NCBI RefSeq assembly: GCF_000235505.1
Contig: NZ_JH379029.1
Span: 199,798 to 263,797, forward strand
Direction of reading: 5' to 3'
DNA from: Hungatella hathewayi WAL-18680
GTDB lineage: Bacteria > Bacillota > Clostridia > Lachnospirales > Lachnospiraceae
Length of the DNA stretch: 64,000 bases
Shown: piece by piece, positions 1-64,000 of the stretch
Numbering within the stretch: position 1 is the stretch's first letter
Layout: each line of letters begins with the position of its first letter
Translations under genes and position numbers: made by a program
The notes under the pieces: generated by a model
Database searches by the model: none
What the model saw: only the letters and a program-made list of their open reading frames with translations
Told to the model about the DNA's origin: nothing

Positions 1-432
1 TAAAAATGCCAGTCCCAGCTGAAGTCTCTCCAGGCCCTTCATATTTCCCTCTTCACAGTATTTTGAAACCCATGGGTTAAACAGACCTCTTACCACATAA
101 CCAAGAAATGTAAACATCGAACCAACCATAGCCACCGGAATCGCCAGTGACATGGCTACCTCAACACTCTGCCCCATAGCAATGGCCATAGCCGTACCAA
201 ACACAGAGCCAAGAGTCGCATCTGCCGGAAGCGTTCCGCCAATCTGCATCACGCCTAAAAATATCAGCTGAAGCGTGGCTCCAGCCACAATTCCCGTATG
301 GACATCTCCCATAATCAATCCGACAATCGGACACAGTACAATGGGTGCATTGATCATCGGATAAGCCAGCCATGCCTCCAATCCGACAATCAGCCAAACT
401 GCAAGTGCAATCAACAATGCTTGAACTATCAT
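1..432 (-). CDS. PTS mannose/sorbose-family IIC component (partial)
   Basis: Membrane IIC subunit of a mannose-family phosphotransferase system, forming the sugar channel together with IID. The gene starts with ATG at 432 and runs off the left edge, so only about 144 N-terminal residues are present. The visible protein is almost wholly hydrophobic. It opens with a short amphipathic start followed by a helix containing LAVWLIVG, and has the glycine-rich segments LMGD and GGTLPADATLGSVFGTA that are typical of the ManY/SorC/AgaC family. It lies 17 bases downstream of the IIB gene on the same strand, and a IID gene is expected just outside the window. The family call is firm. The sugar cannot be read from this fragment. 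Confidence 0.9.
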   Translation of the reverse strand, partial: MIVQALLIALAVWLIVGLEAWLAYPMINAPIVLCPIVGLIMGDVHTGIVAGATLQLIFLGVMQIGGTLPADATLGSVFGTAMAIAMGQSVEVAMSLAIPVAMVGSMFTFLGYVVRGLFNPWVSKYCEEGNMKGLERLQLGLAFL

Positions 433-449
433 ACAAATCCCCCTCTATT

Positions 450-920
450 CTATAAAATGTTCTTGGCAGACTTCGGTGTGTCCGCAGGAACCATCTGGAA
501 TTCCACACTTCCCACTTCCTCCACCAGTTTCTTAATTGTCTCTATATCGTCATCGTTTACATAGACCGCCGCGCCAACCAGGCGGCTGCCCTCTTTCTTT
601 TTAATTCCACCGATGTTGATATGCTGAATTCCAGTCGTCTGGCGCACCAGACGCAGGGCATCCTGAACGGTCCTCACAATCACGAATACCTGAAGTTTCT
701 CCGTTCTTGGGTCGTTTAACAATTTCGCTCCATCGTCCACACTGCGAATTGCCAGATTGATGCCGGCTGGTTTTACCATTTTTAAGGCCATTTTGGCGAC
801 CTCATTTTCCATAATCTCATCATTGGCTATGAGAATGGAAGTCGGGGACACCTGATTGATCCAGGTTACCGCCACCTGGCCATGAAGCAGACGCTCGTCT
901 ACACGCAGGTACTTTACCAT
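450..920 (-). CDS. PTS mannose/sorbose-family IIB component
   Basis: Cytoplasmic phosphocarrier that passes phosphate from IIA to the incoming sugar. The N-terminus carries RVDERLLHGQV, the family phosphorylation motif, with His13 as the predicted phosphohistidine. The length of 156 residues is normal for a stand-alone IIB of the mannose/sorbose family. The ATG overlaps the stop of the IIA gene, so the two are translationally coupled, and IIC follows 17 bases later. The order IIA-IIB-IIC with IIB separate from IIA resembles the sorbose, N-acetylgalactosamine and gluconate/fructosamine types rather than the fused ManX type. Specificity is not determinable from sequence alone. Confidence 0.93.
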   Translation of the reverse strand: MVKYLRVDERLLHGQVAVTWINQVSPTSILIANDEIMENEVAKMALKMVKPAGINLAIRSVDDGAKLLNDPRTEKLQVFVIVRTVQDALRLVRQTTGIQHINIGGIKKKEGSRLVGAAVYVNDDDIETIKKLVEEVGSVEFQMVPADTPKSAKNIL

Positions 921-1354
921 AAATCTCCATCTCCTTCTTCTTCCTGATTTTCAAAATCACTGGCATCAAAGCAGCAGATTCCGTCTCTTGCATCTCTTAA
1001 AACCGCCTCGACAGCTTCCCTGCCACAATCTGCATTGCCCTGACTTTGAAGAACCAGGGCAATCACTGCCGGCAGATTCATCCCGGTGATAACTACGTTT
1101 CCAGGAAGCGCGCCAAGAGTCATCAGCTCATTGGCAACGCTTCCCCCTTTGATGTCACAAAATATCAGATACCGGTCATCCGGTTCCCGTTCCATGGCAA
1201 GAGAAATCTCTTTTCTGATATTCTGGGGTGTCTCATACCGGTCAAGGCCAAAGGCCAGAATCTCATCCGCCATGCTTCCAATCACCATGCGCACTGCCGT
1301 CTGCATCCCTTCAGCCAGACTCCCGTGGGAAGCCAGAATTATCCGTACCTTCAT
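914..1354 (-). CDS. PTS mannose-family IIA component
   Basis: Cytoplasmic IIA domain that takes phosphate from HPr and gives it to IIB. The N-terminus reads RIILASHGSLAEGM, the canonical mannose-family IIA site, with His10 as the phosphorylated residue. A conserved DIKGGS segment in mid-protein matches the family as well. The protein has 146 residues, the usual length for an unfused IIA, and ends in an acidic tail. It lies 17 bases downstream of the DeoC-type aldolase gene and overlaps the IIB start by a few bases, so it belongs to the same long minus-strand operon as the ABC transporter and sugar enzymes upstream. Confidence 0.92.
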   Translation of the reverse strand: MKVRIILASHGSLAEGMQTAVRMVIGSMADEILAFGLDRYETPQNIRKEISLAMEREPDDRYLIFCDIKGGSVANELMTLGALPGNVVITGMNLPAVIALVLQSQGNADCGREAVEAVLRDARDGICCFDASDFENQEEEGDGDLW

Positions 1355-1371
1355 ATTACAATATCCTCCGC

Positions 1372-2094
1372 TTAATCGATGGTGGACATATCAATGTCAT
1401 GACCAACGGCAATGGCTTCCTCGATAATTTTGAGTGCGGAAGTAAAGCCGATACCAAATCTGCAGGCGCCTCTCTTATACATTTTCAGCATAGTATCCAA
1501 ATCTCTCACGCCGCCGGCAACTTTGATTTTCGCACGGTCTCCAACAGCCTCCTTCATTACCTCCACATGATGAAGTGTGGTGGGGTCCTTGGAGAATCCG
1601 GTGCCTGATTTTACATAATCAGCTCCCCCTTCAATGGCCAGTTCACATGCTTTTCTAATTTCATCATCGGTTAAAACCATGGCTTCAATAATCACCTTCA
1701 GCGAGGTACCCTTTGTTGCTTCACGGACAGCTTTGATATCTTCCAGCACTAAATCGTACTGTCCTGCCTTTAAATAACCCACATTCATCACCATATCGTT
1801 CTCCGCCGGATTAAGCTTCATAAACTCATGAGCCAGATATACCTTTGTCTCCGTGGTCTCCTGACCGGACGGAAATGCAAGCGAGGTTCCAAATGCGGTG
1901 TTGGTACCCTTTAACATCTCTACCAGCTGTGGATAGTAGCATGGCCAGCAGAAGCAGGAACCGAAATCATATTTCTTGCAGGCTTCCACCATGGCCTCCA
2001 CATCTTTGATGGAGGTATCCAGTTTTAATACACTTGGGTCCATCATGTAAGCAATATCCTTTACTGTTAACACGTCTTTTCTGTACTCTTTCAT
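1372..2094 (-). CDS. deoC: DeoC-family aldolase (deoxyribose-phosphate aldolase type)
   Basis: Class I aldolase of the DeoC/LacD-type TIM barrel family. Family members cleave 2-deoxyribose 5-phosphate or related sugar phosphates through a Schiff base. The catalytic set of DERA can be placed: Asp100 in ENDMVMN, the Schiff-base Lys162 in YVKSGTGF, and Lys191 in KVAGGVR. The first strand departs from typical DeoC, having GSCFCWPCYYP where VCVNP is usual, so substrate preference may differ. I chose ATG 2094 rather than the earlier ATG at 2118 because an AAAGGGAAAG ribosome site lies just before it. The gene sits between the flavoprotein and PTS genes and probably supplies the splitting step of the locus. 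Confidence 0.85.
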   Translation of the reverse strand: MKEYRKDVLTVKDIAYMMDPSVLKLDTSIKDVEAMVEACKKYDFGSCFCWPCYYPQLVEMLKGTNTAFGTSLAFPSGQETTETKVYLAHEFMKLNPAENDMVMNVGYLKAGQYDLVLEDIKAVREATKGTSLKVIIEAMVLTDDEIRKACELAIEGGADYVKSGTGFSKDPTTLHHVEVMKEAVGDRAKIKVAGGVRDLDTMLKMYKRGACRFGIGFTSALKIIEEAIAVGHDIDMSTID

Positions 2095-2171
2095 TTTCTT
2101 TCCCTTTCTTGTTTTCATTGATATAAAAATTTTAAGTTACACGGATTTATATGGAAACTCCCCCCGAAGCA

Positions 2172-3416
2172 TCACGTATGTAATTCTTTCAGTTTTCCCA
2201 TCTTCTTGCGAATCTCGACAAAACGCTCCGTGTATGGCTTATTAAATGCCACACATCCCACCGGCTGCTGACGTATCATCAGCTCCTCACAATTCATACA
2301 CTGGGTACAGTATTTTATCTCATTCTCTCTGCCTTCTATCAGCTTAAGCGGAGTTAACGGGTCCGCAAAGGACTGGCGTCCCAGGCCAACCATATCCATC
2401 ATACCGTCCTCGATACATCTTGCTCCCATAGCAAACATGGATGATTTCTCCGGCTCGATGGAAAGCAGTTTGTTCTTCCCGCCCCGGAAGGAGGAGAAAT
2501 GGGAACCGATGACCACAGTCTCCGGTTTTAACGCCTTCTTCATCAAATCTGCAAAGTAAATGTGAAGATAGGAGAAATAAGGGTCATTAGTGGCTGCCTC
2601 CATAAAACTCATGCTGGAATGAACGTTTCCCAGAGACTCCACAAAATAGCTGGCTCCCATCTTTTCAAGTCCTTTAATCAAATCAATAGGTTCACTCATA
2701 TCCATCAGCGGAGAATCCGGACCGGCAGAACCAAATCCGCCTGGGAACCCTTCCCACATGGACATCTTGGAGCCAATCAGGAACTTCTTATCAAAATTAA
2801 CCGCTTTCTGAATCCGCTCCATCAAGTCATAGGCAAAGGCGGAGCGTCTTTCCCAGGAACCGCCATATTTCCAGTCCCTGTCATTGTAAGGACGGATAAT
2901 CTGGGAGCCAAGGTATCCGTGGCACAGTTTCATATCCACACCATCCGCGCCTACGTTCTGGCATATCTTAGCTGCCAGTGCAAACTGGTCGATGATATGC
3001 TCCACTTCCTCTTCCGTCAGAATATCCCCGCCCAGGCCGTAAACCGGCTTTACACAGACTCTTCTCGAAAACTCCGGCTCACTGATTTCCCCAGAGTGCG
3101 TCAGCTGGAACACAATCAATGCATCCGGATTGACTTCTTTTAACCGGCGTATGAATTTCTCCAGCGCCTTCTCATTTCTCGGCATGATCTCCAACTGGGT
3201 CTTTCTGGCTCTGCTCTCATTAGTTACCGTAATGGCCTCCAAATCCACCAGGCCAAATTGCCCTTTATACAAGTTTTCATACCGCTGGTACGTTAAGTCA
3301 GTTGGGTTGCCTTCCTCATCCGAGTCCACACATTCCATTGGCTGTGCAAAAAAACGGTTTTTACATTCCAGTCCACCAATCATAATCGGCTGTAACAATG
3401 TCTCTTTGTATCCCAT
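2172..3416 (-). CDS. Old-yellow-enzyme family NADH:flavin oxidoreductase with iron-sulfur motif
   Basis: FMN-dependent TIM-barrel oxidoreductase related to the N-terminal half of 2,4-dienoyl-CoA reductase, trimethylamine dehydrogenase and BaiC/BaiH. The N-terminal KNRFFAQPMECV and the central DGVDMKLCHGYLGSQII match FMN-binding parts of the family. Near the C-terminus the cysteine set C-x2-C-x2-C-x11-C (CTQCMNC followed by GC) should ligate a 4Fe-4S cluster. With 414 residues it lacks the C-terminal FAD/NAD domain of the roughly 650-residue enzymes, so it needs an external electron donor. An AAAGGAGAG site precedes the ATG. Its presence in a sugar operon is unusual, and the substrate is unknown. 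Confidence 0.85.
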   Translation of the reverse strand: MGYKETLLQPIMIGGLECKNRFFAQPMECVDSDEEGNPTDLTYQRYENLYKGQFGLVDLEAITVTNESRARKTQLEIMPRNEKALEKFIRRLKEVNPDALIVFQLTHSGEISEPEFSRRVCVKPVYGLGGDILTEEEVEHIIDQFALAAKICQNVGADGVDMKLCHGYLGSQIIRPYNDRDWKYGGSWERRSAFAYDLMERIQKAVNFDKKFLIGSKMSMWEGFPGGFGSAGPDSPLMDMSEPIDLIKGLEKMGASYFVESLGNVHSSMSFMEAATNDPYFSYLHIYFADLMKKALKPETVVIGSHFSSFRGGKNKLLSIEPEKSSMFAMGARCIEDGMMDMVGLGRQSFADPLTPLKLIEGRENEIKYCTQCMNCEELMIRQQPVGCVAFNKPYTERFVEIRKKMGKLKELHT

Positions 3417-3419
3417 ATA

Positions 3420-4928
3420 TTAACTCTCCTTTTTCTGTTTTTCGCCACTGGCAAGTTTCATAATATTTTCTTCTGAATATTCCCTGTAATTAAGCTCTCC
3501 TGTCATGGCGCCTTCATGCATCACCAGAATACGGTCCGATACCGCCATGATTTCCGGCATCTCCGATGAAATCACTATGATACTGACTCCCGCGTTCACC
3601 AGTTTATCCATCAGAAGATAAATCTCATATTTGGCACCCACATCGATTCCCCTTGTAGGTTCATCCAGTATCAATATTCTGCATTCCGAAGCCAGCCATT
3701 TGGACAATACCACCTTCTGCTGGTTGCCTCCTGATAAAAATTTACAAAGTTTATAGATATCGGGGGCAGCTATTTTGAGTTCCTGCATATATTCATCTGC
3801 CAGTCTGCTCTCCTCTCCACCCTTCACAAAACCATGAGTGGATACTCTGCCCGGCGCCGCTATTGCAATATTGTCTCGGATGGTTTGGTTCAAAAACAAT
3901 CCCTGGGCCTTTCTGTCCTCCGTCGCAAAGCCCAGCCCATATTTTACCGCCTGGGAGGGATGAGTGATTTTTACCGGTTTTCCAAATAAAACCAGGTTTC
4001 CGCCAGTGAGACGGTCCGCCCCAAAGACAGCCCGCATGACCTCGGTTCTTCCTGCGCCAACCAGTCCGGAAAATCCCAGAATTTCTCCTTTATGAAGCTG
4101 AAAGGAGATATCGTGAAAACGCTCACCGCTCAGATTCCGTGCCTCCATTACCACCTCGTCAGAGGCAACCCGGTGCCGCGCGGGAAACGTGTCTTTCAAA
4201 TCGCGGCCTATCATCTTCCCTATCAACCAATTTTTATCCACATCCGCAATATTGGCGCTGTCCACATATCCGCCGTCCCGCAGTACCGTAATTCTGTCGC
4301 AAATTTCAAATAACTCCTCCAGCCGATGGGAAATATAAATAACCGTAATACCATCCTGTTTTAATTTCCTGACTATTTTAAAAAGTACATCAATCTCATT
4401 CTGAGTCAGACTATCCGTAGGCTCATCCATGACAATGATTCTCGCCTCGCAGGAAACCGCTTTTGCAATATCAATCATCTGCTGCTGTGCTACGCTCAAA
4501 TGCCGCACCGGAACATGGTAATCCGAAATGGTACCGGCACTGACATAATCCAGCCACTTTTGAGCAAATTTCTCTTCTTCTTTTTTCATTATAAAATTGT
4601 GTTTCTGAATCTCATGCCCCAGCATTAGATTCTCAACCGCATTTAAATCAGGGATAAGGCTCAGTTCCTGGTAGATAACGGCAATCCCCTTACGAATGGC
4701 ATCCTGAGGGGTATGAAAGTGCGTTTCCTCCCCAAAAATGCGTACAGTTCCACTATCTGCCAGATAAACACCTGCCAGAACCTTCATAAGAGTCGATTTT
4801 CCCGCGCCGTTCTCTCCAATGAGAGCGTGTATTTCTCCTTTCTTTACCTTTAAATCCACATGATTCAAAGCGGTCACTTTGGAAAATGTCTTGGTCACAC
4901 CAAGCATTTCCAACGCGTACTCGCTCAT
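3420..4928 (-). CDS. Sugar ABC transporter ATP-binding protein, RbsA/MglA type
   Basis: Double nucleotide-binding-domain ATPase that drives monosaccharide import with the permease encoded just upstream. The first domain has the Walker A motif GENGAGKST near residue 40 and the Walker B segment IIVMDEPTDSL. The second has the degenerate Walker A GLVGAGRTE, the signature SGGNQQKVVLSKWL and Walker B ILILDEPTRGIDVGAK, which is the standard RbsA/MglA layout. At 502 residues it is full length. A GAGGTG site precedes ATG 4928. It lies 14 bases after the permease stop and 3 bases before the flavoprotein start, so it is clearly operonic. Confidence 0.95.
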   Translation of the reverse strand: MSEYALEMLGVTKTFSKVTALNHVDLKVKKGEIHALIGENGAGKSTLMKVLAGVYLADSGTVRIFGEETHFHTPQDAIRKGIAVIYQELSLIPDLNAVENLMLGHEIQKHNFIMKKEEEKFAQKWLDYVSAGTISDYHVPVRHLSVAQQQMIDIAKAVSCEARIIVMDEPTDSLTQNEIDVLFKIVRKLKQDGITVIYISHRLEELFEICDRITVLRDGGYVDSANIADVDKNWLIGKMIGRDLKDTFPARHRVASDEVVMEARNLSGERFHDISFQLHKGEILGFSGLVGAGRTEVMRAVFGADRLTGGNLVLFGKPVKITHPSQAVKYGLGFATEDRKAQGLFLNQTIRDNIAIAAPGRVSTHGFVKGGEESRLADEYMQELKIAAPDIYKLCKFLSGGNQQKVVLSKWLASECRILILDEPTRGIDVGAKYEIYLLMDKLVNAGVSIIVISSEMPEIMAVSDRILVMHEGAMTGELNYREYSEENIMKLASGEKQKKES

Positions 4929-4942
4929 ATACCCACCTCGGA

Positions 4943-5914
4943 TTATTTATTCTTTTTCTGAATCAGCACCGCCACCAGAATAATCAGACCTTTAATCACA
5001 ATCTGAAGATAAGGGTTGACGCCAAGCAGATTCAAAATATTGTTCATCACCGCCATAATCAGCACTCCGGCAAAGGTACAGATGAGAGAACCACGTCCTC
5101 CTGCCATGGAAGTGCCGCCAATAACCACCGCGGCGATTGCATCCATATCATATCCGGTACTTCCGTTTGGTTCGCCCACACGAACACGGGCCGCCAGCAT
5201 AACACCGGCCATAGCCGCAGTCAGGCCACACAGGCCATATGCCATAATCTTATGGAACTTCACCTTGACACCGGAAAGTCTTGCCGCTTCCGAGTTGCTT
5301 CCAATCGCATAGACATGACGTCCGAACACGGTCTTATGAAGCAGTATCATAAAGATTGCCATGAGTGCCGCATACAATACCACCGCATAGGGAACAACCC
5401 CTCCCAGTGATTTGGAGCCAAAGGTTGACCAGAACTCGGAAACCGTGCCTCCCGGTGCGCCGTTGGTATAGATATAGTTAAGCCCCTTCAGCACCTGTCC
5501 GGTGCCCAAAGTGATGATAAAGGCTTCCACACCCCTGCACACAATGATACTTCCGTTAATCAGTCCAATGACAAATCCGAAGAGCAGTACCAGCAGAACC
5601 GGCCCAATATAGATTCCGGTCCCTCCCGCTTCCACATATGGCTGCATCATTCTGGCCATCACACAGGCGGCAATCGCCATGGTGCTGGTCACCGATAAAT
5701 CAATTCCACCAATGAGCAGAACCAGAGTCATACCGATACTGACAACACCCACAATCGATGCCTGGCGCAGAATATTGGTGATATTCTTAAAGGTAGGAAA
5801 AATCGGTGACACAATACTCGCGGCGAGTACCAGAACAATCAATGCTATGTAGGGTCCGCTGATTGGATTATTCAGCACTCGTTTCACCATTCCGGTTCCG
5901 GTTTTTTCTTTCAT
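4943..5914 (-). CDS. Sugar ABC transporter permease, RbsC type
   Basis: Integral membrane subunit of a ribose/galactose-type (CUT2) ABC importer. It has about ten hydrophobic segments. The conserved family stretch GGIDLSVTSTMAIAA lies near residue 70, and the cytoplasmic coupling region around FGRHVYAIGSNSEAARLSGV lies near residue 200. A late AVVIGGTSMAGGRGS segment is also typical of RbsC. At 323 residues it has the usual length. It is followed by its ATPase and preceded by the zinc dehydrogenase gene, so the transporter genes are interleaved with enzymes rather than contiguous with the binding-protein gene at the operon head. Confidence 0.95.
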   Translation of the reverse strand: MKEKTGTGMVKRVLNNPISGPYIALIVLVLAASIVSPIFPTFKNITNILRQASIVGVVSIGMTLVLLIGGIDLSVTSTMAIAACVMARMMQPYVEAGGTGIYIGPVLLVLLFGFVIGLINGSIIVCRGVEAFIITLGTGQVLKGLNYIYTNGAPGGTVSEFWSTFGSKSLGGVVPYAVVLYAALMAIFMILLHKTVFGRHVYAIGSNSEAARLSGVKVKFHKIMAYGLCGLTAAMAGVMLAARVRVGEPNGSTGYDMDAIAAVVIGGTSMAGGRGSLICTFAGVLIMAVMNNILNLLGVNPYLQIVIKGLIILVAVLIQKKNK

Positions 5915-5937
5915 TTGTTACGTTCCCCCTTATTGGT

Positions 5938-7005
5938 TTATTGATACAGGATAACCCGTTCTTTAGCCTCCGGACTTACTAAGACCTTCACCAGCTTTGG
6001 ATTTTTGCGGATTTCATTGACTGCGTCCTCCAGTTCCTCCAGTGGAACAATCATGGAGATTAACGGAGTCGGGTCAATACGATTATATTTGAGAAGGGTC
6101 AATGCATCGCCCCAATCATATCCGATGCCGGCACAGCTTCCGCTGACCTTCTTCTCCTCCAGTACAAACTGGACCGGTGGCAGTTTGGCGTAATCATCAT
6201 CCGCACAGATACCGAAAGCTTCCACCTTTCCTCCCCGCCTTACCATCTGGAAAGCCTGCTCATAGGTCTTGGAATTCCCTACGGCTTCCAGCACAAAATC
6301 GGCGCCTACGCCATTGGTCAGCTTCATAACCTCGCCAACCACATCCGGAGTCTCCTTAAAATTAATCACATAATCGGCTACCATCTCTTTTGCCATCTCC
6401 AGACGGTCAGGATTGCCGTCAATGACAATCACTGGCGCTGCCCCCCGCAGCTTTGCCATACAGGCATGTATAATACCCAGTCCGGCGCCGATGACCACCA
6501 CGCTCCGTCCCATCACACAGTCCATCTTTCTTGATGCGTTCAGGCAGGCTGTCAGCGGTTCAACAAAGGCAGCTTTCTCATCAGACACTTCATCCGGAAC
6601 TTTGTAGACATTCTTCCACGGAACCTTCACATACTCTGCAAAACCGCCATCTACATGGATTCCAATCTGTTTGAAATCCGTACAGAGAAGAGGCTCTCCA
6701 ATCCGGCAGTGATAGCAGGTTCCACAAGGCTTGCAGATATCACAGGTTACCCGGTCTCCCGCTTTCAGGCCCTGGGCATTCGCCCCCAGTTCCTCGATGG
6801 TTCCATAGAACTCGTGCCCGGTGATAAGCGGCAGACATGCCACCTCATCCGCATATTTTCCTGTATAGGAACCCCAGTCGGAACCGCAGATTCCGCAGTA
6901 TTTGATTTTGATTAAAACTTCATCGTCAGAGATTTCCGGTACCGGTACCTCTGAAAATTCATAGTGGTAAGGTTTTGTTAACACCTGTGCTCTCATTTTC
7001 CGCAT
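5938..7005 (-). CDS. Zinc-dependent medium-chain dehydrogenase (sugar/polyol type)
   Basis: Medium-chain alcohol dehydrogenase of the sorbitol/galactitol-phosphate/threonine dehydrogenase group, oxidising a polyol or sugar hydroxyl with NAD(P). Catalytic zinc ligands are visible in CGICGSD and GHEFYG. The structural zinc site is the four-cysteine CDICKPCGTCYHC-GEPLLC segment. The Rossmann turn is VIGAGLGII. ATG 7005 is preferred over the ORF start at 7056 because AGAGAGGGG lies directly before it and because the longer form would overlap the upstream gene. The protein has 355 residues, normal for the family. It sits between the isomerase and permease genes, so a polyol or sugar oxidation step is likely. 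Confidence 0.92.
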   Translation of the reverse strand: MRKMRAQVLTKPYHYEFSEVPVPEISDDEVLIKIKYCGICGSDWGSYTGKYADEVACLPLITGHEFYGTIEELGANAQGLKAGDRVTCDICKPCGTCYHCRIGEPLLCTDFKQIGIHVDGGFAEYVKVPWKNVYKVPDEVSDEKAAFVEPLTACLNASRKMDCVMGRSVVVIGAGLGIIHACMAKLRGAAPVIVIDGNPDRLEMAKEMVADYVINFKETPDVVGEVMKLTNGVGADFVLEAVGNSKTYEQAFQMVRRGGKVEAFGICADDDYAKLPPVQFVLEEKKVSGSCAGIGYDWGDALTLLKYNRIDPTPLISMIVPLEELEDAVNEIRKNPKLVKVLVSPEAKERVILYQ

Positions 7006-7021
7006 TATTTTTCCCCTCTCT

Positions 7022-8002
7022 CTATTTCGTAAACAGGGCGTCATTACGTCCCTCATATGGCGCCTCTATCATCAGCGGGCGCAGGAATTCAATAGTCTTT
7101 TTCACGCCATCCGCCCGGCTCATAATCACATCCTCATGCTCATAGTTAAATACTCCGTCGTATCCGGTGATAAATAACTCGCTGATAAGACGCTTCCAAT
7201 CCACATCTCCCCAGCCCGGAATTCGGAAACGGAAGGAGCGGTCGAGACGTCCCCAGCCATCCTGCATGTACATATTAAGGCCGCCCTTTGCCAGATTGTG
7301 GTAAACTATCTCACAGTCCTTGGCATGTACCAGCACAATTCTCCCCCTCAGTTCATCCACAAATGTCTGGATATTCACACCGGAGAACAGAATATTGGCA
7401 GGGTCCAAATTGATGGCAAAGCTGGGGTGATGGTCCACCACCTCCAAAAGCCGGAGTGCTGACTGCGTATCATACACCACATTGTTCGGATGGGGTTCAA
7501 ACGCCACTTTCACACCGTACTCTTTATATTTATCAAACACTCGTCCCCACTTCTCGGCAAACTGCTCTTCCTCATATTTCCAGCCGTTTGGCTCCGGCCA
7601 GTCATTGATATGCCCATAGTTTTCCATACCGGAGAATGCTACCACGGCCGGCACTCCCAGCTCCGCGGCAAGCTGTGCGGAACGTATCATGCTCTCAGTT
7701 CCAAACTGAATCTTCTCTTCCCTGGTTCCCTTGCAGCTGGATACGGTTCCATCACTGTATGGCCCCATAATCAACGGGGAATCCGCATGGTTGCTCAGGG
7801 AGGCTATGGTCATGCCATAGCTCTCCACCATTTTTTTCACTTCTCCCGCCTTATGATTTTTCAAAATGTCTTCCACATCTACCTGCCCATTGCCCACATA
7901 TGCCGGCAGTTCCACGCAGTCATAACCGTTGTCCGCCGCAAGTTTAACAACCTCCTCTAACGGTTTTTCCGAATAATTTACTACACAAAATCCGATTTTC
8001 AT
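7022..8002 (-). CDS. Sugar isomerase/epimerase (xylose-isomerase-like TIM barrel)
   Basis: Member of the AP-endonuclease-2/xylose-isomerase-like TIM barrel family, which includes hexulose 3-epimerases, IolE/IolH-type enzymes and sugar isomerases. Candidate metal ligands are Glu in VAFEPHPNN, Asp in INLDPANI, His in VLVHAKDCE, and a late Glu in FNYEHEDV. The length of 326 residues fits. The ATG at 8002 follows AGGAGG closely. It is the second gene of the operon, directly after the binding protein and before the dehydrogenase, which suggests early isomerisation or epimerisation of the imported sugar. The exact substrate cannot be named. Confidence 0.85.
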   Translation of the reverse strand: MKIGFCVVNYSEKPLEEVVKLAADNGYDCVELPAYVGNGQVDVEDILKNHKAGEVKKMVESYGMTIASLSNHADSPLIMGPYSDGTVSSCKGTREEKIQFGTESMIRSAQLAAELGVPAVVAFSGMENYGHINDWPEPNGWKYEEEQFAEKWGRVFDKYKEYGVKVAFEPHPNNVVYDTQSALRLLEVVDHHPSFAINLDPANILFSGVNIQTFVDELRGRIVLVHAKDCEIVYHNLAKGGLNMYMQDGWGRLDRSFRFRIPGWGDVDWKRLISELFITGYDGVFNYEHEDVIMSRADGVKKTIEFLRPLMIEAPYEGRNDALFTK

Positions 8003-8018
8003 TGAAATGTCCTCCTAT

Positions 8019-9062
8019 TTAATAAGTCCAGTCATAGTCATCACCGTCCGGTATCAGATATTCATCCACATTATCCTTGGTGACAACAATGGAATCCATC
8101 ATAATATCCTTCTCTTCCGGGTCGGTTCCCTCGATACAGGCTATCGCCATATGAAGAGCATCCACACTGGCCGCACATGGGAACTGTGTTACTCCTACAC
8201 AGCTTCCGTCTTGAATCAGTTTCACAACACCATTGATTCCGTCTGCATTGGTAAAAATAATATTATCCTTGTCACGCCCAGCTTCATTGATGGCGTCCAC
8301 AGCCCCCAGCGTCACACCGCCATCCTGGGAGATAAAACCATCAATCTCACCACTGCCAAACTTAGCTAAACAATCCTCCATGAAGCTCTTGCCCTTGCTG
8401 ACCTCAAAATCAGTATACTGTCTTGCAATAATCTTGATATCAGGATACTGGGAAAATACGGAATCCTGGCCCTCTTTCTGGAAATTATCGGTACTGGAAC
8501 CGGCTATTGTATCCAGTGCGATGATATTACCCTTTGGCTCACCGTAGCGTTCCGTCAGCGCTTCCACCAGCATTCTCGCACACTCCGCACCGTTTTGTTT
8601 ATCAGAATATCCAACAAAATGTGTGTAATCTTCCGTAGTACAGGTGCGGTCAAAGATGATGACCGGAATTCCACTCTCGTATGCTGCCTCAATTCCCGGA
8701 TTCACCGCATCCTCAACACAGGGAGTAATCAGAATCGCGTCCAGTCCCTGCTGAAGCATGGCTTCAATGTTGCTGTTCTGGGTGTTTGCGTCATCATGAG
8801 CATCTGTCTCCACAAGTTCCACGCCCAGATTCTCGCATTCCGCCACCAGCATATCCCGCATCTTAACGCGCCAGCTGTTGGAGATAGATGCATTGGCAAA
8901 ACCGATTTTATATTTTTTACCACTCTCCGCACTACCACTTTTCGCATCTGCTTCTGCTGTCGTCTTGTTTCCTTCCCCCGACACCTGCTGGCCTTTTCCC
9001 GCGCATCCCGTTGCTGCCGCAGCCACTGCCACCGCCATTAATACCGCTAATGTTCTCTTCAT
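8019..9062 (-). CDS. Sugar ABC transporter substrate-binding lipoprotein (RbsB type)
   Basis: Extracellular sugar-binding lipoprotein of the periplasmic-binding-protein/LacI fold. The N-terminus MKRTLAVLMAVAVAAAATGC is a lipoprotein signal with Cys20 as the lipidated residue, followed by a polar Ser/Thr/Gly linker. The mature part starts KYKIGFANASISNSWRV, as in RbsB-like proteins, and contains the FDRTCT and SQDGGVTLGAV segments of the family. ATG 9062 is chosen because GAGAGGG precedes it and the signal peptide starts there; the frame itself opens at 9080. It is the first gene of the minus-strand operon and the promoter lies about 160 bases upstream. The ligand is unknown. Confidence 0.93.
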   Translation of the reverse strand: MKRTLAVLMAVAVAAAATGCAGKGQQVSGEGNKTTAEADAKSGSAESGKKYKIGFANASISNSWRVKMRDMLVAECENLGVELVETDAHDDANTQNSNIEAMLQQGLDAILITPCVEDAVNPGIEAAYESGIPVIIFDRTCTTEDYTHFVGYSDKQNGAECARMLVEALTERYGEPKGNIIALDTIAGSSTDNFQKEGQDSVFSQYPDIKIIARQYTDFEVSKGKSFMEDCLAKFGSGEIDGFISQDGGVTLGAVDAINEAGRDKDNIIFTNADGINGVVKLIQDGSCVGVTQFPCAASVDALHMAIACIEGTDPEEKDIMMDSIVVTKDNVDEYLIPDGDDYDWTY

Positions 9063-9168
9063 ATTACCCTCTCTTTCCAATACATTTTGATAAACTTCAG
9101 ATTTTATCTTTTATTTTCGTTTGCAGCTCCTCAATATCATCTTCGTTATTTTAATAACAATCTTGCGT

Positions 9169-9185
9169 CTGTTTTGGCCAAACAG
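9169..9185. promoter_or_regulatory. Palindromic candidate operator
   Basis: The sequence CTGTTTTGGCCAAACAG has six-base complementary arms around a five-base centre, and its core TTTGGCCAAA is a perfect palindrome. It lies about 30-45 bases downstream of the predicted start of the ABC/PTS operon, a good position for repression by the divergent DeoR-family regulator. The regulator assignment is inference. Confidence 0.5.
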
Positions 9186-9220
9186 TCAAAAATGAGATGC
9201 TTCCACCTCTCTTTTCCGTC

Positions 9221-9249
9221 ATTATATCACATGCCTTTTCGAATTTCAA
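9221..9249 (-). promoter_or_regulatory. Promoter of the ABC/PTS sugar operon
   Basis: On the minus strand a -35 TTGAAA (9244-9249) is separated by 17 bases from a perfect -10 TATAAT (9221-9226), which is preceded by TGA as in extended -10 promoters. Transcription should start near 9214, giving a leader of about 150 bases before ATG 9062. Confidence 0.7.
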
Positions 9250-9321
9250 CTATTTTCTTTTGTTATTTTTTGTTTTATTTTTTATTTTTTCTTTTAATTT
9301 CGTTTTTCTTTTTCTTTTTTA

Positions 9322-9350
9322 TTGATGTTTTGGTATTTTTGTGTTATCCT
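9322..9350 (+). promoter_or_regulatory. Promoter of the deoR-ATPase-kinase operon
   Basis: A -35 TTGATG (9322-9327), a 17-base spacer and a -10 TATCCT (9345-9350) precede ATG 9388. The palindrome CTAGTACTAG overlaps the end of the -10 and the likely start point and could be an autoregulatory site. Confidence 0.55.
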
Positions 9351-9387
9351 AGTACTAGAAATCAACGCTTGGAGGAGGGGAAACCGA

Positions 9388-10188
9388 ATGTTTAAAGCGG
9401 AACGAATCCATCGAATTAAAGAAATTATTTTTGAGCGAAAACAAATAGATGTCGCCACTCTCAGTTCTCTTCTGAATGTAACAGAAGTTACCATCCGGAA
9501 TGATTTGGAACAGTTGGAACAAAGCGGGTTTTTAACCAGGTACCACGGCGGAGCCACACTGAACGCCTCGGCCTTTCCTGAACAGCCGGATTCCAACGGA
9601 CAGGTAGACTTTTTCAATATATCTTATGACAAAGAAAAGGAAGAGCTGGGATACGTCGCCGCCAATCTGGTGCGGGAACGGGAGTGGATTTTCCTGGGAC
9701 CTGGCACCACCTGCTATTATATTGCCAAAGCGCTGAGCAAACGGCAGAATTTGAATATTATGACAAACAACTTTTCGGTTGCCGGTGTATTTGCCAACAG
9801 TCCGTCCGTCCAGTTGATTTTTCTGGGAGGACAGATGCAGCACTCCGGAATGTATACCGTGCCGGAGGACTTGAATAAGGATTTAGAACATATCTTTTTG
9901 AGTAAATTTTTCTTTTCCGTGGACGCTGCCAGCCTCGAGGGCGGTTATTGCCTGTCAGATATCAACGTTCTGGACATTATACGTACAGTCTCATCCCGAT
10001 GTCAGGAGCCTATCATCTGCGTTGACAGCAAGAAATATGACCAGCGCTCATTTTCGCGGCTGGGAGACCTGGACTATGTTCCCACCGTAGTAACCAACAG
10101 CAGTGTTCCGGCAGAATATCACAAATACTATACCGAGCACGGCATCCGGACTTACACCTCTTTTGACTTAGCTCCGTTGAAGCTGTGA
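9388..10188 (+). CDS. DeoR/GlpR-family transcriptional regulator
   Basis: Sugar-phosphate-responsive repressor of the DeoR family. The N-terminal winged helix has the family pattern, beginning RIHRIKEIIFERKQIDVATL and continuing with NVTEVTIRNDLEQLE as the recognition helix. The C-terminal sensor domain is isomerase-like, with GPGTTCYYIAKAL and LGGQM segments. ATG 9388 is chosen because it follows GGAGGAGGGG and gives a standard 266-residue protein; the frame opens at 9322 but those residues are atypical. It diverges from the ABC/PTS operon and is cotranscribed with a second ATPase and a sugar kinase. It probably controls both units by sensing a phosphorylated intermediate. Confidence 0.92.
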   Translation: MFKAERIHRIKEIIFERKQIDVATLSSLLNVTEVTIRNDLEQLEQSGFLTRYHGGATLNASAFPEQPDSNGQVDFFNISYDKEKEELGYVAANLVREREWIFLGPGTTCYYIAKALSKRQNLNIMTNNFSVAGVFANSPSVQLIFLGGQMQHSGMYTVPEDLNKDLEHIFLSKFFFSVDAASLEGGYCLSDINVLDIIRTVSSRCQEPIICVDSKKYDQRSFSRLGDLDYVPTVVTNSSVPAEYHKYYTEHGIRTYTSFDLAPLKL

Positions 10189-10205
10189 CTTCATGAGGAT
10201 TGTTT

Positions 10206-11666
10206 ATGGAAGACTTTGTAATTCGCATGGCAGATATCTGTACAGATTCATTTCCGGAGAGCCCGATTCAGTTTCAGGCCGCTTCAGGGGAAATTACCGC
10301 CATTATCGGGAATAACGGAGAAGGGAAAACTACCCTTGCCAAAGTTCTGGCCGGCATCATTCCCAAGCGTTCCGGCCACATTTATCTCAATGATAGCGAA
10401 CTGGATATCCACAGTATAGCCTCTGCCCATCGCAATGGGATATTCCTGCTTCAGGAATCTCTCCAGCTTTTCCCTGGCAAAAATGTCATGGATAATTTGC
10501 TGCTCGGAATTGAGCAGTTGATTTTTCACAACCGATTTTTCAATCCGTCAAAAGCTGCCAAAGAAGCCGTATGCCGCTCAATTCTGGATACCCTGGGCCT
10601 TGAGCTGGAACTTAATGACTCTACTGACCATCTGGCCGCCGGAGAAAAATGTCTGCTGCAGATTGGGCGGATTCTGCTGTGCAATCCGAAAATATTAATT
10701 ATGGACGAATTTTCGGCATCTCTCACGGACCTGGAGACCCGGAGGATTCTGGGGCTTTTGGATGAGCTGAAACAGAAGAACATCTGCATTATCCTCATCT
10801 CCCACAAGTATTCCAGCGTTATCCGTCATTGCGACTCCATAACCGTGATAGAAGATGGACTTGTCACCAGCTCCCATTCACGGAAAGAGCTTGGGGATGA
10901 AAATTTTTTAAAACGGGTGCTGGATTTAAAAAAGGATTTTTCCTACCCACGCCTTCCTCATACACTGGGCCGGCCGCTATTGACAGCAGAACATATCTGC
11001 TGTGGAATTCTTCATGATATCTCCTTCTCTCTTCAGGAAGGAGAGCTTTTGGGAATCGCAGGGGTCGTTGGTTCCGGGCGAACAACCCTCATCAACGCCA
11101 TCTGCCGGGAACGGAATATCTCTTCCGGACGCCTGCACTATGCCCCATCCCTGGAACGGCCGGGTGCCATCAGCATTCTCCCAAATGACGACAAGGACGG
11201 CCTGCTTTTTTCGGACAAGGATATTTCTTTCAATATTACTTCCTCCAATGTTCAAAAAGCATCCCGTTTCCAGATAGTTTCCCATCAGAAGCTGGATATC
11301 TACGCCCGTGATTACATGCACCGCCTGGGCATCAAAAAAGCGGACTGCCACACACCGGCAGCACATTTAAGCCATGGAGAACAGCAAAAAGTGCTGATTG
11401 CCCGTTCTCTCTATCAGAATGCCAAGCTCTATATTTTTGACGAACCATCCAGCAATCTGGATATTCAGTCCAGAAGTGAGCTTTACAATATATACAATGC
11501 CCTGCTCCAACAGGGAGCTTCCATCATCCTGATATCCTGCGACTTCTCAGAGTTGATTGGAATGTGCGACCGTATTCTGCTGCTTCGGGCCGGAGAGCAG
11601 GTTGGATTGTACCCGGCCAGGCAGATTACCAGTGAATTTTTGTATTCCGTATTGAAGGGAGATTGA
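10206..11666 (+). CDS. Diverged RbsA-like sugar ABC ATPase (no adjacent permease)
   Basis: Second double-domain ATPase of the RbsA/MglA type in this locus, 486 residues. Domain one keeps Walker A GNNGEGKTT but has the signature LAAGEKCLLQIG and Walker B ILIMDEFSASL, with Phe where Pro is usual. Domain two has GVVGSGRTT, the signature LSHGEQQKVLIARSL instead of SGGNQQK, and DEPSSNLD. It is thus clearly diverged from the ATPase at 3420-4928. ATG 10206 with GAGGA six bases upstream is preferred over a TTG at 10200. It overlaps the kinase region by its stop codon. It may be an alternative energiser for the divergent permease or serve a transporter elsewhere. Confidence 0.88.
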   Translation: MEDFVIRMADICTDSFPESPIQFQAASGEITAIIGNNGEGKTTLAKVLAGIIPKRSGHIYLNDSELDIHSIASAHRNGIFLLQESLQLFPGKNVMDNLLLGIEQLIFHNRFFNPSKAAKEAVCRSILDTLGLELELNDSTDHLAAGEKCLLQIGRILLCNPKILIMDEFSASLTDLETRRILGLLDELKQKNICIILISHKYSSVIRHCDSITVIEDGLVTSSHSRKELGDENFLKRVLDLKKDFSYPRLPHTLGRPLLTAEHICCGILHDISFSLQEGELLGIAGVVGSGRTTLINAICRERNISSGRLHYAPSLERPGAISILPNDDKDGLLFSDKDISFNITSSNVQKASRFQIVSHQKLDIYARDYMHRLGIKKADCHTPAAHLSHGEQQKVLIARSLYQNAKLYIFDEPSSNLDIQSRSELYNIYNALLQQGASIILISCDFSELIGMCDRILLLRAGEQVGLYPARQITSEFLYSVLKGD

Positions 11667-11671
11667 TGATT

Positions 11672-13183
11672 ATGAAAAAACTGATTGCTTATGATTTGGG
11701 AACCGGAGGAATCAAGGCTTCCCTGTTTTCCGAGAAAGGAACTTCTCTGGCCGACGTTTTTATCCAGTATGATACACTGTTTGGTGCAGAGCATTTTGTC
11801 GAACAGCGCCCCATGGACTGGTGGAACCACGTATGCACTGCCACCAGACAACTGCTGGCATCATCTAATTCCACTGCCAGCGAGATAGCCGGTGTGGCTT
11901 TATCCGGCCACAGTCTGGTAGCCGTCCCCATCTCCAGAGACGGGAAGCTGTTAGCGGAGCAGGTGCCCATCTGGTGCGATATGCGCGCCACGCAGGAAGC
12001 CCGGGAGTTATTTACGAGGCTGGATTATAACCAGTGGTATTGCACCACCGGCAACGGAGACCCTGCCGAATGTTATACCATCACAAAACTGATGTGGATG
12101 AAAAACCATCAGCCCGATTTGTACGCTGATACCTATAAAATCCTTGGCTCCAAAGACTTTATCAATTATATGCTGACCGGCGTTCTTTGTACGGACCCGT
12201 CCTACGCCTCCGGTTTTGGTGTATTTCACTTGAACCACTGGGATTATGAACCAGCTTTCATGGAAGCTGCCGGTATCAGGCCGGACATCTTTCCTGAGAT
12301 TCGTCCCAGCGACTCCATCATCGGAACAGTAACCGCGAAAGCTGCCCGTCTCACCGGGCTGGCCGAAGGAACTCCCGTCGCCTGTGGGGCCGTGGACAAC
12401 ACCTGCATGGCCCTTGGCGCGAGAGGAATGGATGAGGGCGTCGCCTACACTTCCCTCGGTTCTTCCAGCTGGATTGCCGTTACCTCCTCCAAACCGATTA
12501 TTGATACCGCCACCCGTCCTTTTGTATTTGCTCATGCTCAAAAAGGTTATTACACCTCTGCGGTCTCTATCTTCTCCGCAGGCAATTCTTTCCGCTGGGT
12601 GCGGGATAATCTGTGCCGGGATTTTGATGACGACACAGACACCTATGACGCCATGAACCGGATGGCTGAGGGTGTGCCAGCCGGCAGCCACGGGGTACTC
12701 TTTAACCCCACACTGGCAGGTGGCAGCGCACAGGAACCCTCCCCTGATTTAAAGGGTGGATTTATGGGACTTTCTCTCGGCACCACCAGAGAAGATTTAG
12801 TCCGGGCTTCCATGGAAGGAATCGCTATGGCCCTCCGCTGTACCCTGGATATTCTTCTCTCGCAGACAACTATCAACAGAGAGATGCTAATCTGCGGCGG
12901 CGGCAGCAAGAGTGCTGTCTGGAGACAAATCTTTGCAGATATCTACAATCTGCCAATTTTAAAAACTAATGTAGACCAGGATGCCGCTTCTCTCGGCGCG
13001 GCGGCTCTGGCCGCCAATGCCTGCGGTTTGTGGAGCGGATACGGGCAGATTCCTCTCATCCATAAAGTGGAATCCATCTCCATGCCGGACCCGGAGCGCA
13101 ACGCTCTTTACGAAAAACTTCTGGTGGTCTACCGCCAATGGAACCAAAATCTTGCCGAGCTGGCTAATATAATGCCTAAATAA
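11672..13183 (+). CDS. FGGY-family carbohydrate kinase (xylulokinase-like)
   Basis: ATP-dependent sugar kinase of the FGGY family, which phosphorylates ketoses or polyols such as xylulose, ribulose, fuculose or glycerol. The N-terminal phosphate-binding turn is AYDLGTGGIKASLF. Mid-protein QVPIWCDMRA and TGVLCTDPSYASGFG match the family, and the C-terminal ATP-binding segment is LICGGGSKSAVWRQIFADI. At about 503 residues it is full length and closest in appearance to XylB-like kinases. Starts at 11666 and 11672 are both possible; ATG 11672 gives the usual MKKLIAYD opening. It likely supplies the phosphorylated sugar for the DeoC-type aldolase in the divergent operon. Confidence 0.9.
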   Translation: MKKLIAYDLGTGGIKASLFSEKGTSLADVFIQYDTLFGAEHFVEQRPMDWWNHVCTATRQLLASSNSTASEIAGVALSGHSLVAVPISRDGKLLAEQVPIWCDMRATQEARELFTRLDYNQWYCTTGNGDPAECYTITKLMWMKNHQPDLYADTYKILGSKDFINYMLTGVLCTDPSYASGFGVFHLNHWDYEPAFMEAAGIRPDIFPEIRPSDSIIGTVTAKAARLTGLAEGTPVACGAVDNTCMALGARGMDEGVAYTSLGSSSWIAVTSSKPIIDTATRPFVFAHAQKGYYTSAVSIFSAGNSFRWVRDNLCRDFDDDTDTYDAMNRMAEGVPAGSHGVLFNPTLAGGSAQEPSPDLKGGFMGLSLGTTREDLVRASMEGIAMALRCTLDILLSQTTINREMLICGGGSKSAVWRQIFADIYNLPILKTNVDQDAASLGAAALAANACGLWSGYGQIPLIHKVESISMPDPERNALYEKLLVVYRQWNQNLAELANIMPK

Positions 13184-13196
13184 AAGAAAGATACGC

Positions 13197-13241
13197 AAAA
13201 AAGAATGGGCCATCCTTCAGAAAAGGTGCCCATTCTTTTTT
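13197..13241. terminator. Bidirectional rho-independent terminator
   Basis: A perfect 14-base inverted repeat, AAAAAAGAATGGGC (13197-13210) and GCCCATTCTTTTTT (13228-13241), with a 17-base loop. It has a T-run on either strand and ends both the kinase operon (plus) and the reductase gene (minus). Confidence 0.92.
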
Positions 13242-13275
13242 GTATCCTGATATTGATAACGATCCGGATACCGCC

Positions 13276-15105
13276 TTACTTCATCTCCGCCGCCTCACGC
13301 CCAGCTTCCCGGCCGAAGTATACGCCGCCGCCGATGGCCATGCCGCAGCATGGGTACTCGTCGCCGAATAATCCGGTGAAGGCCACTTCGCCTGCGGCGA
13401 ACAGACCTGGGATGGTCTTGCCTTCGGGGTCGAGGACGTGGGAGGTGGTGTCTGTCACCAGGCCGCCGTAGGTTACGGTGGCTGCCGGTTTCAGCTCAAT
13501 GGCCGCGTACTGTGGCCCCTCCACTGCAATCATCTTGTCCGCCGGTTTGCCAAAATCCTTGTCCTCGCCTGCGGCACACAACTCATTGTAACGGGTTACT
13601 GTCTCAGACAGCGCGGTTTTATCCACACCGATTAATTCCGCCAGTTCCTCAATGCTGTCCGCCTTCGGCGTATCCTCCAGCGTCAGCGCGTACTGCACCG
13701 TAGGATTCGGGTCGTTTGCATCGGCGATGTAGTAGCCGCGGTTTCCGTTGTTCTTCTGCAATGCAACCGCCACGTGGTACTGGTAGGTGTCCTCATTGAC
13801 CACGCGCTTTCCGTCGCTGTTGACAATCAGTCCGGCCTCCTCGTTGATGCCTACGCCGGAGGTAAAGCTGCAGAATACCACCTGCACGCCTGGCGCGTCA
13901 TACACGTCGGCTCCAACCGCTTTGGCCATCACCAGGCCGTCGCCCACATTTCCCTTCGGCACCTGGGTGGAATATCCCTCCGCAAAAGGATAACGGGCCA
14001 TCATCTCTTTATTCTGCGCATAGCCGCCGGTTGCAATAATGGTTCCCTTCGCGTTGACTGTAACCGTAGTTCCGTCCTCTCTGGTCCCGGAAAGTCCCAC
14101 AATGCTTCCGTCCTCTGCCTCCAGCAGCTTATCCGCCGTCGTATTGTAAACAATGGTTCCGCCGGCTTTCTCAAACGTCTCCACCATAGGAACGATAATC
14201 TGTCCGCCGTGGCCGTCGGTCATTCCGCCGCCGCCCTCGGTGTTGTGCACACGCCATGGTTTTAAGGACGAATGAATCGGCTCCACATCCTGAACCTTCA
14301 TGCCCATCTCCTCCAGCCACAACATATTGTCATAGGCCGTGTCGCTGAACAGCTTTAACTTCTCATCGTCAATCTCATCTCCGCCAATGCCCTTCAGATA
14401 ATCAAACATCATATCCGCATTGTCCTCGATGTTCTGCTCCTCCTGCCATTTGGTTCCGGCCGCCAGCAGCTTGCCGCCGCTTCGTGTGGTAGCGCCACCT
14501 GGAATTCCCTGCTTCTCCACGATTACCACCTTCGCGCCATGGTTGGCCGCCTCAATACCGGCCGCCAGCCCCGCAACACCGGCTCCGGCAATCACCACGT
14601 CCGCTTCCAGCGTCTCGTCCTCCGCCTCCGGTTTTACCACCGGCACTTCCTTCAGGACATCCACATCTCCGCCCGCCTGGCTTACCGCGTCCTTCACCGC
14701 TCCCTTGATGGCCGAGCAGGTGATAGTAGCTCCGGAAATCAAATCCACGCCCAGAGACTGCGCCGCCACAATCTCACCCGGCAATACCTCAACCGGTGTG
14801 GTGGAAAGGCCATAGCCGATGCCATAGGTCTCCGAATGCTCCTTCACCACAATATCCGTGATGGCGGAATCACTGAAGGTCACATCCACCTTCACCGCCC
14901 CCTTCATACCGGTCCCCTCGCCGGTGTACGTCCCCGGTGTGTAGGACATCCCGGTACCGGAAGCCGCTGTCTCCTTCACCGTAGTCCCTTCCGTGGCCTC
15001 CGGCGCTTTGGTTGTCTCCGGCGCCGCCGTCTTCGTCTGACAGGCCGTCAGTGACACCGCCATGGATGCCCCCAGCGCAATTGCCGCAATTTTCTTCATT
15101 CTCAT
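13276..15105 (-). CDS. Secreted flavoprotein reductase: FMN-binding domain plus FAD fumarate-reductase-like domain
   Basis: Predicted extracellular lipoprotein flavoreductase of 609 residues. The signal peptide has the lipobox LTAC with Cys22, followed by a Thr/Ala/Glu linker. An FMN_bind domain (about 55-150) carries ISGATITC, where Thr129 is the likely site of covalent FMN attachment by an ApbE-type transferase; none is encoded here. From about 165 an FAD domain begins with VVIAGAGVAGLAAG. The layout matches urocanate- and fumarate-reductase-like anaerobic respiratory flavoproteins. The C-terminal substrate segment is GEVAFTGLFGDEYPCCGM rather than the GGVHG...NRLGGN of true fumarate reductases, so the acceptor is probably another unsaturated or oxidised compound. 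A divergent MerR gene is its likely regulator. Confidence 0.88.
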   Translation of the reverse strand: MRMKKIAAIALGASMAVSLTACQTKTAAPETTKAPEATEGTTVKETAASGTGMSYTPGTYTGEGTGMKGAVKVDVTFSDSAITDIVVKEHSETYGIGYGLSTTPVEVLPGEIVAAQSLGVDLISGATITCSAIKGAVKDAVSQAGGDVDVLKEVPVVKPEAEDETLEADVVIAGAGVAGLAAGIEAANHGAKVVIVEKQGIPGGATTRSGGKLLAAGTKWQEEQNIEDNADMMFDYLKGIGGDEIDDEKLKLFSDTAYDNMLWLEEMGMKVQDVEPIHSSLKPWRVHNTEGGGGMTDGHGGQIIVPMVETFEKAGGTIVYNTTADKLLEAEDGSIVGLSGTREDGTTVTVNAKGTIIATGGYAQNKEMMARYPFAEGYSTQVPKGNVGDGLVMAKAVGADVYDAPGVQVVFCSFTSGVGINEEAGLIVNSDGKRVVNEDTYQYHVAVALQKNNGNRGYYIADANDPNPTVQYALTLEDTPKADSIEELAELIGVDKTALSETVTRYNELCAAGEDKDFGKPADKMIAVEGPQYAAIELKPAATVTYGGLVTDTTSHVLDPEGKTIPGLFAAGEVAFTGLFGDEYPCCGMAIGGGVYFGREAGREAAEMK

Positions 15106-15143
15106 GCTTTCTCTCCTCCTGATTGCTGGTTTATGATACCTTT

Positions 15144-15174
15144 ATCTTACCACCTCCTGTTAAAGGATTGTCAA
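15144..15174 (-). promoter_or_regulatory. MerR-type promoter with 19-bp spacer for the flavoreductase
   Basis: A perfect -35 TTGACA (15169-15174) and -10 TAAGAT (15144-15149) on the minus strand are separated by 19 bases (15150-15168), the overlong spacing remodelled by MerR-family activators. A dyad CCTGTTAAAGG (15156-15166) lies inside the spacer, near its middle. The divergent gene encodes a MerR-family protein. Confidence 0.75.
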
Positions 15175-15200
15175 TCTCACCATTTTCATAAGTTTTCCCC

Positions 15201-15229
15201 TTGTAAAAATGACAAAAATATATCATAAT
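15201..15229 (+). promoter_or_regulatory. Candidate promoter of the merR gene
   Basis: A -35 TTGTAA (15201-15206), a 17-base spacer and a -10 CATAAT (15224-15229) lie about 70 bases before the ATG of the MerR-family gene. Confidence 0.45.
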
Positions 15230-15296
15230 TCTAACATAATGCACAAAGCGCCCCGGAAAAACCATCCCCCAGGGTCACACTTTACAGGAGATAACC

Positions 15297-16331
15297 ATGA
15301 AAATAAATGAAGTAGCAAAAACCACAGGACTGACCAAAAAAGCCATCCATTTTTACATCAAGGAAGAGCTGTTACAGCCGGAAACCAACGCGGACAACGG
15401 CTATTACGAGTTCAGCGCCCAGGACATCCAGACCTTGCAGAATATCGCCCTTCTCCGCCAGCTTGGCATGCCGGTGACGGAGGTAAAAAGCATGCTGAAT
15501 AACCCGCAGATGAGCTGTTATTTTCTTCACAATCTATTGGAGAATCTGCGCCCGGAACTTCACGACCTGATGCAGAAGGTCCAGAAGCTGATTTATCTCT
15601 TAGACACGCTTCCCCCCAAAACCGACGTGGATTTTCTGCGCACCAACTCCCTGTCCGGGCGGCTGAATTTTGAGGACAGGATTGAGCGGATTTATGACCT
15701 GTATTTCCACGATGAAAATGCGGTCATGCTGTCCATCCTCATCTGGGGCTCCTTCTTAAATGTCTCCGCCACCGAATACCGCTCCTACCTGTGGAAACGT
15801 CTGGTGGACATGGCCCGCAGTGAGATAGACGGCCCCCTGCGCCAGACGTACCGCTACTTGATGGCCCTGGACCGGGAAGCGATTAACGAGGAATCCATCC
15901 GGCGCTATTTCATAACCATGAAGGCCGCCGAATTGACGCCCGCCGGCATGGAAGCCTACCACCAAAAATGCCTGGAATCACTGCGCGCCTTGAGCCGCAG
16001 CCAGGAGCTGATGGCCCGCTGGAAGCAGGTCTACCATCCCATCCTGCTGCCTCTGATGAAATTTTGCGAAAATGCTTCCGGCTTCATCAGCGAGTACAAC
16101 CCAAACTACACACCTTACGTCCAAAATAACCGTCAGTGCTGCCATCTGCTGATGCAGGATTTTAAAAAGACAGAAATCCGTCTCCTCCGGGATTTGGAGG
16201 ACGGACTGGACGGCATGTTTGATTTGAGCGAAAACGATGGCTGTGTCCTCGCGGCCATGTACACCTACGCCCAAGGTGCATTTTCCATCCTGCCACAGGC
16301 GCGGGTGCGAAAACTTTTAGAGGAAACTTGA
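15297..16331 (+). CDS. MerR-family transcriptional regulator with long C-terminal domain
   Basis: DNA-binding regulator with an N-terminal MerR winged helix: MKINEVAKTTGLTKKAIHFY followed by the wing-forming NGYYEFSAQDIQTLQNIALLR, then QLGMPVTEVKSML. After about residue 110 comes a C-terminal region of more than 200 residues rich in Trp, Tyr, His and Arg that I do not recognise. It could bind an effector. At 344 residues it is far longer than metal-sensing MerR proteins and resembles drug- or metabolite-sensing members. AGGAG precedes the ATG. It diverges from the flavoreductase, whose promoter has MerR geometry, so direct activation by this protein in response to the reductase substrate is the natural model. 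Confidence 0.88.
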   Translation: MKINEVAKTTGLTKKAIHFYIKEELLQPETNADNGYYEFSAQDIQTLQNIALLRQLGMPVTEVKSMLNNPQMSCYFLHNLLENLRPELHDLMQKVQKLIYLLDTLPPKTDVDFLRTNSLSGRLNFEDRIERIYDLYFHDENAVMLSILIWGSFLNVSATEYRSYLWKRLVDMARSEIDGPLRQTYRYLMALDREAINEESIRRYFITMKAAELTPAGMEAYHQKCLESLRALSRSQELMARWKQVYHPILLPLMKFCENASGFISEYNPNYTPYVQNNRQCCHLLMQDFKKTEIRLLRDLEDGLDGMFDLSENDGCVLAAMYTYAQGAFSILPQARVRKLLEET

Positions 16332-16422
16332 TGTCTTTGGCCAGCGTCCAATGCATAATTTTCACAAGATTTAGAAATCCTAACAGAGAAGCCCCAAAAC
16401 ATTTCACATGGAGGACTCTCTT

Positions 16423-16824
16423 ATGGAGAAAGCATATAAAGAACCAACATTTTTGACAGACAAGAACCACATCATCGTGCTGGAAGCCATCATTGGCGCA
16501 GCCAACGCCGCCATTCCTGACAGCCTGGAGCCATTTGAGGTGCTGGTGCCCAACACCTCCGACGGAGCGGCGGAGAAACATCTCCCCATCATCGAGACAA
16601 ACGGCTCCCACGTCACCGTCAAGGTGGGCAGCAACTCCCATCCCATGTCCGAGGAGCACAGCATCTCCTTCGTCTGCCTCTTAACCCAGGCCGGAGAAGT
16701 CATGCGTGTCTACTTAAGCCCGGACTGCGAGCCGGTGGCACATTTCACCGTGGAGAAGGGCGACGCCCCGGCGGCCGCCTACGCCTACTGCAATCTTCAC
16801 GGCTTCTGGAAGACAGAGGCATAA
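16423..16824 (+). CDS. Class II superoxide reductase (neelaredoxin / desulfoferrodoxin family)
   Basis: Non-haem iron superoxide reductase, which reduces superoxide to peroxide without making oxygen. Iron ligands of the catalytic site are all visible: His in AEKHLPI, His residues in SHPMSEEHSI, and Cys and His in the C-terminal CNLHGFW. No N-terminal desulforedoxin-type FeCys4 domain is present, so this is the single-domain class II form of 133 residues. ATG 16423 is chosen because GGAGGA lies seven bases before it; an in-frame ATG at 16408 overlaps that site. It is a monocistronic gene followed by a strong hairpin, and is separated from the rubrerythrin/PerR cluster by about 10 kb. Confidence 0.93.
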   Translation: MEKAYKEPTFLTDKNHIIVLEAIIGAANAAIPDSLEPFEVLVPNTSDGAAEKHLPIIETNGSHVTVKVGSNSHPMSEEHSISFVCLLTQAGEVMRVYLSPDCEPVAHFTVEKGDAPAAAYAYCNLHGFWKTEA

Positions 16825-16828
16825 AACC

Positions 16829-16892
16829 AAAAGAGTGGAGACATCCGTCGTCTGGTTCTCACCAGCGTGCGGGATATCTCCACTCTTTTTCT
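16829..16892 (+). terminator. Terminator after superoxide reductase gene
   Basis: The 11-base arms AAGAGTGGAGA (16831-16841) and TCTCCACTCTT (16877-16887) are fully complementary and are followed by a T-run. It ends the superoxide reductase transcript and may also act on the convergent HAD gene. Confidence 0.85.
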
Positions 16893-16933
16893 TATCTCAT
16901 TATCCTAGTATCACTTCTTATTCCCAGTCAGTC

Positions 16934-17725
16934 CTAAATCAGTCCCAGTTCCTTCATCGCATAAGCGATTCCGTCCTCTTCCACCGACTTTGTCACAAAC
17001 GTAGCGTAAGGCTCCAGCTCCTTATCATGGTCCGCCATCAGGATGCAGTTCTTTGCATACTCAAACATCGGCAAATCATTGGTACTGTCGCCAAACACAT
17101 AGGCATCCTCCAGTGGAATCCCATAATGCTTCAGCACAATCTCAATGGCCGTCGCCTTGGAATGTCCGGCCGGCACGCACTCATAAAAGCCCTTGCCTCT
17201 GTCGATAGCCTTTATATCCGGCTCCAGCGTTTTTAACAGCCCTTCCCAGTCGCTGTTCTCATCGGTCAGCACACAGAACTTGTCATATTCATAACAGTCC
17301 TCCTCCCAGCTATAAGGCGATTCCTGGCCCGAATGCTTGACGGCCTCACGAATCTCCTCCACCACCGGTATCCAGGACTTCTCCTTGCGGAAATAGCAGG
17401 ACTCCAGACTCTCCAGTACCCCGTCACATCCATAGCGCAGGATATCCTTCTTAATCTGGACGCCTCTCTCGTGGGGAATCCGGTGAGAGTACAATACCTC
17501 GCCTTCCGCCACCACATAAGTGCCGCAACCGCACAGGTAGCCGTCGGCCTCCACCATGCCCTTCACAGGCCCGATGTAGCCGTACGTCCTCCCGGAGTTG
17601 ATAAATACCAGGTGACCGTTTCTGCGGGCCGCCGCAATGGCCGCCGCCGCGCTCTCCGGCACACCTCCGTTTAACTGATTAATCAGTGTTCCAGCTACGT
17701 CAAAAAATAATGCTTTCCTGCTCAC
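16934..17725 (-). CDS. HAD-superfamily phosphatase, Cof type, with altered motif I
   Basis: Haloacid-dehalogenase-fold hydrolase of the Cof/YcsE-like group with a C2 cap, probably a sugar-phosphate or nucleotide-type phosphatase. Motif I is LFFDVAGTL near residue 9; the usual DxDGT general acid/base Asp is replaced by Ala, while the nucleophilic Asp is kept. Motif II is INSGRT, motif III the Lys in AGHSKATAIE, and motif IV FGDSTNDLPMF. The length of 263 residues is normal. Its ATG overlaps the stop of the xanthine phosphoribosyltransferase gene (ATGA), so the two are translationally coupled. The Ala substitution recalls phosphonatase-type enzymes and may change or slow catalysis. Confidence 0.9.
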   Translation of the reverse strand: MSRKALFFDVAGTLINQLNGGVPESAAAAIAAARRNGHLVFINSGRTYGYIGPVKGMVEADGYLCGCGTYVVAEGEVLYSHRIPHERGVQIKKDILRYGCDGVLESLESCYFRKEKSWIPVVEEIREAVKHSGQESPYSWEEDCYEYDKFCVLTDENSDWEGLLKTLEPDIKAIDRGKGFYECVPAGHSKATAIEIVLKHYGIPLEDAYVFGDSTNDLPMFEYAKNCILMADHDKELEPYATFVTKSVEEDGIAYAMKELGLI

Positions 17726-18309
17726 TGCTCGTCTCCGCGGAACACAATCGTTCCTGTCTCCTCATCCATACTCTCCACAATTGCAAGAGATTCCAGACGG
17801 ATTCCCTGTCTGCGGATATTGTCACCGCCTACCTGGAAGCCCTTCTCAATGACGATGCCGGCGCCTACCAGCTCCGCACCGGAATCCTTCACCAGAGCCG
17901 CCAGACCTTCTAGCGCTTTCCCGTTGGCCAGGAAATCGTCAATCAGCAGAACCTTGTCGCCTTCGCCCAGGAACTCCTTGGACACCATGATGTCATACAC
18001 CCGGCCGTGGGTAAAGGATTCCACCTGGCTGGTGTACACATCCCCGGCGATATTCTTGGTCTTGTTCTTCTTGGCAAAGACTACCGGCACATCAAAGTAC
18101 TGAGCCACCACGCAGGCAATCCCAATTCCGGAAGCCTCAATCGTCAGAATCTTGTTCACTTCCACGTCGGCAAACCGGCGCTTGAATTCCTTTCCAATCT
18201 CTCCAAACAGCTTGATATCCATCTGATGGTTTAGGAAACTGTCCACTTTCAGCACATTGCCGCCCTTAATCTTGCCATCTTTCCGTATCCTGTCTTTCAA
18301 TAACTGCAT
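17722..18309 (-). CDS. xpt: Xanthine phosphoribosyltransferase
   Basis: Purine salvage enzyme converting xanthine and PRPP to XMP. The PRPP-binding motif is KVLLIDDFLANGKALEGL near residue 125, and the protein matches Xpt throughout, from MQLLKDRI and GNVLKVDSFLNHQ to ILTIEASGIGIA and the C-terminal LESLAIVESM. At 195 residues it has the usual length. ATG 18309 with GGGGGA upstream is preferred to the TTG codon one residue earlier. Only 32 bases separate it from the upstream lipoprotein gene, so there is no room for the purine riboswitch that often precedes xpt in Firmicutes. It overlaps the HAD gene by four bases. Confidence 0.96.
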   Translation of the reverse strand: MQLLKDRIRKDGKIKGGNVLKVDSFLNHQMDIKLFGEIGKEFKRRFADVEVNKILTIEASGIGIACVVAQYFDVPVVFAKKNKTKNIAGDVYTSQVESFTHGRVYDIMVSKEFLGEGDKVLLIDDFLANGKALEGLAALVKDSGAELVGAGIVIEKGFQVGGDNIRRQGIRLESLAIVESMDEETGTIVFRGDEQ

Positions 18310-18341
18310 CAAAGAATCCCCCTGTATCTTTTGAATTGATT

Positions 18342-19352
18342 TTATGCTTCTACTGCATTATCTGCGATAAATGATACCACTTTTTCAGTCAGGATGTAAT
18401 TGTTCACAATGGTGTCGCCAACCATCTCAACCATGTTGTCCTTGTCCGCATAACCGAACTCGGTCGCCAAAGCGTCCTTGTCCTCCTCCGCAATGGCAAT
18501 CCCTTCCGCATCCGCAATGGCCTTGACCACCAGGTTCTGCTTGCTGGCTTCCTCAGACATGGCTCTCAGCTGGGACTTGAACGTATCCAAATCGGAGCCG
18601 TAATAGCTCACCATAGTCTCCAAATCAATCCCTGCCTGGGATGCCTGGCTCTCGTAGTTGGAGAGCTGCTCATTGTAGTAAGCATCAACCGTAGCGTCCG
18701 CAACGGTAACCTCTGAGGAATCCATCACCTTCTGGAATACCTCGGACTTCTTCCGGTCGTCAGCATCAGCCTGAGCTGCAGCAAGGAGATTCTCCCTGGT
18801 AACTTTCCGGTACTCATCAACCGTAGCGGATTCCGTGTTCTCTTTAATAAATGCGTCATTCAGTTCTGCTGGTTTCGACTCCTTCACCGCATTGACTGTC
18901 ACGTCAAATACAACGTCCTGTCCTGCCAGCTCCTCATTGTTCGGATACGGATCCGGGAACGTCAGGTTTAAGCTTAACTCCTGCCCCTTCACAGCATCAA
19001 TCAGTCCATCCTCAAATCCATCAATAAAGGAACCGGAACCCAGCTTCAAATCATAGTCACTGCTTGTTCCACCCTCAAAAGCCACGCCATCCTTCATACC
19101 AACAAAGTCGATGTTCACGATGTCGCCCTCTTTTGCCGCGCGGTCTACTTCCGTCTCCACCGCGTGCTCATCGAGCAGCCCCTGAATCTCCGCTTCCACC
19201 TGCTCATCCGTCACCTCTACCGGAACAGGGGTATAACTCACTCCTTTATACTCACCAAGCTTCACACTGTCAACTGCTGCCTTTTTGCCGCATCCGGTCA
19301 TGAGAGCTGCCGCCATCAATCCGCACATGCATACTGCTGTAATTTTTTTCAT
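18342..19352 (-). CDS. Trigger-factor-like peptidyl-prolyl isomerase lipoprotein
   Basis: Probable extracytoplasmic folding factor. The N-terminus MKKITAVCMCGLMAAALMTG ends at the lipobox Cys21. The mature part resembles the FKBP-type PPIase and C-terminal chaperone domains of trigger factor: the Asp/Glu-rich VEVTDEQVEAEIQGLLDEHA, then EGDIVNIDFVGMKDGVAFEG and the FKBP core FIDGFEDGLIDAVKGQ, followed by a long helical region. The N-terminal ribosome-binding domain of cytosolic trigger factor is replaced by the signal, so it should act on exported proteins. It has 336 residues. It is the apparent first gene of the short xpt-HAD transcription unit. Confidence 0.88.
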   Translation of the reverse strand: MKKITAVCMCGLMAAALMTGCGKKAAVDSVKLGEYKGVSYTPVPVEVTDEQVEAEIQGLLDEHAVETEVDRAAKEGDIVNIDFVGMKDGVAFEGGTSSDYDLKLGSGSFIDGFEDGLIDAVKGQELSLNLTFPDPYPNNEELAGQDVVFDVTVNAVKESKPAELNDAFIKENTESATVDEYRKVTRENLLAAAQADADDRKKSEVFQKVMDSSEVTVADATVDAYYNEQLSNYESQASQAGIDLETMVSYYGSDLDTFKSQLRAMSEEASKQNLVVKAIADAEGIAIAEEDKDALATEFGYADKDNMVEMVGDTIVNNYILTEKVVSFIADNAVEA

Positions 19353-19479
19353 TCTTACTTCCCTTTTCTTTCCATAATGATTACCCGCCTCAAACGGCAG
19401 TTAACCTATGTTATACCATATTACCTCTTCAAAAAAAGTCTTTCCTGAGAATTAAGAAAAATTTCAGGGTTTTCCCATA

Positions 19480-20880
19480 TTATACCGCAGTATAAAACGC
19501 ACGGAATGCCTTATAAGTATTGTACACATCCAGTTTGGACGCCAGCTCAAACGGCGCATGCATGGACAGAATCGGCACGCCCAAATCCACCACGTCAATA
19601 TTCAGATGCGCCACATACTGTGCGATGGTTCCGCCGCCGCCCGCATCCACGGCTCCCAGCTCCCCAATCTGCCAGTACACGCCTGCATCCTCCATCACCT
19701 TAATCACCTTCGCCATCAATTCCGCTCCCGCGTCGCTGGAACCGGACTTTCCTCTGGCGCCGGTATACTTCGTCAGCACACACCCCTTGTTCACATAGCA
19801 GGAATTATACGTATCGTACACTGCCGGGAATGTGGGGTCAAACGCCGCATTCACATCCGAAGACAGACACACGGAATTCCGAAACACCTGCTTCGGGTCC
19901 GCATCCTCCGCCTCAGCCAGATATGTGATATAATCTCCAACATAATTGGAATTGAGCCCCGTATTTCCCACCGAGCCAATCTCCTCTTTGTCCGTCAGAA
20001 TGGTCACCGTGGTATAAGCCGGATTCACCATCTCGATCTCTGCCATCAGCGCCGTGTAAGCGCAGACACGGTCGTCCTGTCCGTAAGCTCCCACCAGACT
20101 GCGGTCCAGTCCCACGTCGCTGGCCTTATGAGCCGGCACCATCTCGATCTCCGCCCGCATGAAATCACCTTCCGTGATGCCATACTGCTCATACAGCAGC
20201 TTTAACGCCAGCAGCTTCACCGGCTCCTTCAACTCTTCCTCATCCACATAAGGCACGGAGCCAACCACAATATTCAGTTCCTCGCCCTTCAGTCCCTCAT
20301 GAAGTTCTCTCTTATTCTGCTCCCCGGACAGATGTGGCAGCAAATCCGTCACACAGAACACCGGGTCCCCCGGCTTCTCGCCCAGGTTAATCTCCACCAT
20401 CTCCCCATCTTTCTTAATCACCACACCATGCATGGCCAGCGGAATCGTCCCCCACTGGTACTTGCGGATACCGCCATAGTAGTGGGTCTTGAAAAATGCA
20501 ATCTCGCTCTTCTCATACAGTGGATTCGGCTTCAAATCAAGGCGCGGGGAATCGATATGGGCGCCGTTGATGCGCACTCCCTCCGCCACCGGTTTCGTTC
20601 CGTATGTAGTGGCGATAACCGCCTTCCCCCGGTTGTTCATGTACACCTTATCCCCCGGCTGATAACGTTTCCCAGGTTCAAATTCCACATAACCGGCCTT
20701 CTTAAGCATCTCAACTGCCGCGTTGACACACTCCCGCTCCGTCTTGCCTCTGTCCAGAAATTCCTTATACCCCTCGCAAAATGCCGCCGCTTCCGCTACC
20801 TGCTCCGGCGCCTTCTGCCCGATATGAGGAAATTTCCATGTCAATTTTTCCTGTAACTCTTTTCCTGTCAACTGTTCCAT
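19480..20880 (-). CDS. M18-family aminopeptidase
   Basis: Zinc metallo-aminopeptidase of the M18 (aspartyl aminopeptidase / aminopeptidase I) family, a cytosolic enzyme that trims N-terminal residues from peptides. Metal-binding segments include NGAHIDSPRLDLK, ILTDKEEIGSVGNTG, LSSDVNAAFDPT and the C-terminal LSMHAPFELASKLD. At 466 residues it is full length. AAAGGAG precedes ATG 20880. It stands between the lipoprotein and dtd genes on the same strand, with gaps of about 100 bases on both sides, so it may have its own promoter. Confidence 0.95.
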   Translation of the reverse strand: MEQLTGKELQEKLTWKFPHIGQKAPEQVAEAAAFCEGYKEFLDRGKTERECVNAAVEMLKKAGYVEFEPGKRYQPGDKVYMNNRGKAVIATTYGTKPVAEGVRINGAHIDSPRLDLKPNPLYEKSEIAFFKTHYYGGIRKYQWGTIPLAMHGVVIKKDGEMVEINLGEKPGDPVFCVTDLLPHLSGEQNKRELHEGLKGEELNIVVGSVPYVDEEELKEPVKLLALKLLYEQYGITEGDFMRAEIEMVPAHKASDVGLDRSLVGAYGQDDRVCAYTALMAEIEMVNPAYTTVTILTDKEEIGSVGNTGLNSNYVGDYITYLAEAEDADPKQVFRNSVCLSSDVNAAFDPTFPAVYDTYNSCYVNKGCVLTKYTGARGKSGSSDAGAELMAKVIKVMEDAGVYWQIGELGAVDAGGGGTIAQYVAHLNIDVVDLGVPILSMHAPFELASKLDVYNTYKAFRAFYTAV

Positions 20881-20981
20881 GTCTTTTGTTCTCCTTTTCT
20901 CTTATCTCGTTTTCTTAACCCTATTTCCTTTAACCGCTTCTTATGACTGCCATTTGACGGTCACTTTACTGTCACGGCCAT

Positions 20982-21437
20982 TTACTGAAATCCCAGTTCC
21001 TCACTGTCGAGCGCCAGCGTAAACGGCCCGTCATTCACCAGCTCCACCTTCATATCCGCCCCAAAGATTCCATGCTCCACCTTCGGCACATACATCCGGC
21101 ACCGCTCAGTCACATGTTCATAAAGCTGCTCCGCCTTATCCGGCTTTCCCGCCCGGATAAAGCTGGGCCGGTTCCCCTTCTTACAGTCCGCATACAACGT
21201 AAACTGGCTGATCACCAGCAGCTCGCCACCCACATCCGCCAGGGACAGATTGGTCTTCCCATTCTCATCATGAAAGATTCTCAGCTTGCAGATTTTATCC
21301 ACCATCTTGTCCGCTATCTGTATGGTATCACTATCCGCCACTCCCAGCAACAGCAAAAATCCCTTTCCGATGGCGCCAACCACCTCTCCATCCACCGATA
21401 CACTGGCCCTGGATACCACCTGCAATACAACCTTCAT
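20982..21437 (-). CDS. dtd: D-aminoacyl-tRNA deacylase
   Basis: Proofreading enzyme that frees tRNA from mischarged D-amino acids and glycine. The two active-site motifs of the DTD fold are present: SQFTLYAD (normally SQFTL) near residue 78 and the NDGPFT Gly-Pro motif near residue 138. The chain of 151 residues is typical. ATG 21437 with GGAGG six bases upstream is preferred over the in-frame codon at 21443. The neighbouring RelQ-type gene two positions upstream fits the common Firmicute pairing of alarmone synthetase and dtd, here with a glycerophosphodiesterase gene inserted between. Confidence 0.96.
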
Positions 21438-21459
21438 ATTCAACCTCCATCTAACACCT

Positions 21460-23262
21460 CTATTTTAACAGCACCCGCAGGTATTCCAGAAGACTCTCCG
21501 TCACATCCTCCCGGTACAGAACCTCCCTGGCCCGGACCGGATAGTCCGTGATCACGTTATCCACTCCCAGCACCCGCAGCCGCTCCATCTCATCCTTGCT
21601 GTTCACCGTCCACGCATGGACCGTCTTACCGGCTTCATGGCATTTCTCCATCATACTCTCCGTCACAAAGTTGGAGCGGATACTGATAAAATCGATATCT
21701 TCATTGTTATAGTACTCTCCATAAGCCGCCGACAGGATGTACCCCGTCCTGATTTCCGGCTGCAATTCCTTAATCCGCCGCAGATAATTTAAGTTGGTGG
21801 AGGTAATGACACACTGTTCCTGCATCTCATGGTCATTGACAAGCTCCAGCACCTTCTCCGGCAGACCGCTGGCATTACCCAGATTCTTAATCTCGATATT
21901 CAAATCAATTTTCCCTTTGGCGTAATCCATCACCGCCTCCAGCGTGGGAATCCTCGTCCCCTCAAACTCTTTGGAAAACCAGCTCCCCACATCCAGGTGC
22001 AATAGCTCGTCATAGGTCAAATCCGCAGTTCTCTTGTTCACTCCCGCCGTCCGTTTCAGCGTGGAGTCATGGCTTAACACCACCAGCCCGTCAGCAGTCT
22101 CCTGCACGTCAATCTCCACCCGGTCCGCCATCTCCTCCACAGCGGCCGCCAGCGCTTCCAGGGTATTCTCCGGCGCCGTCTTAGAGCTGCCCCGGTGGGC
22201 CGTTATCTCCGTCTCCACCACAACCGCCTTTGTGAAAATGTTTCCGTTATAAGCCGTGTCAAACAGGCACACACCGCTGGCAATCCCCAGAACAGCCACC
22301 ACGATAACACCATTCTTCCGGCTCAGCGCCCGGTCCTGCCCGTAGTTGAAATCCCATCTGGCCTCATGCCTTACCCGGTTGTGCATCTGGTAATACCATA
22401 CCGTCACCGACGCGAAATACACCACGCCGGACACGATACTTGCGATAAACAGCAGCGCCCACTCAATCCTGGCCCCCGCCTCCATCAGAAAGGCAAATTC
22501 CAGCGCCTTATCCACAAATGTCACCACAAACACGCCGGCAAACACCATGCACAGCAGGTAACACCCTATCAGCCCCAGCACCAGAAACACCTGGTATAAC
22601 ACAAACTGGGGCACCGCCAGCTTCCGTCTGCCAGCCAGCAAATCCCGGCTCAAGTTCATGCTGTCCCGGAAGGATTTCCGCTCAATCATGCACCCATGGG
22701 GCGCAAAGGTGGAAGGAATGGCAATCACAATAAACACAATGGCCACCACCAACAAAAGCACTCTCACCCAGCCCTCACCCAGCATGGTCTTCATCATGAA
22801 ATCCAGGGGCTTCACATGGCTTAAGATCCGATATAAATAGTAAGAATTAATCAGAACTATCTCGATAAAGACAACGCCAAACAGCTTGACATTTCTCTTC
22901 TTTATCTCGTCCACCAGGTTTCCCACGCCCTCCAGGAGGATGTCCACCGGACTCAGGCGCAGGGAATAGGCCGCGCTTGAATAGGCGGCAATTAAGCCCC
23001 CCGCCTCAATCATCATCAGCAGGAGACCAACCAGGGTAATGCCCAGTATCACCAGTATTGTCCAGGGTTTTATGAGAAAATGCCCCAGGTTTCCCATAGT
23101 CAGATAACTGTATCCAGCCATCCGAAGGGAAAACCTGAGGCCATAGTTCACAGCCTGCAAAAAGACCGAACCGGTTATCAGCCGGTAGACGACCTCGAAG
23201 ATAAGCAGATTCTTCAGATTCAATTTTATCATCTGATAGGTTTCTTTTGTCAATGTCTTCAT
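21460..23262 (-). CDS. Membrane-fused glycerophosphodiester phosphodiesterase
   Basis: Enzyme that hydrolyses glycerophosphodiesters (from phospholipids or teichoic acids) to glycerol-3-phosphate and an alcohol. The first 330 residues or so form a glycerophosphoryl diester phosphodiesterase membrane domain with about eight hydrophobic helices. The C-terminal part is a GlpQ/UgpQ-type TIM barrel opening [19 protein letters not shown], with [13 protein letters not shown] and [11 protein letters not shown] providing the His, Glu and Asp catalytic and metal ligands. The catalytic domain should face outward. At 600 residues it is full length. ATG 23262 with AAGGTGG is preferred to the GTG at 23271. 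It may feed the glp operon at 55-58 kb. Confidence 0.93.
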
Positions 23263-23307
23263 CAGTTCCACCTTTCCAGGCCGCTGTCATCCGCTGCCTG
23301 GACTTAC

Positions 23308-24000
23308 TTATGTCTTTTCCCGGATGTTCGAAGGCGCCGGCTCTGGCGCCTCCTCTTCCTCCTGGCCGTCCTGGCTCAACTCCAGAATGGCCTCATTCAG
23401 CGAATACATCTTCGCATCCAGCATATCCACCACATCCGCGCAGGCCTTCAATTCCTTCTGCAGATATGCGGGCGCATGGCCTTCGAACTTATAGTATATC
23501 TTATGCTCCAGGCTTGCCCAGAAGTCCATGGCTACCGTCCGAATCTGAATCTCCACCTTGGTCTCCACCGGTCCGTCCGACAGATAGATGGGAATCGTCA
23601 CCACCATGTGGTAACTCTTATAGCCATTGGGTTTCGGATTCTTGATATAATCCTTCACATACAGCACCGTGACGTCACTCTGCCTGGATATCATATCCGC
23701 AATCTGATAGATATCCGAAGTAAAGGAGCAGATAATCCGGATGCCGGCGATATCGCTCAGCTTCTCCGTCATATTCTCCATAGTCACGTCATAGTTGTAC
23801 CTTTTTAACTTCTTTACAATACTGTCCGGCGTCTTGAGCCTGGATTTTACATGCTCAATGGGATTATAGTTATAGATATGAACAAACTCGTTGTTCAGTA
23901 TCTCAATCTTAACATTAATCTCCTTCAAGGCGGAACTGTACAAAAACATCAGTGATGTCCACTGGTCTATCTGGTCATAACTTTTGGGGATATTCATCAT
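23308..24000 (-). CDS. Small alarmone synthetase, RelQ type
   Basis: Single-domain GTP pyrophosphokinase making (p)ppGpp-type alarmones, in the RelQ/YjbM (SAS1) class. The synthetase core is clear: MTEKLSDIAGIRIICSF, KNPKPNGYKSYHMVVTIPI and VEIQIRTVAMDFWASLEHK, with Glu in VEIQIRT as the conserved catalytic residue. No hydrolase, TGS or ACT domain is present. The protein has 230 residues including an acidic proline-containing tail of about 25 residues. GGAGGG lies seven bases before ATG 24000. It is the gene between the S1-domain protein and the glycerophosphodiesterase. Confidence 0.93.
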   Translation of the reverse strand: MMNIPKSYDQIDQWTSLMFLYSSALKEINVKIEILNNEFVHIYNYNPIEHVKSRLKTPDSIVKKLKRYNYDVTMENMTEKLSDIAGIRIICSFTSDIYQIADMISRQSDVTVLYVKDYIKNPKPNGYKSYHMVVTIPIYLSDGPVETKVEIQIRTVAMDFWASLEHKIYYKFEGHAPAYLQKELKACADVVDMLDAKMYSLNEAILELSQDGQEEEEAPEPAPSNIREKT

Positions 24001-24034
24001 AAGCTATCCCTCCTTAAACTTACTGGATAAAACA

Positions 24035-24892
24035 CTATAATTTCAAACCTTTCAGCAGGTCTCCAAGTCCTGTGGAGATGGCCCCGTCACCCTTGTAGTC
24101 AAAATCGATATGCTCGTCGGCCTCGGCTTTCGCCTCCTCCAGCACTCTCATGCTGAGACTGATTTTGCCGTCGGCCACGGAAAGGACTTTCACCTTAATC
24201 TTCTGGCCTTCCTTCAGCACAACGCTTGGATGTTTGATTCTCTGGGTGCTTATCTGGGAAATGTGAAGCAGTCCCGATACGCCGCCGTCCAGATTGACAA
24301 AGGCTCCGTAAGGTTTGATACTGTCCACGGTACCCTCCACGATATCGCCGGCCTTGTAGCTCTCAAGCGCTTTGCTCTTCTCCGCTTCCTGGCGCTCCTT
24401 CAAGATATCTCTGGCGGAAAGCACCAGACGCTTGGCCTCCGGGTCCGTGGTAATCACACGCACTTCCAGATACTGGCCCACAAACTCCTCCAAGTTCTCC
24501 ACATAGCTTAAGGACAACTGGGATGCCGGAATAAATGCCTTCATCTCGTCAACGTAGGCGATAGCTCCGCCCTTCACAATCTCTTTCACCTTTACCTTGA
24601 TGATGGTCTTCTCGTCCAGCATCTGCCGCAGCTCCTGCCATTTTTCAGCGTCAGGGGATTCATCCTCCACATAGGTTCTGCTGCGTTTCTCATCAAACTC
24701 CTTGAACGAGGCTTCCAGTTCGTCAGCATAATCGTCCATAGACTCTGCCACTTCCGGCTCCGCCGCCACAGTTTCCTCTGCTACTGTCTCCGGCTCTGCC
24801 GCCACAGTCTCCTCTGCCATCGGCTCCACAGCCGCTGCTGTCTCCGGCTCCGTCACAGCTTCCATTGTTTCCTGTCTTGTTTCTTCGCTCAT
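24035..24892 (-). CDS. S1-domain RNA-binding protein (RpsA-like) with acidic repeat
   Basis: Ribosomal protein S1-related RNA-binding protein of 285 residues with two S1 motifs. The first, about residues 75-140, is IIKVKVKEIVKGGAIAYVDE. The second, about 165-235, is the canonical GDIVEGTVDSIKPYGAFVNL with GLLHISQIS. The N-terminal 60 residues are acidic and contain near-identical repeats of the type AEETVAAEPE. ATG 24892 directly after GGAGGAG is chosen over the frame opening at 24931. Short S1 homologues of this kind are common in Firmicutes and act in translation initiation or RNA turnover. The acidic repeat is not part of the S1 fold. Confidence 0.9.
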   Translation of the reverse strand: MSEETRQETMEAVTEPETAAAVEPMAEETVAAEPETVAEETVAAEPEVAESMDDYADELEASFKEFDEKRSRTYVEDESPDAEKWQELRQMLDEKTIIKVKVKEIVKGGAIAYVDEMKAFIPASQLSLSYVENLEEFVGQYLEVRVITTDPEAKRLVLSARDILKERQEAEKSKALESYKAGDIVEGTVDSIKPYGAFVNLDGGVSGLLHISQISTQRIKHPSVVLKEGQKIKVKVLSVADGKISLSMRVLEEAKAEADEHIDFDYKGDGAISTGLGDLLKGLKL

Positions 24893-25069
24893 ATTCTTTC
24901 TCCTCCCGATATTAAGATTCATTATTGACATTATACTATAAATTTCCGATTCTACCTACTGTTTTTCCTACATTTTTATAGTTTTCTTTATAAAAATGTG
25001 TTATATTGAAGATAATACCGACATTTCAGACGATATACGAACAAATTTATTGCAACAGGAAGGAACACC

Positions 25070-25804
25070 ATGAACGATATTATCGATATTCACACACATA
25101 CCATTGCCAGCGGGCATGCATATAATACCCTCTACGAGATGGCCAGTTCTGCGGCGGAAAAAGGGGTCAGGGTTTTCGGCTGCAGCGACCACGCTCCCAA
25201 TATGCCGGGAAGCTGTGACGCCTTTTATTTTATTAATTTCAAAGTGATACCGAGAGACTTGTACGGCCTCCATCTGCTGATGGGAAGTGAGCTGAACATC
25301 ATCGACTACGAGGGGCACGTGGACTTGAGTCCCTTCTATTTAGAGAAGCTGGACTATACAATCGCCAGTCTCCACGAGCCATGCTACGATTCCGGCACTG
25401 TGGCCCAGAACACGGCCGCCTATCTGGGAGCCATCGAAAATCCTCATATCAACATCATCGGCCACCCGGACGACGACCGCTTTCCCTGCGATTACGACAC
25501 CATCGTGGCGGCGGCCAAAGAACACCATACTCTGCTGGAGGTCAATTCATCGTCCCTCCACCCAAAGAGTCCAAGACCGGGAGCCAGAAAAAATTATGAG
25601 AAAATGCTGGAGCTGTGCAGACAGTACCAGGTTCCCATCATCATCGACAGCGACGCCCATATTTCCAGCAGTGTCGGAGACCACAGGCTGGCCCATGCCA
25701 TGCTGGAGGAGCTTGCATTTCCGGAGGAGCTGATTGTCAACACTTCCATCGAGAAGCTGGTTCCTTATATTCCGGTTCTCGGTACCTACATAAGCGGGGA
25801 GTAA
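25070..25804 (+). CDS. PHP-domain phosphoesterase (YcdX type)
   Basis: Trinuclear-metal phosphatase or phosphoesterase of the PHP family, resembling E. coli YcdX. Metal-binding motifs appear in the usual order: DIHTHTIASGHA at the start, SDHAPNM near residue 42, MGSELNIIDYEGHVDLS near 73, HPDDDRFPCDY near 130, and a terminal DSDAHISSSVGDH. The length of 244 residues fits. GGAAGGAA precedes ATG 25070. The stop lies five bases before the ATG of the LysR-type regulator gene, so the two are cotranscribed. The physiological substrate of YcdX-like enzymes is not established. Confidence 0.92.
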   Translation: MNDIIDIHTHTIASGHAYNTLYEMASSAAEKGVRVFGCSDHAPNMPGSCDAFYFINFKVIPRDLYGLHLLMGSELNIIDYEGHVDLSPFYLEKLDYTIASLHEPCYDSGTVAQNTAAYLGAIENPHINIIGHPDDDRFPCDYDTIVAAAKEHHTLLEVNSSSLHPKSPRPGARKNYEKMLELCRQYQVPIIIDSDAHISSSVGDHRLAHAMLEELAFPEELIVNTSIEKLVPYIPVLGTYISGE

Positions 25805-25809
25805 ACGCC

Positions 25810-26748
25810 ATGATTAACTTTCTGAATCTGGAGTATTTTCTGGTGGCCGCCGAGGAGCTTAACTTTACCAGGGCCGCCAAACGGCTCTATATCTCCCAGC
25901 AGTCCCTCAGCAATCACATCTCCAATTTGGAGAAGGAGTTTGATGTGGAGCTGTTTCACCGCACCTCCCCTCTGACCCTTACCTACGCGGGTCAGGCGCT
26001 CCGCGCAAAGGCCAGGGCCATTCTGGACCTTCGGGAGGAGACCTGCCAGGAGATTGCGGACATCAAGGATTTCTCCAAGGGACAGCTGACCATCGGCGTA
26101 TCCCACACCAGGGGCTGCAAAATACTGCCGGAGATACTTCCCGTCTACAAGGAGCGTTTTCCCGGTATCCAGCTGCATTTAAAAGAGGGAAACTCCTCGG
26201 AGCTGGACGCGGACCTGCTTCACGGCGATGTGGATTTGATTATCGGCCTTCTGCCCTTTAAGGTGGAGAATATCGAGACCGTTCCCATCTGCGAGGAGGA
26301 GATTCTGCTGGTAGTTCCCGACTCCGTGCTGGAGAAAGCATTTCCCGGCAGGCTGTCGGAAATCAGGCAGCGGCTCACCAGGGACACGGACCTTTCCCTA
26401 TTAAAAGAATGTCCGTTTCTGCTCATCAATCCCGGCAACCGGGTGCGCACCCTGGCGGATGAGATGTTTGAGGAGGCGCAGTTTACGCCCAACATCATCC
26501 TGGAGACGGAAAACATTGAGACGGTCATGGCCCTGGCCGCCAAAGGCATGGGCATCACCTTCTATCCCAAGATGTTTATCTCCAGCCACACACCTCTTCA
26601 GAATCTGGCAGCGGAACATGGCGGCCTGAATTTCTACTCGCTGAACTATCCAAAGGCCCATTCCGTGCTGGCGATTGGCTACCACAAAGGACATTATATG
26701 TCCCGGGCTACAAAAGAATTCATAAATATCGCTAAAGAGACCATATAA
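25810..26748 (+). CDS. LysR-family transcriptional regulator
   Basis: LysR-type regulator of 312 residues. The N-terminal winged helix reads FLNLEYFLVAAEELNFTRAA, with the recognition helix in YISQQSLSNHISNLEKEF. The effector-binding domain begins near residue 90 with GQLTIGVSHTRGCKILPEIL. ATG 25810 is five bases after the stop of the PHP gene and uses GGGGAG inside that gene as its ribosome site; the same frame extends upstream only as a shadow of the PHP gene. Its targets are unknown. The PHP gene is the nearest candidate, although LysR proteins more often control a divergent gene. Confidence 0.93.
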   Translation: MINFLNLEYFLVAAEELNFTRAAKRLYISQQSLSNHISNLEKEFDVELFHRTSPLTLTYAGQALRAKARAILDLREETCQEIADIKDFSKGQLTIGVSHTRGCKILPEILPVYKERFPGIQLHLKEGNSSELDADLLHGDVDLIIGLLPFKVENIETVPICEEEILLVVPDSVLEKAFPGRLSEIRQRLTRDTDLSLLKECPFLLINPGNRVRTLADEMFEEAQFTPNIILETENIETVMALAAKGMGITFYPKMFISSHTPLQNLAAEHGGLNFYSLNYPKAHSVLAIGYHKGHYMSRATKEFINIAKETI

Positions 26749-26764
26749 TATAGGAAATTCCCGC

Positions 26765-26793
26765 TTGACACGGGACTGTATCGATGTTAGAAT
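26765..26793 (+). promoter_or_regulatory. Promoter of perR
   Basis: A perfect -35 TTGACA (26765-26770), a 17-base spacer and a -10 TAGAAT (26788-26793) precede the Fur-family gene by about 40 bases. A Per-box-like palindrome starts just after the -10, at the likely transcription start. Confidence 0.8.
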
Positions 26794-26800
26794 AAAATAG

Positions 26801-26815
26801 TAACGATTATTGTTA
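26801..26815. promoter_or_regulatory. Per-box-like operator before perR
   Basis: TAACGATTATTGTTA is a 7-1-7 inverted repeat with one mismatch between arms, the same geometry as the B. subtilis Per box (TTATAATnATTATAA). It overlies the predicted start of transcription, so it would give autorepression. Confidence 0.65.
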
Positions 26816-26832
26816 TCGAAAAAGGAGTTGCT

Positions 26833-27240
26833 ATGAAGACACTAAAGTACAGTCGACAACGGGAATCCATCAAGACCTGTCTGATGAACCGCCACGACCA
26901 CCCTACCGCCGATACCTTATATATGAGTATCCGGGAGGAATATCCAAACATCAGTCTTGGAACGGTTTATCGCAATTTGAACCTTCTGGTGGAATTGGGC
27001 GAGGTGCGCAAGCTGAGCTGCGGTGAAGGCGCTGACCGCTTCGATGCGGATACCACCCCCCACTACCATTTCGTGTGCAGAAGCTGCGGAGAGGTTCTCG
27101 ATTTACCTATGGAGACATTAGACTCCATGAATCAGGCGGCCCAGGAGTACTGCGATGGGGAGATTGACAGCCATATTACCTATTTCTATGGAACCTGCAA
27201 TCAGTGCCTGAAAACAAATTCAAAAAAATTTAATCATTAA
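26833..27240 (+). CDS. perR: Fur-family peroxide-responsive repressor (PerR-like)
   Basis: Metal-dependent repressor of 135 residues. The DNA-binding helix is PNISLGTVYRNLNLL. The regulatory metal-binding part includes DRFDADTTPHYHFVCRSCGE, with His and Asp residues that match the PerR sensing site. Two CxxC pairs, CRSC and CNQC, form the structural zinc site. A Per-box-like palindrome overlaps its start of transcription and a related palindrome precedes the next gene, a peroxide-scavenging rubrerythrin. Both fit PerR rather than Fur or Zur, though sequence alone does not exclude other Fur-family roles. GGAG precedes ATG 26833. Confidence 0.88.
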   Translation: MKTLKYSRQRESIKTCLMNRHDHPTADTLYMSIREEYPNISLGTVYRNLNLLVELGEVRKLSCGEGADRFDADTTPHYHFVCRSCGEVLDLPMETLDSMNQAAQEYCDGEIDSHITYFYGTCNQCLKTNSKKFNH

Positions 27241-27243
27241 GTA

Positions 27244-27272
27244 TTGACAATCAGAATCAGATGTGCTAAATT
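27244..27272 (+). promoter_or_regulatory. Promoter of reverse rubrerythrin gene
   Basis: A perfect -35 TTGACA (27244-27249) and a -10 TAAATT (27267-27272) at 17-base spacing. The palindromic Per-box-like segment follows directly. Confidence 0.65.
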
Positions 27273-27280
27273 AATATCAG

Positions 27281-27301
27281 TAACAATTACTATTATTGTT
27301 A
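27281..27301. promoter_or_regulatory. Per-box-like operator before reverse rubrerythrin
   Basis: TAACAATTACTATTATTGTTA has perfect outer arms TAACAAT/ATTGTTA, the same half-site as in front of perR, and can be read as two overlapping imperfect 7-1-7 boxes. It lies at the expected start of transcription. Confidence 0.6.
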
Positions 27302-27350
27302 ACCAAGAATATTCACAAAAATAATTATAAAAGAAAAGGAGAATATCATT

Positions 27351-27893
27351 ATGAAAAAATGGGTTTGTACAGTATGCGGTTATGTTCACGAGGGAGATAC
27401 TCCACCAGAGTTCTGTCCAGTATGTAAGGTTCCGGCTTCCAAGTTCGAGGAGCAGAAGGGCGAGCTGACATGGGCAGCTGAGCACGTAGTTGGTGTTGCT
27501 CAGGGTTCCAGCGAGGACATCATGATGGATTTAAGAGCAAACTTCGAGGGCGAGTGCTCTGAGGTTGGTATGTACTTAGCAATGGCAAGAGTTGCTCACA
27601 GAGAAGGCTATCCTGAGATTGGTCTTTACTATGAGAAAGCTGCTTACGAGGAGGCAGAGCATGCATCCAAGTTCGCTGAGTTACTTGGCGAGTGCGTAAC
27701 CAACAGCACCAAGAAGAACCTGGAGTTAAGAGTTGCAGCTGAGAACGGCGCTACCGCTGGTAAGTTCGACCTTGCAAAACGTGCGAAGGCCGCTAACCTT
27801 GACGCTATTCATGACACCGTACATGAGATGGCCAGAGACGAGGCTCGTCACGGCAGAGCATTCGAGGGTCTGTTAAAGAGATACTTCGGCTAA
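27351..27893 (+). CDS. Reverse rubrerythrin (rubredoxin domain first)
   Basis: Non-haem iron peroxidase of anaerobes with swapped domain order. An N-terminal rubredoxin domain ([11 protein letters not shown]...CPVC, about residues 1-45) is followed by a four-helix ferritin-like domain. The di-iron ligands lie in the Glu-rich [24 protein letters not shown] and [10 protein letters not shown] segments. The protein has 180 residues. Reverse rubrerythrins such as the C. acetobutylicum enzyme reduce hydrogen peroxide and oxygen with NADH-derived electrons and are PerR-repressed, which fits the palindrome in front of this gene. Codon choice is strongly biased, as in a highly expressed gene. GGAG precedes the ATG. 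Confidence 0.94.
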
Positions 27894-27914
27894 ACCATAC
27901 AGGAACTGATACAT

Positions 27915-27951
27915 CAGGGCGCAGCATAAATACAAAGCTGCGTCCTGCTTT
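27915..27951 (+). terminator. Hairpin between the two rubrerythrin genes
   Basis: CAGGGCGCAGC (27915-27925) pairs with GCTGCGTCCTG (27937-27947) with one internal mismatch, followed by CTTTATAA. The T-run is short, so it may act as a partial terminator or an mRNA-stabilising hairpin, with read-through into rbr. Confidence 0.55.
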
Positions 27952-28000
27952 ATAAAGAGTCATGGGTCAAGAATATCACAAAAAAGATGGAGGTTATGTT

Positions 28001-28537
28001 ATGTCAAAGTACGCAGGAACAAAAACAGAGAAGAATCTTATGGACGCTTTCGCAGGGGAGTCCCAGGCACGCAACAAGTATACCTATTATGCATCTGTTG
28101 CAAAGAAAGCCGGCTATGAGCAGATGGCCGCTTTATATCTGGAGACCGCTGACCAGGAGAAAGAGCATGCAAAGATGTGGTTCAAGGAATTCCACGGCAT
28201 TGGAACACCTGACGAGAATCTGGAAGATGCCGCCCAGGGTGAGAACTTTGAGTGGACTGACATGTATGCACGCATGGCCAGAGAAGCCAGAGAAGAGGGC
28301 TTCGAGGAGCTGGCTGTGAAATTTGAGCTGGTTGCCAAGGTTGAGGCTGCACATGAGAGACGTTACCGCAAACTGTTGGAGAGCTTAAAGACTGGCAAAA
28401 CCTTCAAGACCGATGCACCTTTAGGCTGGAAATGCCGCAACTGCGGATACATCCACGAGGGCGACGAAGCGCCGGATGTATGCCCATGCTGCGCACATCC
28501 AAAAGCATACTTTGAGCGCAAAGTAGAGAACTACTAA
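28001..28537 (+). CDS. rbr: Rubrerythrin
   Basis: Classical rubrerythrin, peroxide reductase of anaerobes, 178 residues. The N-terminal ferritin-like domain supplies the di-iron site through [23 protein letters not shown] and [15 protein letters not shown]. The C-terminal rubredoxin domain is [11 protein letters not shown]...CPCCAHP. ATG 28001 is chosen because GGAGG lies seven bases upstream and the protein then starts in family register; the frame opens at 27962. It follows the reverse rubrerythrin gene by 107 bases and probably shares its PerR-controlled transcript. Like its neighbour it has the codon bias of an abundant protein. Confidence 0.95.
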
Positions 28538-28585
28538 TCACCATTGTAACTGTCATTGGAACTATAAAATTCAAAAAACGTCACA

Positions 28586-28620
28586 GAAAAGGCGGGAACA
28601 TTTACGTTCCTGCCTTTTTT
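28586..28620 (+). terminator. Terminator after rubrerythrin
   Basis: AGGCGGGAAC (28590-28599) and GTTCCTGCCT (28605-28614) form a 10-base stem with one mismatch, ending in a run of T. Confidence 0.9.
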
Positions 28621-28763
28621 GTGACCACCGCTTCCAATTTTTTTCAGTTATTTGATTCTTTTTGTCATTTGGCGTAGATTTTATTTGAAAAATATATTAA
28701 AATAGTAAAATTGGTTGTATTATACATTTTTTTAGGCCAAGAAAATAAAACGGGAGGTTTCAT

Positions 28764-29807
28764 ATGGGAGTAAAACTGGACCAGGACTATCTCCTGGCGG
28801 TCATGAAAGCGCTGATTGATACCCCAAGCCCGGTTAGCTATTATGAGGAAATTAATCCGCTGCTGGAGAGATTTGCCCACGAGTTAGGCTACGAGGTCAC
28901 CTTTGACCGCAAACGGACTGGTTACATCAAGGTTCCCGGAAAAGACACCGGGAAGACCATCTGTATCGGGGCGCATCTTGACACCCTGGGACTGATAGTC
29001 CGCCGCATCGATTCCGACGGCATGATTCGGGTGCGCAACCTGGGAGGCATCAACTTTAACAACATCGAAGGGGAAACGGTGGTCGTACATACCCGGGACG
29101 GGAAACGCTACACAGGTCTGGTGGCCTGCCAGTCCCACTCCGTCCACGTCTTTGACGATGCAAGGACCCTGACAAGAGACGAAAACACCATGATGATTAT
29201 CCTGGACGAGGACGTTCACTCCAAGGAGGACGTCAAAGCCCTGGGCATCGAGAACGGCGATATCATCTCCATCGAGCCGCGGTTCACCATTACGGAGAAG
29301 GGATTTATCAAATCCCGCTTTATCGACGACAAAGCATGCGTCGCCTGTGCGCTGGCTGTTCTCAAGTATTTGAAGGAACAGAACCTGACACCGGCCTGCA
29401 ACACCTGGTTTGCATTCCCGCACTACGAGGAGATTGGACATGGGGGCTCCTACGTGCCGGAGGAAGTCAGTGAATACATTGCCGTGGACATCGCTGTCAT
29501 CGGACCGGACCACTCAGGAACCGAGCAGACGGTGTCTATCTGTGTCAAGGACAATTTCTCGCCCTATGACAGAGAGCTGACCGACCGGCTGGTGACATGC
29601 GCCAGAGAAGCCGGAATTGACTATGTAGAAGATGTATTCTACAAGTATGGGACCGATGCAAGCGCTGCCGTGCGCGCCGGCAACAACATCCAGGCCGCGG
29701 CATTCGGTATGGGAACCTTCTCTTCCCACGGAATGGAAAGAACCCACATCAAAGGGGTGATGCAGACAGCCCAGTTAATCGCGGCATTTGTGTTACAAAA
29801 CAATTAG
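28764..29807 (+). CDS. M42-family metallo-aminopeptidase (first paralog)
   Basis: Cytosolic dinuclear-zinc aminopeptidase of the M42 (glutamyl aminopeptidase/TET) family, 347 residues. Expected metal and catalytic residues lie in IGAHLDTLG (His, Asp), SRFIDDKACVA (bridging Asp), HYEEIGHGG (Glu-Glu), VDIAVIGPDHS (Asp) and the late SSHGMERTH (His). The EEIGHGG motif differs from the usual EEVGLRG, which marks a distinct subgroup. GGGAGG precedes ATG 28764. It opens a seven-gene plus-strand unit with a Dpp-type transporter and ends with a close paralog, so it probably trims the imported peptides. Confidence 0.92.
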   Translation: MGVKLDQDYLLAVMKALIDTPSPVSYYEEINPLLERFAHELGYEVTFDRKRTGYIKVPGKDTGKTICIGAHLDTLGLIVRRIDSDGMIRVRNLGGINFNNIEGETVVVHTRDGKRYTGLVACQSHSVHVFDDARTLTRDENTMMIILDEDVHSKEDVKALGIENGDIISIEPRFTITEKGFIKSRFIDDKACVACALAVLKYLKEQNLTPACNTWFAFPHYEEIGHGGSYVPEEVSEYIAVDIAVIGPDHSGTEQTVSICVKDNFSPYDRELTDRLVTCAREAGIDYVEDVFYKYGTDASAAVRAGNNIQAAAFGMGTFSSHGMERTHIKGVMQTAQLIAAFVLQNN

Positions 29808-29833
29808 GAAAATAGGAAAAGGAGAAACATAAC

Positions 29834-31369
29834 ATGAAAAAGAAATTATTAAGCGTGTTACTGGCAGGCGCAATGGCAGCCAGTCTGTTAACCGGCTGTG
29901 GAAGCAGCTCAAAGACATCAGGAGGCACTGACTCCAAGGGTACCATTACCATCGCGGTAAAATCAGATATATCCTCGTTTGACCCCCATAGCCACAACGA
30001 CAGTATCTCTGCCACCGCCACAAGACATATCTACAACAACCTTGTCCGCCTGACAGAGAACAATGAATTCGTAGGCGACCTGGCAGACTCCTGGGAATAT
30101 ACGGATGACACCACCGTAGCCTTCACCTTAAAAGAAGGTGTGAAGTTCCAGAACGGTTCCGTACTGACCTCCGAGGATGTGAAATATTCTCTGGAGTCCC
30201 AGAAAGAATCCTCCAGAGTCGGACATCTGGTATCCATGATTGACTCTGTGGAAGTAGTAGATGACACTCACTTTATCATTCACCTGAATACTCCTTCCAA
30301 CGCGTTAATCTCTTCTCTGAACCACTCCGGCTGTGCTATTCTTAACAAAGCCTATGTGGAAGAGCAGCTGGCCGCCGGCAAGAAAATTGAGGACGCTCCT
30401 ATGGGAACTGGTCCTTACAAATTCGAAGAGTGGGTTCCGGGAGCTTCCTATACGTTAGTTAAGAATGAAGACTACTTTGACCCGGAGCGCGCTGCCCAGA
30501 ACGACAAGCTGGTGTTCAAGATTATCTCTGAGGAGTCTGCAAGCACCATCGCTCTGGAAAACGGCGAGGTGGATTTACTGCTTCGTGTGCCTACCAATGA
30601 CGCTGACAAGATTAGAAGTAATGATAAACTGAAACTGGAAGAATACACCAACACACAGGTGGAATATTTCTGTGTAAACGCAGATAAAGCGCCATTTGAT
30701 GATGTGAAAGTCAGACAGGCATTAAGCTATGCGATCAACAAAGATGATATTTTAGTTGCCGCCATCAATGGCGAGGGAACTACTTTCGATAACTATATTG
30801 GTTCTGCTGCCATCGGTTATTATGACACGGTAACCAAATATGAATATAGTCCTGAAAAAGCAAAAGAACTTCTGGCGGAAGCTGGCATCCAGGAAGGTTT
30901 CACCTTCAACTGCTACTTAACCGGTGACGTTCGTGCAAGAAGTGCAACAGTCATCCAGGCTAACTTGGCCGAGCTTGGCATTACCATGAAAATCGAGCAG
31001 ATGGAGGCTTCCACCTTCTATGAAAAGACCGGCAACGGCGAGCATGACTCCTGTATGGCAGGATGGGTTGCCAACGCAGAGCCTGACAACACCTACCGTC
31101 CACTGTTCACCAGCGTCAATGCAGGCGCCGGCGGTAACCGTTCCTTCTACCGTAACCCTGAGGTTGATGCTTTAGTGGATGACGCGGCAATCAACCGTGA
31201 CAAAGATGCCGTAGCAAAAGATTACCAGACTGTTTTACAGACTCTGTCCGATGACGCTGTCTGGGTACCGTTATACTCCCCAACCGGTTTAATGGCTCAC
31301 AACAAGGATTTACAGGGAGTTGTGCCGTCACCAATCGACATGCATGATTTTTATACCTTACACTACTAA
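29834..31369 (+). CDS. Peptide ABC transporter substrate-binding lipoprotein
   Basis: Extracellular peptide-binding lipoprotein of the DppA/OppA (SBP_bac_5) family, 511 residues. The signal MKKKLLSVLLAGAMAASLLT leads to the lipobox GC at Cys22, followed by a Ser/Gly linker. Family landmarks are HIYNNLVRLTENNEFVGDLA, the EGVKFQNGSVLTSEDVKYS region, APMGTGPYKFEEW and the DDVKVRQALSYAINKDDIL segment. GGAG precedes ATG 29834. It lies 26 bases after the M42 gene and 46 bases before the permease gene. The peptide class bound cannot be deduced. Nickel or glutathione-type ligands are possible for this family but are less likely next to peptidases. Confidence 0.93.
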   Translation: MKKKLLSVLLAGAMAASLLTGCGSSSKTSGGTDSKGTITIAVKSDISSFDPHSHNDSISATATRHIYNNLVRLTENNEFVGDLADSWEYTDDTTVAFTLKEGVKFQNGSVLTSEDVKYSLESQKESSRVGHLVSMIDSVEVVDDTHFIIHLNTPSNALISSLNHSGCAILNKAYVEEQLAAGKKIEDAPMGTGPYKFEEWVPGASYTLVKNEDYFDPERAAQNDKLVFKIISEESASTIALENGEVDLLLRVPTNDADKIRSNDKLKLEEYTNTQVEYFCVNADKAPFDDVKVRQALSYAINKDDILVAAINGEGTTFDNYIGSAAIGYYDTVTKYEYSPEKAKELLAEAGIQEGFTFNCYLTGDVRARSATVIQANLAELGITMKIEQMEASTFYEKTGNGEHDSCMAGWVANAEPDNTYRPLFTSVNAGAGGNRSFYRNPEVDALVDDAAINRDKDAVAKDYQTVLQTLSDDAVWVPLYSPTGLMAHNKDLQGVVPSPIDMHDFYTLHY

Positions 31370-31415
31370 AATGAAGTTTATAACCAGAACAACTGATTAA
31401 AAGGAGGATATAACC

Positions 31416-32342
31416 TTGCATAAATATGTTTTAAAGCGTCTTCTTATGCTGATTCCCGTTATATTAGGTGTTTCCTTCCTGGTTTTCTTCATTATGTCTC
31501 TGGCCCCCGGTGATACGGCCAGAACCATTCTCGGTGACAACGCTCCTATGGAAGCAATTGAAGCTCTGAATGAAGAATTAGGACTCAATGACCCCGTGTT
31601 AGTGCGCTATGTGCGCTACATGGGGAACTTGGTTCAGGGTGATTTAGGAACATCTTATAAGTCAGGACGGCCGGTATTCAATGAAGTGATGTCCCGGTTC
31701 CCTGACACGTTAAAGCTGGCCTTCTGGGGCATGGTATTTGCAATCGTGCTGTCCATTCCCATCGGTATTATCTCAGCAACGAAGCAGTATTCCTTTATGG
31801 ACAGCGCCAGCATGGTGTTTGCCCTTTTGGGAGTTGCAACGCCTAACTTCTGGCTGGGACTTATGCTGATTATTGGATTTTCCCTGCATCTGCGCTGGTT
31901 CCCCTCAGGCGGTTCCGAGGGCTGGAGAGCTCTGGTGCTGCCAGTCATTACCCTGGGTACCGGCTGCATGGCCAATATTACGAGAACAACCCGTTCGTCC
32001 ATGCTGGAAGTTATCCGCCAGGATTATATCCGTACGGCGAAGGCCAAGGGCGTAAACAGCAAAAATGTTATTTACAAGCATGCACTCAAGAATGCGCTGA
32101 TTCCCGTGGTAACGGTTATCGGCCTGCAGTTCGGCTCCCTGCTTGGAGGCGCCGTGCTGACGGAGGCCGTGTTCTCCTGGCCCGGTATTGGCACCTATCT
32201 TGTCAACAGCATCAAGGCCCAGGATACAAACGCGGTTCTCGGCTGCGTCATCATTTTCTCCATCTGCTTTAGTATTGTGAATCTGGCGGTGGATATCCTG
32301 TACGCATACATAGACCCGAGAATCAAATCAAAATATAAATAA
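31416..32342 (+). CDS. dppB: Peptide ABC transporter permease, DppB type
   Basis: First membrane subunit of the peptide importer, 308 residues, six predicted helices. The N-terminus KYVLKRLLMLIPVILGVSFL is the standard DppB/OppB opening, followed by the extracytoplasmic LNDPVLVRYVRYMGNLVQGD. The coupling motif region is YIRTAKAKGVNSKNVIYKHA with ALIPVVTVIGLQ. The start is TTG at 31416, supported by AAGGAGG nine bases upstream; there is no nearer ATG in register. The next gene begins 12 bases after its stop. Confidence 0.94.
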   Translation: MHKYVLKRLLMLIPVILGVSFLVFFIMSLAPGDTARTILGDNAPMEAIEALNEELGLNDPVLVRYVRYMGNLVQGDLGTSYKSGRPVFNEVMSRFPDTLKLAFWGMVFAIVLSIPIGIISATKQYSFMDSASMVFALLGVATPNFWLGLMLIIGFSLHLRWFPSGGSEGWRALVLPVITLGTGCMANITRTTRSSMLEVIRQDYIRTAKAKGVNSKNVIYKHALKNALIPVVTVIGLQFGSLLGGAVLTEAVFSWPGIGTYLVNSIKAQDTNAVLGCVIIFSICFSIVNLAVDILYAYIDPRIKSKYK

Positions 32343-32354
32343 GGAGGTGACAAC

Positions 32355-33224
32355 GTGAGTAAAGAACAAAACAAAAAACGCAGCATGGCTGCCGAAATCT
32401 GGCAGCGTCTGGTTCGGAACAAGATGGCTATGCTTGGTCTTGCCATTCTTATCATCCTGGTTCTGGCAGCAATTTTTGCCGATGTAATCGCTGATTACGA
32501 TACAAAAGTTGTCACCCAGAACATTGCGGAGCGCCTCCAGGGGCCAAGCGCGGCTCACTGGTTTGGAACGGATGAATTCGGCCGCGATATCTTCGCCCGT
32601 CTGGTTCACGGTTCCAGAGTCTCTCTGGTAGTGGGAATCATCTCCGTGTCCGTATCCCTGATTATCGGCGGATCACTCGGCGCTTTTGCAGGCTTCTATG
32701 GCGGCAAAGTGGACAATATCATCATGCGTATCATGGACATTTTCCTGGCTGTGCCCAGTATTCTGCTGGCTATCACCATCGTGGCGGCCCTGGGTACCAG
32801 CTTGTTCAACGTGATGCTGGCCATCGGTATCTCCGGTATGCCAAGCTTTGCCCGAATCGTCCGGGCGGCCGTGATGAGTGTGAAGGACCAGGAGTTTGTA
32901 GAATCCTCCAGGGCCATCGGCGCGAACAGCGTCACCATCATTTTCCGCGAGATTCTGCCAAACTGTATGGCTCCCATCATTGTACAGGCAACGCTGGCTG
33001 TGGCAGGTGCTATCCTGTCCACCGCATCACTGAGCTTTATCGGACTTGGCGTGCAGCCTCCGTCACCGGAGTGGGGCGCCATGTTATCCGGCGGCCGTAA
33101 CTATTTAAGGGACGCCATTCATCTGACGTTATTCCCCGGACTGGCAATCGTTATTACCATCCTGGCATTAAACCTGCTGGGCGATGGTCTCCGCGATGCG
33201 CTTGACCCGAGACTGAAACAGTAG
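32355..33224 (+). CDS. dppC: Peptide ABC transporter permease, DppC type
   Basis: Second membrane subunit of the peptide importer, 289 residues. It has the DppC/OppC N-terminal cytoplasmic segment and first helix [20 protein letters not shown], then [20 protein letters not shown] and the coupling motif [20 protein letters not shown], ending [10 protein letters not shown] as most family members do. GTG at 32355 is the start, with AAGGAGG ideally placed. It is followed 11 bases later by the first ATPase gene. This gives a complete, contiguous importer. Confidence 0.95.
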
Positions 33225-33235
33225 GAGGCCGGATC

Positions 33236-34240
33236 ATGACAGAATCAAACTATACCGTTGAAATTAAAAATTTGGAAATTAAATACAAAACCTCGGATGG
33301 TGTTGTCAATGCGGTCAACGGCATTGATTTAGCCATCAAAAAGGGGAAAACCCTGGGGCTGGTGGGCGAGACCGGAGCCGGTAAGACAACCACGGCTTTG
33401 TCCATCCTCCGCCTGGTACCCAATCCTCCGGGAGAGATTACCGGTGGAAGCATTACCCTGGAGGGCAAAGATATTTTCTCATACAGTGAGAAAGAGATGG
33501 AGACCATCCGTGGCGACAAGGTGTCCATGATATTCCAGGACCCTATGACCTCCTTAAATCCAGTGGTCACCGTCGGGGAGCAGATTGCCGAGGTTATCCA
33601 GCTCCATGAAAATACGGACAAGAAGGCATCCATGACGAAAGCCAAAGAGATGTTAGAACTGGTTGGTATCCCAGGAAACCGAAGCGGGGAATATCCCCAC
33701 CAGTTTTCCGGCGGCATGAAGCAGCGTGTTATCATCGCCATGGCGCTGGCCTGCAATCCTCATCTGCTTATCGCCGATGAGCCGACCACCGCTCTGGATG
33801 TGACCATCCAGGCACAGGTGCTGGATTTGATGCAGAAATTGAGAGAGAAATACGGCACCTCCATGCTGATGATTACCCATGATTTAGGTATCGTGGCTGA
33901 GGTCTGTGACGAAGTGAGCATCATGTATGCCGGACATATCGTGGAGCACGGGACGCTGGAGGATATCTTTAATCACACCAGCCATCCTTACACGGAGGGA
34001 CTGTTTGGTTCCCTTCCGGACATCGAGAAACGTTCGGAGGAGTTGAAACCGATTCCGGGACTGATGCCGGACCCAACCAACCTTCCATCCGGATGTCCGT
34101 TCCACCCACGGTGCAAATACTGCCAGGATATCTGCAAGTCCAGGATTCCGGGAAGAACCGAATTATCCGACACCCACACCGTATCCTGTCTGGCTTACGA
34201 GGAAGGCACCGGAGTGACGTTAGGAGGTGACAACTCATGA
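33236..34240 (+). CDS. dppD: Peptide ABC transporter ATPase, DppD type
   Basis: ATPase subunit of the peptide importer, 334 residues. Walker A is [11 protein letters not shown], the signature is [20 protein letters not shown], and Walker B is [12 protein letters not shown]. The C-terminal oligopeptide-transport domain contains the cysteine-rich [15 protein letters not shown], which in this family can carry an iron-sulfur cluster. The ATG follows GGAGG closely. Its stop overlaps the next ATG (ATGA at 34237-34240), so the two ATPases are translationally coupled and should form the usual heterodimer. Confidence 0.95.
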
Positions 34241-35193
34241 GTGAAGTCTTATTGGAAGTAAAGAATTTAAAGAAATATTTTGATACGCCAAACGGAGTGC
34301 TTCACGCTGTTGATGATGTCAGCTTCCGTCTGGAAAAGGGAAAGACCCTTGGCGTGGTTGGAGAATCCGGCTGTGGCAAGTCCACCACGGGCCGTGCCAT
34401 CCTGCGGCTTCATGAGCCGACCAGCGGCGAGGTCATCTTTGAGGGAAGAGATATCACAAAACTTTCCTCACAGGAAATGCGGGGACTGCGCTCCGACATG
34501 CAGATTATCTTCCAGGACCCGTTTGCATCGTTAAACCCGCGAAAGACGGTCAGCGAGATCATTGCGGAACCGCTGCGTCTTCATAAAGTATATAAGAACA
34601 AACAGGACCAGGAAAAGCGGGTGCTGGAGCTGATGGAACTGGTGGGCCTCTCCGAGCGTCTCACCAACACCTATCCTCACGAGCTGGATGGCGGACGGCG
34701 GCAGCGTATCGGAATTGCAAGGGCGCTGGCCATGAATCCAAAATTCATCGTCTGCGACGAGCCGGTGTCGGCGCTGGACGTGTCCATTCAGGCACAGATC
34801 TTGAACCTACTGAAAAAACTTCAGAAGGAGCTGGGACTGACCTATATCTTTATCACCCATGACCTGTCGGTAGTCAATTATTTCTCCGACGAGATTATGG
34901 TGATGTATCTGGGAAAGGTGGTGGAGCACGCTCCTGCGGAGCAGCTGTTTGCCCATCCCACCCATCCTTATACCAAAGCGCTGTTATCGGCCATTCCGGT
35001 GCCGCGTCTGGGAGCCAAGAAGGACAGGATTCTGTTGAAGGGCGAGATTACCTCCCCCATCGATCCGAAGCCGGGCTGCCGGTTCGCACCGCGGTGTGAG
35101 TACGCAAAGGACTGTTGTTTCTCGGAATCACCGGAGTTGCAGGAGACGGAGAACGGACATTTTGTGTCCTGCCATTTCAGCAAGGATTTTTAG
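34237..35193 (+). CDS. dppF: Peptide ABC transporter ATPase, DppF type
   Basis: Second ATPase subunit of the peptide importer, 318 residues. Walker A is [11 protein letters not shown] and Walker [13 protein letters not shown]. The ABC signature is [17 protein letters not shown], where Asp replaces the usual Ser of SGGQ and Arg the Gln. The C-terminal cysteine-containing segment is [15 protein letters not shown]. The protein length is normal and the gene begins inside the stop of dppD. The signature change may make one of the two ATP sites of the heterodimer less active, though similar variants occur in other clostridial DppF proteins. Confidence 0.94.
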
Positions 35194-35235
35194 GAGGCAT
35201 TACAATTAAATTTATAATCGGGAGCAATCTGACTT

Positions 35236-36276
35236 ATGGAATATATAATTGATAACCAGTTCTTAAGGGACTGTCTGGAAGAGCTCATCAATGCGCCCAG
35301 CCCCGTCAGCTATTATGAGGAAGTGAATCCGGTGGTGGAGAAATATGCCGCCATGTTCGGATATCAGGTGACTTATGACAGAAAGCATACGCCCTACATT
35401 ACCATGGAGGGGGAAGACAATTCCAAAACCGTGCTGATTGGTGGGCACCTGGATACCTTAGGGATGATGGTCCGCCGGATTGACGACGACGGCAGCATCC
35501 GTATCCGGAACCTGGGCGGGTTATCCTACACCAGCCTGGAGGGGGAAACGGTATGGGTTGTCACAAGAGACGGCCGGAAATACAGCGGCCTCTTCGCCTG
35601 CCAGTCCCATTCCACCCATGTATTTGAGGACGCCAGGAGCCTGGAGCGTGATGAGAACACCATGCTTATCCGGCTGGACGAGGAGGTTTCCACCAAAGCC
35701 GAGGTGGAGGCGCTGGGCATCCAGCACGGCGATATCATCTATGTGGAGCCGAGATTCCAGTACACGGAGAAAGGCTTTATCAAGTCCCGTTTTCTAGATG
35801 ACAAGGCTGCTGTGGCTTCCATCTTCGGCATGCTGAAATACATGACGGAGCAGAAGCTGAAACCGAAATACCGGACCCTTCTGGCCTTCCCTCATTACGA
35901 GGAGATTGGCCACGGCGGCGCTTATCTTCCGCCTGAGGTGGAAGAGTTCGTAGCCGTAGACATCGGTCTCATCGGCCCGGACTACAATGGCAATGAGCAC
36001 GCCGTCAGCATTTGCTGTAAGGATTTCCACTCTCCTTACGACAGAGGACTCACCACAAGAATCATCAACCAGGCCAAGAAGGCCGGCTGCGATTACGCCG
36101 TGGACATCTTCTACCGCTACGGCACCGACGCCAGCGCCGCCTTAAAGGCCGGCAACAACGTCTACGCCGCCGCCATCGGCATGGCCTGCTACTGCAGCCA
36201 CGGCATGGAGCGGACCCATATTGATGGGTTGAACAATACGGCGAAGCTGTTGGTGGCTTACGTGTTGGATATCTAA
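35236..36276 (+). CDS. M42-family metallo-aminopeptidase (second paralog)
   Basis: Close paralog of the M42 enzyme at 28764-29807, 346 residues, sharing long stretches such as PSPVSYYEE, RIRNLGG, TEKGFIKSRF and the SHGMERTHI end. The metal sites are in IGGHLDTLG, SRFLDDKAAVA, HYEEIGHGGAYL, VDIGLIGPD and the terminal His segment. The two differ mainly in the N-terminal 60 residues and around residues 160-210. It closes the peptide-uptake unit and is followed by a strong terminator. Two paralogs bracketing one transporter suggests different residue preferences or a mixed multi-subunit TET particle. Confidence 0.92.
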   Translation: MEYIIDNQFLRDCLEELINAPSPVSYYEEVNPVVEKYAAMFGYQVTYDRKHTPYITMEGEDNSKTVLIGGHLDTLGMMVRRIDDDGSIRIRNLGGLSYTSLEGETVWVVTRDGRKYSGLFACQSHSTHVFEDARSLERDENTMLIRLDEEVSTKAEVEALGIQHGDIIYVEPRFQYTEKGFIKSRFLDDKAAVASIFGMLKYMTEQKLKPKYRTLLAFPHYEEIGHGGAYLPPEVEEFVAVDIGLIGPDYNGNEHAVSICCKDFHSPYDRGLTTRIINQAKKAGCDYAVDIFYRYGTDASAALKAGNNVYAAAIGMACYCSHGMERTHIDGLNNTAKLLVAYVLDI

Positions 36277-36285
36277 CAGGAACGA

Positions 36286-36333
36286 AAAATCTCCCATGGA
36301 AACCTAGTATAACTGGCTTCCATGGGAGATTTT
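36286..36333. terminator. Bidirectional terminator between the M42 and lacI genes
   Basis: A perfect 16-base stem, AAAATCTCCCATGGAA (36286-36301) and TTCCATGGGAGATTTT (36318-36333), with a 16-base loop. It serves both convergent transcripts. Confidence 0.93.
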
Positions 36334-36336
36334 GTA

Positions 36337-37332
36337 TTATATCAGCTTCCGCACTGATTCCCTCTCTATCAGCTGCCCTTTCAGATAAACGCTGCTGTGG
36401 GGGGCGCAGGTCTGGGTCGTCACCTGGGATAACAGGCAGTCAAAAATGGCTTTGGATGCCTCTGGCAGGGAATGGCGTACCGTGGTCAGGGGCGGGTTTA
36501 AATATTTCACGTGGGGAATATCGTCAAAACCTACCACGGAGATGTCATTGGGAATTGTCAGACCGCTTTTTCTGATTCCGCTGTACACTCCATCCGCCAT
36601 GGAATCACTGAACAGGAAAACAGCGGTTGGCCGGTCAGGGCTCTTCATCAACTCCATGGTTCTCTGGCAGGCATCCTCCTCCGACGTGACATCCCGGATG
36701 ACCGTCAGGTTATGTTCCTGATGATATTGACTCCACGCCTCCATACAGCCCTCCAGACGTTCCTGATTATACTGCCGGTTCTTGTCATTACTATACAGAG
36801 CAATCTTTTCGTGGCCGTTTTGGATAAGGTATTTCATCGCCTGGCCTGCGGCTTCCCTGTTGTCAATGTTGAAGCATGGAGCATCCACATCGAATGTCCG
36901 GTTGACAATCACCATGGGAATCTCTCCGATATATGGTTTTACATGTTCCACGGAATCCGTGGCGGAAATGTAGAGAATTCCATCTACGAACAGATATTTC
37001 AGCCGCTCAAAATAGTCCCTCTCCTTCTCCACATCCCCAAGGGAATCACAGAGAATCAGGGAATAACCGGCCTCGGCGGCGCGCAGCTCCATGTATTTTA
37101 CCGCCTCCGGGAAATAGGGATTGGTGATATCCGGTATGATGAGACCAATCAGCCGGCTGCCTCCCCGCTTTAAGCTTCTGGCCGCCAGGCTGGGTTTGTA
37201 ATTTAAATCACTGACCGCTTTTAATACTTTTTCCTTCGTCTCCGGCTCCACAAATGCAACGCCGGACAGCGCTCTTGACACCGTACTTGGTGAAACTCCC
37301 GCATATTTTGCCACATCACGGATTCCCGCCAT
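36337..37332 (-). CDS. LacI-family transcriptional regulator
   Basis: Sugar-responsive repressor, 331 residues. The N-terminal headpiece is IRDVAKYAGVSPSTVSRALS, with the hinge PSLAARSLKRGGSRLIGLII and a sugar-binding core following the periplasmic-binding-protein fold. GAGGTG precedes ATG 37332. It is the second gene of a short minus-strand unit behind the TRAP-type binding protein, and the promoter of that unit carries two LacI-type palindromes, so it very likely represses its own operon. The inducer should be the ligand of the binding protein or a derivative. Confidence 0.93.
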   Translation of the reverse strand: MAGIRDVAKYAGVSPSTVSRALSGVAFVEPETKEKVLKAVSDLNYKPSLAARSLKRGGSRLIGLIIPDITNPYFPEAVKYMELRAAEAGYSLILCDSLGDVEKERDYFERLKYLFVDGILYISATDSVEHVKPYIGEIPMVIVNRTFDVDAPCFNIDNREAAGQAMKYLIQNGHEKIALYSNDKNRQYNQERLEGCMEAWSQYHQEHNLTVIRDVTSEEDACQRTMELMKSPDRPTAVFLFSDSMADGVYSGIRKSGLTIPNDISVVGFDDIPHVKYLNPPLTTVRHSLPEASKAIFDCLLSQVTTQTCAPHSSVYLKGQLIERESVRKLI

Positions 37333-37344
37333 TTTTGCACCTCC

Positions 37345-38379
37345 TCACATACCGGCTGCCACAATTCTATCAACCAGGTCATTGTACTTTCCCTTATCGT
37401 AGGAATACCAGATGGGTTCACATATCTCACGAAATTCCTGCATTTCTTCTTCGCTCAGTTTCGTGATCGTCACGCCCTTCTCTTCCAGCGTTTTCCGCGC
37501 CTGCCGCTCTGCCTCGGCCCACAGCTTCTTCTGGTACTCACAGGATTCCTCCGCCACTTCGTCAATGATATCCAAATCCGCCTCTGACAGTTTCTCCCTG
37601 CTCTCTTCACTCATAACCAGCATATCCGCAGACCTGGTATGGTTGTCTTCCACAAAATAAGGAGCTGCCTGATAATGGGACTGCCCAAGATAATTCACAA
37701 TCGAGTTTTCCGCCGCATCCACCCCGCCGGGCTGCAGGGAAGAATACACCTCCGAGTAGGGAATCATCATCGGCTGCGCCCCCAGCGCCTCCACCATGGA
37801 CATCATCACCCGGGATTCTTGAATTCTCACCAGCATTCCCTTCATATCCTTCGGAGTGTGAATCTCTTTTTTCGTATTATAAAAACATCTGGTGCCTCCA
37901 TCATAGTAGCAGAGTCCATACATGTTCTGTTCCTTCATCTGCTTACCCCGCAGAATTCCCATTCCAATCTCCCCGCTGTGAACCTTCCAGAAGTGGGCAT
38001 CGTCCTGATAAATGTAAGGCATCAAAAATGCATGGTACTCCCCCACATAGTTGGACATGGCGGAAACGTCCGCCTTCACAATATCAACCGCCCCATACTG
38101 AAGCTGTTCCAGCGAGGACATCACATCCCCCAGCTCCCCGTCATTATACACGGAAATCTCCACACGCCCATCTGTCTTCTCCCGCACCTGCCCGGCAAAC
38201 CACTCCACCGCGGCCGTGGTACAGTTATCCTCCGGCTGGTTGTTGGCCAGAACCAGCTTCACCGTCTCCTCCGGTGTCCGCTTTCCCTGCATTTCCCCCG
38301 GTATCCCATTTACCAGTACCAACGCCATTCCCAGCCCCAACGCCGCCAACACCCTAACCGCCCATTTTTTCTTCTTCAT
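37345..38379 (-). CDS. TRAP transporter solute-binding protein (DctP family), orphan
   Basis: Extracytoplasmic binding protein of a tripartite ATP-independent periplasmic (TRAP) transporter, 344 residues. It opens with the signal-anchor segment KKKKWAVRVLAALGLGMALV with no lipobox. The DctP fold is recognisable in VKLVLANNQPEDN, FAGQVREKTDGRVEISVY and the ligand-binding LVRIQESRVMM, with the conserved Arg. ATG 38379 is preferred because AGGAGAG precedes it; the upstream ATG at 38409 lies in an operator and has no ribosome site. No DctQ or DctM membrane genes are adjacent, so it must work with subunits encoded elsewhere. Confidence 0.88.
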   Translation of the reverse strand: MKKKKWAVRVLAALGLGMALVLVNGIPGEMQGKRTPEETVKLVLANNQPEDNCTTAAVEWFAGQVREKTDGRVEISVYNDGELGDVMSSLEQLQYGAVDIVKADVSAMSNYVGEYHAFLMPYIYQDDAHFWKVHSGEIGMGILRGKQMKEQNMYGLCYYDGGTRCFYNTKKEIHTPKDMKGMLVRIQESRVMMSMVEALGAQPMMIPYSEVYSSLQPGGVDAAENSIVNYLGQSHYQAAPYFVEDNHTRSADMLVMSEESREKLSEADLDIIDEVAEESCEYQKKLWAEAERQARKTLEEKGVTITKLSEEEMQEFREICEPIWYSYDKGKYNDLVDRIVAAGM

Positions 38380-38409
38380 TCCTGTCTCACTCTCCTGCAT
38401 CTCTTCCAT

Positions 38410-38455
38410 GAAAACGGTTTCTTATAAATGCATCATATCTCATGAAAACGGTTTC
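38410..38455. promoter_or_regulatory. Twin LacI-type operators
   Basis: The 12-base palindrome GAAAACGGTTTC occurs twice, at 38410-38421 and 38444-38455, with centres 34 bases apart. One copy fills most of the -35/-10 spacer and the other lies just after the expected start point. The pattern also resembles a catabolite-responsive element (TGnAAnCGnTnnC), so CcpA binding is an alternative. Confidence 0.75.
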
Positions 38456-38460
38456 GTCAA
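38432..38460 (-). promoter_or_regulatory. Promoter of TRAP-binding-protein/lacI unit
   Basis: On the minus strand, -35 TTGACG (38455-38460), a 17-base spacer and -10 TATGAT (38432-38437). Transcription should begin near 38425. An operator copy lies in the spacer, so repressor binding would block polymerase directly. Confidence 0.8.
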
Positions 38461-38481
38461 GAACCTTTTCCGAAAACACAG

Positions 38482-38521
38482 GCAAGCGGCCCGCCAGAAC
38501 TCTCTCTGACCAGCCGCTTGC
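38482..38521 (-). terminator. Terminator after the MATE gene
   Basis: GCAAGCGGC (38482-38490) and GCCGCTTGC (38513-38521) form a perfect nine-base stem. On the minus strand it is followed by CTGTGTTTTC. It ends the long sugar-transport operon. Confidence 0.75.
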
Positions 38522-38525
38522 ACCT

Positions 38526-39872
38526 TTATTGTTCCGTATTTGATGGTTCCACGGTCAGATTATGTATCCACCGCTTTCTTTTAATTCTTGCCAGCGCAAT
38601 TAATGATTTAAACACACCTTCTGACTTGAGCGCTAAAACCACCAGCCACACCGGCGCCTGAAGCCTGATTCCAAATAAATACCCAAAAGGCAAAGACACA
38701 CACCACAAAAATAAAATATCCGTACACAACACAAACCGGGTATCGCCTCCGCCCCGAAGGGTTCCCATCATATTGACAAAGTAAATCGTCTGGAAAAATG
38801 ACTGCACCGCCAGAATCTTCAAAATCTGGCCTGCCAGTTGTTTTGTCTCTCCCGATATCCGGTACACAGCAAGATAGGGGAACCGGCCGAACCAGATGAG
38901 AAGTCCCACGCCGATACCCAACAGTACACTGATGCGGATAAACTGCTCCGCACTCCGCTGCGCTTCCTGCCGCTTTCCGGCTCCAATCAAGTTGCCGCTC
39001 ATCACTCCCGCCGCATAACCAATTCCTGACACAAAGGTTTCCGCCAGCTGAATCAACACCTGAGACACACTGTATGCCGTCACAGCCGCCGTCCCCAGTT
39101 GTCCGATAATTACCATGAAGAGCGACATTCCCAGAGACCAGATACTCTCATTAGCAATCACAAGAGCGCTGTTTTCCAGAAATTTTTTCCGTATCTCCCG
39201 ACTGGATTTCCATAAATCGCTGATGCGGAATCTGATTTTCTTCTCAAAGACCAGCAGATAGCCAACTCCAATCAGGCATTCCGCCACACGTGCCGCCATG
39301 GTGGCAATAGCCGCTCCCCTCACGCCCAGTGCAGGAAACCCACCATGCCCATATATCAACAGATAGTTTCCAACCACATTGAACACACAGGCCCCCATGG
39401 AGGTCACCACAGCAATCCGTACGGTCCGCACAGACCTCAGCACAGCCATGGTGCACAGAGTCACCCCTTGAAACAGAAAGCCCCAGGACACCGTGTGCAG
39501 ATAAATCAAGCCCAGGGCCTGCACCTCAGGGTCCGATGACATAACTCCCAGAATCCTTGCTCCAGCCAACTGGCACACCCCAAAGAATCCCATGGAAATC
39601 ACCGCTGAAATCCGGTACATCAGCCCCATGGTCTTCTTTAACGATTCCACATCTTTACTGCCCCAGAACTGGGCTGTCAGCACACTGCTTCCCCCGGACA
39701 GCCCGAAGTGAACGACCGTAAACACGAACACCGGCTGGCTGGCCAGAGAGGCCGCCGCAATGGAACTCTCCGTCAGACTCCCCAGCATCAGCGTGTCGAT
39801 AAAGCTCATAGCTACTGTTATCATCCCCTGAAGAGCGGAGGGCAGCGCAATCGATAAAATAAATTTTTTCAT
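38526..39872 (-). CDS. MATE-family multidrug/metabolite exporter
   Basis: Twelve-helix exporter of the multidrug and toxic compound extrusion family, driving efflux with Na+ or H+. Family landmarks are the opening helix IALPSALQGMITVAMSFIDT, GSLTESSIAAASLASQPVF, GGSSVLTAQFWGSKD, and the mirrored second half around VSGIGYAAGVMSGNLIGAGK. ATG 39872 is chosen: it gives the normal 448 residues, and its ATGA overlaps the stop of the upstream sugar permease. The frame runs upstream only as a shadow of that permease. Translational coupling to a CUT1 sugar importer is unusual and suggests export of a product or toxic part of the imported glycan. Confidence 0.92.
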   Translation of the reverse strand: MKKFILSIALPSALQGMITVAMSFIDTLMLGSLTESSIAAASLASQPVFVFTVVHFGLSGGSSVLTAQFWGSKDVESLKKTMGLMYRISAVISMGFFGVCQLAGARILGVMSSDPEVQALGLIYLHTVSWGFLFQGVTLCTMAVLRSVRTVRIAVVTSMGACVFNVVGNYLLIYGHGGFPALGVRGAAIATMAARVAECLIGVGYLLVFEKKIRFRISDLWKSSREIRKKFLENSALVIANESIWSLGMSLFMVIIGQLGTAAVTAYSVSQVLIQLAETFVSGIGYAAGVMSGNLIGAGKRQEAQRSAEQFIRISVLLGIGVGLLIWFGRFPYLAVYRISGETKQLAGQILKILAVQSFFQTIYFVNMMGTLRGGGDTRFVLCTDILFLWCVSLPFGYLFGIRLQAPVWLVVLALKSEGVFKSLIALARIKRKRWIHNLTVEPSNTEQ

Positions 39873-40687
39873 TCCTTCATCCCACTGGTTACCATTCCCT
39901 GGATAAACTGGCGCTGGAAGATGAGGAACACAATCAGCACCGGAATCATAGTGACCACCGACATAGCAATCAGACTGTTCCAGTCCACGGAATACTGTCC
40001 GTTGAAATTGGACAATGCCAGCTGCAGCGTGTATTTCTCCGTATCCCGGATAACAAGCAGCGGCCACATAAAGTCATTCCATCTCCACATGAAGGAGAAG
40101 ATGGCCAGCACGCTCATGGCCGGCTTCGCAATGGGAAGCATCAGCCGGATAAAGATTCCCGCCTCACTGGCTCCGTCAATCCGCGCGGCTTCAATCAAAT
40201 CATCCGGCACTGACAAGAAATACTGTCTCAGCAGAAACACACCGGCCGGAGTCGCCGCCGGCGGAATGATAATCCCTAAAAAGGTATTGTACATTCCCAG
40301 GAATTTCACCACCTGGAAGATAGGAATCATCAATACCTCCAGTGGCAGCATCAGCGTGGAAATGAAGAAGATAAAGATGATATCCCGCCCTTTAAACTGA
40401 TATTTGGCAAATGCATATCCCGCCATGGTATTGATGATCACCGTCACAATCGTAGATAAAATAGCAACCACTGTACTGTTCTTAAAGAACAGGGCAAAGT
40501 TTCCCTTCTTCAGAGCCATCACAAAATTATCAATCGTGGGCGCCTCCGGAAACAGCGTCGGTGGAAACCGAAACAGTTCCGAACCACTCTTAAACGAAGA
40601 CAGGATTATCCAGAAGATGGGAAACAGAAAAAACAGGGACAAGCCCACACATGCCGCATAAACCAACATCCGACTACTCTTACGCAT
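39869..40687 (-). CDS. Carbohydrate ABC transporter permease, MalG/LacG type (CUT1)
   Basis: Membrane subunit of an oligosaccharide ABC importer, 272 residues, six helices. It starts with a helix containing VGLSLFFLFPIFWIILSSFK, and has the coupling EAA motif LIEAARIDGASEAGIFIRL with MLPIAKPAM, ending QGMVTSGMKE as is standard for the MalG-like group. AGGGCAGG precedes its ATG, which overlaps the stop of the MalF-like permease gene, and its own stop overlaps the MATE ATG. No ATPase gene is nearby; CUT1 importers in Firmicutes commonly share an MsmK/MsmX-type ATPase. Confidence 0.95.
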   Translation of the reverse strand: MRKSSRMLVYAACVGLSLFFLFPIFWIILSSFKSGSELFRFPPTLFPEAPTIDNFVMALKKGNFALFFKNSTVVAILSTIVTVIINTMAGYAFAKYQFKGRDIIFIFFISTLMLPLEVLMIPIFQVVKFLGMYNTFLGIIIPPAATPAGVFLLRQYFLSVPDDLIEAARIDGASEAGIFIRLMLPIAKPAMSVLAIFSFMWRWNDFMWPLLVIRDTEKYTLQLALSNFNGQYSVDWNSLIAMSVVTMIPVLIVFLIFQRQFIQGMVTSGMKE

Positions 40688-41555
40688 CGACCTGCCCTCC
40701 TTTGTTCACCTTAAACTGCAGAATCGTAAAGCAGGCCATAACCACCAGAAGAATCATGGATAATGCACTGGCATACCCCATCTCCTGCTGCCGAAACGCC
40801 TTCTCATACACATACTGCACCACAAATTTCGTGGCGGTCCCCGGTCCGCCTCCCGTTAAAGAAATCACCAGACCGTAGGCCTTAAATAGATCAATCAGCC
40901 CCAGAATCATAACAAGAAATGTAGTCGGTTTAATCAGCGGCAGCGTGATATAGAAAAACTGCTGCATCCCGCTGGCCCCATCCACTCTTGCTGCCTCATA
41001 GTAGGAGGTGGAAACACTCTGAAGCCCTGAGATATAAGTTACCATATAAAACCCCGACCGGCACCACACCGTGGATAACACCACCACCAGCATAGCCATG
41101 GTCTGGTTGGTCAGCCACTCCACCTTCGCCGCTCCAAACAGCGACAGCAGATAATTGATGATACCCGTGTTGTCCCCAAAGATAAACTTAAAAGAGATAC
41201 CAACCACAATAAAAGAAATCATCGACGGCCAGTAAAACGCCGCCCGAAAGAACCCTCTTCCCCGAATCTCCTTCACCATCAAATTGGCAAGCAGCAGCGG
41301 AACAGCCATAATTAGCGGCAGAGAAACCACCACATAGATACAGGTTCTGGTAAAGGACCTCCAGAATTTTGCATCCGCAAATGCCTTTACATAATTGGCC
41401 AGACCGATAAAATCCGGCGTCCCAATTCCCTTCCACTCCGTCAAGGAGAAATAAAATCCAAAACAGGCCGGTACCACAATAAATATGGTAAAAATTAACG
41501 CATTAGGCGCAATCAGCAGATACGGAAACAGCTTCTTCTCCATCGCGCCAGTCAT
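40680..41555 (-). CDS. Carbohydrate ABC transporter permease, MalF/LacF type (CUT1)
   Basis: Partner permease of the oligosaccharide importer, about 291 residues with six helices. The family opening is LFPYLLIAPNALIFTIFIVV with FSLTEWKGIG, and the coupling segment is YYEAARVDGASGMQQFFYIT followed by LPLIKPTTFLV. Two starts are plausible; ATG 41555 has AAGGG seven bases before it, while ATG 41591 has only a weaker AGGGA, so I use 41555. It follows the binding-protein gene across a hairpin and overlaps the next permease gene by eight bases. Confidence 0.93.
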   Translation of the reverse strand: MTGAMEKKLFPYLLIAPNALIFTIFIVVPACFGFYFSLTEWKGIGTPDFIGLANYVKAFADAKFWRSFTRTCIYVVVSLPLIMAVPLLLANLMVKEIRGRGFFRAAFYWPSMISFIVVGISFKFIFGDNTGIINYLLSLFGAAKVEWLTNQTMAMLVVVLSTVWCRSGFYMVTYISGLQSVSTSYYEAARVDGASGMQQFFYITLPLIKPTTFLVMILGLIDLFKAYGLVISLTGGGPGTATKFVVQYVYEKAFRQQEMGYASALSMILLVVMACFTILQFKVNKGGQVDA

Positions 41556-41619
41556 CTTTTTTCCCTTCACGCTCCACACATCCTCTCCCATAAAAGTCCC
41601 TAAAGATAAGTAACAAAAA

Positions 41620-41659
41620 GGGACAGGGGAAACGAAGTATTTCTTCCTCCCTTGTCCCT
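41620..41659 (-). terminator. Intercistronic hairpin after sugar-binding protein gene
   Basis: On the minus strand AGGGACAAGGG (41649-41659) pairs with CCCCTGTCCCT (41620-41630) with one mismatch, followed by TTTTTG. It should allow only partial read-through to the permease genes and keep binding-protein mRNA more abundant. Confidence 0.75.
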
Positions 41660-41666
41660 GAATGAC

Positions 41667-42986
41667 TTATTTCTGGAATACCTCTGCCGCCAGCTCGTCG
41701 ATCTCCTTCACATGTTCTTCCGCAGTCTTATTCCCTGCAATCACCTCGAACATACCCTCCTTCTGAGACGGATTAATCTTTCCTGTAAATCCCGGATATC
41801 CCATGTCATAGCTGGCATCGGGAACGGTGTTGGCCAGTTCGTTGGCAAACACGGCGAAATATTCTTCTCCAAATGGATACTCAATCTCCGCATTATCCAG
41901 TCTCGGGCTTAAGAATAAGGATTCCCGGCAGTACTGCTCATTGGCTTCCTTGGAAGTCACAAACTGGATAAAGTCAACCGCCTCCTGCTCCACTCCGGTA
42001 TCCTTAAACGCCGCCAGCTGCTTGCCTCCCGGTACGGAAGAACGGTTTTTCTGCTTCGGCATGTAGGTCACGCCCCACTCAAAGTCTTTGATATTGTCAT
42101 GATAGTTGGTTAACATCCAGTTACCGGATAAGTGAACTGCCACTTGGCCGGAGCGGAACATATTGTTGGGGTCCTCCCCGCCAAGCCATGTGGACTTGGG
42201 GATAATACCGTCGTCAAACAGTTTTTTTGTAAAATTGATAGCGTCGATATTTTCCTGGCGGTTAAAATCCGGTCCGTCTTCACTTAAAAAATGTCCGCCA
42301 AACTGATACATGATTGTGGCCCAGCGGTGGGTGGGATTGTCAATCACAAGACCGTACTGGACTCCACCGTCCTGCATCACTTTCTTAACTGCCTCCACAA
42401 ACTCATCCCAGGTCCATACATCATCCGGGTCTGTGGGAACTTCCACGCCCGCCTTCTCAAACGCGGTCTTGTTATAAATCATACCGTTGGCTGTCACATC
42501 GGTGGGAGCCGCACAGATTTTCCCATTTACTACATAATAATTCTCGATAGATGGCATAAACTGGGATAAGAATTCCTCCCGGTCCACATAGTCGCCTAAA
42601 TCCAGGGTTGCCTCATGTACCGCACTGATGATAGTCTCCGTGGTTCTGGAAAGCGCCGGTGCTTCCCCACCGGATACGGACATCATAATCTTGTTCTCCA
42701 TCTCTGCAAATGGCACCTCCAGCAAGTTGATCCTGATGTCCGGATTCAACTCCTCGTATTCCGCAATCAGCTTCTTCATGGCGTCCGTCTCCGCACCGTC
42801 CGCGAACCAGAACATGTCCAGGGTCTTCACTTCCCCACTTGCTGCCTGGGTGGTATCCCCGGCCGCCGCTGCCCCTGTTGTCTGTCCGTCCGTGCCTGCC
42901 GGCGTCTCTTCCTTCTTCCCACAGCCTCCAAGCATACCAAGCGCTACAACTCCTGCCAATGCCAGTGATAGAATTCTTCTCTTCAT
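41667..42986 (-). CDS. Sugar ABC transporter substrate-binding lipoprotein (family 1, CUT1)
   Basis: Extracellular oligosaccharide-binding lipoprotein, 439 residues. The signal ends at the lipobox MLGGC (Cys22) and is followed by a Thr/Gly/Ala linker. The mature protein resembles family 1 binding proteins such as UgpB/MalE: DMFWFADGAETDAMKKLIAE, GMIYNKTAFEKAGV, TWDEFVEAVKKV and a late VHLSGNWML. GGAGG precedes ATG 42986. It is downstream of the YesN-type regulator gene and upstream of the two permeases. Its neighbourhood with a CE15-like esterase suggests a plant cell-wall oligosaccharide as ligand, but this is inference. Confidence 0.94.
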   Translation of the reverse strand: MKRRILSLALAGVVALGMLGGCGKKEETPAGTDGQTTGAAAAGDTTQAASGEVKTLDMFWFADGAETDAMKKLIAEYEELNPDIRINLLEVPFAEMENKIMMSVSGGEAPALSRTTETIISAVHEATLDLGDYVDREEFLSQFMPSIENYYVVNGKICAAPTDVTANGMIYNKTAFEKAGVEVPTDPDDVWTWDEFVEAVKKVMQDGGVQYGLVIDNPTHRWATIMYQFGGHFLSEDGPDFNRQENIDAINFTKKLFDDGIIPKSTWLGGEDPNNMFRSGQVAVHLSGNWMLTNYHDNIKDFEWGVTYMPKQKNRSSVPGGKQLAAFKDTGVEQEAVDFIQFVTSKEANEQYCRESLFLSPRLDNAEIEYPFGEEYFAVFANELANTVPDASYDMGYPGFTGKINPSQKEGMFEVIAGNKTAEEHVKEIDELAAEVFQK

Positions 42987-43025
42987 AACCTTCCTCCGTT
43001 CGTTGTACGTTCAATTGATGTCTTT

Positions 43026-43031
43026 ATTCTA
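43026..43031 (-). promoter_or_regulatory. Weak candidate -10 for the sugar-binding protein gene
   Basis: TAGAAT on the minus strand preceded by TGG resembles an extended -10, but no -35 match lies 16-18 bases upstream. This would fit a promoter that needs an activator such as the adjacent YesN-type regulator. Confidence 0.3.
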
Positions 43032-43099
43032 CCAAACGGCACATTCAAAAAATGGAGACATTTTTGACGTTTGTATGGAAAAATTATACCTTGCCCATT

Positions 43100-44638
43100 C
43101 TAAGTAATACTCTCCCGGTACTGCCTCGGGGTCACACCGCATTTCTTTTTGAATACCTTCCCAAAATACCGCTCATCCTCAAAGCCCACCATGGCCGAAA
43201 TCTCTGAATTTTTCAGCTTTGTCGTCTTCAGTAAATACTCCGCCTTCCCAATCCTCACATCCACCAGATAATCAACAAAGTTCTCGTCAGTCTCCTTCTT
43301 AAACAACCTGCTTAAATAGGAGTTGTTCACCCCCAGCCGGTCGGCTGCCGCAGAAAGCCCAAACTGGCTGTCACCGTAGCACTCTTCTACCAGCAGCTTT
43401 ACTTTGCCGATTAAGTTCTGGCCGCTGCCGATATACTGGCAGATTGCATTTAAATAACTGCCAAGCATCCGGGAAAGCTGGTCATAATTGGCAGCCAGAT
43501 ACCGCTGTTCCATAGCAGGTTTGTGTACCATCCCGGCGCCGGAAGCCACCTTGGCTGCTTGATGGTGCAGTTCCTTCTGCACATGGGCAGCGTAGTCCGC
43601 GTCCTTAGCCCCCCGCAGGGCTTTGCACAACGCTAAGTACTCTTCGTTCATCTCCCTTAAGTTTCCATGCTTCAAGTGATGGAGCAGTCCATCCAGCGCC
43701 ACCTCCACCGGTTCCTCCGTGGGAAGCATTTCCACAAGTACCCCGCTGCGCACGGCGAAGAAGCTCTCCTTCAGCCGTTCGATTCCCTCCTGGTACCGGT
43801 CATTTAATTCTTCTTTCGTCCGGTAAACGCCACTGACCACGCCAGTGCAGATCATCTTCTCCTCCGCTCCAATCTCCCTCATAATCCGGTCCGCCAAATC
43901 TACAATCCGCTTCCTTGCAGTTTCCGTATCCACTTTAGTCTCAATCTGGCATAAGAAAATCAGCTTATCATCCGCACTTCCCCGCAGGATCATTGTCCCC
44001 TGATCTAAAAACCGTTTTACAATCTCATTCTGAATATTTCCAAGAGAACCTGCTTCCTTTTCTTTGTTACGATTGTACAGTTTCACAAACAGAAAGACGC
44101 CCTGGCGAAACATCATGTAATTCTTTAAGAACTCCTGCTCCCAGTCCACGGAATCACTGCTGTACCGGGCGATGTTAAACAGAAGAGAGGCCGTCACCAG
44201 CTCCTGAGTGTTCTTCATCCCCTCCTCCAGCTTCTGCACTTTCTGTTCTCTCCGTTCCATTTCCTGAATCCCACTGATAGCCTTCTGTACCGCCTCCTTC
44301 AGTTTCTGAAAGTCAATCGGTTTTAAAATATAGTCCTCTACCTGATACCGGATGGCTTTCTGCGCGAACGCGAAGTCACTGTATGCCGTCAGAATGATAA
44401 ACTTGGATGCATACCCGTGTTTATAATTCAGTTCTGCCAGTTCCATCCCTGACAGCCCCGGCATCTTAATATCCGATATCACCAGGTCCGGCCGCAGCTG
44501 CTCCAGCAGTTCCTTCCCCACAGTCCCATTGGATGCAGAGCCGACCACCTCACAATTCATGGCGGTCCAGTCCACTCTCCTTGTCAGCCCCTCCAGAATC
44601 AACGGTTCATCATCCAGCACTACAATCGAATATGCCAT
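43100..44638 (-). CDS. Two-component response regulator, YesN/AraC type
   Basis: Response regulator of 512 residues. An N-terminal receiver domain (about 1-120) shows IVVLDDEPLILEGL, the phosphoacceptor Asp in PDLVISDIKMPGLSG, and the conserved Lys in DYILKPIDF. A long middle region is followed by a C-terminal AraC helix-turn-helix pair: FGLSAAADRLGVNNSYLSRL and KNSEISAMVGFEDERYFGKV, ending KKCGVTPRQYRES. ATG 44638 is chosen for its fit to the receiver start and the AGGAG just upstream; the frame opens earlier inside the kinase gene. It overlaps the sensor kinase gene by 29 bases and should activate the sugar-transport genes that follow. Confidence 0.94.
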   Translation of the reverse strand: MAYSIVVLDDEPLILEGLTRRVDWTAMNCEVVGSASNGTVGKELLEQLRPDLVISDIKMPGLSGMELAELNYKHGYASKFIILTAYSDFAFAQKAIRYQVEDYILKPIDFQKLKEAVQKAISGIQEMERREQKVQKLEEGMKNTQELVTASLLFNIARYSSDSVDWEQEFLKNYMMFRQGVFLFVKLYNRNKEKEAGSLGNIQNEIVKRFLDQGTMILRGSADDKLIFLCQIETKVDTETARKRIVDLADRIMREIGAEEKMICTGVVSGVYRTKEELNDRYQEGIERLKESFFAVRSGVLVEMLPTEEPVEVALDGLLHHLKHGNLREMNEEYLALCKALRGAKDADYAAHVQKELHHQAAKVASGAGMVHKPAMEQRYLAANYDQLSRMLGSYLNAICQYIGSGQNLIGKVKLLVEECYGDSQFGLSAAADRLGVNNSYLSRLFKKETDENFVDYLVDVRIGKAEYLLKTTKLKNSEISAMVGFEDERYFGKVFKKKCGVTPRQYRESIT

Positions 44639-46394
44639 ATTCCTGCTCCTCTTCTGTCTCAAACCTGTTGTCCACCGGCTCGCTGCCCGCAGGGATAAAG
44701 ATATCCATGGTGGTTCCCCAGCCCTCATCGCTGGTTACGTGAAACCTTGCCTGGTCTCCGTACACCAGCGCCAGCCTCTCAATCACATTGCGAAGCCCCA
44801 GTCCTATCTCCTCCCCAAAGCGCTTCTCCCCGGCGGCAAACGCCAGAATCCGTTCTACCTGTCCCGCACTCATCCCCGCCCCGTCATCCAGGACCGAGAT
44901 TAAGAATCCCCTCTCGCTTGGCATCACACTCACATGAATCTGACCGCCGTCCAAACTCTGTTTTATCCCGTGGACCACTGAATTCTCTACCAGAGGCTGA
45001 ATCAAAAGCCGGGGAATCTCCACCTTCAAAAGTTCGGAGGCCACCTCAATCTGGTACTCCATATGCCCTTCCAGCATAATCTGATAAATCGAAAGGAAAT
45101 CTCTCACATAGGAGATTTCCTCCTCCACCGTCACCATTTTTCGTTCAGAAGTCAGGGATTTCATCAAGTTGGAAAATGCGATAGTCACCTGCCGAATCTC
45201 CTCCTTCCGGTCAAACTCCGCCAGCCAGTTGATACATTCCAGTGTGTTATAAAGCAGATGGGGGTTAATCTGCGCCTGCATCAGGGCCAGCTGTTCCTCC
45301 TTGAACTTAATCTCATCCTTCAGCACCTGGTTGACCAGAACGTCCGTTTTTGCCAGCATATGGTTAAACGCATCCCCCAGAATCATCAGTTCGTCCCGGG
45401 TGTTAATCTCCATCCGCTTCGTATAATCTCCATCCTTGGCATAACCCACCACCTCCACCATATGGTTTAAAGGTTTCACAATCCGCCTCGCCATCTCCCA
45501 CTGGATTGCAGTACCCCCCAGCACCGCCGCGATGCCGAGAATCAATACCAGATTCCGCAGCAGTACCGAGGAACGGATAATATAACTCACATCCACCAGC
45601 GATACAATCCTCCAGCCGGTACTGTCACTGAGATATTGGGACACCATCACCTGACCGCCGCCGTTTAACTTTACCACCTCATATTCCGACATGGCCGCAA
45701 AATCCAATTCTTCCAGCACATGCTCCGGAACTTCCTCGTCGTGATAATTGTGGGTGATAATGCAGCCATCCGCGTCAAACACCAGAATCGAACTGGCATC
45801 ATTGGGCAGCACTCCCTCCACCCTCTGGTTTAACAGTTCATCGTCATAGACCACCATCAGATAACCGATGGTCTGTAAATTCTTCATTCTGCGGATAGCT
45901 CTGGTGAACACCAGACTGTCCCCTATCATCTGGCTGGACACTTTACCGGAGGGCAGAAACCACTCCTCTTCTATCTCAGAAAACGGCAGATAAACCTCCC
46001 CCATAATATTTTTCTTTTTCCAGAGCATGCGGAACTTCCCATCGGCATCAAATAAATAGACACCTTTAATCTCGTTGACCAAAAGGGCACGGTCAGTTAA
46101 CAGTACCTTCAGCCGGCCGTTCAGTTCCTCATACTCGTCCTGGGTGTCATAAGGCGCGGCCAACACCTGCTGTAAGTCCTCATTCATGGTAATGAAATTA
46201 ATTCCCCTCTTAAATGAGAGGTGCATGTCATCAAAACTCTTGCCCATGGTATCCACCAGGTCCGAGTATAGCTGGCCGGAATCCTTTAAATGCTGGCGGA
46301 CCGCTACCATATAAATACTAACTTCAATAAGCAGTATCATCGCCGTTATGACGATGGCACTGCTTATGGTAAATTTCCCACGAATGGAATGCAT
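44610..46394 (-). CDS. Two-component sensor histidine kinase, YesM type
   Basis: Membrane sensor of about 594 residues. An N-terminal helix (FTISSAIVITAMILLIEVSI) is followed by an extracellular sensor of roughly 250 residues, a second helix near NLVLILGIAAVLGG, a HAMP linker, and the His_kinase domain with ALMQAQINPHLLYNTLECIN (phosphoacceptor His). The C-terminal ATPase domain has PLVENSVVHGI and VLDDGAGMS. The ATG at 46394 has only a weak ribosome site; a TTG at 46400 is an alternative. YesM-type kinases usually sense sugars outside the cell. It lies between the esterase and the response regulator, all in one direction. Confidence 0.93.
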   Translation of the reverse strand: MHSIRGKFTISSAIVITAMILLIEVSIYMVAVRQHLKDSGQLYSDLVDTMGKSFDDMHLSFKRGINFITMNEDLQQVLAAPYDTQDEYEELNGRLKVLLTDRALLVNEIKGVYLFDADGKFRMLWKKKNIMGEVYLPFSEIEEEWFLPSGKVSSQMIGDSLVFTRAIRRMKNLQTIGYLMVVYDDELLNQRVEGVLPNDASSILVFDADGCIITHNYHDEEVPEHVLEELDFAAMSEYEVVKLNGGGQVMVSQYLSDSTGWRIVSLVDVSYIIRSSVLLRNLVLILGIAAVLGGTAIQWEMARRIVKPLNHMVEVVGYAKDGDYTKRMEINTRDELMILGDAFNHMLAKTDVLVNQVLKDEIKFKEEQLALMQAQINPHLLYNTLECINWLAEFDRKEEIRQVTIAFSNLMKSLTSERKMVTVEEEISYVRDFLSIYQIMLEGHMEYQIEVASELLKVEIPRLLIQPLVENSVVHGIKQSLDGGQIHVSVMPSERGFLISVLDDGAGMSAGQVERILAFAAGEKRFGEEIGLGLRNVIERLALVYGDQARFHVTSDEGWGTTMDIFIPAGSEPVDNRFETEEEQEYGIFDCSAG

Positions 46395-46419
46395 GTTCAA
46401 CTGTAATCACTCTTTTCTG

Positions 46420-47493
46420 TCAATTAAAATGGTTCTGTATAAATGGCAGGTACTGTTCCCAATCATATCTCCGGCATCCATGAACGCCCTGACGGTTGTG
46501 ATAGCAGATAAACCCATTCCCCACCGGTATATCCGCCTTTGGAAATGTCTCCCCTTCCAGTCCTGTCTCTCCGTACAGACCATAGACCTCTCCTGCAAGT
46601 TTGGCCGCCTCAAATTCTTTTTGCGGGTCCGCCCAAGAATCCTCCGACGCACTGGATACATAGAGCGGCCTTGGCGCACACAGAGCCAGCAGCATATGCT
46701 GGTCCACCGGCAGTTCCTCCTCCCGGTCCGCAAAGGAAGCATAATGCTTGCACATCCAATGTGGAAACTGAGTAGTAATATCCTTAATATGTTCCCCCGT
46801 CTTTCCCCTTGTAACCGCAGCGCCAGTACAGCCGGAAACGTTGGATATCACAAGACCGATTCGCTCATCCTGGGCGCCGCACCACAAAGCCGCCTTGCCA
46901 GCCCGGGAGCAGCCACATACGACTATTCTACCACATTCGACAAAATCCTGCATTATGAGACAATCCACAACACGGCTGGCCGCGTAAGCCCACATTCCGA
47001 TGGCTCCCCAGGCCGCAGCTCCCTCCATGGATTCCGGGAACAGCTCCCACAAACCTTCTTTGTAACATTCCGCGTCATCCGCACACAGTTCATCTACATC
47101 CGCATGGACACCAATGTACCCACAGGCAGTGATGAGGTCATATGGCATATGGTCCAGTTCCTTTCCCGGATAATCCAGCGCCTGATTCCTGGAAAATGGG
47201 TTAATCATGAGAACCGCTCCCGCCGCTTTTCCCATTGCCGGAGAAAACACCCGGTAATGAAATCCGCAGGACTTCCCCTTACGCTCCATGTGCAGATAGT
47301 ATGTCTCTTTCTTTACCGCACCCTCCATCAAATACTCCGTCTCCGTAACCTTCGCTTCCAGGCAGTCAAGCGGCTCCACCGGCGTCACCCCATACACCCA
47401 GGTCTCAAACATCCTCATTATCTCCGGTCGTCTCACCTTTTCCCATGTCTCTACTGTGTTTACCTCATCTTTTTTCAATATATCTGGCAGCAT
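46420..47493 (-). CDS. CE15-like (glucuronoyl esterase type) alpha/beta hydrolase
   Basis: Cytoplasmic alpha/beta-hydrolase of 357 residues with no signal peptide. The nucleophile elbow GCSRAGKAALW fits the GCSRxGK pattern of CE15 glucuronoyl esterases and related acetyl-xylan esterase-like proteins. Other matching parts are LMINPFSRNQ, WAYAASRVVDCL, the acid-containing YVSSASEDSWADPQKEF and a terminal YHNRQGVHGCRRYDW with the probable catalytic His. CE15 enzymes cleave ester links between glucuronic acid and lignin alcohols. The intracellular location implies action on imported oligosaccharides. It is the first gene behind a good promoter, with the sensor kinase next. Other sugar-ester substrates are possible. 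Confidence 0.8.
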   Translation of the reverse strand: MLPDILKKDEVNTVETWEKVRRPEIMRMFETWVYGVTPVEPLDCLEAKVTETEYLMEGAVKKETYYLHMERKGKSCGFHYRVFSPAMGKAAGAVLMINPFSRNQALDYPGKELDHMPYDLITACGYIGVHADVDELCADDAECYKEGLWELFPESMEGAAAWGAIGMWAYAASRVVDCLIMQDFVECGRIVVCGCSRAGKAALWCGAQDERIGLVISNVSGCTGAAVTRGKTGEHIKDITTQFPHWMCKHYASFADREEELPVDQHMLLALCAPRPLYVSSASEDSWADPQKEFEAAKLAGEVYGLYGETGLEGETFPKADIPVGNGFICYHNRQGVHGCRRYDWEQYLPFIQNHFN

Positions 47494-47527
47494 AAGTCTC
47501 CCCTCCCCATCATTTCTTGCTGTCTCT

Positions 47528-47556
47528 ATTTTACAGAACTACTACCAGGGACTCAA
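47528..47556 (-). promoter_or_regulatory. Promoter of the esterase-YesMN-transporter operon
   Basis: On the minus strand, -35 TTGAGT (47551-47556), a 17-base spacer and -10 TAAAAT (47528-47533), about 35 bases before ATG 47493. Confidence 0.65.
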
Positions 47557-47708
47557 GAATAATAAAATGATATTCAGGTGGAAAATTATGACATTTACCA
47601 TGTGATGCCGCCATCCGCTACTCACAAAGAGGATATCTGAAAAATGAATCCATCACCAATATCCCTCTTTATTTAATCAGGAAAACCAGGGAATTATTAT
47701 AACTCCCC

Positions 47709-48644
47709 TCACTCTCCCCCTTCCAGCACCGTCAACGTAAACCCGCCAAACGTACTCTCCCGGTTGTCCACCATCTGCCGGTATTTTTTCCGGTACTGGG
47801 TGGGGGTCATGTGGAAGGCTTTTTTGAAGGTTTTTAAAAAGCTGGTGTAGTCGGTGAAGCCGCTAGACAGGCATGCATCCAGCACGGTCTCACCGGAGAC
47901 CAGCAGCTCCTTGGCCCGAATCAGGCGTTTGTAGGTCAAAAAATTGTAGACGCTGCTTCCGGTAAATGATTTAAAAACCCTCGACAGATATCCCTGGCTG
48001 ACGTAGACCGACTCCCGTATCTGCTCCACCGTCAGCCCCGGTTCCGCAAAATGCTCGTCGATATAGTCCACCACTGTGGTCACCAGATTGTTGGTAGCCG
48101 GAATGGGAGGCGTCACTCTGTCCAGCAAAATGTGTTCCATTTCCACAAACAGCTCCACCACCAGACTGGGGATCACCAGTCTCTGATACTCCTTATCCTG
48201 GGTAATCGCATAGTAGGCGCGCTCAAATAACGTGCGGAACATCCAGAAGGTCTCCGGCGAATAGTCAAAGATATTGACCTTATCCGTAAACTGAAACCGG
48301 TAAGTCGTGGCCGGCAGCCCTTTCGTAATCAGCTTCACATACTCCGGAAAGATATGCAGCACCATCCTCTCATACCGCTTTGTCCCCTCCGGGACAATGG
48401 TCTGATGAACCAGCTTCGGCGGAATGAGCACCATACATCCCCGGGGAAGTTCATAGCGTTCCCCCTTGACAGCCACCCCCACGTCACCATCCAGTATCAG
48501 CATTATCTCTATCACATCATGGTCATGAAGCAGAAAGGAGCCAAATGTCACATCGGTAAAATGTAGCATTTCAATACCTTCAAAAAACGGTGGATGGTCG
48601 ATATCTCTTCCAAAATGCGTAAATTTATTCCCTTTTCGAATCAT
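47709..48644 (-). CDS. AraC-family transcriptional regulator with cupin sensor
   Basis: Regulator of 311 residues with an N-terminal AraC-type cupin-like ligand domain (FLLHDHDVIEIMLILDGDVG and PPKLVHQTIVPEGTKRYERM) and a C-terminal AraC helix-turn-helix pair (GLTVEQIRESVYVSQGYLSR and VLDACLSSGFTDYTSFLKTF, ending HMTPTQYRKKYR). GGGAG precedes ATG 48644. It diverges from the ribose-type transporter genes. Its promoter region contains two direct repeats 21 bases apart, the usual arrangement of AraC-type binding sites, so it probably controls both itself and the transporter. Confidence 0.93.
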   Translation of the reverse strand: MIRKGNKFTHFGRDIDHPPFFEGIEMLHFTDVTFGSFLLHDHDVIEIMLILDGDVGVAVKGERYELPRGCMVLIPPKLVHQTIVPEGTKRYERMVLHIFPEYVKLITKGLPATTYRFQFTDKVNIFDYSPETFWMFRTLFERAYYAITQDKEYQRLVIPSLVVELFVEMEHILLDRVTPPIPATNNLVTTVVDYIDEHFAEPGLTVEQIRESVYVSQGYLSRVFKSFTGSSVYNFLTYKRLIRAKELLVSGETVLDACLSSGFTDYTSFLKTFKKAFHMTPTQYRKKYRQMVDNRESTFGGFTLTVLEGGE

Positions 48645-48698
48645 ATTTTTCTCCCAAAATCGTTAATTTTCCAACAATCTCTCCAAAATTCCAGTAGT

Positions 48699-48727
48699 TA
48701 TAACCAAAAATATTTTTTATATAACCA
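48699..48727. promoter_or_regulatory. Direct repeats, candidate AraC-type operator
   Basis: The 8-base sequence TATAACCA occurs at 48699-48706 and again at 48720-48727, exactly 21 bases apart (two helical turns) on the same face of the DNA. The second copy touches the predicted transcription start of the araC-type gene, consistent with autorepression and activation of the divergent operon. Confidence 0.6.
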
Positions 48728-48728
48728 G

Positions 48729-48757
48729 ATTATAGTGTAATATAGTCAAAATGTCAA
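48729..48757 (-). promoter_or_regulatory. Promoter of the araC-type gene
   Basis: On the minus strand both hexamers are perfect: -35 TTGACA (48752-48757) and -10 TATAAT (48729-48734) with a 17-base spacer. The divergent transporter operon has only a weak candidate, an extended -10-like TGTGATAAT (48805-48813) without a clear -35. Confidence 0.8.
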
Positions 48758-48866
48758 AAATTGCAATATTTCCTATTGATTAACCTAAGATTTACATAGC
48801 CGGTTGTGATAATCTAGGCATATCAATAGTGACGACACGTCAATCAGTTTAAAGGAGGAAACGATT

Positions 48867-49910
48867 ATGAAACGATTTTTTAAAGTGGCTATGGCCACCG
48901 TATTGTGTATGGGTCTCACGCTGACAGGCTGCGGCTCCGCGGACAACACTTCCGCGACAACATCCGGCACCACAACTTCCGGCACCACGGGGCAGAGTGA
49001 CAGCTCGAAAACAGCCACAGGCGATAAAAAGACTATCTACTTCGTCAGCCTGAAGGTAGGCGGAGCCGCCTGGAGCCAGGCACAGCAGGGATTTGAGGAC
49101 GCCTGCAAGGAGCTGGGATGGGATGGCTATTACGTGGCCCCCACAACCGCCAACGACTCTTCCCAGATGGCGAACCTCTGTGAGACCGCGATGACAAGCG
49201 GCGCGGACGCCATCCTGGGCCCGTTATTTGATAAAGATGTATTTACCGACATCATCGAGCGCGCTCACGAGCAGGGCATGCTGGTGGGCACCACCAACAC
49301 CTACTTGGACGGCATCGAGGATTTCAACATCGGCACCGACCAGAAGAACATGGGTGTGACCCAGGCGGAGACTCTGATTGATTTGGTTGGGGACAACCCC
49401 TGCAAGGTGGTCTGGATGACCATGAATATCAGCAACGCCAGCATTATGGAGACCTACGACGCCTTCTGCCAGGCCCTGGAGGGTCACGACAATATTTCCA
49501 TCCACGGCATCGAGCTGGATGACAACAACCCGACCACGGCCGCCGACAAGATGAACAACCTCTGGAAAGCCGACCCGGCCATCAACGCCGTAGTCTGCAA
49601 CGATTCCTCAGGCGCCAGCCTTGGCATTCCAAACTTCATCGAGGAAAACAACTTACAGGATGAGTTCTACTCCATCGGTATCGACGCTTCCGCCGACATT
49701 TTAAACTATGTCATGACCGGCGGGCTGGACTGCACCCTGGACCAGAACTTCTATAAGATGGGCTATGAGAGCGTCTACATGCTGAAGGATGTCTGGGACG
49801 GCAAGGAAGTAGAGAAAAAAGTAGACTCCGGCATGAACTGTGTGACCAGCGCCGACGCGGTGGAGTACGGTGCATCCCGCGGCTACGAAGTGACGGCAAC
49901 CGCCAAATAA
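48867..49910 (+). CDS. Sugar ABC transporter substrate-binding lipoprotein (RbsB type)
   Basis: Extracellular sugar-binding lipoprotein, 347 residues. The signal MKRFFKVAMATVLCMGLTLT ends at the lipobox TGC (Cys22), followed by a long Ser/Thr/Gly linker with a repeated SGTTTSGTT pattern. The mature protein begins KKTIYFVSLKVGGAAWSQAQ and keeps the RbsB-like AMTSGADAILGPLFDKDVFT and CNDSSGASLGIPNF segments. AAAGGAGG precedes the ATG. It is the first gene of a plus-strand operon with a matching permease and ATPase, and diverges from an AraC-type regulator. The ligand is unknown. Confidence 0.94.
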   Translation: MKRFFKVAMATVLCMGLTLTGCGSADNTSATTSGTTTSGTTGQSDSSKTATGDKKTIYFVSLKVGGAAWSQAQQGFEDACKELGWDGYYVAPTTANDSSQMANLCETAMTSGADAILGPLFDKDVFTDIIERAHEQGMLVGTTNTYLDGIEDFNIGTDQKNMGVTQAETLIDLVGDNPCKVVWMTMNISNASIMETYDAFCQALEGHDNISIHGIELDDNNPTTAADKMNNLWKADPAINAVVCNDSSGASLGIPNFIEENNLQDEFYSIGIDASADILNYVMTGGLDCTLDQNFYKMGYESVYMLKDVWDGKEVEKKVDSGMNCVTSADAVEYGASRGYEVTATAK

Positions 49911-49947
49911 CAGGTTCTCATCTTACGGACAAAGGAGCGGATACAAT

Positions 49948-50940
49948 ATGCAGAATACAGAAAACAAGAACGCGGCCAGACGGAAACGCAACGCCGCCCT
50001 GATATTCAAGAGACCGGAAATGGGGGCAGTCATCCCCATTCTGGTGCTGGTGTTTGTCATCGGCATGGTCAACCCCAGCTTTTTCGCCATGCGGAACATG
50101 GTGGACGTGCTGAGAGCCACCAGCTATTCCTTTATCATTGCGGCCCCGCTGACCTGCCTGTTCATCTCCGGCGGCTCTGACTTATCTGTCAGCGCCGTCA
50201 CGAACCTGGGCGGTATCGTGTGCGGTTTTGCCATGGCGAAGCTGAAACTCCCCATCCCGGTGGCCATCCTGATCACCCTGCTGGTAGGCGCCCTGTGCGG
50301 CCTGTTAAAAGCGGGAATCGTGGTGAAAATGGCTCTGCCGCCTTTCATCATGACTCTGGGCCTCCAGTATGTAATTAACGGCTTCGTGCTGGTCAGCACC
50401 AACGGCCTGCCAATCACCGGCTTCTCCGACAGCTTCAAGGTCCTGGGCCAGGGCAAGGTCTTCGGCGTCTACTGGACGGTCATCATGGCGGTGATCGAGG
50501 GCATTATCATCCACGTGATGTTGAACCGGACCAAATTTGGCCGCCAGATATGCGCGGTGGGCGGCAATCAGGAGACAGCCAAACTGGCAGGTATCGACGT
50601 CGGGAAAACGCGGACCATCGTCAACGTACTGGTATCCGTACTGGCGGCCTTCTGCGGCGTCTGCATGGCGAGCCGTTTCAACAGCGCCCAGACAGCGGTG
50701 GCAACCGGAACCGAGATGACCATCATGTCCTCCGTAATCATCGGCGGAACTTCCATGATGGGCGGAAGCGGAACCATCATCGGCTCCCTTCTCGGCTGTC
50801 TGTTACTGGCGGTTATCAACAACGGACTGGTGCTGATGCACGTGTCCAGCTTCTGGCAGAATCTCATTTTCGGTGCGATTTTGATTATCTCCATCATCAT
50901 TGACAAGTACCGCCGTGAGAAGAGCGGAAGCGGAATGTAG
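49948..50940 (+). CDS. Sugar ABC transporter permease, RbsC type
   Basis: Membrane subunit of the ribose-type importer, 330 residues with about ten hydrophobic segments. The N-terminal cytoplasmic tail is strongly basic and Asn/Arg-rich. Family segments include ISGGSDLSVSAVTNLGGIV, KFGRQICAVGGNQETAKLAG in the coupling loop, and SSVIIGGTSMMGGSGTI. AAAGGAG precedes ATG 49948. It lies 37 bases after the binding-protein gene and 24 bases before the ATPase gene, giving the order binding protein, permease, ATPase, which differs from the ATPase-after-enzymes layout of the first locus. Confidence 0.95.
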   Translation: MQNTENKNAARRKRNAALIFKRPEMGAVIPILVLVFVIGMVNPSFFAMRNMVDVLRATSYSFIIAAPLTCLFISGGSDLSVSAVTNLGGIVCGFAMAKLKLPIPVAILITLLVGALCGLLKAGIVVKMALPPFIMTLGLQYVINGFVLVSTNGLPITGFSDSFKVLGQGKVFGVYWTVIMAVIEGIIIHVMLNRTKFGRQICAVGGNQETAKLAGIDVGKTRTIVNVLVSVLAAFCGVCMASRFNSAQTAVATGTEMTIMSSVIIGGTSMMGGSGTIIGSLLGCLLLAVINNGLVLMHVSSFWQNLIFGAILIISIIIDKYRREKSGSGM

Positions 50941-50964
50941 AGGCGGGAAAGGAGGTTTTGGAAC

Positions 50965-52482
50965 ATGAGTGAAACCGTATTGGAAATGCGCCATGTGACC
51001 AAGCGTTTTCCCGGCGTGACAGCACTGGATGACGTAAATATGGACTTGAGAAAAGGGGAAATCCTGGGTATCTGCGGGGAGAACGGCGCCGGAAAATCCA
51101 CGCTGATGAAGGTCCTCTCCGGAAGCTACTCCAACCGGGAATACGAGGGGGAGATTGTCATCGACGGCGTCCCCCAGACTTTTGAGACGGTGGCCATGGC
51201 CCAGAAAGCCGGTATCGAGATGGTTTACCAGGAAATGAATATGATGCTGGACAGCAGCGTGGCGGAAAACCTGTTTGTGGGCAATCTCCCCGGCAAAAAC
51301 GGGTGGGTGGACTACAAAACACTGTACGCCGACACCCAGAAGCTGTTAGACCGGGTCAATCTGGATTTAAAGCCTGGGGAGCCGGTGCGCCCCTTAAACA
51401 GCGGACAGATGCAGATGCTGAGCCTGATGCGGGCCGTGGCGAAGAATCCCCGGATTCTGGTGCTGGATGAGCCCACCACGGCCCTGACCGATTCTGAGGT
51501 GGAAGTTATGATGAAATTGCTAAATGAGCTGCGTAACTCCGGCATCAGTTGTATCTACATCAGCCACAAGCTGGAGGAAATCTACAAGCTGTGCGACCGC
51601 GTCCTGGTACTGCGGGACGGCCACACCATCTCCTGCTACGATGTGAAGGATGTGGTGGAAGCCACACTGATTGAGGAGATGGTTGGGCGGAAGGTGGAAA
51701 ACCTATACCCCAAATCCCCCCATGTGGACGAGTCGGAGGAGGTGTTCCGGGTGGAGCATCTGTCGGTTCCCCACCCCAACATCCAGGGAAAATATATTGT
51801 GGAGGACATTTCCTTCAATCTGAAAAAAGGGGAGATTCTGGGCATCGGCGGTCTGGTGGGCGCAGGCAGAAGCGAAAGTCTGGGCGCCATCTTCGGCCAG
51901 TACACGGAGCATGTGAAGAAAGAGGTCTATATCCACGGCAAAAAGGTGGAGATCAACAGCCCCAAGGACGCCATCGCCCACGGCATCGGGTTCGTCACGG
52001 AGGAGCGGAAGCGGAACGGCATCATCTGGATGCTGAGCATCCGGGAAAATGTCTCCGTCGCCAGTCTCGACAAGGTATCCAAAGGCATTTTCATCGATAA
52101 GAAAAAAGAGACCGAGGAAGTCGGCTCGCTGTCCGACAAGCTCCGCATCAAGGCGCCGGACATGGACACCAAGCTGATTCAGCTCTCCGGCGGCAACCAG
52201 CAGAAGGTTATCCTGGCAAAATGGCTGTTGAACAATCCCCAGATTCTGTTTATGGATGAGCCCACAAAGGGAATCGACGTGGGGACAAAAGCAGATTTCT
52301 ACCAGCTGATGAGCGATTTGACCGAGCAGGGTGTCTCCATCGTGATGGTCAGCTCCGATATGCCGGAGCTGGTGTCCATGAGCGACCGCTGCATCGTCAT
52401 CAGCAACGGCCACATCACAGGGGAACTGGCAAAAGATGACATCAACGAAATCAATGTGATGCGCGCGGCTATTTCAGAATAA
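50965..52482 (+). CDS. Sugar ABC transporter ATP-binding protein, RbsA/MglA type
   Basis: Double-domain ATPase of the ribose-type importer, 505 residues. Domain one has Walker A GENGAGKSTLM, the signature LNSGQMQMLSLMRAV and Walker B ILVLDEPTTAL. Domain two has the degenerate Walker A GLVGAGRSESL, signature LSGGNQQKVILAKWL and Walker B ILFMDEPTKGIDVGTK. The first-domain signature NSGQMQM is close to the RbsA form. GGAGG precedes the ATG. It is followed by an amidohydrolase gene 20 bases later, which probably shares the transcript. Confidence 0.95.
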   Translation: MSETVLEMRHVTKRFPGVTALDDVNMDLRKGEILGICGENGAGKSTLMKVLSGSYSNREYEGEIVIDGVPQTFETVAMAQKAGIEMVYQEMNMMLDSSVAENLFVGNLPGKNGWVDYKTLYADTQKLLDRVNLDLKPGEPVRPLNSGQMQMLSLMRAVAKNPRILVLDEPTTALTDSEVEVMMKLLNELRNSGISCIYISHKLEEIYKLCDRVLVLRDGHTISCYDVKDVVEATLIEEMVGRKVENLYPKSPHVDESEEVFRVEHLSVPHPNIQGKYIVEDISFNLKKGEILGIGGLVGAGRSESLGAIFGQYTEHVKKEVYIHGKKVEINSPKDAIAHGIGFVTEERKRNGIIWMLSIRENVSVASLDKVSKGIFIDKKKETEEVGSLSDKLRIKAPDMDTKLIQLSGGNQQKVILAKWLLNNPQILFMDEPTKGIDVGTKADFYQLMSDLTEQGVSIVMVSSDMPELVSMSDRCIVISNGHITGELAKDDINEINVMRAAISE

Positions 52483-52502
52483 ACAGGAAAGGGAAATTGA
52501 CA

Positions 52503-53420
52503 ATGGGAAAAACAGATATACATCTTCATCTTGGTCTTGTGACCAGCGAACACCGTATGAGAGGATTTGCCGATGGCCAGCAGAGTTACTCCTCGGGCAT
52601 CACACCTCAGCCGGCCATCATGAAGTCCAGCAGCTCCGTGGACATGCTTCCCCACCTGAAAGAGCTTGGTATCAGCAGAGGTATCATCCTGTCCATGGGG
52701 GAGGCGGATGCCCCCTTCTATCAAAATGATACCGCCCGCCAGGCCGCCGAAGCCGTCCCCGGTGTGTTCGCCTGGATGTGCAATCTGGACGAGAGGGACA
52801 TCGACACCGTGGAGGAGCGGCTGCGCAATTATAAGCAGGCGGGAGCTGTCGGCATCGGAGAATTTGCCGTCAACAAGTGGATTGGAACCCCGTTCATCGA
52901 GGCGGTGTTCACCGCGGCGGAAAAACTGCACCTGCCGATTCTTTTTCACATGAGCCCGGAGGAAGGCTTCAACTACGGCATCGCGGACAAACCGGGACTC
53001 CCCCTCCTGGAGGAAGCCCTGAAACGCCACCCGGATTTGGTTTTAGTGGGCCACAGCCAGCCCTTCTGGCACGAGATATCCGGAGATGCGTCCGCCGACA
53101 AGGTAGCCCGCAACACCTGGGGCGAAGGCCCCGTCACTCCCGGCGGCCGCCTCGTGGAACTCTTAGAGCGCTATCCCAACCTCTACGGCGATTTGTCAGC
53201 CAACAGCGGCGGCGGCGCAGTTATGAGAGATGAACCGTTCGGCCTCTCCTTCCTCGAGAAGTTCCAGGACAAACTGATGTTCGGAACCGATATGGGAAAT
53301 ACGGAAACCACCTTCCCGCTGGGCGCCTGGCTGGATGAGAAATTGGCGGAAGGGAAACTTTCTAAAGAAGTGTATGAGAAAATCTGTGTGAAAAACGCGG
53401 AGAGAGTGTTTGGATTATAA
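52503..53420 (+). CDS. Amidohydrolase-2 family metal-dependent hydrolase
   Basis: TIM-barrel metallohydrolase of about 305 residues. The N-terminal DIHLHLG gives the HxH metal pair (His7, His9). Later candidate ligands are His in ILFHMSPEEG, His in LVGHSQPFWHE and Asp in FGTDMGNTE. The family includes lactonases of sugar-acid pathways, decarboxylases and amide hydrolases. As the last gene after a complete sugar importer and behind an AraC-type regulator, a lactonase or similar early catabolic role is plausible but not proven. ATG 52503 is preferred to the TTG at 52497; AGGAAAGGG lies nine bases upstream. Confidence 0.85.
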   Translation: MGKTDIHLHLGLVTSEHRMRGFADGQQSYSSGITPQPAIMKSSSSVDMLPHLKELGISRGIILSMGEADAPFYQNDTARQAAEAVPGVFAWMCNLDERDIDTVEERLRNYKQAGAVGIGEFAVNKWIGTPFIEAVFTAAEKLHLPILFHMSPEEGFNYGIADKPGLPLLEEALKRHPDLVLVGHSQPFWHEISGDASADKVARNTWGEGPVTPGGRLVELLERYPNLYGDLSANSGGGAVMRDEPFGLSFLEKFQDKLMFGTDMGNTETTFPLGAWLDEKLAEGKLSKEVYEKICVKNAERVFGL

Positions 53421-53503
53421 GAGAAAAGCGGCCGGTAATTTATAAATATCCAATGATATTTCAGTAGCATTTTATAACACCTTGGGTTATGATTAGATAA
53501 TAT

Positions 53504-54271
53504 ATGAAACTAATCAAGGAACAGGTGATAGAAATGGTTAACAGCAAAGCAAAAGAATTATTCTCCGGCTGGGAGGAGGCCATGATATGGTCCTGTCTTC
53601 AGGGACATATGGGTACTTTAATTTTAGCTGATGAAGAAGAGCCAAAATCGGCCGGAATTATCCATGGAGATTTCTGTTTCTTTGCCGGACAGCCATGTGA
53701 TGACATCCTGAAACCAATCCATGGTACTAAGCTCCTCGTCCCAAGAGATGACGCTTGGGCACAGCAGATAGAATACTTCTTCGGAAATGCAGTTGAAAAG
53801 ATACAGCGTTACGCAATCAAAAAAGAAGGCGATGTGTTCGACAGAGACCGGCTGAACGCTTATGTATCCGCCCTGGACAGTCGTTATGAGCTCCGGATGA
53901 TTGACAGCATGATATTTGAAATGGCTGGCAAAGAGGAATGGTCCGTGGATTTGTGTTCTCAGTTTGCAAATTATGCGGATTATCAAAGGCAGGCATTGGG
54001 CGTGGCAATTCTATATCAGGGCGAGCTGGTGGCGGGCGCTTCCCCTTATTCCGTGTATGATGGCGGAATCGAAATCGAAATTGACACCAAACCGGAATAT
54101 AGACAACAGGGTCTGGCGACGGTGTGCGGCGCCAAACTGATACTGGAATGTCTGGAACGGAATCTCTATCCCAGCTGGGATGCCCATGACCTGCGTTCCG
54201 TTGCTCTAGCTGAAAAATTGGGGTATCATATGTCTCATCCCTACACTACTTATGTTTTAAATGAACAATAA
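53504..54271 (+). CDS. GNAT-family acetyltransferase
   Basis: Acetyl-CoA-dependent N-acetyltransferase of the GNAT superfamily, 255 residues. The C-terminal half contains the acetyl-CoA-binding loop EYRQQGLATVCGAKLILECL, preceded by GGIEIEIDTKPEY, and the end ALAEKLGYHMSHPYTTYVL resembles other family members. The N-terminal half is less conserved and includes GWEEAMIWSCLQGHMG. ATG 53504 has a poor ribosome site; ATG 53534, ten codons later, follows AGGTGATAG and may be the true start. It stands alone between two transcription units and ends in a strong terminator. The acceptor substrate is unknown. Confidence 0.85.
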   Translation: MKLIKEQVIEMVNSKAKELFSGWEEAMIWSCLQGHMGTLILADEEEPKSAGIIHGDFCFFAGQPCDDILKPIHGTKLLVPRDDAWAQQIEYFFGNAVEKIQRYAIKKEGDVFDRDRLNAYVSALDSRYELRMIDSMIFEMAGKEEWSVDLCSQFANYADYQRQALGVAILYQGELVAGASPYSVYDGGIEIEIDTKPEYRQQGLATVCGAKLILECLERNLYPSWDAHDLRSVALAEKLGYHMSHPYTTYVLNEQ

Positions 54272-54281
54272 TCACCGAAAT

Positions 54282-54328
54282 CAGGCGCCCGAACGGTTTT
54301 ATCCATCCGGGCGCCTGGTTCTGTCTTT
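54282..54328 (+). terminator. Terminator after the GNAT gene
   Basis: CAGGCGCCCG (54282-54291) and CGGGCGCCTG (54308-54317) form a perfect 10-base stem followed by TTCTGTCTTTT. Confidence 0.85.
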
Positions 54329-54361
54329 TATATGTATTCCGTTATCATTTCAACATTACCC

Positions 54362-54922
54362 CTACACATACCACAACTGCTCCTTCGTGGTGGAGACCGC
54401 GTCCACACCGGCGTCAAAGGCTGCCATGATGTCTTTTTTATCGGACAGCAGGCCGCCGGCTACCAGCGGGATGTCGGTGACCTGGCGGATTGTGTGGAGG
54501 ACGCCGGGCATGACGCCGGGCATCAGTTCCATGAAATCCGGCCTGAAACTTTCCAGCTGTTTTTTCATGTTGTCCAGGGCCATGGAATCGATCAGGAAGG
54601 TGCGCTGGCCTCCTATGAGACCCAGTTCGATGGCGTGGCGGACCAGCATGGGTTTGGTGCTGATGATGCCGTCGGCACTGGTGTTCTCCCTGATAAAATC
54701 AATCACAACTTCCTTCGAACTGAATCCGGCTATCAAATCCACGTGGACGATGGCAAGTTTCCCATGGTCCTTAATTCTGTCCACGATTTTCTGAATGTTC
54801 AATATGGTGCCATACAGGATAAATACCACCGTACTGTCGGTTTCCATGGCGTGATTCAGTCCCTCTTCGTTCTTGACTGCGGTAATAATCGGTGATATTT
54901 CAAATAGTTCTCTGATGTTCAA
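54362..54922 (-). CDS. glpP: Glycerol-3-phosphate-responsive antiterminator
   Basis: RNA-binding antiterminator of the GlpP family, 186 residues, which in B. subtilis binds leader RNA when glycerol-3-phosphate is present. It matches the family from start to end: ELFEISPIITAVKNEEGLN, VHVDLIAGFSSKEVVIDFI, IISTKPMLVRHAIELGLIGG and FMELMPGVMPGVLHTI. The start codon is TTG at 54922, directly behind GGGGGGAG; there is no suitable ATG. It is the last gene after the glp oxidoreductase genes, whose leader carries a terminator-like structure, making that leader its likely target. Confidence 0.95.
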   Translation of the reverse strand: MNIRELFEISPIITAVKNEEGLNHAMETDSTVVFILYGTILNIQKIVDRIKDHGKLAIVHVDLIAGFSSKEVVIDFIRENTSADGIISTKPMLVRHAIELGLIGGQRTFLIDSMALDNMKKQLESFRPDFMELMPGVMPGVLHTIRQVTDIPLVAGGLLSDKKDIMAAFDAGVDAVSTTKEQLWYV

Positions 54923-55002
54923 GCGGCTCCCCCCATCGTGCGGTATCTATTCTAACTGGCTTTATCATACAACATTGGAATCTATTTGTCATCCTGATTC
55001 TT

Positions 55003-55392
55003 CTATTGGCGGCCGTTCACAGCAGTCGTTTCTCCCTGCTCCACCTGCTTCGTCGCCACGATTGCCACGCCAGTCCCGGCGCAGTTGTCGATGAGAATGT
55101 CGCCGATGTGAACCGGAGCGCTGACTCTGGCGCGGCGGATTTCCTTCATGACATCCATGATTTTCCCCTTCGGGATATCCTGGGCTGTCTTGACCGATAC
55201 CATGGCAATCTCGCCGCCGTCCACGTGAATGCTGGAAGTCACCGTTCTGGACGGGTTCAAAATTTCCTTGACCGCATAATCCTCCCCCCGCTTGCAGGTA
55301 TTTCCCTTGACGGAAATGTTCTGGCCATCAACGCTGGCCGTCAGCGGGCAGCCTAAGGGGCAGCCGATGCAGATTAATTCTCTTGTCTCCAT
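55003..55392 (-). CDS. DUF1667 protein of the glp operon
   Basis: Small cysteine-containing protein of 129 residues in the DUF1667 family, almost always found with GlpA-like dehydrogenase and FAD oxidoreductase genes in clostridia. The N-terminus ELICIGCPLGCPLTASVDGQ with a later NTCKRGEDYAVKEILNPSR gives the family cysteine set C-x2-C-x3-C...C, likely an iron-sulfur or zinc site. GGAGGTGG precedes the ATG, which is one base after the stop of the oxidoreductase gene. It is presumably the third subunit of an anaerobic glycerol-3-phosphate dehydrogenase complex. Confidence 0.9.
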   Translation of the reverse strand: METRELICIGCPLGCPLTASVDGQNISVKGNTCKRGEDYAVKEILNPSRTVTSSIHVDGGEIAMVSVKTAQDIPKGKIMDVMKEIRRARVSAPVHIGDILIDNCAGTGVAIVATKQVEQGETTAVNGRQ

Positions 55393-55393
55393 G

Positions 55394-56734
55394 TCATTCC
55401 ACCTCCGTCCTGATCACAATCTTCTCTAAATCCGGGTAGTCCGCAAAGCTCTCTTTTTTCAGAATAATCTGCTCCATCTCGCCGGGAGCCAGAACCTTCT
55501 TTTTCTTCTTTGATATCACAGTTCCGTCATACAGGACGGTGATATAGCGGTCCTTGTAGACATCCGCCACGCGGAACCGGACGGTCACTTTGTCGCTCAT
55601 CCGCTCTACATCGATTGTCTGGGGAACGGTGTAGCGGACGCCGTTTTCCGCCTGGATGGGTACCGGGTGACCGGAACTGCTGGTGACGGCGTTATGGGCG
55701 GTAGCAGCGCTAGGAGTTCCGTTACCTGAGAGGCCGTCATTGGCAGCATCATCACCGGCGGCAGACCGGGTTACATAGGCAGCCGCATTGGCGCCGGCCA
55801 GGGCTGCTTCCTCCGATACGTAATCCACCAAATCATGAACATGAAGCACGTTGCCGCAGGCGTAAATGCCTTCCGCCCCAGTCTCCAGCCTGTCATTGAC
55901 ATTGGGACCGGAGGTGACCGGGTTCATGGAGGCGCCGGTAGCTTTTGTCAGTTCATTTTCCGGAATCAGGCCGACGGACAGCAGCAGCGTGTCACAGCTG
56001 TAATGCTCCTCCGTCCCCGGAATCGGCTTCCGGTTTTCATCCACCTTCGCAAGCGTAATGCCTGTAACCCGTTCCTTTCCCTGAATATCTATCACGGTAT
56101 GACTCAGCTTCAGCGGAATTCCGTAATCGTCCAGACACTGCACAATATTCCGCTTCAAACCGCCGGAGTAAGGCATCAGTTCCGCAACCACCTTGACTTT
56201 GGCGCCTTCCAGCGTCATCCTTCTGGCCATAATCAGTCCGATATCGCCGGAACCGAGAATCACCACTTCCTTCCCCACGCTGAATCCCTCGATATTCATC
56301 AGCCGCTGGGCGGTTCCCGCGGAGTAAATGCCGGCCGGCCGGTATCCCGGGATATTAAGCGCGCCTCTCGGACGCTCCCGGCATCCCATGGCCAGGATAA
56401 CGGCCTTCGCCTTGATGGTCACAAGACCATCCTCCCGGTTGATGTATGTAATCTCCTTTTCCTGATTGATTTCAATCACAATGGTATTCAACTTGCAGGG
56501 AATTCCCGCCTCTTTTACCATGTCAATATAGCGGGCCGCATACTCCGGTCCGGTCAGCTCTTCCTTAAACGTGTGAAGTCCAAACCCGTTATGAATACAC
56601 TGGTTTAAGATTCCGCCCAGCACGCCGTCGCGCTCCAGAATCAGAATATCCTCCACACCTGCTTTTCTGGCAGACACGGCTGCCGCCAGCCCGGCGGGGC
56701 CTCCGCCTATAATTACAATATCATGATGTGTCAT
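55394..56734 (-). CDS. FAD/NAD(P)-dependent oxidoreductase of the glp operon (GlpB-like role)
   Basis: Pyridine-nucleotide-disulfide-type oxidoreductase of 446 residues. The FAD Rossmann motif VIIGGGPAGLAAAVSARKAG is at the N-terminus, followed by the conserved GGILNQCIHNGFGLHTF, and the second dinucleotide motif VVILGSGDIGLIMARRM lies near residue 160. The C-terminal end binds FAD through GIYACGNVLHVHDL. An Ala/Ser/Gly-rich segment of about 45 residues (near 330-370) interrupts the family pattern. The ATG overlaps the stop of the GlpA-like gene (ATGA). It is likely the electron-transfer subunit of an anaerobic glycerol-3-phosphate dehydrogenase. Confidence 0.9.
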   Translation of the reverse strand: MTHHDIVIIGGGPAGLAAAVSARKAGVEDILILERDGVLGGILNQCIHNGFGLHTFKEELTGPEYAARYIDMVKEAGIPCKLNTIVIEINQEKEITYINREDGLVTIKAKAVILAMGCRERPRGALNIPGYRPAGIYSAGTAQRLMNIEGFSVGKEVVILGSGDIGLIMARRMTLEGAKVKVVAELMPYSGGLKRNIVQCLDDYGIPLKLSHTVIDIQGKERVTGITLAKVDENRKPIPGTEEHYSCDTLLLSVGLIPENELTKATGASMNPVTSGPNVNDRLETGAEGIYACGNVLHVHDLVDYVSEEAALAGANAAAYVTRSAAGDDAANDGLSGNGTPSAATAHNAVTSSSGHPVPIQAENGVRYTVPQTIDVERMSDKVTVRFRVADVYKDRYITVLYDGTVISKKKKKVLAPGEMEQIILKKESFADYPDLEKIVIRTEVE

Positions 56735-58197
56735 CGCTTTTCCCCTCCGTTTATTCCTGTCAGCATCTGGGAACCAGGTGCATTTTTACAAATGTCCTCC
56801 ATACTGATGTGAAGCTCTCTGGCCAGAATCTCCATAGTCCTCGGCGTGCAGAAGCCTGCCTGGCACCGTCCCATGCCCTGGCGCACCCGGCGCTTAATCC
56901 CGTCCAGAGATGTTGCTCCCAGGGGACGACGGATGGCGTCTATGATTTCGCCCTCGCTGACATTTTCACAGCGGCATATGATGGTTCCGTAGTCCGGGCG
57001 CTCCTTGATGAGTCTGGCCCGCTCTTCTTTCTCCATGGAATCCAGATGGGGGATTCCTTTGCGGCACGCTATAAACTGCTCTTTTTTCCCGGCGGCCGCC
57101 GCATCCGCAATCAGCTCAGCCAGATAGACTCCGATGGCCGGGGCGCAGGAGAGTCCCGGAGATTCGATTCCGGCTGCGTCGTAAAAGCCTTCCGCTCCCT
57201 CCGCCTCGCCAATCACAAAGTCGTCTCCGTCCTCATGTGCCCTTAAACCGGCAAAGGAGGTGATGACCTGGCGGTAGGGAATGTTTTTCACACTCCAGGC
57301 AGATTTGCTGATGACTTCCGCCAGTCCCTCCGCGGTTGTCGCCACATTTTCCCTGTCCTCTATATCTGTGGCGGTGGGGCCGATTAACAGGTTCCCGTGC
57401 ACGGTCGGGGTCACTAACACACCTTTTCCGTAAATGCCGGGAAGCTGGAATATGGTGGAAGTGACATGGCCGCCGGCCTCTTTGTCCAGCAGACAGTAAT
57501 CACCTTTTCTCGGCGTGATGTGGATGGGGCGGCTGCTGACCATGTTGTGGAAGGTGTCAGCGTAGACGCCGGCGGCATTTACCACATAATGAGCAGTTAT
57601 TGCTTTCGTTGTCCCTTCATGCCTGATTGTCAAACCATATCCGCCAGACTCCATTTTCTCAATACGCTCCACTTCCGTGAGCAGGCGGAATTCCACTCCG
57701 TTCTCATATGCATTTTCCGCCAGAGCGATGGTCAGACCGAAGGGGCAGACAATTCCGCCGCTGGGGGCATAGATAGCCGCTGTCACCTCATCGGTCAGGT
57801 TCGGCTCCATACTCCTGGCTTCATCCCCGGTGATAAGCCGGATACCCGGAACTCCATTGGCCACGCCCCGCTCGTAAAGCTCTTTCAGCTTCGGCTCCTC
57901 CTCCCTGGCAAAGCACAGCACCAGCGAGCCATTTCTCTTAAATGAAAAATCCAAATCCTTCGACAACTGTTCCATCATGGCGTTTCCAGCCACATTGAAC
58001 TCCGCCTTTCTCGTCCCCGGGATAGCATCATACCCGGCGTGAACGATGGCGCTGTTGGCCTTGGACGTCCCACTGCACACGTCCTCCCCCCGCTCCATCA
58101 CACATACCCGAAGCTCATATCTGGACAATTCTCTCGCCACCGCACAGCCCGTCACTCCGCCGCCGATGACAGCCACATCATACTCCCACTGACTCAT
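56731..58197 (-). CDS. glpA: Glycerol-3-phosphate dehydrogenase, GlpA-like with BFD-like domain
   Basis: FAD-dependent glycerol-3-phosphate dehydrogenase of 488 residues. The N-terminal FAD motif is VAVIGGGVTGCAVARELSRY, followed by the DAO-fold core (NSAIVHAGYDAIPGTRKAEF and AAGVYADTFHNM). The C-terminal 90 residues or so form a BFD-like [2Fe-2S] domain with ICRCENVSEGEI and CQAGFCTPR supplying the cysteines. ATG 58197 is chosen behind GAGAAAGGG; the frame opens at 58266 in the leader. It is the first gene of the glp operon, oxidising glycerol-3-phosphate to dihydroxyacetone phosphate. The glycerophosphodiesterase at 21-23 kb could supply substrate. Confidence 0.93.
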   Translation of the reverse strand: MSQWEYDVAVIGGGVTGCAVARELSRYELRVCVMERGEDVCSGTSKANSAIVHAGYDAIPGTRKAEFNVAGNAMMEQLSKDLDFSFKRNGSLVLCFAREEEPKLKELYERGVANGVPGIRLITGDEARSMEPNLTDEVTAAIYAPSGGIVCPFGLTIALAENAYENGVEFRLLTEVERIEKMESGGYGLTIRHEGTTKAITAHYVVNAAGVYADTFHNMVSSRPIHITPRKGDYCLLDKEAGGHVTSTIFQLPGIYGKGVLVTPTVHGNLLIGPTATDIEDRENVATTAEGLAEVISKSAWSVKNIPYRQVITSFAGLRAHEDGDDFVIGEAEGAEGFYDAAGIESPGLSCAPAIGVYLAELIADAAAAGKKEQFIACRKGIPHLDSMEKEERARLIKERPDYGTIICRCENVSEGEIIDAIRRPLGATSLDGIKRRVRQGMGRCQAGFCTPRTMEILARELHISMEDICKNAPGSQMLTGINGGEKR

Positions 58198-58245
58198 ATC
58201 CCATTCCCTTTCTCCGGTTATCGACCGATTGCAATACCTACACAC

Positions 58246-58301
58246 AAAAAAGAGCAAGGAAAACACACAGGGGACGTCCCCGTATGGTTCACCTTACTCT
58301 C
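58246..58301 (-). promoter_or_regulatory. Leader terminator, candidate GlpP antitermination target
   Basis: In the leader of the glp operon (minus strand) AGAGTAAGG (58301-58293) pairs with CCTTGCTCT (58259-58251) in a nine-base stem with one G-U pair, followed by a T-run (58251-58246). The loop of 33 bases contains the perfect palindrome GGGGACGTCCCC (58271-58282). This is a rho-independent terminator with an inner hairpin, placed between promoter and glpA, as expected for GlpP control. Confidence 0.72.
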
Positions 58302-58342
58302 TCATCTCATAGGCTGAATATTCTATTCGTATTCTTAAACCC

Positions 58343-58372
58343 ATGCTATCACATTCAGTGGCCGGTTGTCAA
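58343..58372 (-). promoter_or_regulatory. Promoter of the glp operon
   Basis: On the minus strand, perfect -35 TTGACA (58367-58372), an 18-base spacer and -10 TAGCAT (58343-58348) preceded by TGA, as in extended -10 promoters. Transcription should start near 58336, giving a leader of about 140 bases. Confidence 0.75.
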
Positions 58373-58390
58373 GAGTACTTTCACACTAAA

Positions 58391-58954
58391 TCACCTTCCT
58401 GATTTCGCCTCGCTCTCAGGAAAGATAATCTTATAAATCGGAAAGTAAATCACCATCTGCACTCCGCCGTTGATAACCGTAATCAATATATTATAGACGG
58501 CCGGAGAAAAATACTGCTTGCAAAATGGCACATACAGCCCCATCAGGAAACTGCAGGCCACCGTAATCAGCACAAACGCCACCGCGTACCACGCCATCTG
58601 ATAATACACATTTCCCCTGGAGCGGAACGTGATATTCCTCTGCATGGGAAAATTGATGCACTGTGCCAGAAACAGGGTAATCGCAAAGGCGGCAAAATAC
58701 CCCATACCGCCTGTCGCATCCCCGGTAACGGGGTAGTTAAACACATATGTGTCCACCGGTCCCAGCGCCAGATGAATCAGCTGGCAGGGGATATCGCACC
58801 AGTCCGTAAACCGGTAGAAAACACCCGGCAGGAACGTCAGCACCAGGTACTGGAACACCGTCACCAGCATGGAAAAGGCGTAGAATTTTATGAATTGTGC
58901 AATTAGTTTATGTTTCGGTGCAAATTTAAGCCACCAGTCTTTGATTCCCTGCAT
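58391..58954 (-). CDS. GtrA-like membrane protein
   Basis: Small integral membrane protein of about 187 residues with four hydrophobic segments, matching the GtrA family, whose members help flip undecaprenyl-linked sugars in cell-surface polysaccharide assembly. Visible features are QFIKFYAFSMLVTVFQYLVL, the mid-protein AAFAITLFLAQCINFPMQRN with the conserved ITFRS, and a last helix ending IYFPIYKIIFPE. ATG 58954 has GGAG six bases before it and is preferred over ATG 58966. Unlike typical 130-residue GtrA proteins it has an extra 40-residue loop between helices one and two. No glycosyltransferase gene adjoins it, so its role is uncertain. Confidence 0.85.
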   Translation of the reverse strand: MQGIKDWWLKFAPKHKLIAQFIKFYAFSMLVTVFQYLVLTFLPGVFYRFTDWCDIPCQLIHLALGPVDTYVFNYPVTGDATGGMGYFAAFAITLFLAQCINFPMQRNITFRSRGNVYYQMAWYAVAFVLITVACSFLMGLYVPFCKQYFSPAVYNILITVINGGVQMVIYFPIYKIIFPESEAKSGR

Positions 58955-59087
58955 GTCAAACTCCATTTCTATGTAAATATCCTGTAATTTCGCTGTTCAA
59001 TTCTATCTTGCTGACCTATTACCCTTTTCTTTCTATTACTCTGCTCCACTGCTCTTCCTGTCCTGCTATCAGGCGATGCCGCCTGCT

Positions 59088-61496
59088 TTACTCATCTATG
59101 ACAGGAATCACAATCTCCGTCCGGCAGTTTTCCGTCTCCCCAACTGCCCGCAGCCGGATACTCTGGCCGGAACCGGCCCGCACAATCGCCAGCGCTTCCC
59201 CATAATAAGGTTCGGTCTCATCGGTGAGATATCCTCTCTCATTGTAGGGACAGGCATTGCCCAAAGCCAGCAGTTCGCCGCCATCTGTCTCCACCTTTAT
59301 CATTCCTCTTGCCATCGGCTTGGTTATCCCCTGGCTGTCCGCGTAGCGAAGACGGACGTAACAAAGATGTCCGGCACGAACCGATGTCTCCTCCGGCTCC
59401 GCCAGAAGTACGGTCTCCTCCTCCGCTGTCTTCAGAGATGTTCTCCCAATCTCCTGCCCGTCAGCGTCAAAAGCCGCCGCCTCAATCACGCCATTCTCAT
59501 AAGCACAGGAAAACTTCGCGATGCAGTCGTCCTTCATCCGCTTTCTTCCCACTTCCCTGCCGTTGACATAGAGTACCACATAATCAGCTCTGGCATAGAC
59601 TTCCACATGGGCCGTCCTGCCCTCACATCCACGCCAGCTCCAGCTGGAGACTGCATTGGACATCTTCCAGGCTGAGGGGCTGTGCCGCTCTCCCGTGTGA
59701 TTCACCGGACATACGCCGATAAACGGCCCCCTCTCTTTCTCCAGAGCCACCTGGGTATACAGCGCCTCGCACAACGGTTTTCCCGTCAAATCAATCCGGC
59801 CGGAGCCCGCCGACACCCAGCCGCAGCCGCCGTCAAACCGTTTGGCGTACTCCTCATACTCCCAGGAACCTATCATCACCTCTCCCAGATAGTCCATCCC
59901 GGCCCAGACAAAATCACCCAAAATCCTGGGATTCTGTTTCGCCAGTTCCCGGAACCGGTAAGCGTCATTGCAGAATGTCTCCGTGCCCAGAATCAACCGG
60001 TCCGGATATTTTTTCAAATCATGGCGATAGCGGTAAATGCCGTAGTTATATCCGGCAATATCCATATTGGCGAACGCCTCTCTCGTCTTCACATCACAGC
60101 CATGAAGAGTCGCCCCCCGCTTCATAAACTCATCTCCAAGCAGTCCCGCCAGATTGTTGAAAAACTGGCTGCCAACCGCCTTCTTTTTGCTGGTCTTTCC
60201 CGCCTTCGCCGCTTTCTCCGCCCTGTCAGCTTCCTTCTTCGCCTTCTTATCGCTGTACACGCCAAATCCAATCGAGCTTAAAAAGTTAAAAAAGATATTG
60301 ATGCCACAGGTCACCGGCCTGCTGTCGTCAAGCCCGTGAAGATAATCCGTCATCTCCCTCATCAGGGAAATGCCTCTGGCCTGGGCGGTCTCACTGACTT
60401 CATTTCCCGTGGAATACAGTACCACGCACGGATGATTGTAATCCTTTTCCACCATATCCGCCAAATCCCGGCGCCACCACTCTTCAAAATAGGGCACATA
60501 ATCATATTCCGTCTTGTGGATATACCAGTGGTCAATATACTCATCCATCACCAGCATTCCCTGTCTGTCGCAGGCGTCCAGCAGTGCCTTGGAACAGGGA
60601 TTGTGAGCGCTTCGAAGGGCATTGTACCCGGTCTCCCTAAGCAGCCGCACCTTCCGCTCCACCGCGTCCACATCACAGACTGCGCCTAACAGCCCGTTGT
60701 CATGGTGGATGCACGCTCCCTGAAGAATCACACGCTCCCCGTTGATGCAGAAGCCCTTATCTCCCCAGCTCAAACTGCGGATGCCAAAGCTCTCCCGGCA
60801 CTCATCCCCGCCAAATGTCACATGGCAGGTGTAAAGATAAGGCGTATCCACGCTCCACAGCTTCGCGTCCGGCACCTCAAGAACCATGGTCACAGTCCCG
60901 TCACTCTCCGCCGTTTCCGCGGCCGCAGCCTTCCCGCCATCACAAATCTCCACCTTCACCGCCCCCGGCCCGCTGGTCTTCACCGTCACCTCAACCTTCG
61001 CCGGGGAAATGGACAGCGTCCGCACACGGACTCCATTTAACAGAATATGCGCCGCATCGCCCACCCACAGCGTAGCCGGGCGGTAAATCCCTGCTCCCGA
61101 ATACCATCTGCTGTTTGGCTGGTCCGCATTTCTGGCAATAACGCGAATCCGGTTCTTCACTCCAAATTCCAGACAGGCCGTCAAATCCGTATAAAAGTTC
61201 GTATAACCGTACGGCCGGAACATCACCTTCTGCTCCCCCACCCACACTTCCGCGTTGTGGTAAACGCCCTCCAGTTCCAGTATCATCTTCTTCCCCGCCA
61301 GAGAGTCATCGGGGACAAACTCTTTTTCATACAGGTAGTCATATCCCTCATACCACCCGGTATTGGTCCCCCCGGCCGCAGTTTCCGTGCGCCTCTCACC
61401 GCGCATGGCGTCATGAGGCAGGGTAACTGGCTCTCCCGGCCCATCCTCTGTCAGACGTTTCCAAGTCCAGCCAGTATTAAACGGAATCCCTCTCAT
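59088..61496 (-). CDS. Glycoside hydrolase family 2 (beta-galactosidase/glucuronidase type)
   Basis: Cytoplasmic beta-glycosidase of 802 residues in family GH2. It begins with the sugar-binding jelly-roll (VTLPHDAMRGERRTE, then YLYEKEFVPDD and LELEGVYHNAEVWV), continues with an Ig-like domain and a TIM barrel with the acid/base Glu in CVVLYSTGNEVSE and the nucleophile Glu in RLILGTETFCND, and ends in further beta domains. A Lys/Ala-rich insertion (KKAKKEADRAEKAAKAGKTS, near residue 415) is not part of the family fold. There is no signal peptide. It follows the GH3 and small membrane protein genes across a terminator. The substrate sugar is not certain. Confidence 0.92.
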   Translation of the reverse strand: MRGIPFNTGWTWKRLTEDGPGEPVTLPHDAMRGERRTETAAGGTNTGWYEGYDYLYEKEFVPDDSLAGKKMILELEGVYHNAEVWVGEQKVMFRPYGYTNFYTDLTACLEFGVKNRIRVIARNADQPNSRWYSGAGIYRPATLWVGDAAHILLNGVRVRTLSISPAKVEVTVKTSGPGAVKVEICDGGKAAAAETAESDGTVTMVLEVPDAKLWSVDTPYLYTCHVTFGGDECRESFGIRSLSWGDKGFCINGERVILQGACIHHDNGLLGAVCDVDAVERKVRLLRETGYNALRSAHNPCSKALLDACDRQGMLVMDEYIDHWYIHKTEYDYVPYFEEWWRRDLADMVEKDYNHPCVVLYSTGNEVSETAQARGISLMREMTDYLHGLDDSRPVTCGINIFFNFLSSIGFGVYSDKKAKKEADRAEKAAKAGKTSKKKAVGSQFFNNLAGLLGDEFMKRGATLHGCDVKTREAFANMDIAGYNYGIYRYRHDLKKYPDRLILGTETFCNDAYRFRELAKQNPRILGDFVWAGMDYLGEVMIGSWEYEEYAKRFDGGCGWVSAGSGRIDLTGKPLCEALYTQVALEKERGPFIGVCPVNHTGERHSPSAWKMSNAVSSWSWRGCEGRTAHVEVYARADYVVLYVNGREVGRKRMKDDCIAKFSCAYENGVIEAAAFDADGQEIGRTSLKTAEEETVLLAEPEETSVRAGHLCYVRLRYADSQGITKPMARGMIKVETDGGELLALGNACPYNERGYLTDETEPYYGEALAIVRAGSGQSIRLRAVGETENCRTEIVIPVIDE

Positions 61497-61542
61497 AGAT
61501 AAACTCTCGCCTCACTTTCTATCCTATCATTACTCCAATACG

Positions 61543-61576
61543 GAAAAGCCCCACCCGGGTCTGACCCGGGCGGGAT
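61543..61576 (-). terminator. Terminator after the small membrane protein gene
   Basis: On the minus strand CCCGGGT and ACCCGGG (61565-61571 and 61555-61561) form a seven-base stem around a three-base loop, extended by flanking G-C pairs and followed by CTTTTCC. Confidence 0.75.
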
Positions 61577-61588
61577 AACATTTCCCAT

Positions 61589-62020
61589 TTATTCCTGCAC
61601 TGTCTTTTTCGAAAATGCTTTCACTATCACCGCAATATCCGCCAGCAGATAAAGCACCGCCCCTGCGACAGAAATATGTAACGTCGTGGCCTCCGAAGCC
61701 GGATAATTCACCGGGATAAAGTACACGTCCGCCGCCAGCTGCACCCTGGCCAGCACAAAGTAGTAAAAGCTTACCAGCAGCAGCACCGACGCTGCCATCA
61801 CCAGAATATCTCCCATCACCGCAGTCATTTTACTTCCCATACCGGCCGATACCACCAGCATCACAACCGCTGCCACCGTACAGACAATCGGCCACGGATT
61901 CACCGCAGACGACGCCAGATAACCGGTCATGGATGTCACCAAATAAATCACCATCCCCGCCGCAGCCATCAACACCGCCGCAACGGTCACACCATTCTTT
62001 TTTATCCATCCTGCTTCCAT
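61589..62020 (-). CDS. Small four-helix membrane protein
   Basis: Hydrophobic protein of 143 residues with four predicted transmembrane helices: TVAAVLMAAAGMVIYLVTS, WPIVCTVAAVVMLVV, MGDILVMAASVLLLVSFYYF and LHISVAGAVLYLLADIAVI. I do not recognise a named family. Its ATG directly follows the TAG stop of the membrane-anchored GH3 gene with no gap, so it is translationally coupled to it. Proteins of this shape often accompany clostridial GH3 genes with a C-terminal anchor, which suggests a partner or scaffold for the enzyme in the membrane. That role is inference. Confidence 0.75.
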   Translation of the reverse strand: MEAGWIKKNGVTVAAVLMAAAGMVIYLVTSMTGYLASSAVNPWPIVCTVAAVVMLVVSAGMGSKMTAVMGDILVMAASVLLLVSFYYFVLARVQLAADVYFIPVNYPASEATTLHISVAGAVLYLLADIAVIVKAFSKKTVQE

Positions 62021-64000
62021 CTATTTGCTCCTCTCTGCAGTTTTCCTGCGTCTGCTGATTGCATAAAAGATAACGCTCAATGCAGCCAACACGGCAAATA
62101 CGCCAATACAGCCCATATAAAGTGTTCTCCACCATGTCATCACATCCACCGTATGAGTGGTTGCGTTAATGCCATTCATGGCCGCACTGTTGGCCAGCGC
62201 ATACAGCGCGTAGTGGGTGTTCTCCCGAATCGCCAGAGCCATATCACGGTCACCGCTCAGCGCCGCTCCGTTCCAGTAACCAATCTCCTCCGAGACGCCA
62301 AATCCACAGAATGCCGTAGTTCCCGCCAGAATCGACTCCTTCGGCGCCGCTTTTAAGGACACACCGGTAAAGTCCGTCACATTGTAGCCGTTAAAATCCC
62401 ATTCCTCCCGCATAATCTGCACCTGCACACCACGGTTTGCACTTGGCGCCACGGCGCCGATACGGTTGTAGGAACTCATCACGCCGAGAGCTCCCTGGAT
62501 ATAGGTTTCCGCTCTGTCATCATTTTCCCGGAAGGAAGCAGGTTTTCCGTTGGCCTCAAATGCCTGCTGCAGACCGCGAAGTTCCAGTTCCCGGGCCTTC
62601 TGCTCGCTCATAAACACGGCGATACCGGAGCGGTTAATCTCCTGGTCGTTAAATGCCGCATGCTTGATGTTGACCAGCGTCCCCTTGGACTGCGCTCCCT
62701 GCACCACGGCGCTGCCAATGTAACCGGTCAGAATCGGGTCTTCCGAATAATATTCCGCCCCACGGCTGTTGTAGGCGTGACGGTGGATATTCATCCCCGG
62801 CCCAATCATAATCGGCAGATTCAGCACCAGCGTGCTCTCCCCCAGTACAATCTCCCCGTTTTCATACGCCAGCTCCTTGTTCCAGCTGTAAGCAATGTTC
62901 TGAGGTGTGGGACCCACACGTGTCCCGTAATCATACTCCGCCGCATCCTCATACGCCGTTCCCTGATAAGACCCCTCTGTCAGATAATGGGAATCGGAGC
63001 CATTCGGTCCATCGTCCGCCGCATACTGCAGCAGCCCCACGGACTCAATCGGGGCGATGTTGTGAAACGCATTGGCCGCAAAATTCAGGAATTCGTCAAT
63101 CGTCACCTTATTGAGCAGCTCTTCCCAGCGCGGGTCATCAAAATCGGCCCCCTTCAAATCATTGATAGTCAAATCACTGGAAGTATCTCCAAATATAATA
63201 TCCGAGGTATCTTCCCCCGTCTTTAACTCGATAAAATCATTGCCAAGCAGCCTGGACAATGCCTCATTGGCCGCCAGCCCCGAATAGGTCTTCGGGAATG
63301 TGCCGTCCCAGTCGCTTCTGGAAAGATAAGTCACCGTATCCGGCATAAAGGAATTGATATCCGTGGCATAATCCCCGTCCGAAAGGGCATTGGTAATCTC
63401 CACTCCCGCTTTACTTGTGGCAAATGTCACCGTATCCACGTCGCCATCCCAGGTCCACTGCCAGCTCTTGCCCGCATCGCCTTCCTCGGTCATTCCGTCC
63501 TCGGTTGTCTTCCCCTGGGCCGCCAGAATATTGTTCAGCGCGTCATGGGAATCCTCACCGACAGCCAGATAGTAATCGCCCGGAGTCACCACATAGGTTC
63601 CCGCATGCTCCGAATCGTAGCTTGCCAGATTGGCCATATCAATCTCCATGGTAATCGTCTGGCTCTCACCCGGCTGTAACAGATTGGTCTTCTCAAAATC
63701 CAGCAGTTGCACCGCTGACTTTTCAATATGATACTGCTTATCATAGTCCGTATAAGGCGCCTGTGCATACACCTGCACCACCGCTTTACCGGCATAATCA
63801 CCCGTATTCTCCGTAGTCACGCTGACAGCTGCCGTCTTCTTGTCTCCCGATATTTCCACGGAATCCAGGGTCTGCTCAAACGTGGTATAGGATAACCCGT
63901 AGCCAAAGGGATACACCACCTCATTGGTATAATCCCAGGTCCCGTCCGTCTCCGCCACGGTGCCGTCCGGATTGGCATAGGTACCGGCAGAAGCCTTTTC
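62021..64000 (-). CDS. Membrane-anchored GH3 glycosidase with permuted domains (partial)
   Basis: Beta-glycosidase of family GH3, about 660 residues visible; the N-terminal part lies beyond the right edge and the frame is open to 64000. Domain order is reversed. The segment YPFGYGLSYTTFEQ, which normally ends the GH3 C-domain, and a fibronectin-like domain come first. Then comes the TIM-barrel domain with DDGPNGSDSHY, IMIGPGMNIHRHAYNSRG, NIKHAAFNDQEINRSG and the nucleophile Asp in YNVTDF (codon 62372-62374). The protein ends in a transmembrane helix (CIGVFAVLAALSVIFYAI) and a basic tail. Permuted GH3 enzymes are known from rumen Ruminococcus and Butyrivibrio. Substrate is unknown. Confidence 0.9.
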   Translation of the reverse strand, partial: EKASAGTYANPDGTVAETDGTWDYTNEVVYPFGYGLSYTTFEQTLDSVEISGDKKTAAVSVTTENTGDYAGKAVVQVYAQAPYTDYDKQYHIEKSAVQLLDFEKTNLLQPGESQTITMEIDMANLASYDSEHAGTYVVTPGDYYLAVGEDSHDALNNILAAQGKTTEDGMTEEGDAGKSWQWTWDGDVDTVTFATSKAGVEITNALSDGDYATDINSFMPDTVTYLSRSDWDGTFPKTYSGLAANEALSRLLGNDFIELKTGEDTSDIIFGDTSSDLTINDLKGADFDDPRWEELLNKVTIDEFLNFAANAFHNIAPIESVGLLQYAADDGPNGSDSHYLTEGSYQGTAYEDAAEYDYGTRVGPTPQNIAYSWNKELAYENGEIVLGESTLVLNLPIMIGPGMNIHRHAYNSRGAEYYSEDPILTGYIGSAVVQGAQSKGTLVNIKHAAFNDQEINRSGIAVFMSEQKARELELRGLQQAFEANGKPASFRENDDRAETYIQGALGVMSSYNRIGAVAPSANRGVQVQIMREEWDFNGYNVTDFTGVSLKAAPKESILAGTTAFCGFGVSEEIGYWNGAALSGDRDMALAIRENTHYALYALANSAAMNGINATTHTVDVMTWWRTLYMGCIGVFAVLAALSVIFYAISRRRKTAERSK

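Follow-up and report, generated by a model that had tools for sequence, protein, structure and literature searches.

Is the hairpin in front of the glpA-like operon of Hungatella hathewayi WAL-18680 a plain terminator, or is it a switch operated by GlpP, the antiterminator protein whose gene closes the same operon? The question was raised by a first-pass annotation of a 64,000-nucleotide stretch of contig NZ_JH379029.1 (hereafter, the window), which took the terminator to be conditional and a likely GlpP target. This proposal turned out to be well supported, as the element recurs before glp genes, tracks GlpP and has a second copy at the glpK gene of the same genome. We put the probability that this leader works as a transcription antitermination switch dependent on GlpP at about 0.85.

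The operon consists of four genes that were identified by domain searches, with a promoter-like site directly before the last of them:

56731–58197, minus strand, glpA-like gene, encoding a FAD-dependent oxidoreductase (DAO) with a C-terminal Fer2_BFD domain
55394–56734, minus strand, FAD-dependent pyridine nucleotide-disulphide oxidoreductase
55003–55392, minus strand, DUF1667 protein
54964–54992, minus strand, second candidate promoter (ATGACA-17-TATGAT), found by scan
54362–54922, minus strand, glpP (TTG start), glycerol-3-phosphate responsive antiterminator (PF04309)

The glpA-like gene starts with an ATG at 58197, and the best NCBIfam match of its product is type 2 glycerol-3-phosphate oxidase, with 299 bits, under the cut-off of 460. 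The presence of GlpP at the end of the same operon, which had been noted before, was confirmed by a PF04309 match of 210 bits. This is the sole glpP copy found in the H. hathewayi genome, and the protein has solved relatives (3kts and 1vkf) that are named glycerol uptake operon antiterminators. DUF1667 and glpP are 80 nt apart and the terminator scan detected no terminator between them; read-through should therefore raise GlpP, and this gene order makes a feed-forward loop via the operon's own glpP plausible. The promoter-like site at 54992–54964 could give GlpP independently of the leader, although sites resembling it are expected by chance (eight found in the region, 4.9 expected). Just past glpP, at 54282–54317, a GC-rich hairpin (CAGGCGCCC/GGGCGCCTG) with a short T-run was noticed in the sequence, a possible operon end that the terminator scan did not list. 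Elsewhere in the window, a 12-pair terminator-like hairpin (61549–61575) lies between a GH2 gene and the gene upstream of it.

Upstream of the glpA-like gene, the leader contains the following elements:

58343–58372, minus strand, candidate sigma-70 promoter (TTGACA-18-TAGCAT, extended -10 TG), found by promoter scan
58292–58303, minus strand, terminator 5' arm, from folding
58270–58281, minus strand, palindrome GGGGACGTCCCC, the inner part of the terminator hairpin, which differs between leaders (window scan, alignment A2 and broad set)
58248–58259, minus strand, terminator 3' arm, entering the T-run, from folding

The promoter-like site matches 10 of 12 consensus positions and is the best of eight in the scanned 7 kb, where shuffling expects 5.5; judged from its position, the glpA transcript would start at about 58336. 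An intrinsic terminator (58303–58248, minus strand) stands between this site and the glpA-like gene, the first of the operon. Its outer helix has 12 pairs (58303–58292 / 58259–58248) and encloses an inner hairpin with GGGGACGTCCCC, and a T-run follows the 3' arm. Folding of 80 nt of the leader gave a z-score of -6.0, with 0 of 200 shuffles equally stable, and folding of 141 nt a z-score of -3.5. Promoter scan and folding thus agree with the earlier description of a promoter and a T-run terminator ahead of the glpA-like gene, and the nine-base stem described then, AGAGTAAGG/CCTTGCTCT, is the core of the 12-pair outer helix.

The first-pass annotation had also drawn attention to the palindrome GGGGACGTCCCC, which is indeed perfect and lies inside the hairpin, but which does not stand as a specific feature since it is not conserved. 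By eye, it is absent from all 22 other sequences of the alignment described below (A2), and a scripted search of the 106 broad-set leaders did not detect it either; it is merely the variable loop of this one leader and has a single exact occurrence in the window. As a target or operator, or as a dispersed REP-like repeat, the palindrome was rejected, being neither conserved nor present in a further copy. The 95-base leader is not a dispersed repeat either, because it is single-copy in its own genome, the next DNA match elsewhere having an E-value of 0.135; a plasmid DNA search with the leader likewise gave no match. An explanation of GGGGACGTCCCC as a DNA operator or REP-like repeat would fit the perfection of the palindrome, yet the genome contains this leader sequence only once and other leaders lack the palindrome, so that we give it almost no credence.

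For the comparison with relatives, genome contigs were scanned for relatives of the glpA-like protein, and 23 loci encoding one were obtained. Eleven of these have a similar leader immediately upstream of glpA, the other 12 have none at that place, and in 11 of the 23 a second leader is found before glpK. The glycerol kinase of one locus, L013, passes the NCBIfam cut-off; in this locus, a MgtC family gene lies between glpK and glpA. Alignment A2 comprises 23 sequences, including the window leader, and in all 23 of them GAGA and AGAG are invariant, so that the shared motif is GAGAN4AGAG, whereas the inner loop, including the palindrome, is not conserved. The outer terminator stem shows compensatory changes: before glpA it is typically AGAGTAAGG/CCTTACTCT, before glpK AGAGCAGGG/CCCTGCTTT, two pairs being altered on both sides. 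The alignment of relatives' leaders, which the first-pass annotation had named as a check, therefore upheld an invariant purine motif and a compensatory stem, but not the palindrome. In the window, the motif corresponds to the following feature:

58297–58308, minus strand, purine loop GAGATGAGAGAG, conserved motif and predicted GlpP recognition site (alignment A2 and enrichment)

A covariance model built from A2 (R1) was run on 397 genomes of the family and, with matches to the complementary strand of these hairpins left aside, found 26 places in 18 genomes. Twenty-two of these precede glpA (11), glpK (6), glpP (2) or mgtC followed by glpA (3); of the other four, two stand in front of a gene of the sodium/hydrogen exchanger family in the vicinity of glpQ, and two have no glp gene nearby. 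In the H. hathewayi genome, a second leader (L063), which was outside the training set, is located directly before glpK, 5 kb beyond the window, and the glycerol kinase encoded behind it scores over the cut-off. This genome contains no further R1 match at E ≤ 0.5. Weak third and fourth matches have E-values of 0.68 and 2.5; the third was discarded, as it resembles, by eye, part of an ABC ATPase gene.

The distribution of the leader follows that of GlpP. PF04309 is over its cut-off in 109 of the 397 family genomes, among them 16 of the 18 that have a leader; without the three training genomes, GlpP is present in 13 of 15 leader genomes against 106 of 394 overall (Fisher p 1.4e-6, uncorrected for kinship). 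The two GlpP-negative leader genomes (G093 and G124) carry leaders, L051 and L055, that have no glp gene within 1.5 kb on either side. These results bear on the possibility that the hairpin is an ordinary unregulated terminator of the upstream gene (58391–58966), or a constitutive attenuator. Such a role would suit a strong hairpin downstream of a gene on the same strand. However, a promoter-like site separates that gene from the hairpin, conservation of the 5' motif contrasts with a changing stem, and the element is found repeatedly before genes of linked function and in step with GlpP; we therefore regard an unregulated terminator as very improbable.

In L046, L050 and L053, the gene behind the leader is mgtC-like, and glpA comes after it. 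Two genomes that belong to one genus (L061:1501–1576 and L062:1501–1576) have a leader in front of a gene of the sodium/hydrogen exchanger family, with glpQ about 1.2 kb away; this may mark a new regulon member or possibly only a terminator.

A broader set was assembled from 120 GlpP loci, of which 60 belong to the family and 60 were drawn from across the phylum, and from 30 earlier loci (L010–L039). A first terminator scan, which was too lax (425 places, many of them coding by eye), was tightened, and in the stringent scan identical sequences were counted once. GAG-N3-8-GAG was found at the terminator left arm in 109 of 253 terminators within 320 nt before glp-type genes versus 100 of 3110 others, several of these 100 being leaders that lie about 1 kb before glpK, in the glpF position. 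Three motif places before FADox were dropped as probably coding before the swap test described below, which left 106 leaders. These precede glpA (48), glpP (18), glpK (17), glpD (7), glpF (7), genes labelled ugpB (5; ABC solute-binding protein genes, putative as to substrate), glpQ (2) and mgtC (2), and since 18 of them stand before glpP itself, autoregulation of glpP by the leader element looks common. The share of glpA is inflated by loci fetched with glpA; among loci fetched by GlpP alone, glpA is the commonest gene behind leaders, with 37 of 77. The earlier remark that the operon departs from the usual glpF/glpK/glpD arrangement is thus only partly correct: glpA is prominent, but glpK, glpF and glpD carry leaders too. 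Among the Lachnospiraceae, leaders before ABC solute-binding protein genes were seen in L011, L012 and L016.

Counted by locus, a motif-bearing terminator lies ahead of a glp gene in 65 of the 120 GlpP loci (36/60 and 29/60, duplicates kept) and was not found there in the other 55; motif and stem together occur before a glp gene in 52 of 120. After removal of duplicates, 62 of 120 loci have a leader; with duplicates kept, the count of 65 rises to 71 of 120 once leaders at other places in the locus are included, provided that their stem score is at least 12. In 63 of the 106 leaders, a promoter-like site precedes the motif by no more than 75 nt, at a median distance of 26 nt; the same holds for 88 of 2120 random positions. 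A control on glpK, which used the best-scoring glpK genes with 30 loci per side, and in which the exclusion of model-match genomes from the positive set lowered the positives, was weak: the motif with stem occurred in 3 of 30 GlpP-positive versus 1 of 30 GlpP-negative genomes, and any motif judged non-coding by eye in 7 of 30 versus 1 of 30 (Fisher p 0.05). Plain strong terminators up to 300 nt before glpK were commoner in GlpP-negative genomes (14/30) than in GlpP-positive ones (6/30). Beyond these groups, Cytobacillus spongiae (Bacillaceae) has the same architecture before glpD, with GGUU/GACC (by script), and before glpF, with GUGA/UCAC around AAGAGAUUAAGAGAC (by eye); the window leader and the Cytobacillus glpF and glpD leaders, which here stand in place of those of Bacillus subtilis, therefore have a putative RNA target in common.

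How could binding at a purine motif interfere with the terminator? The flanks of the GAG triplets pair with each other, as in ACCTT/AAGGT, TTACC/GGTAA, GCCT/AGGC, GGGTTAG/TTAACCC, AGGACTT/AAGTCCT and others. In the window, the two strands are:

58311–58314, minus strand, antiterminator left strand X (GCCT), predicted, which can pair with 58291–58294
58291–58294, minus strand, antiterminator right strand X' (AGGT), overlapping the terminator 5' arm, predicted from the stem tests

A stem score of at least 9 was reached in 83 of the 106 leaders, compared with a mean of 30.7 and a maximum of 44 when right flanks were swapped among leaders (2000 swaps). The mean score was 9.87, against 5.74 (sd 0.37) after swapping, and none of the 2000 swaps attained the observed mean; the same was true within the family (67 leaders), the phylum-plus-plasmid subset (39), and the subsets restricted to distinct right flanks (74) or distinct left flanks (78). 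The result persisted when the motif was picked by different rules, with 1000 swaps for each. Within A2 alone, support for the stem is modest, its covariation score being reached by 10 of 500 shuffles and its number of changed pairs by 53 of 500, and some leaders of the broad set score low, for example L146 and L166. X' overlaps the terminator left arm in all 83 stem-bearing leaders, an overlap made more likely, though not imposed, by the search window. Because X' sits within this arm, the antiterminator and terminator hairpins are mutually exclusive. The stem GCCT/AGGT of the window amounts to about -1.4 kcal/mol on its own, versus -32 for the terminator; termination would therefore be the default and a protein would have to hold the alternative. 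The conserved part of the element is GAG-N3-8-GAG at the foot of the terminator left arm together with a short flanking stem.

GlpP might instead merely cover the foot of the terminator left arm as a single-stranded purine site, with no antiterminator hairpin being formed. The motif overlaps the left arm, the window stem has only four pairs including a G-U at -1.4 kcal/mol, and in some leaders the stem is minimal or missing (scores 0–6), all of which would suit such a mode. Flank complementarity far above that of swapped leaders in every subset, and stems of six to eight pairs in several loci from other families, in Enterococcus and in Escherichia coli, speak for the hairpin, so that we consider simple covering unlikely.

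Mutually exclusive helices are also typical of riboswitches and of leader-peptide attenuators, either of which would sense a metabolite without GlpP. Inspection by eye found a 16-codon ATG frame that starts in the -10 box, and the frame ATG-AGA-GAG-TAA in the window, with ATG-ACA-GAG-TAA at this place in several relatives. The three-codon frame is absent from GAGACGA leaders and has no stop in glpK leaders, and a leader peptide was discarded since the short frames, judged by eye, are not common to all relatives. Rfam searches of the whole window at the gathering cut-off and of the leader at E-values up to 1 gave no match, those of six other leader loci gave no known riboswitch, and the loop appears small for an aptamer. 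Together with the association with GlpP, these results leave sensing by the RNA or by a leader peptide scarcely credible.

The switch that we propose builds on the elements computed here, namely the promoter-like site, the terminator, the motif, the covarying and overlapping stem, the recurrence before glp genes and the association with GlpP; the binding of GlpP, its dependence on glycerol-3-phosphate and the resulting read-through are modelled on B. subtilis. Without GlpP loaded with glycerol-3-phosphate, AGAGTAAGG would pair with CCTTGCTCT, the terminator would form and transcription would stop before glpA. Loaded GlpP would bind the purine loop GAGATGAGAGAG and thereby hold the weak hairpin in which GCCT and AGGT flank the loop. 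As AGGT belongs to the terminator left arm, the terminator would be blocked and the glpA-FAD oxidoreductase-DUF1667-glpP operon would be transcribed, which would place glpP under positive autoregulation. With the same switch at the glpK gene of this genome, phosphorylation of glycerol and oxidation of glycerol-3-phosphate would therefore be switched together.

The element appears to extend to E. coli K-12 MG1655, where ygcP, annotated as a "putative anti-terminator regulatory protein", encodes a PF04309 protein with 42% identity to the window GlpP over 184 residues. The divergent ygcW/yqcE intergenic region (L309:15275–15592, NC_000913.3), 5.5 kb from this orphan gene, contains two leaders, one toward yqcE-ygcE, in which ATTACT and AGTAAT flank GAGACCTGAG, and one toward ygcW, in which AGTTACC and GGTAACT flank GAGATAATGAG. 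In both, a hairpin comes next and then a run of at least 8 T, and there are no other such sites in the 20 kb of E. coli sequence examined. Two or more sites occurred in 1 of 5000 Markov shuffles of the intergenic region, which was selected once the leaders had been found, and in 4 of 200 shuffles of the 20 kb. At 80% coverage, 4998 of 5426 E. coli genomes contain the intergenic region, and it is too uniform for a covariation test. Relevant parts of the literature include ygcW/yqcE among predicted Crp sites (PMC1794230) and describe divergent constitutive promoters there (PMC3946193), and among the papers that our literature search listed, none mentions ygcP together with antitermination. On a plasmid of Enterococcus raffinosus (L036, at about 5640, minus strand), a leader with an eight-pair stem precedes an MFS gene divergent from glpP, and the MFS protein is 31.8% identical to YqcE. 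On balance, we favour a single GlpP-recognised element that spans Lachnospiraceae, other Bacillota, Bacillaceae, Enterococcus and E. coli, where YgcP would act via the two leaders on yqcE-ygcE and on ygcW with the co-oriented ygcU-ygcS-ygcR-ygcQ. The leaders thus offer a concrete recognition element and a model of mutually exclusive hairpins; they also single out likely targets of GlpP in gut Lachnospiraceae and lead to predicted targets of YgcP in E. coli K-12.

The closest known systems are glpD, glpFK and glpTQ of B. subtilis, which resemble the window operon in having a promoter, a leader terminator, a PF04309 GlpP and, probably, genes for glycerol and glycerol-3-phosphate. According to the sections of PMC9604022 that deal with glp regulation, the B. 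subtilis glpD, glpT and glpFK promoters share a common promoter, GlpP site and leader terminator, GlpP with glycerol-3-phosphate disrupts the leader terminator at glpD, glpFK and glpT, and deletion of glpP abolishes induction of the glpD system; a review states in its passage on GlpP that it "binds the antiterminator" (PMC7430163). The B. subtilis hairpin may already have been described by Holmberg (1991/1992) or Glatz (1996/1998). Unlike these operons, that of the window combines glpA-like, FAD oxidoreductase, DUF1667 and glpP genes and has glpP behind the switch, a comparison that draws on Cytobacillus and on portions of published text.

Antiterminator and terminator are mutually exclusive in the LicT and SacY systems as well. 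In this BglG family, too, a protein-bound antiterminator hairpin opposes the terminator, as the corresponding section of PMC7430163 describes; there, LicT contacts two bulges and the intervening stem, whereas the window leader conserves a purine loop. GlpP itself belongs to PF04309 and is not of the BglG type. Repeated NAG/GAG triplets are recognised by TRAP, whose protein family, like that of HutP, is unrelated to GlpP. HutP likewise recognises such triplets, according to the part of PMC7430163 devoted to it; unlike the targets of both proteins, the window leader has only two GAG triplets, which are enclosed by a stem. Set beside these systems, the leader most likely represents a known kind of switch placed in a new operon context; novelty is most likely to lie in how the element is defined and in its extension to E. 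coli.
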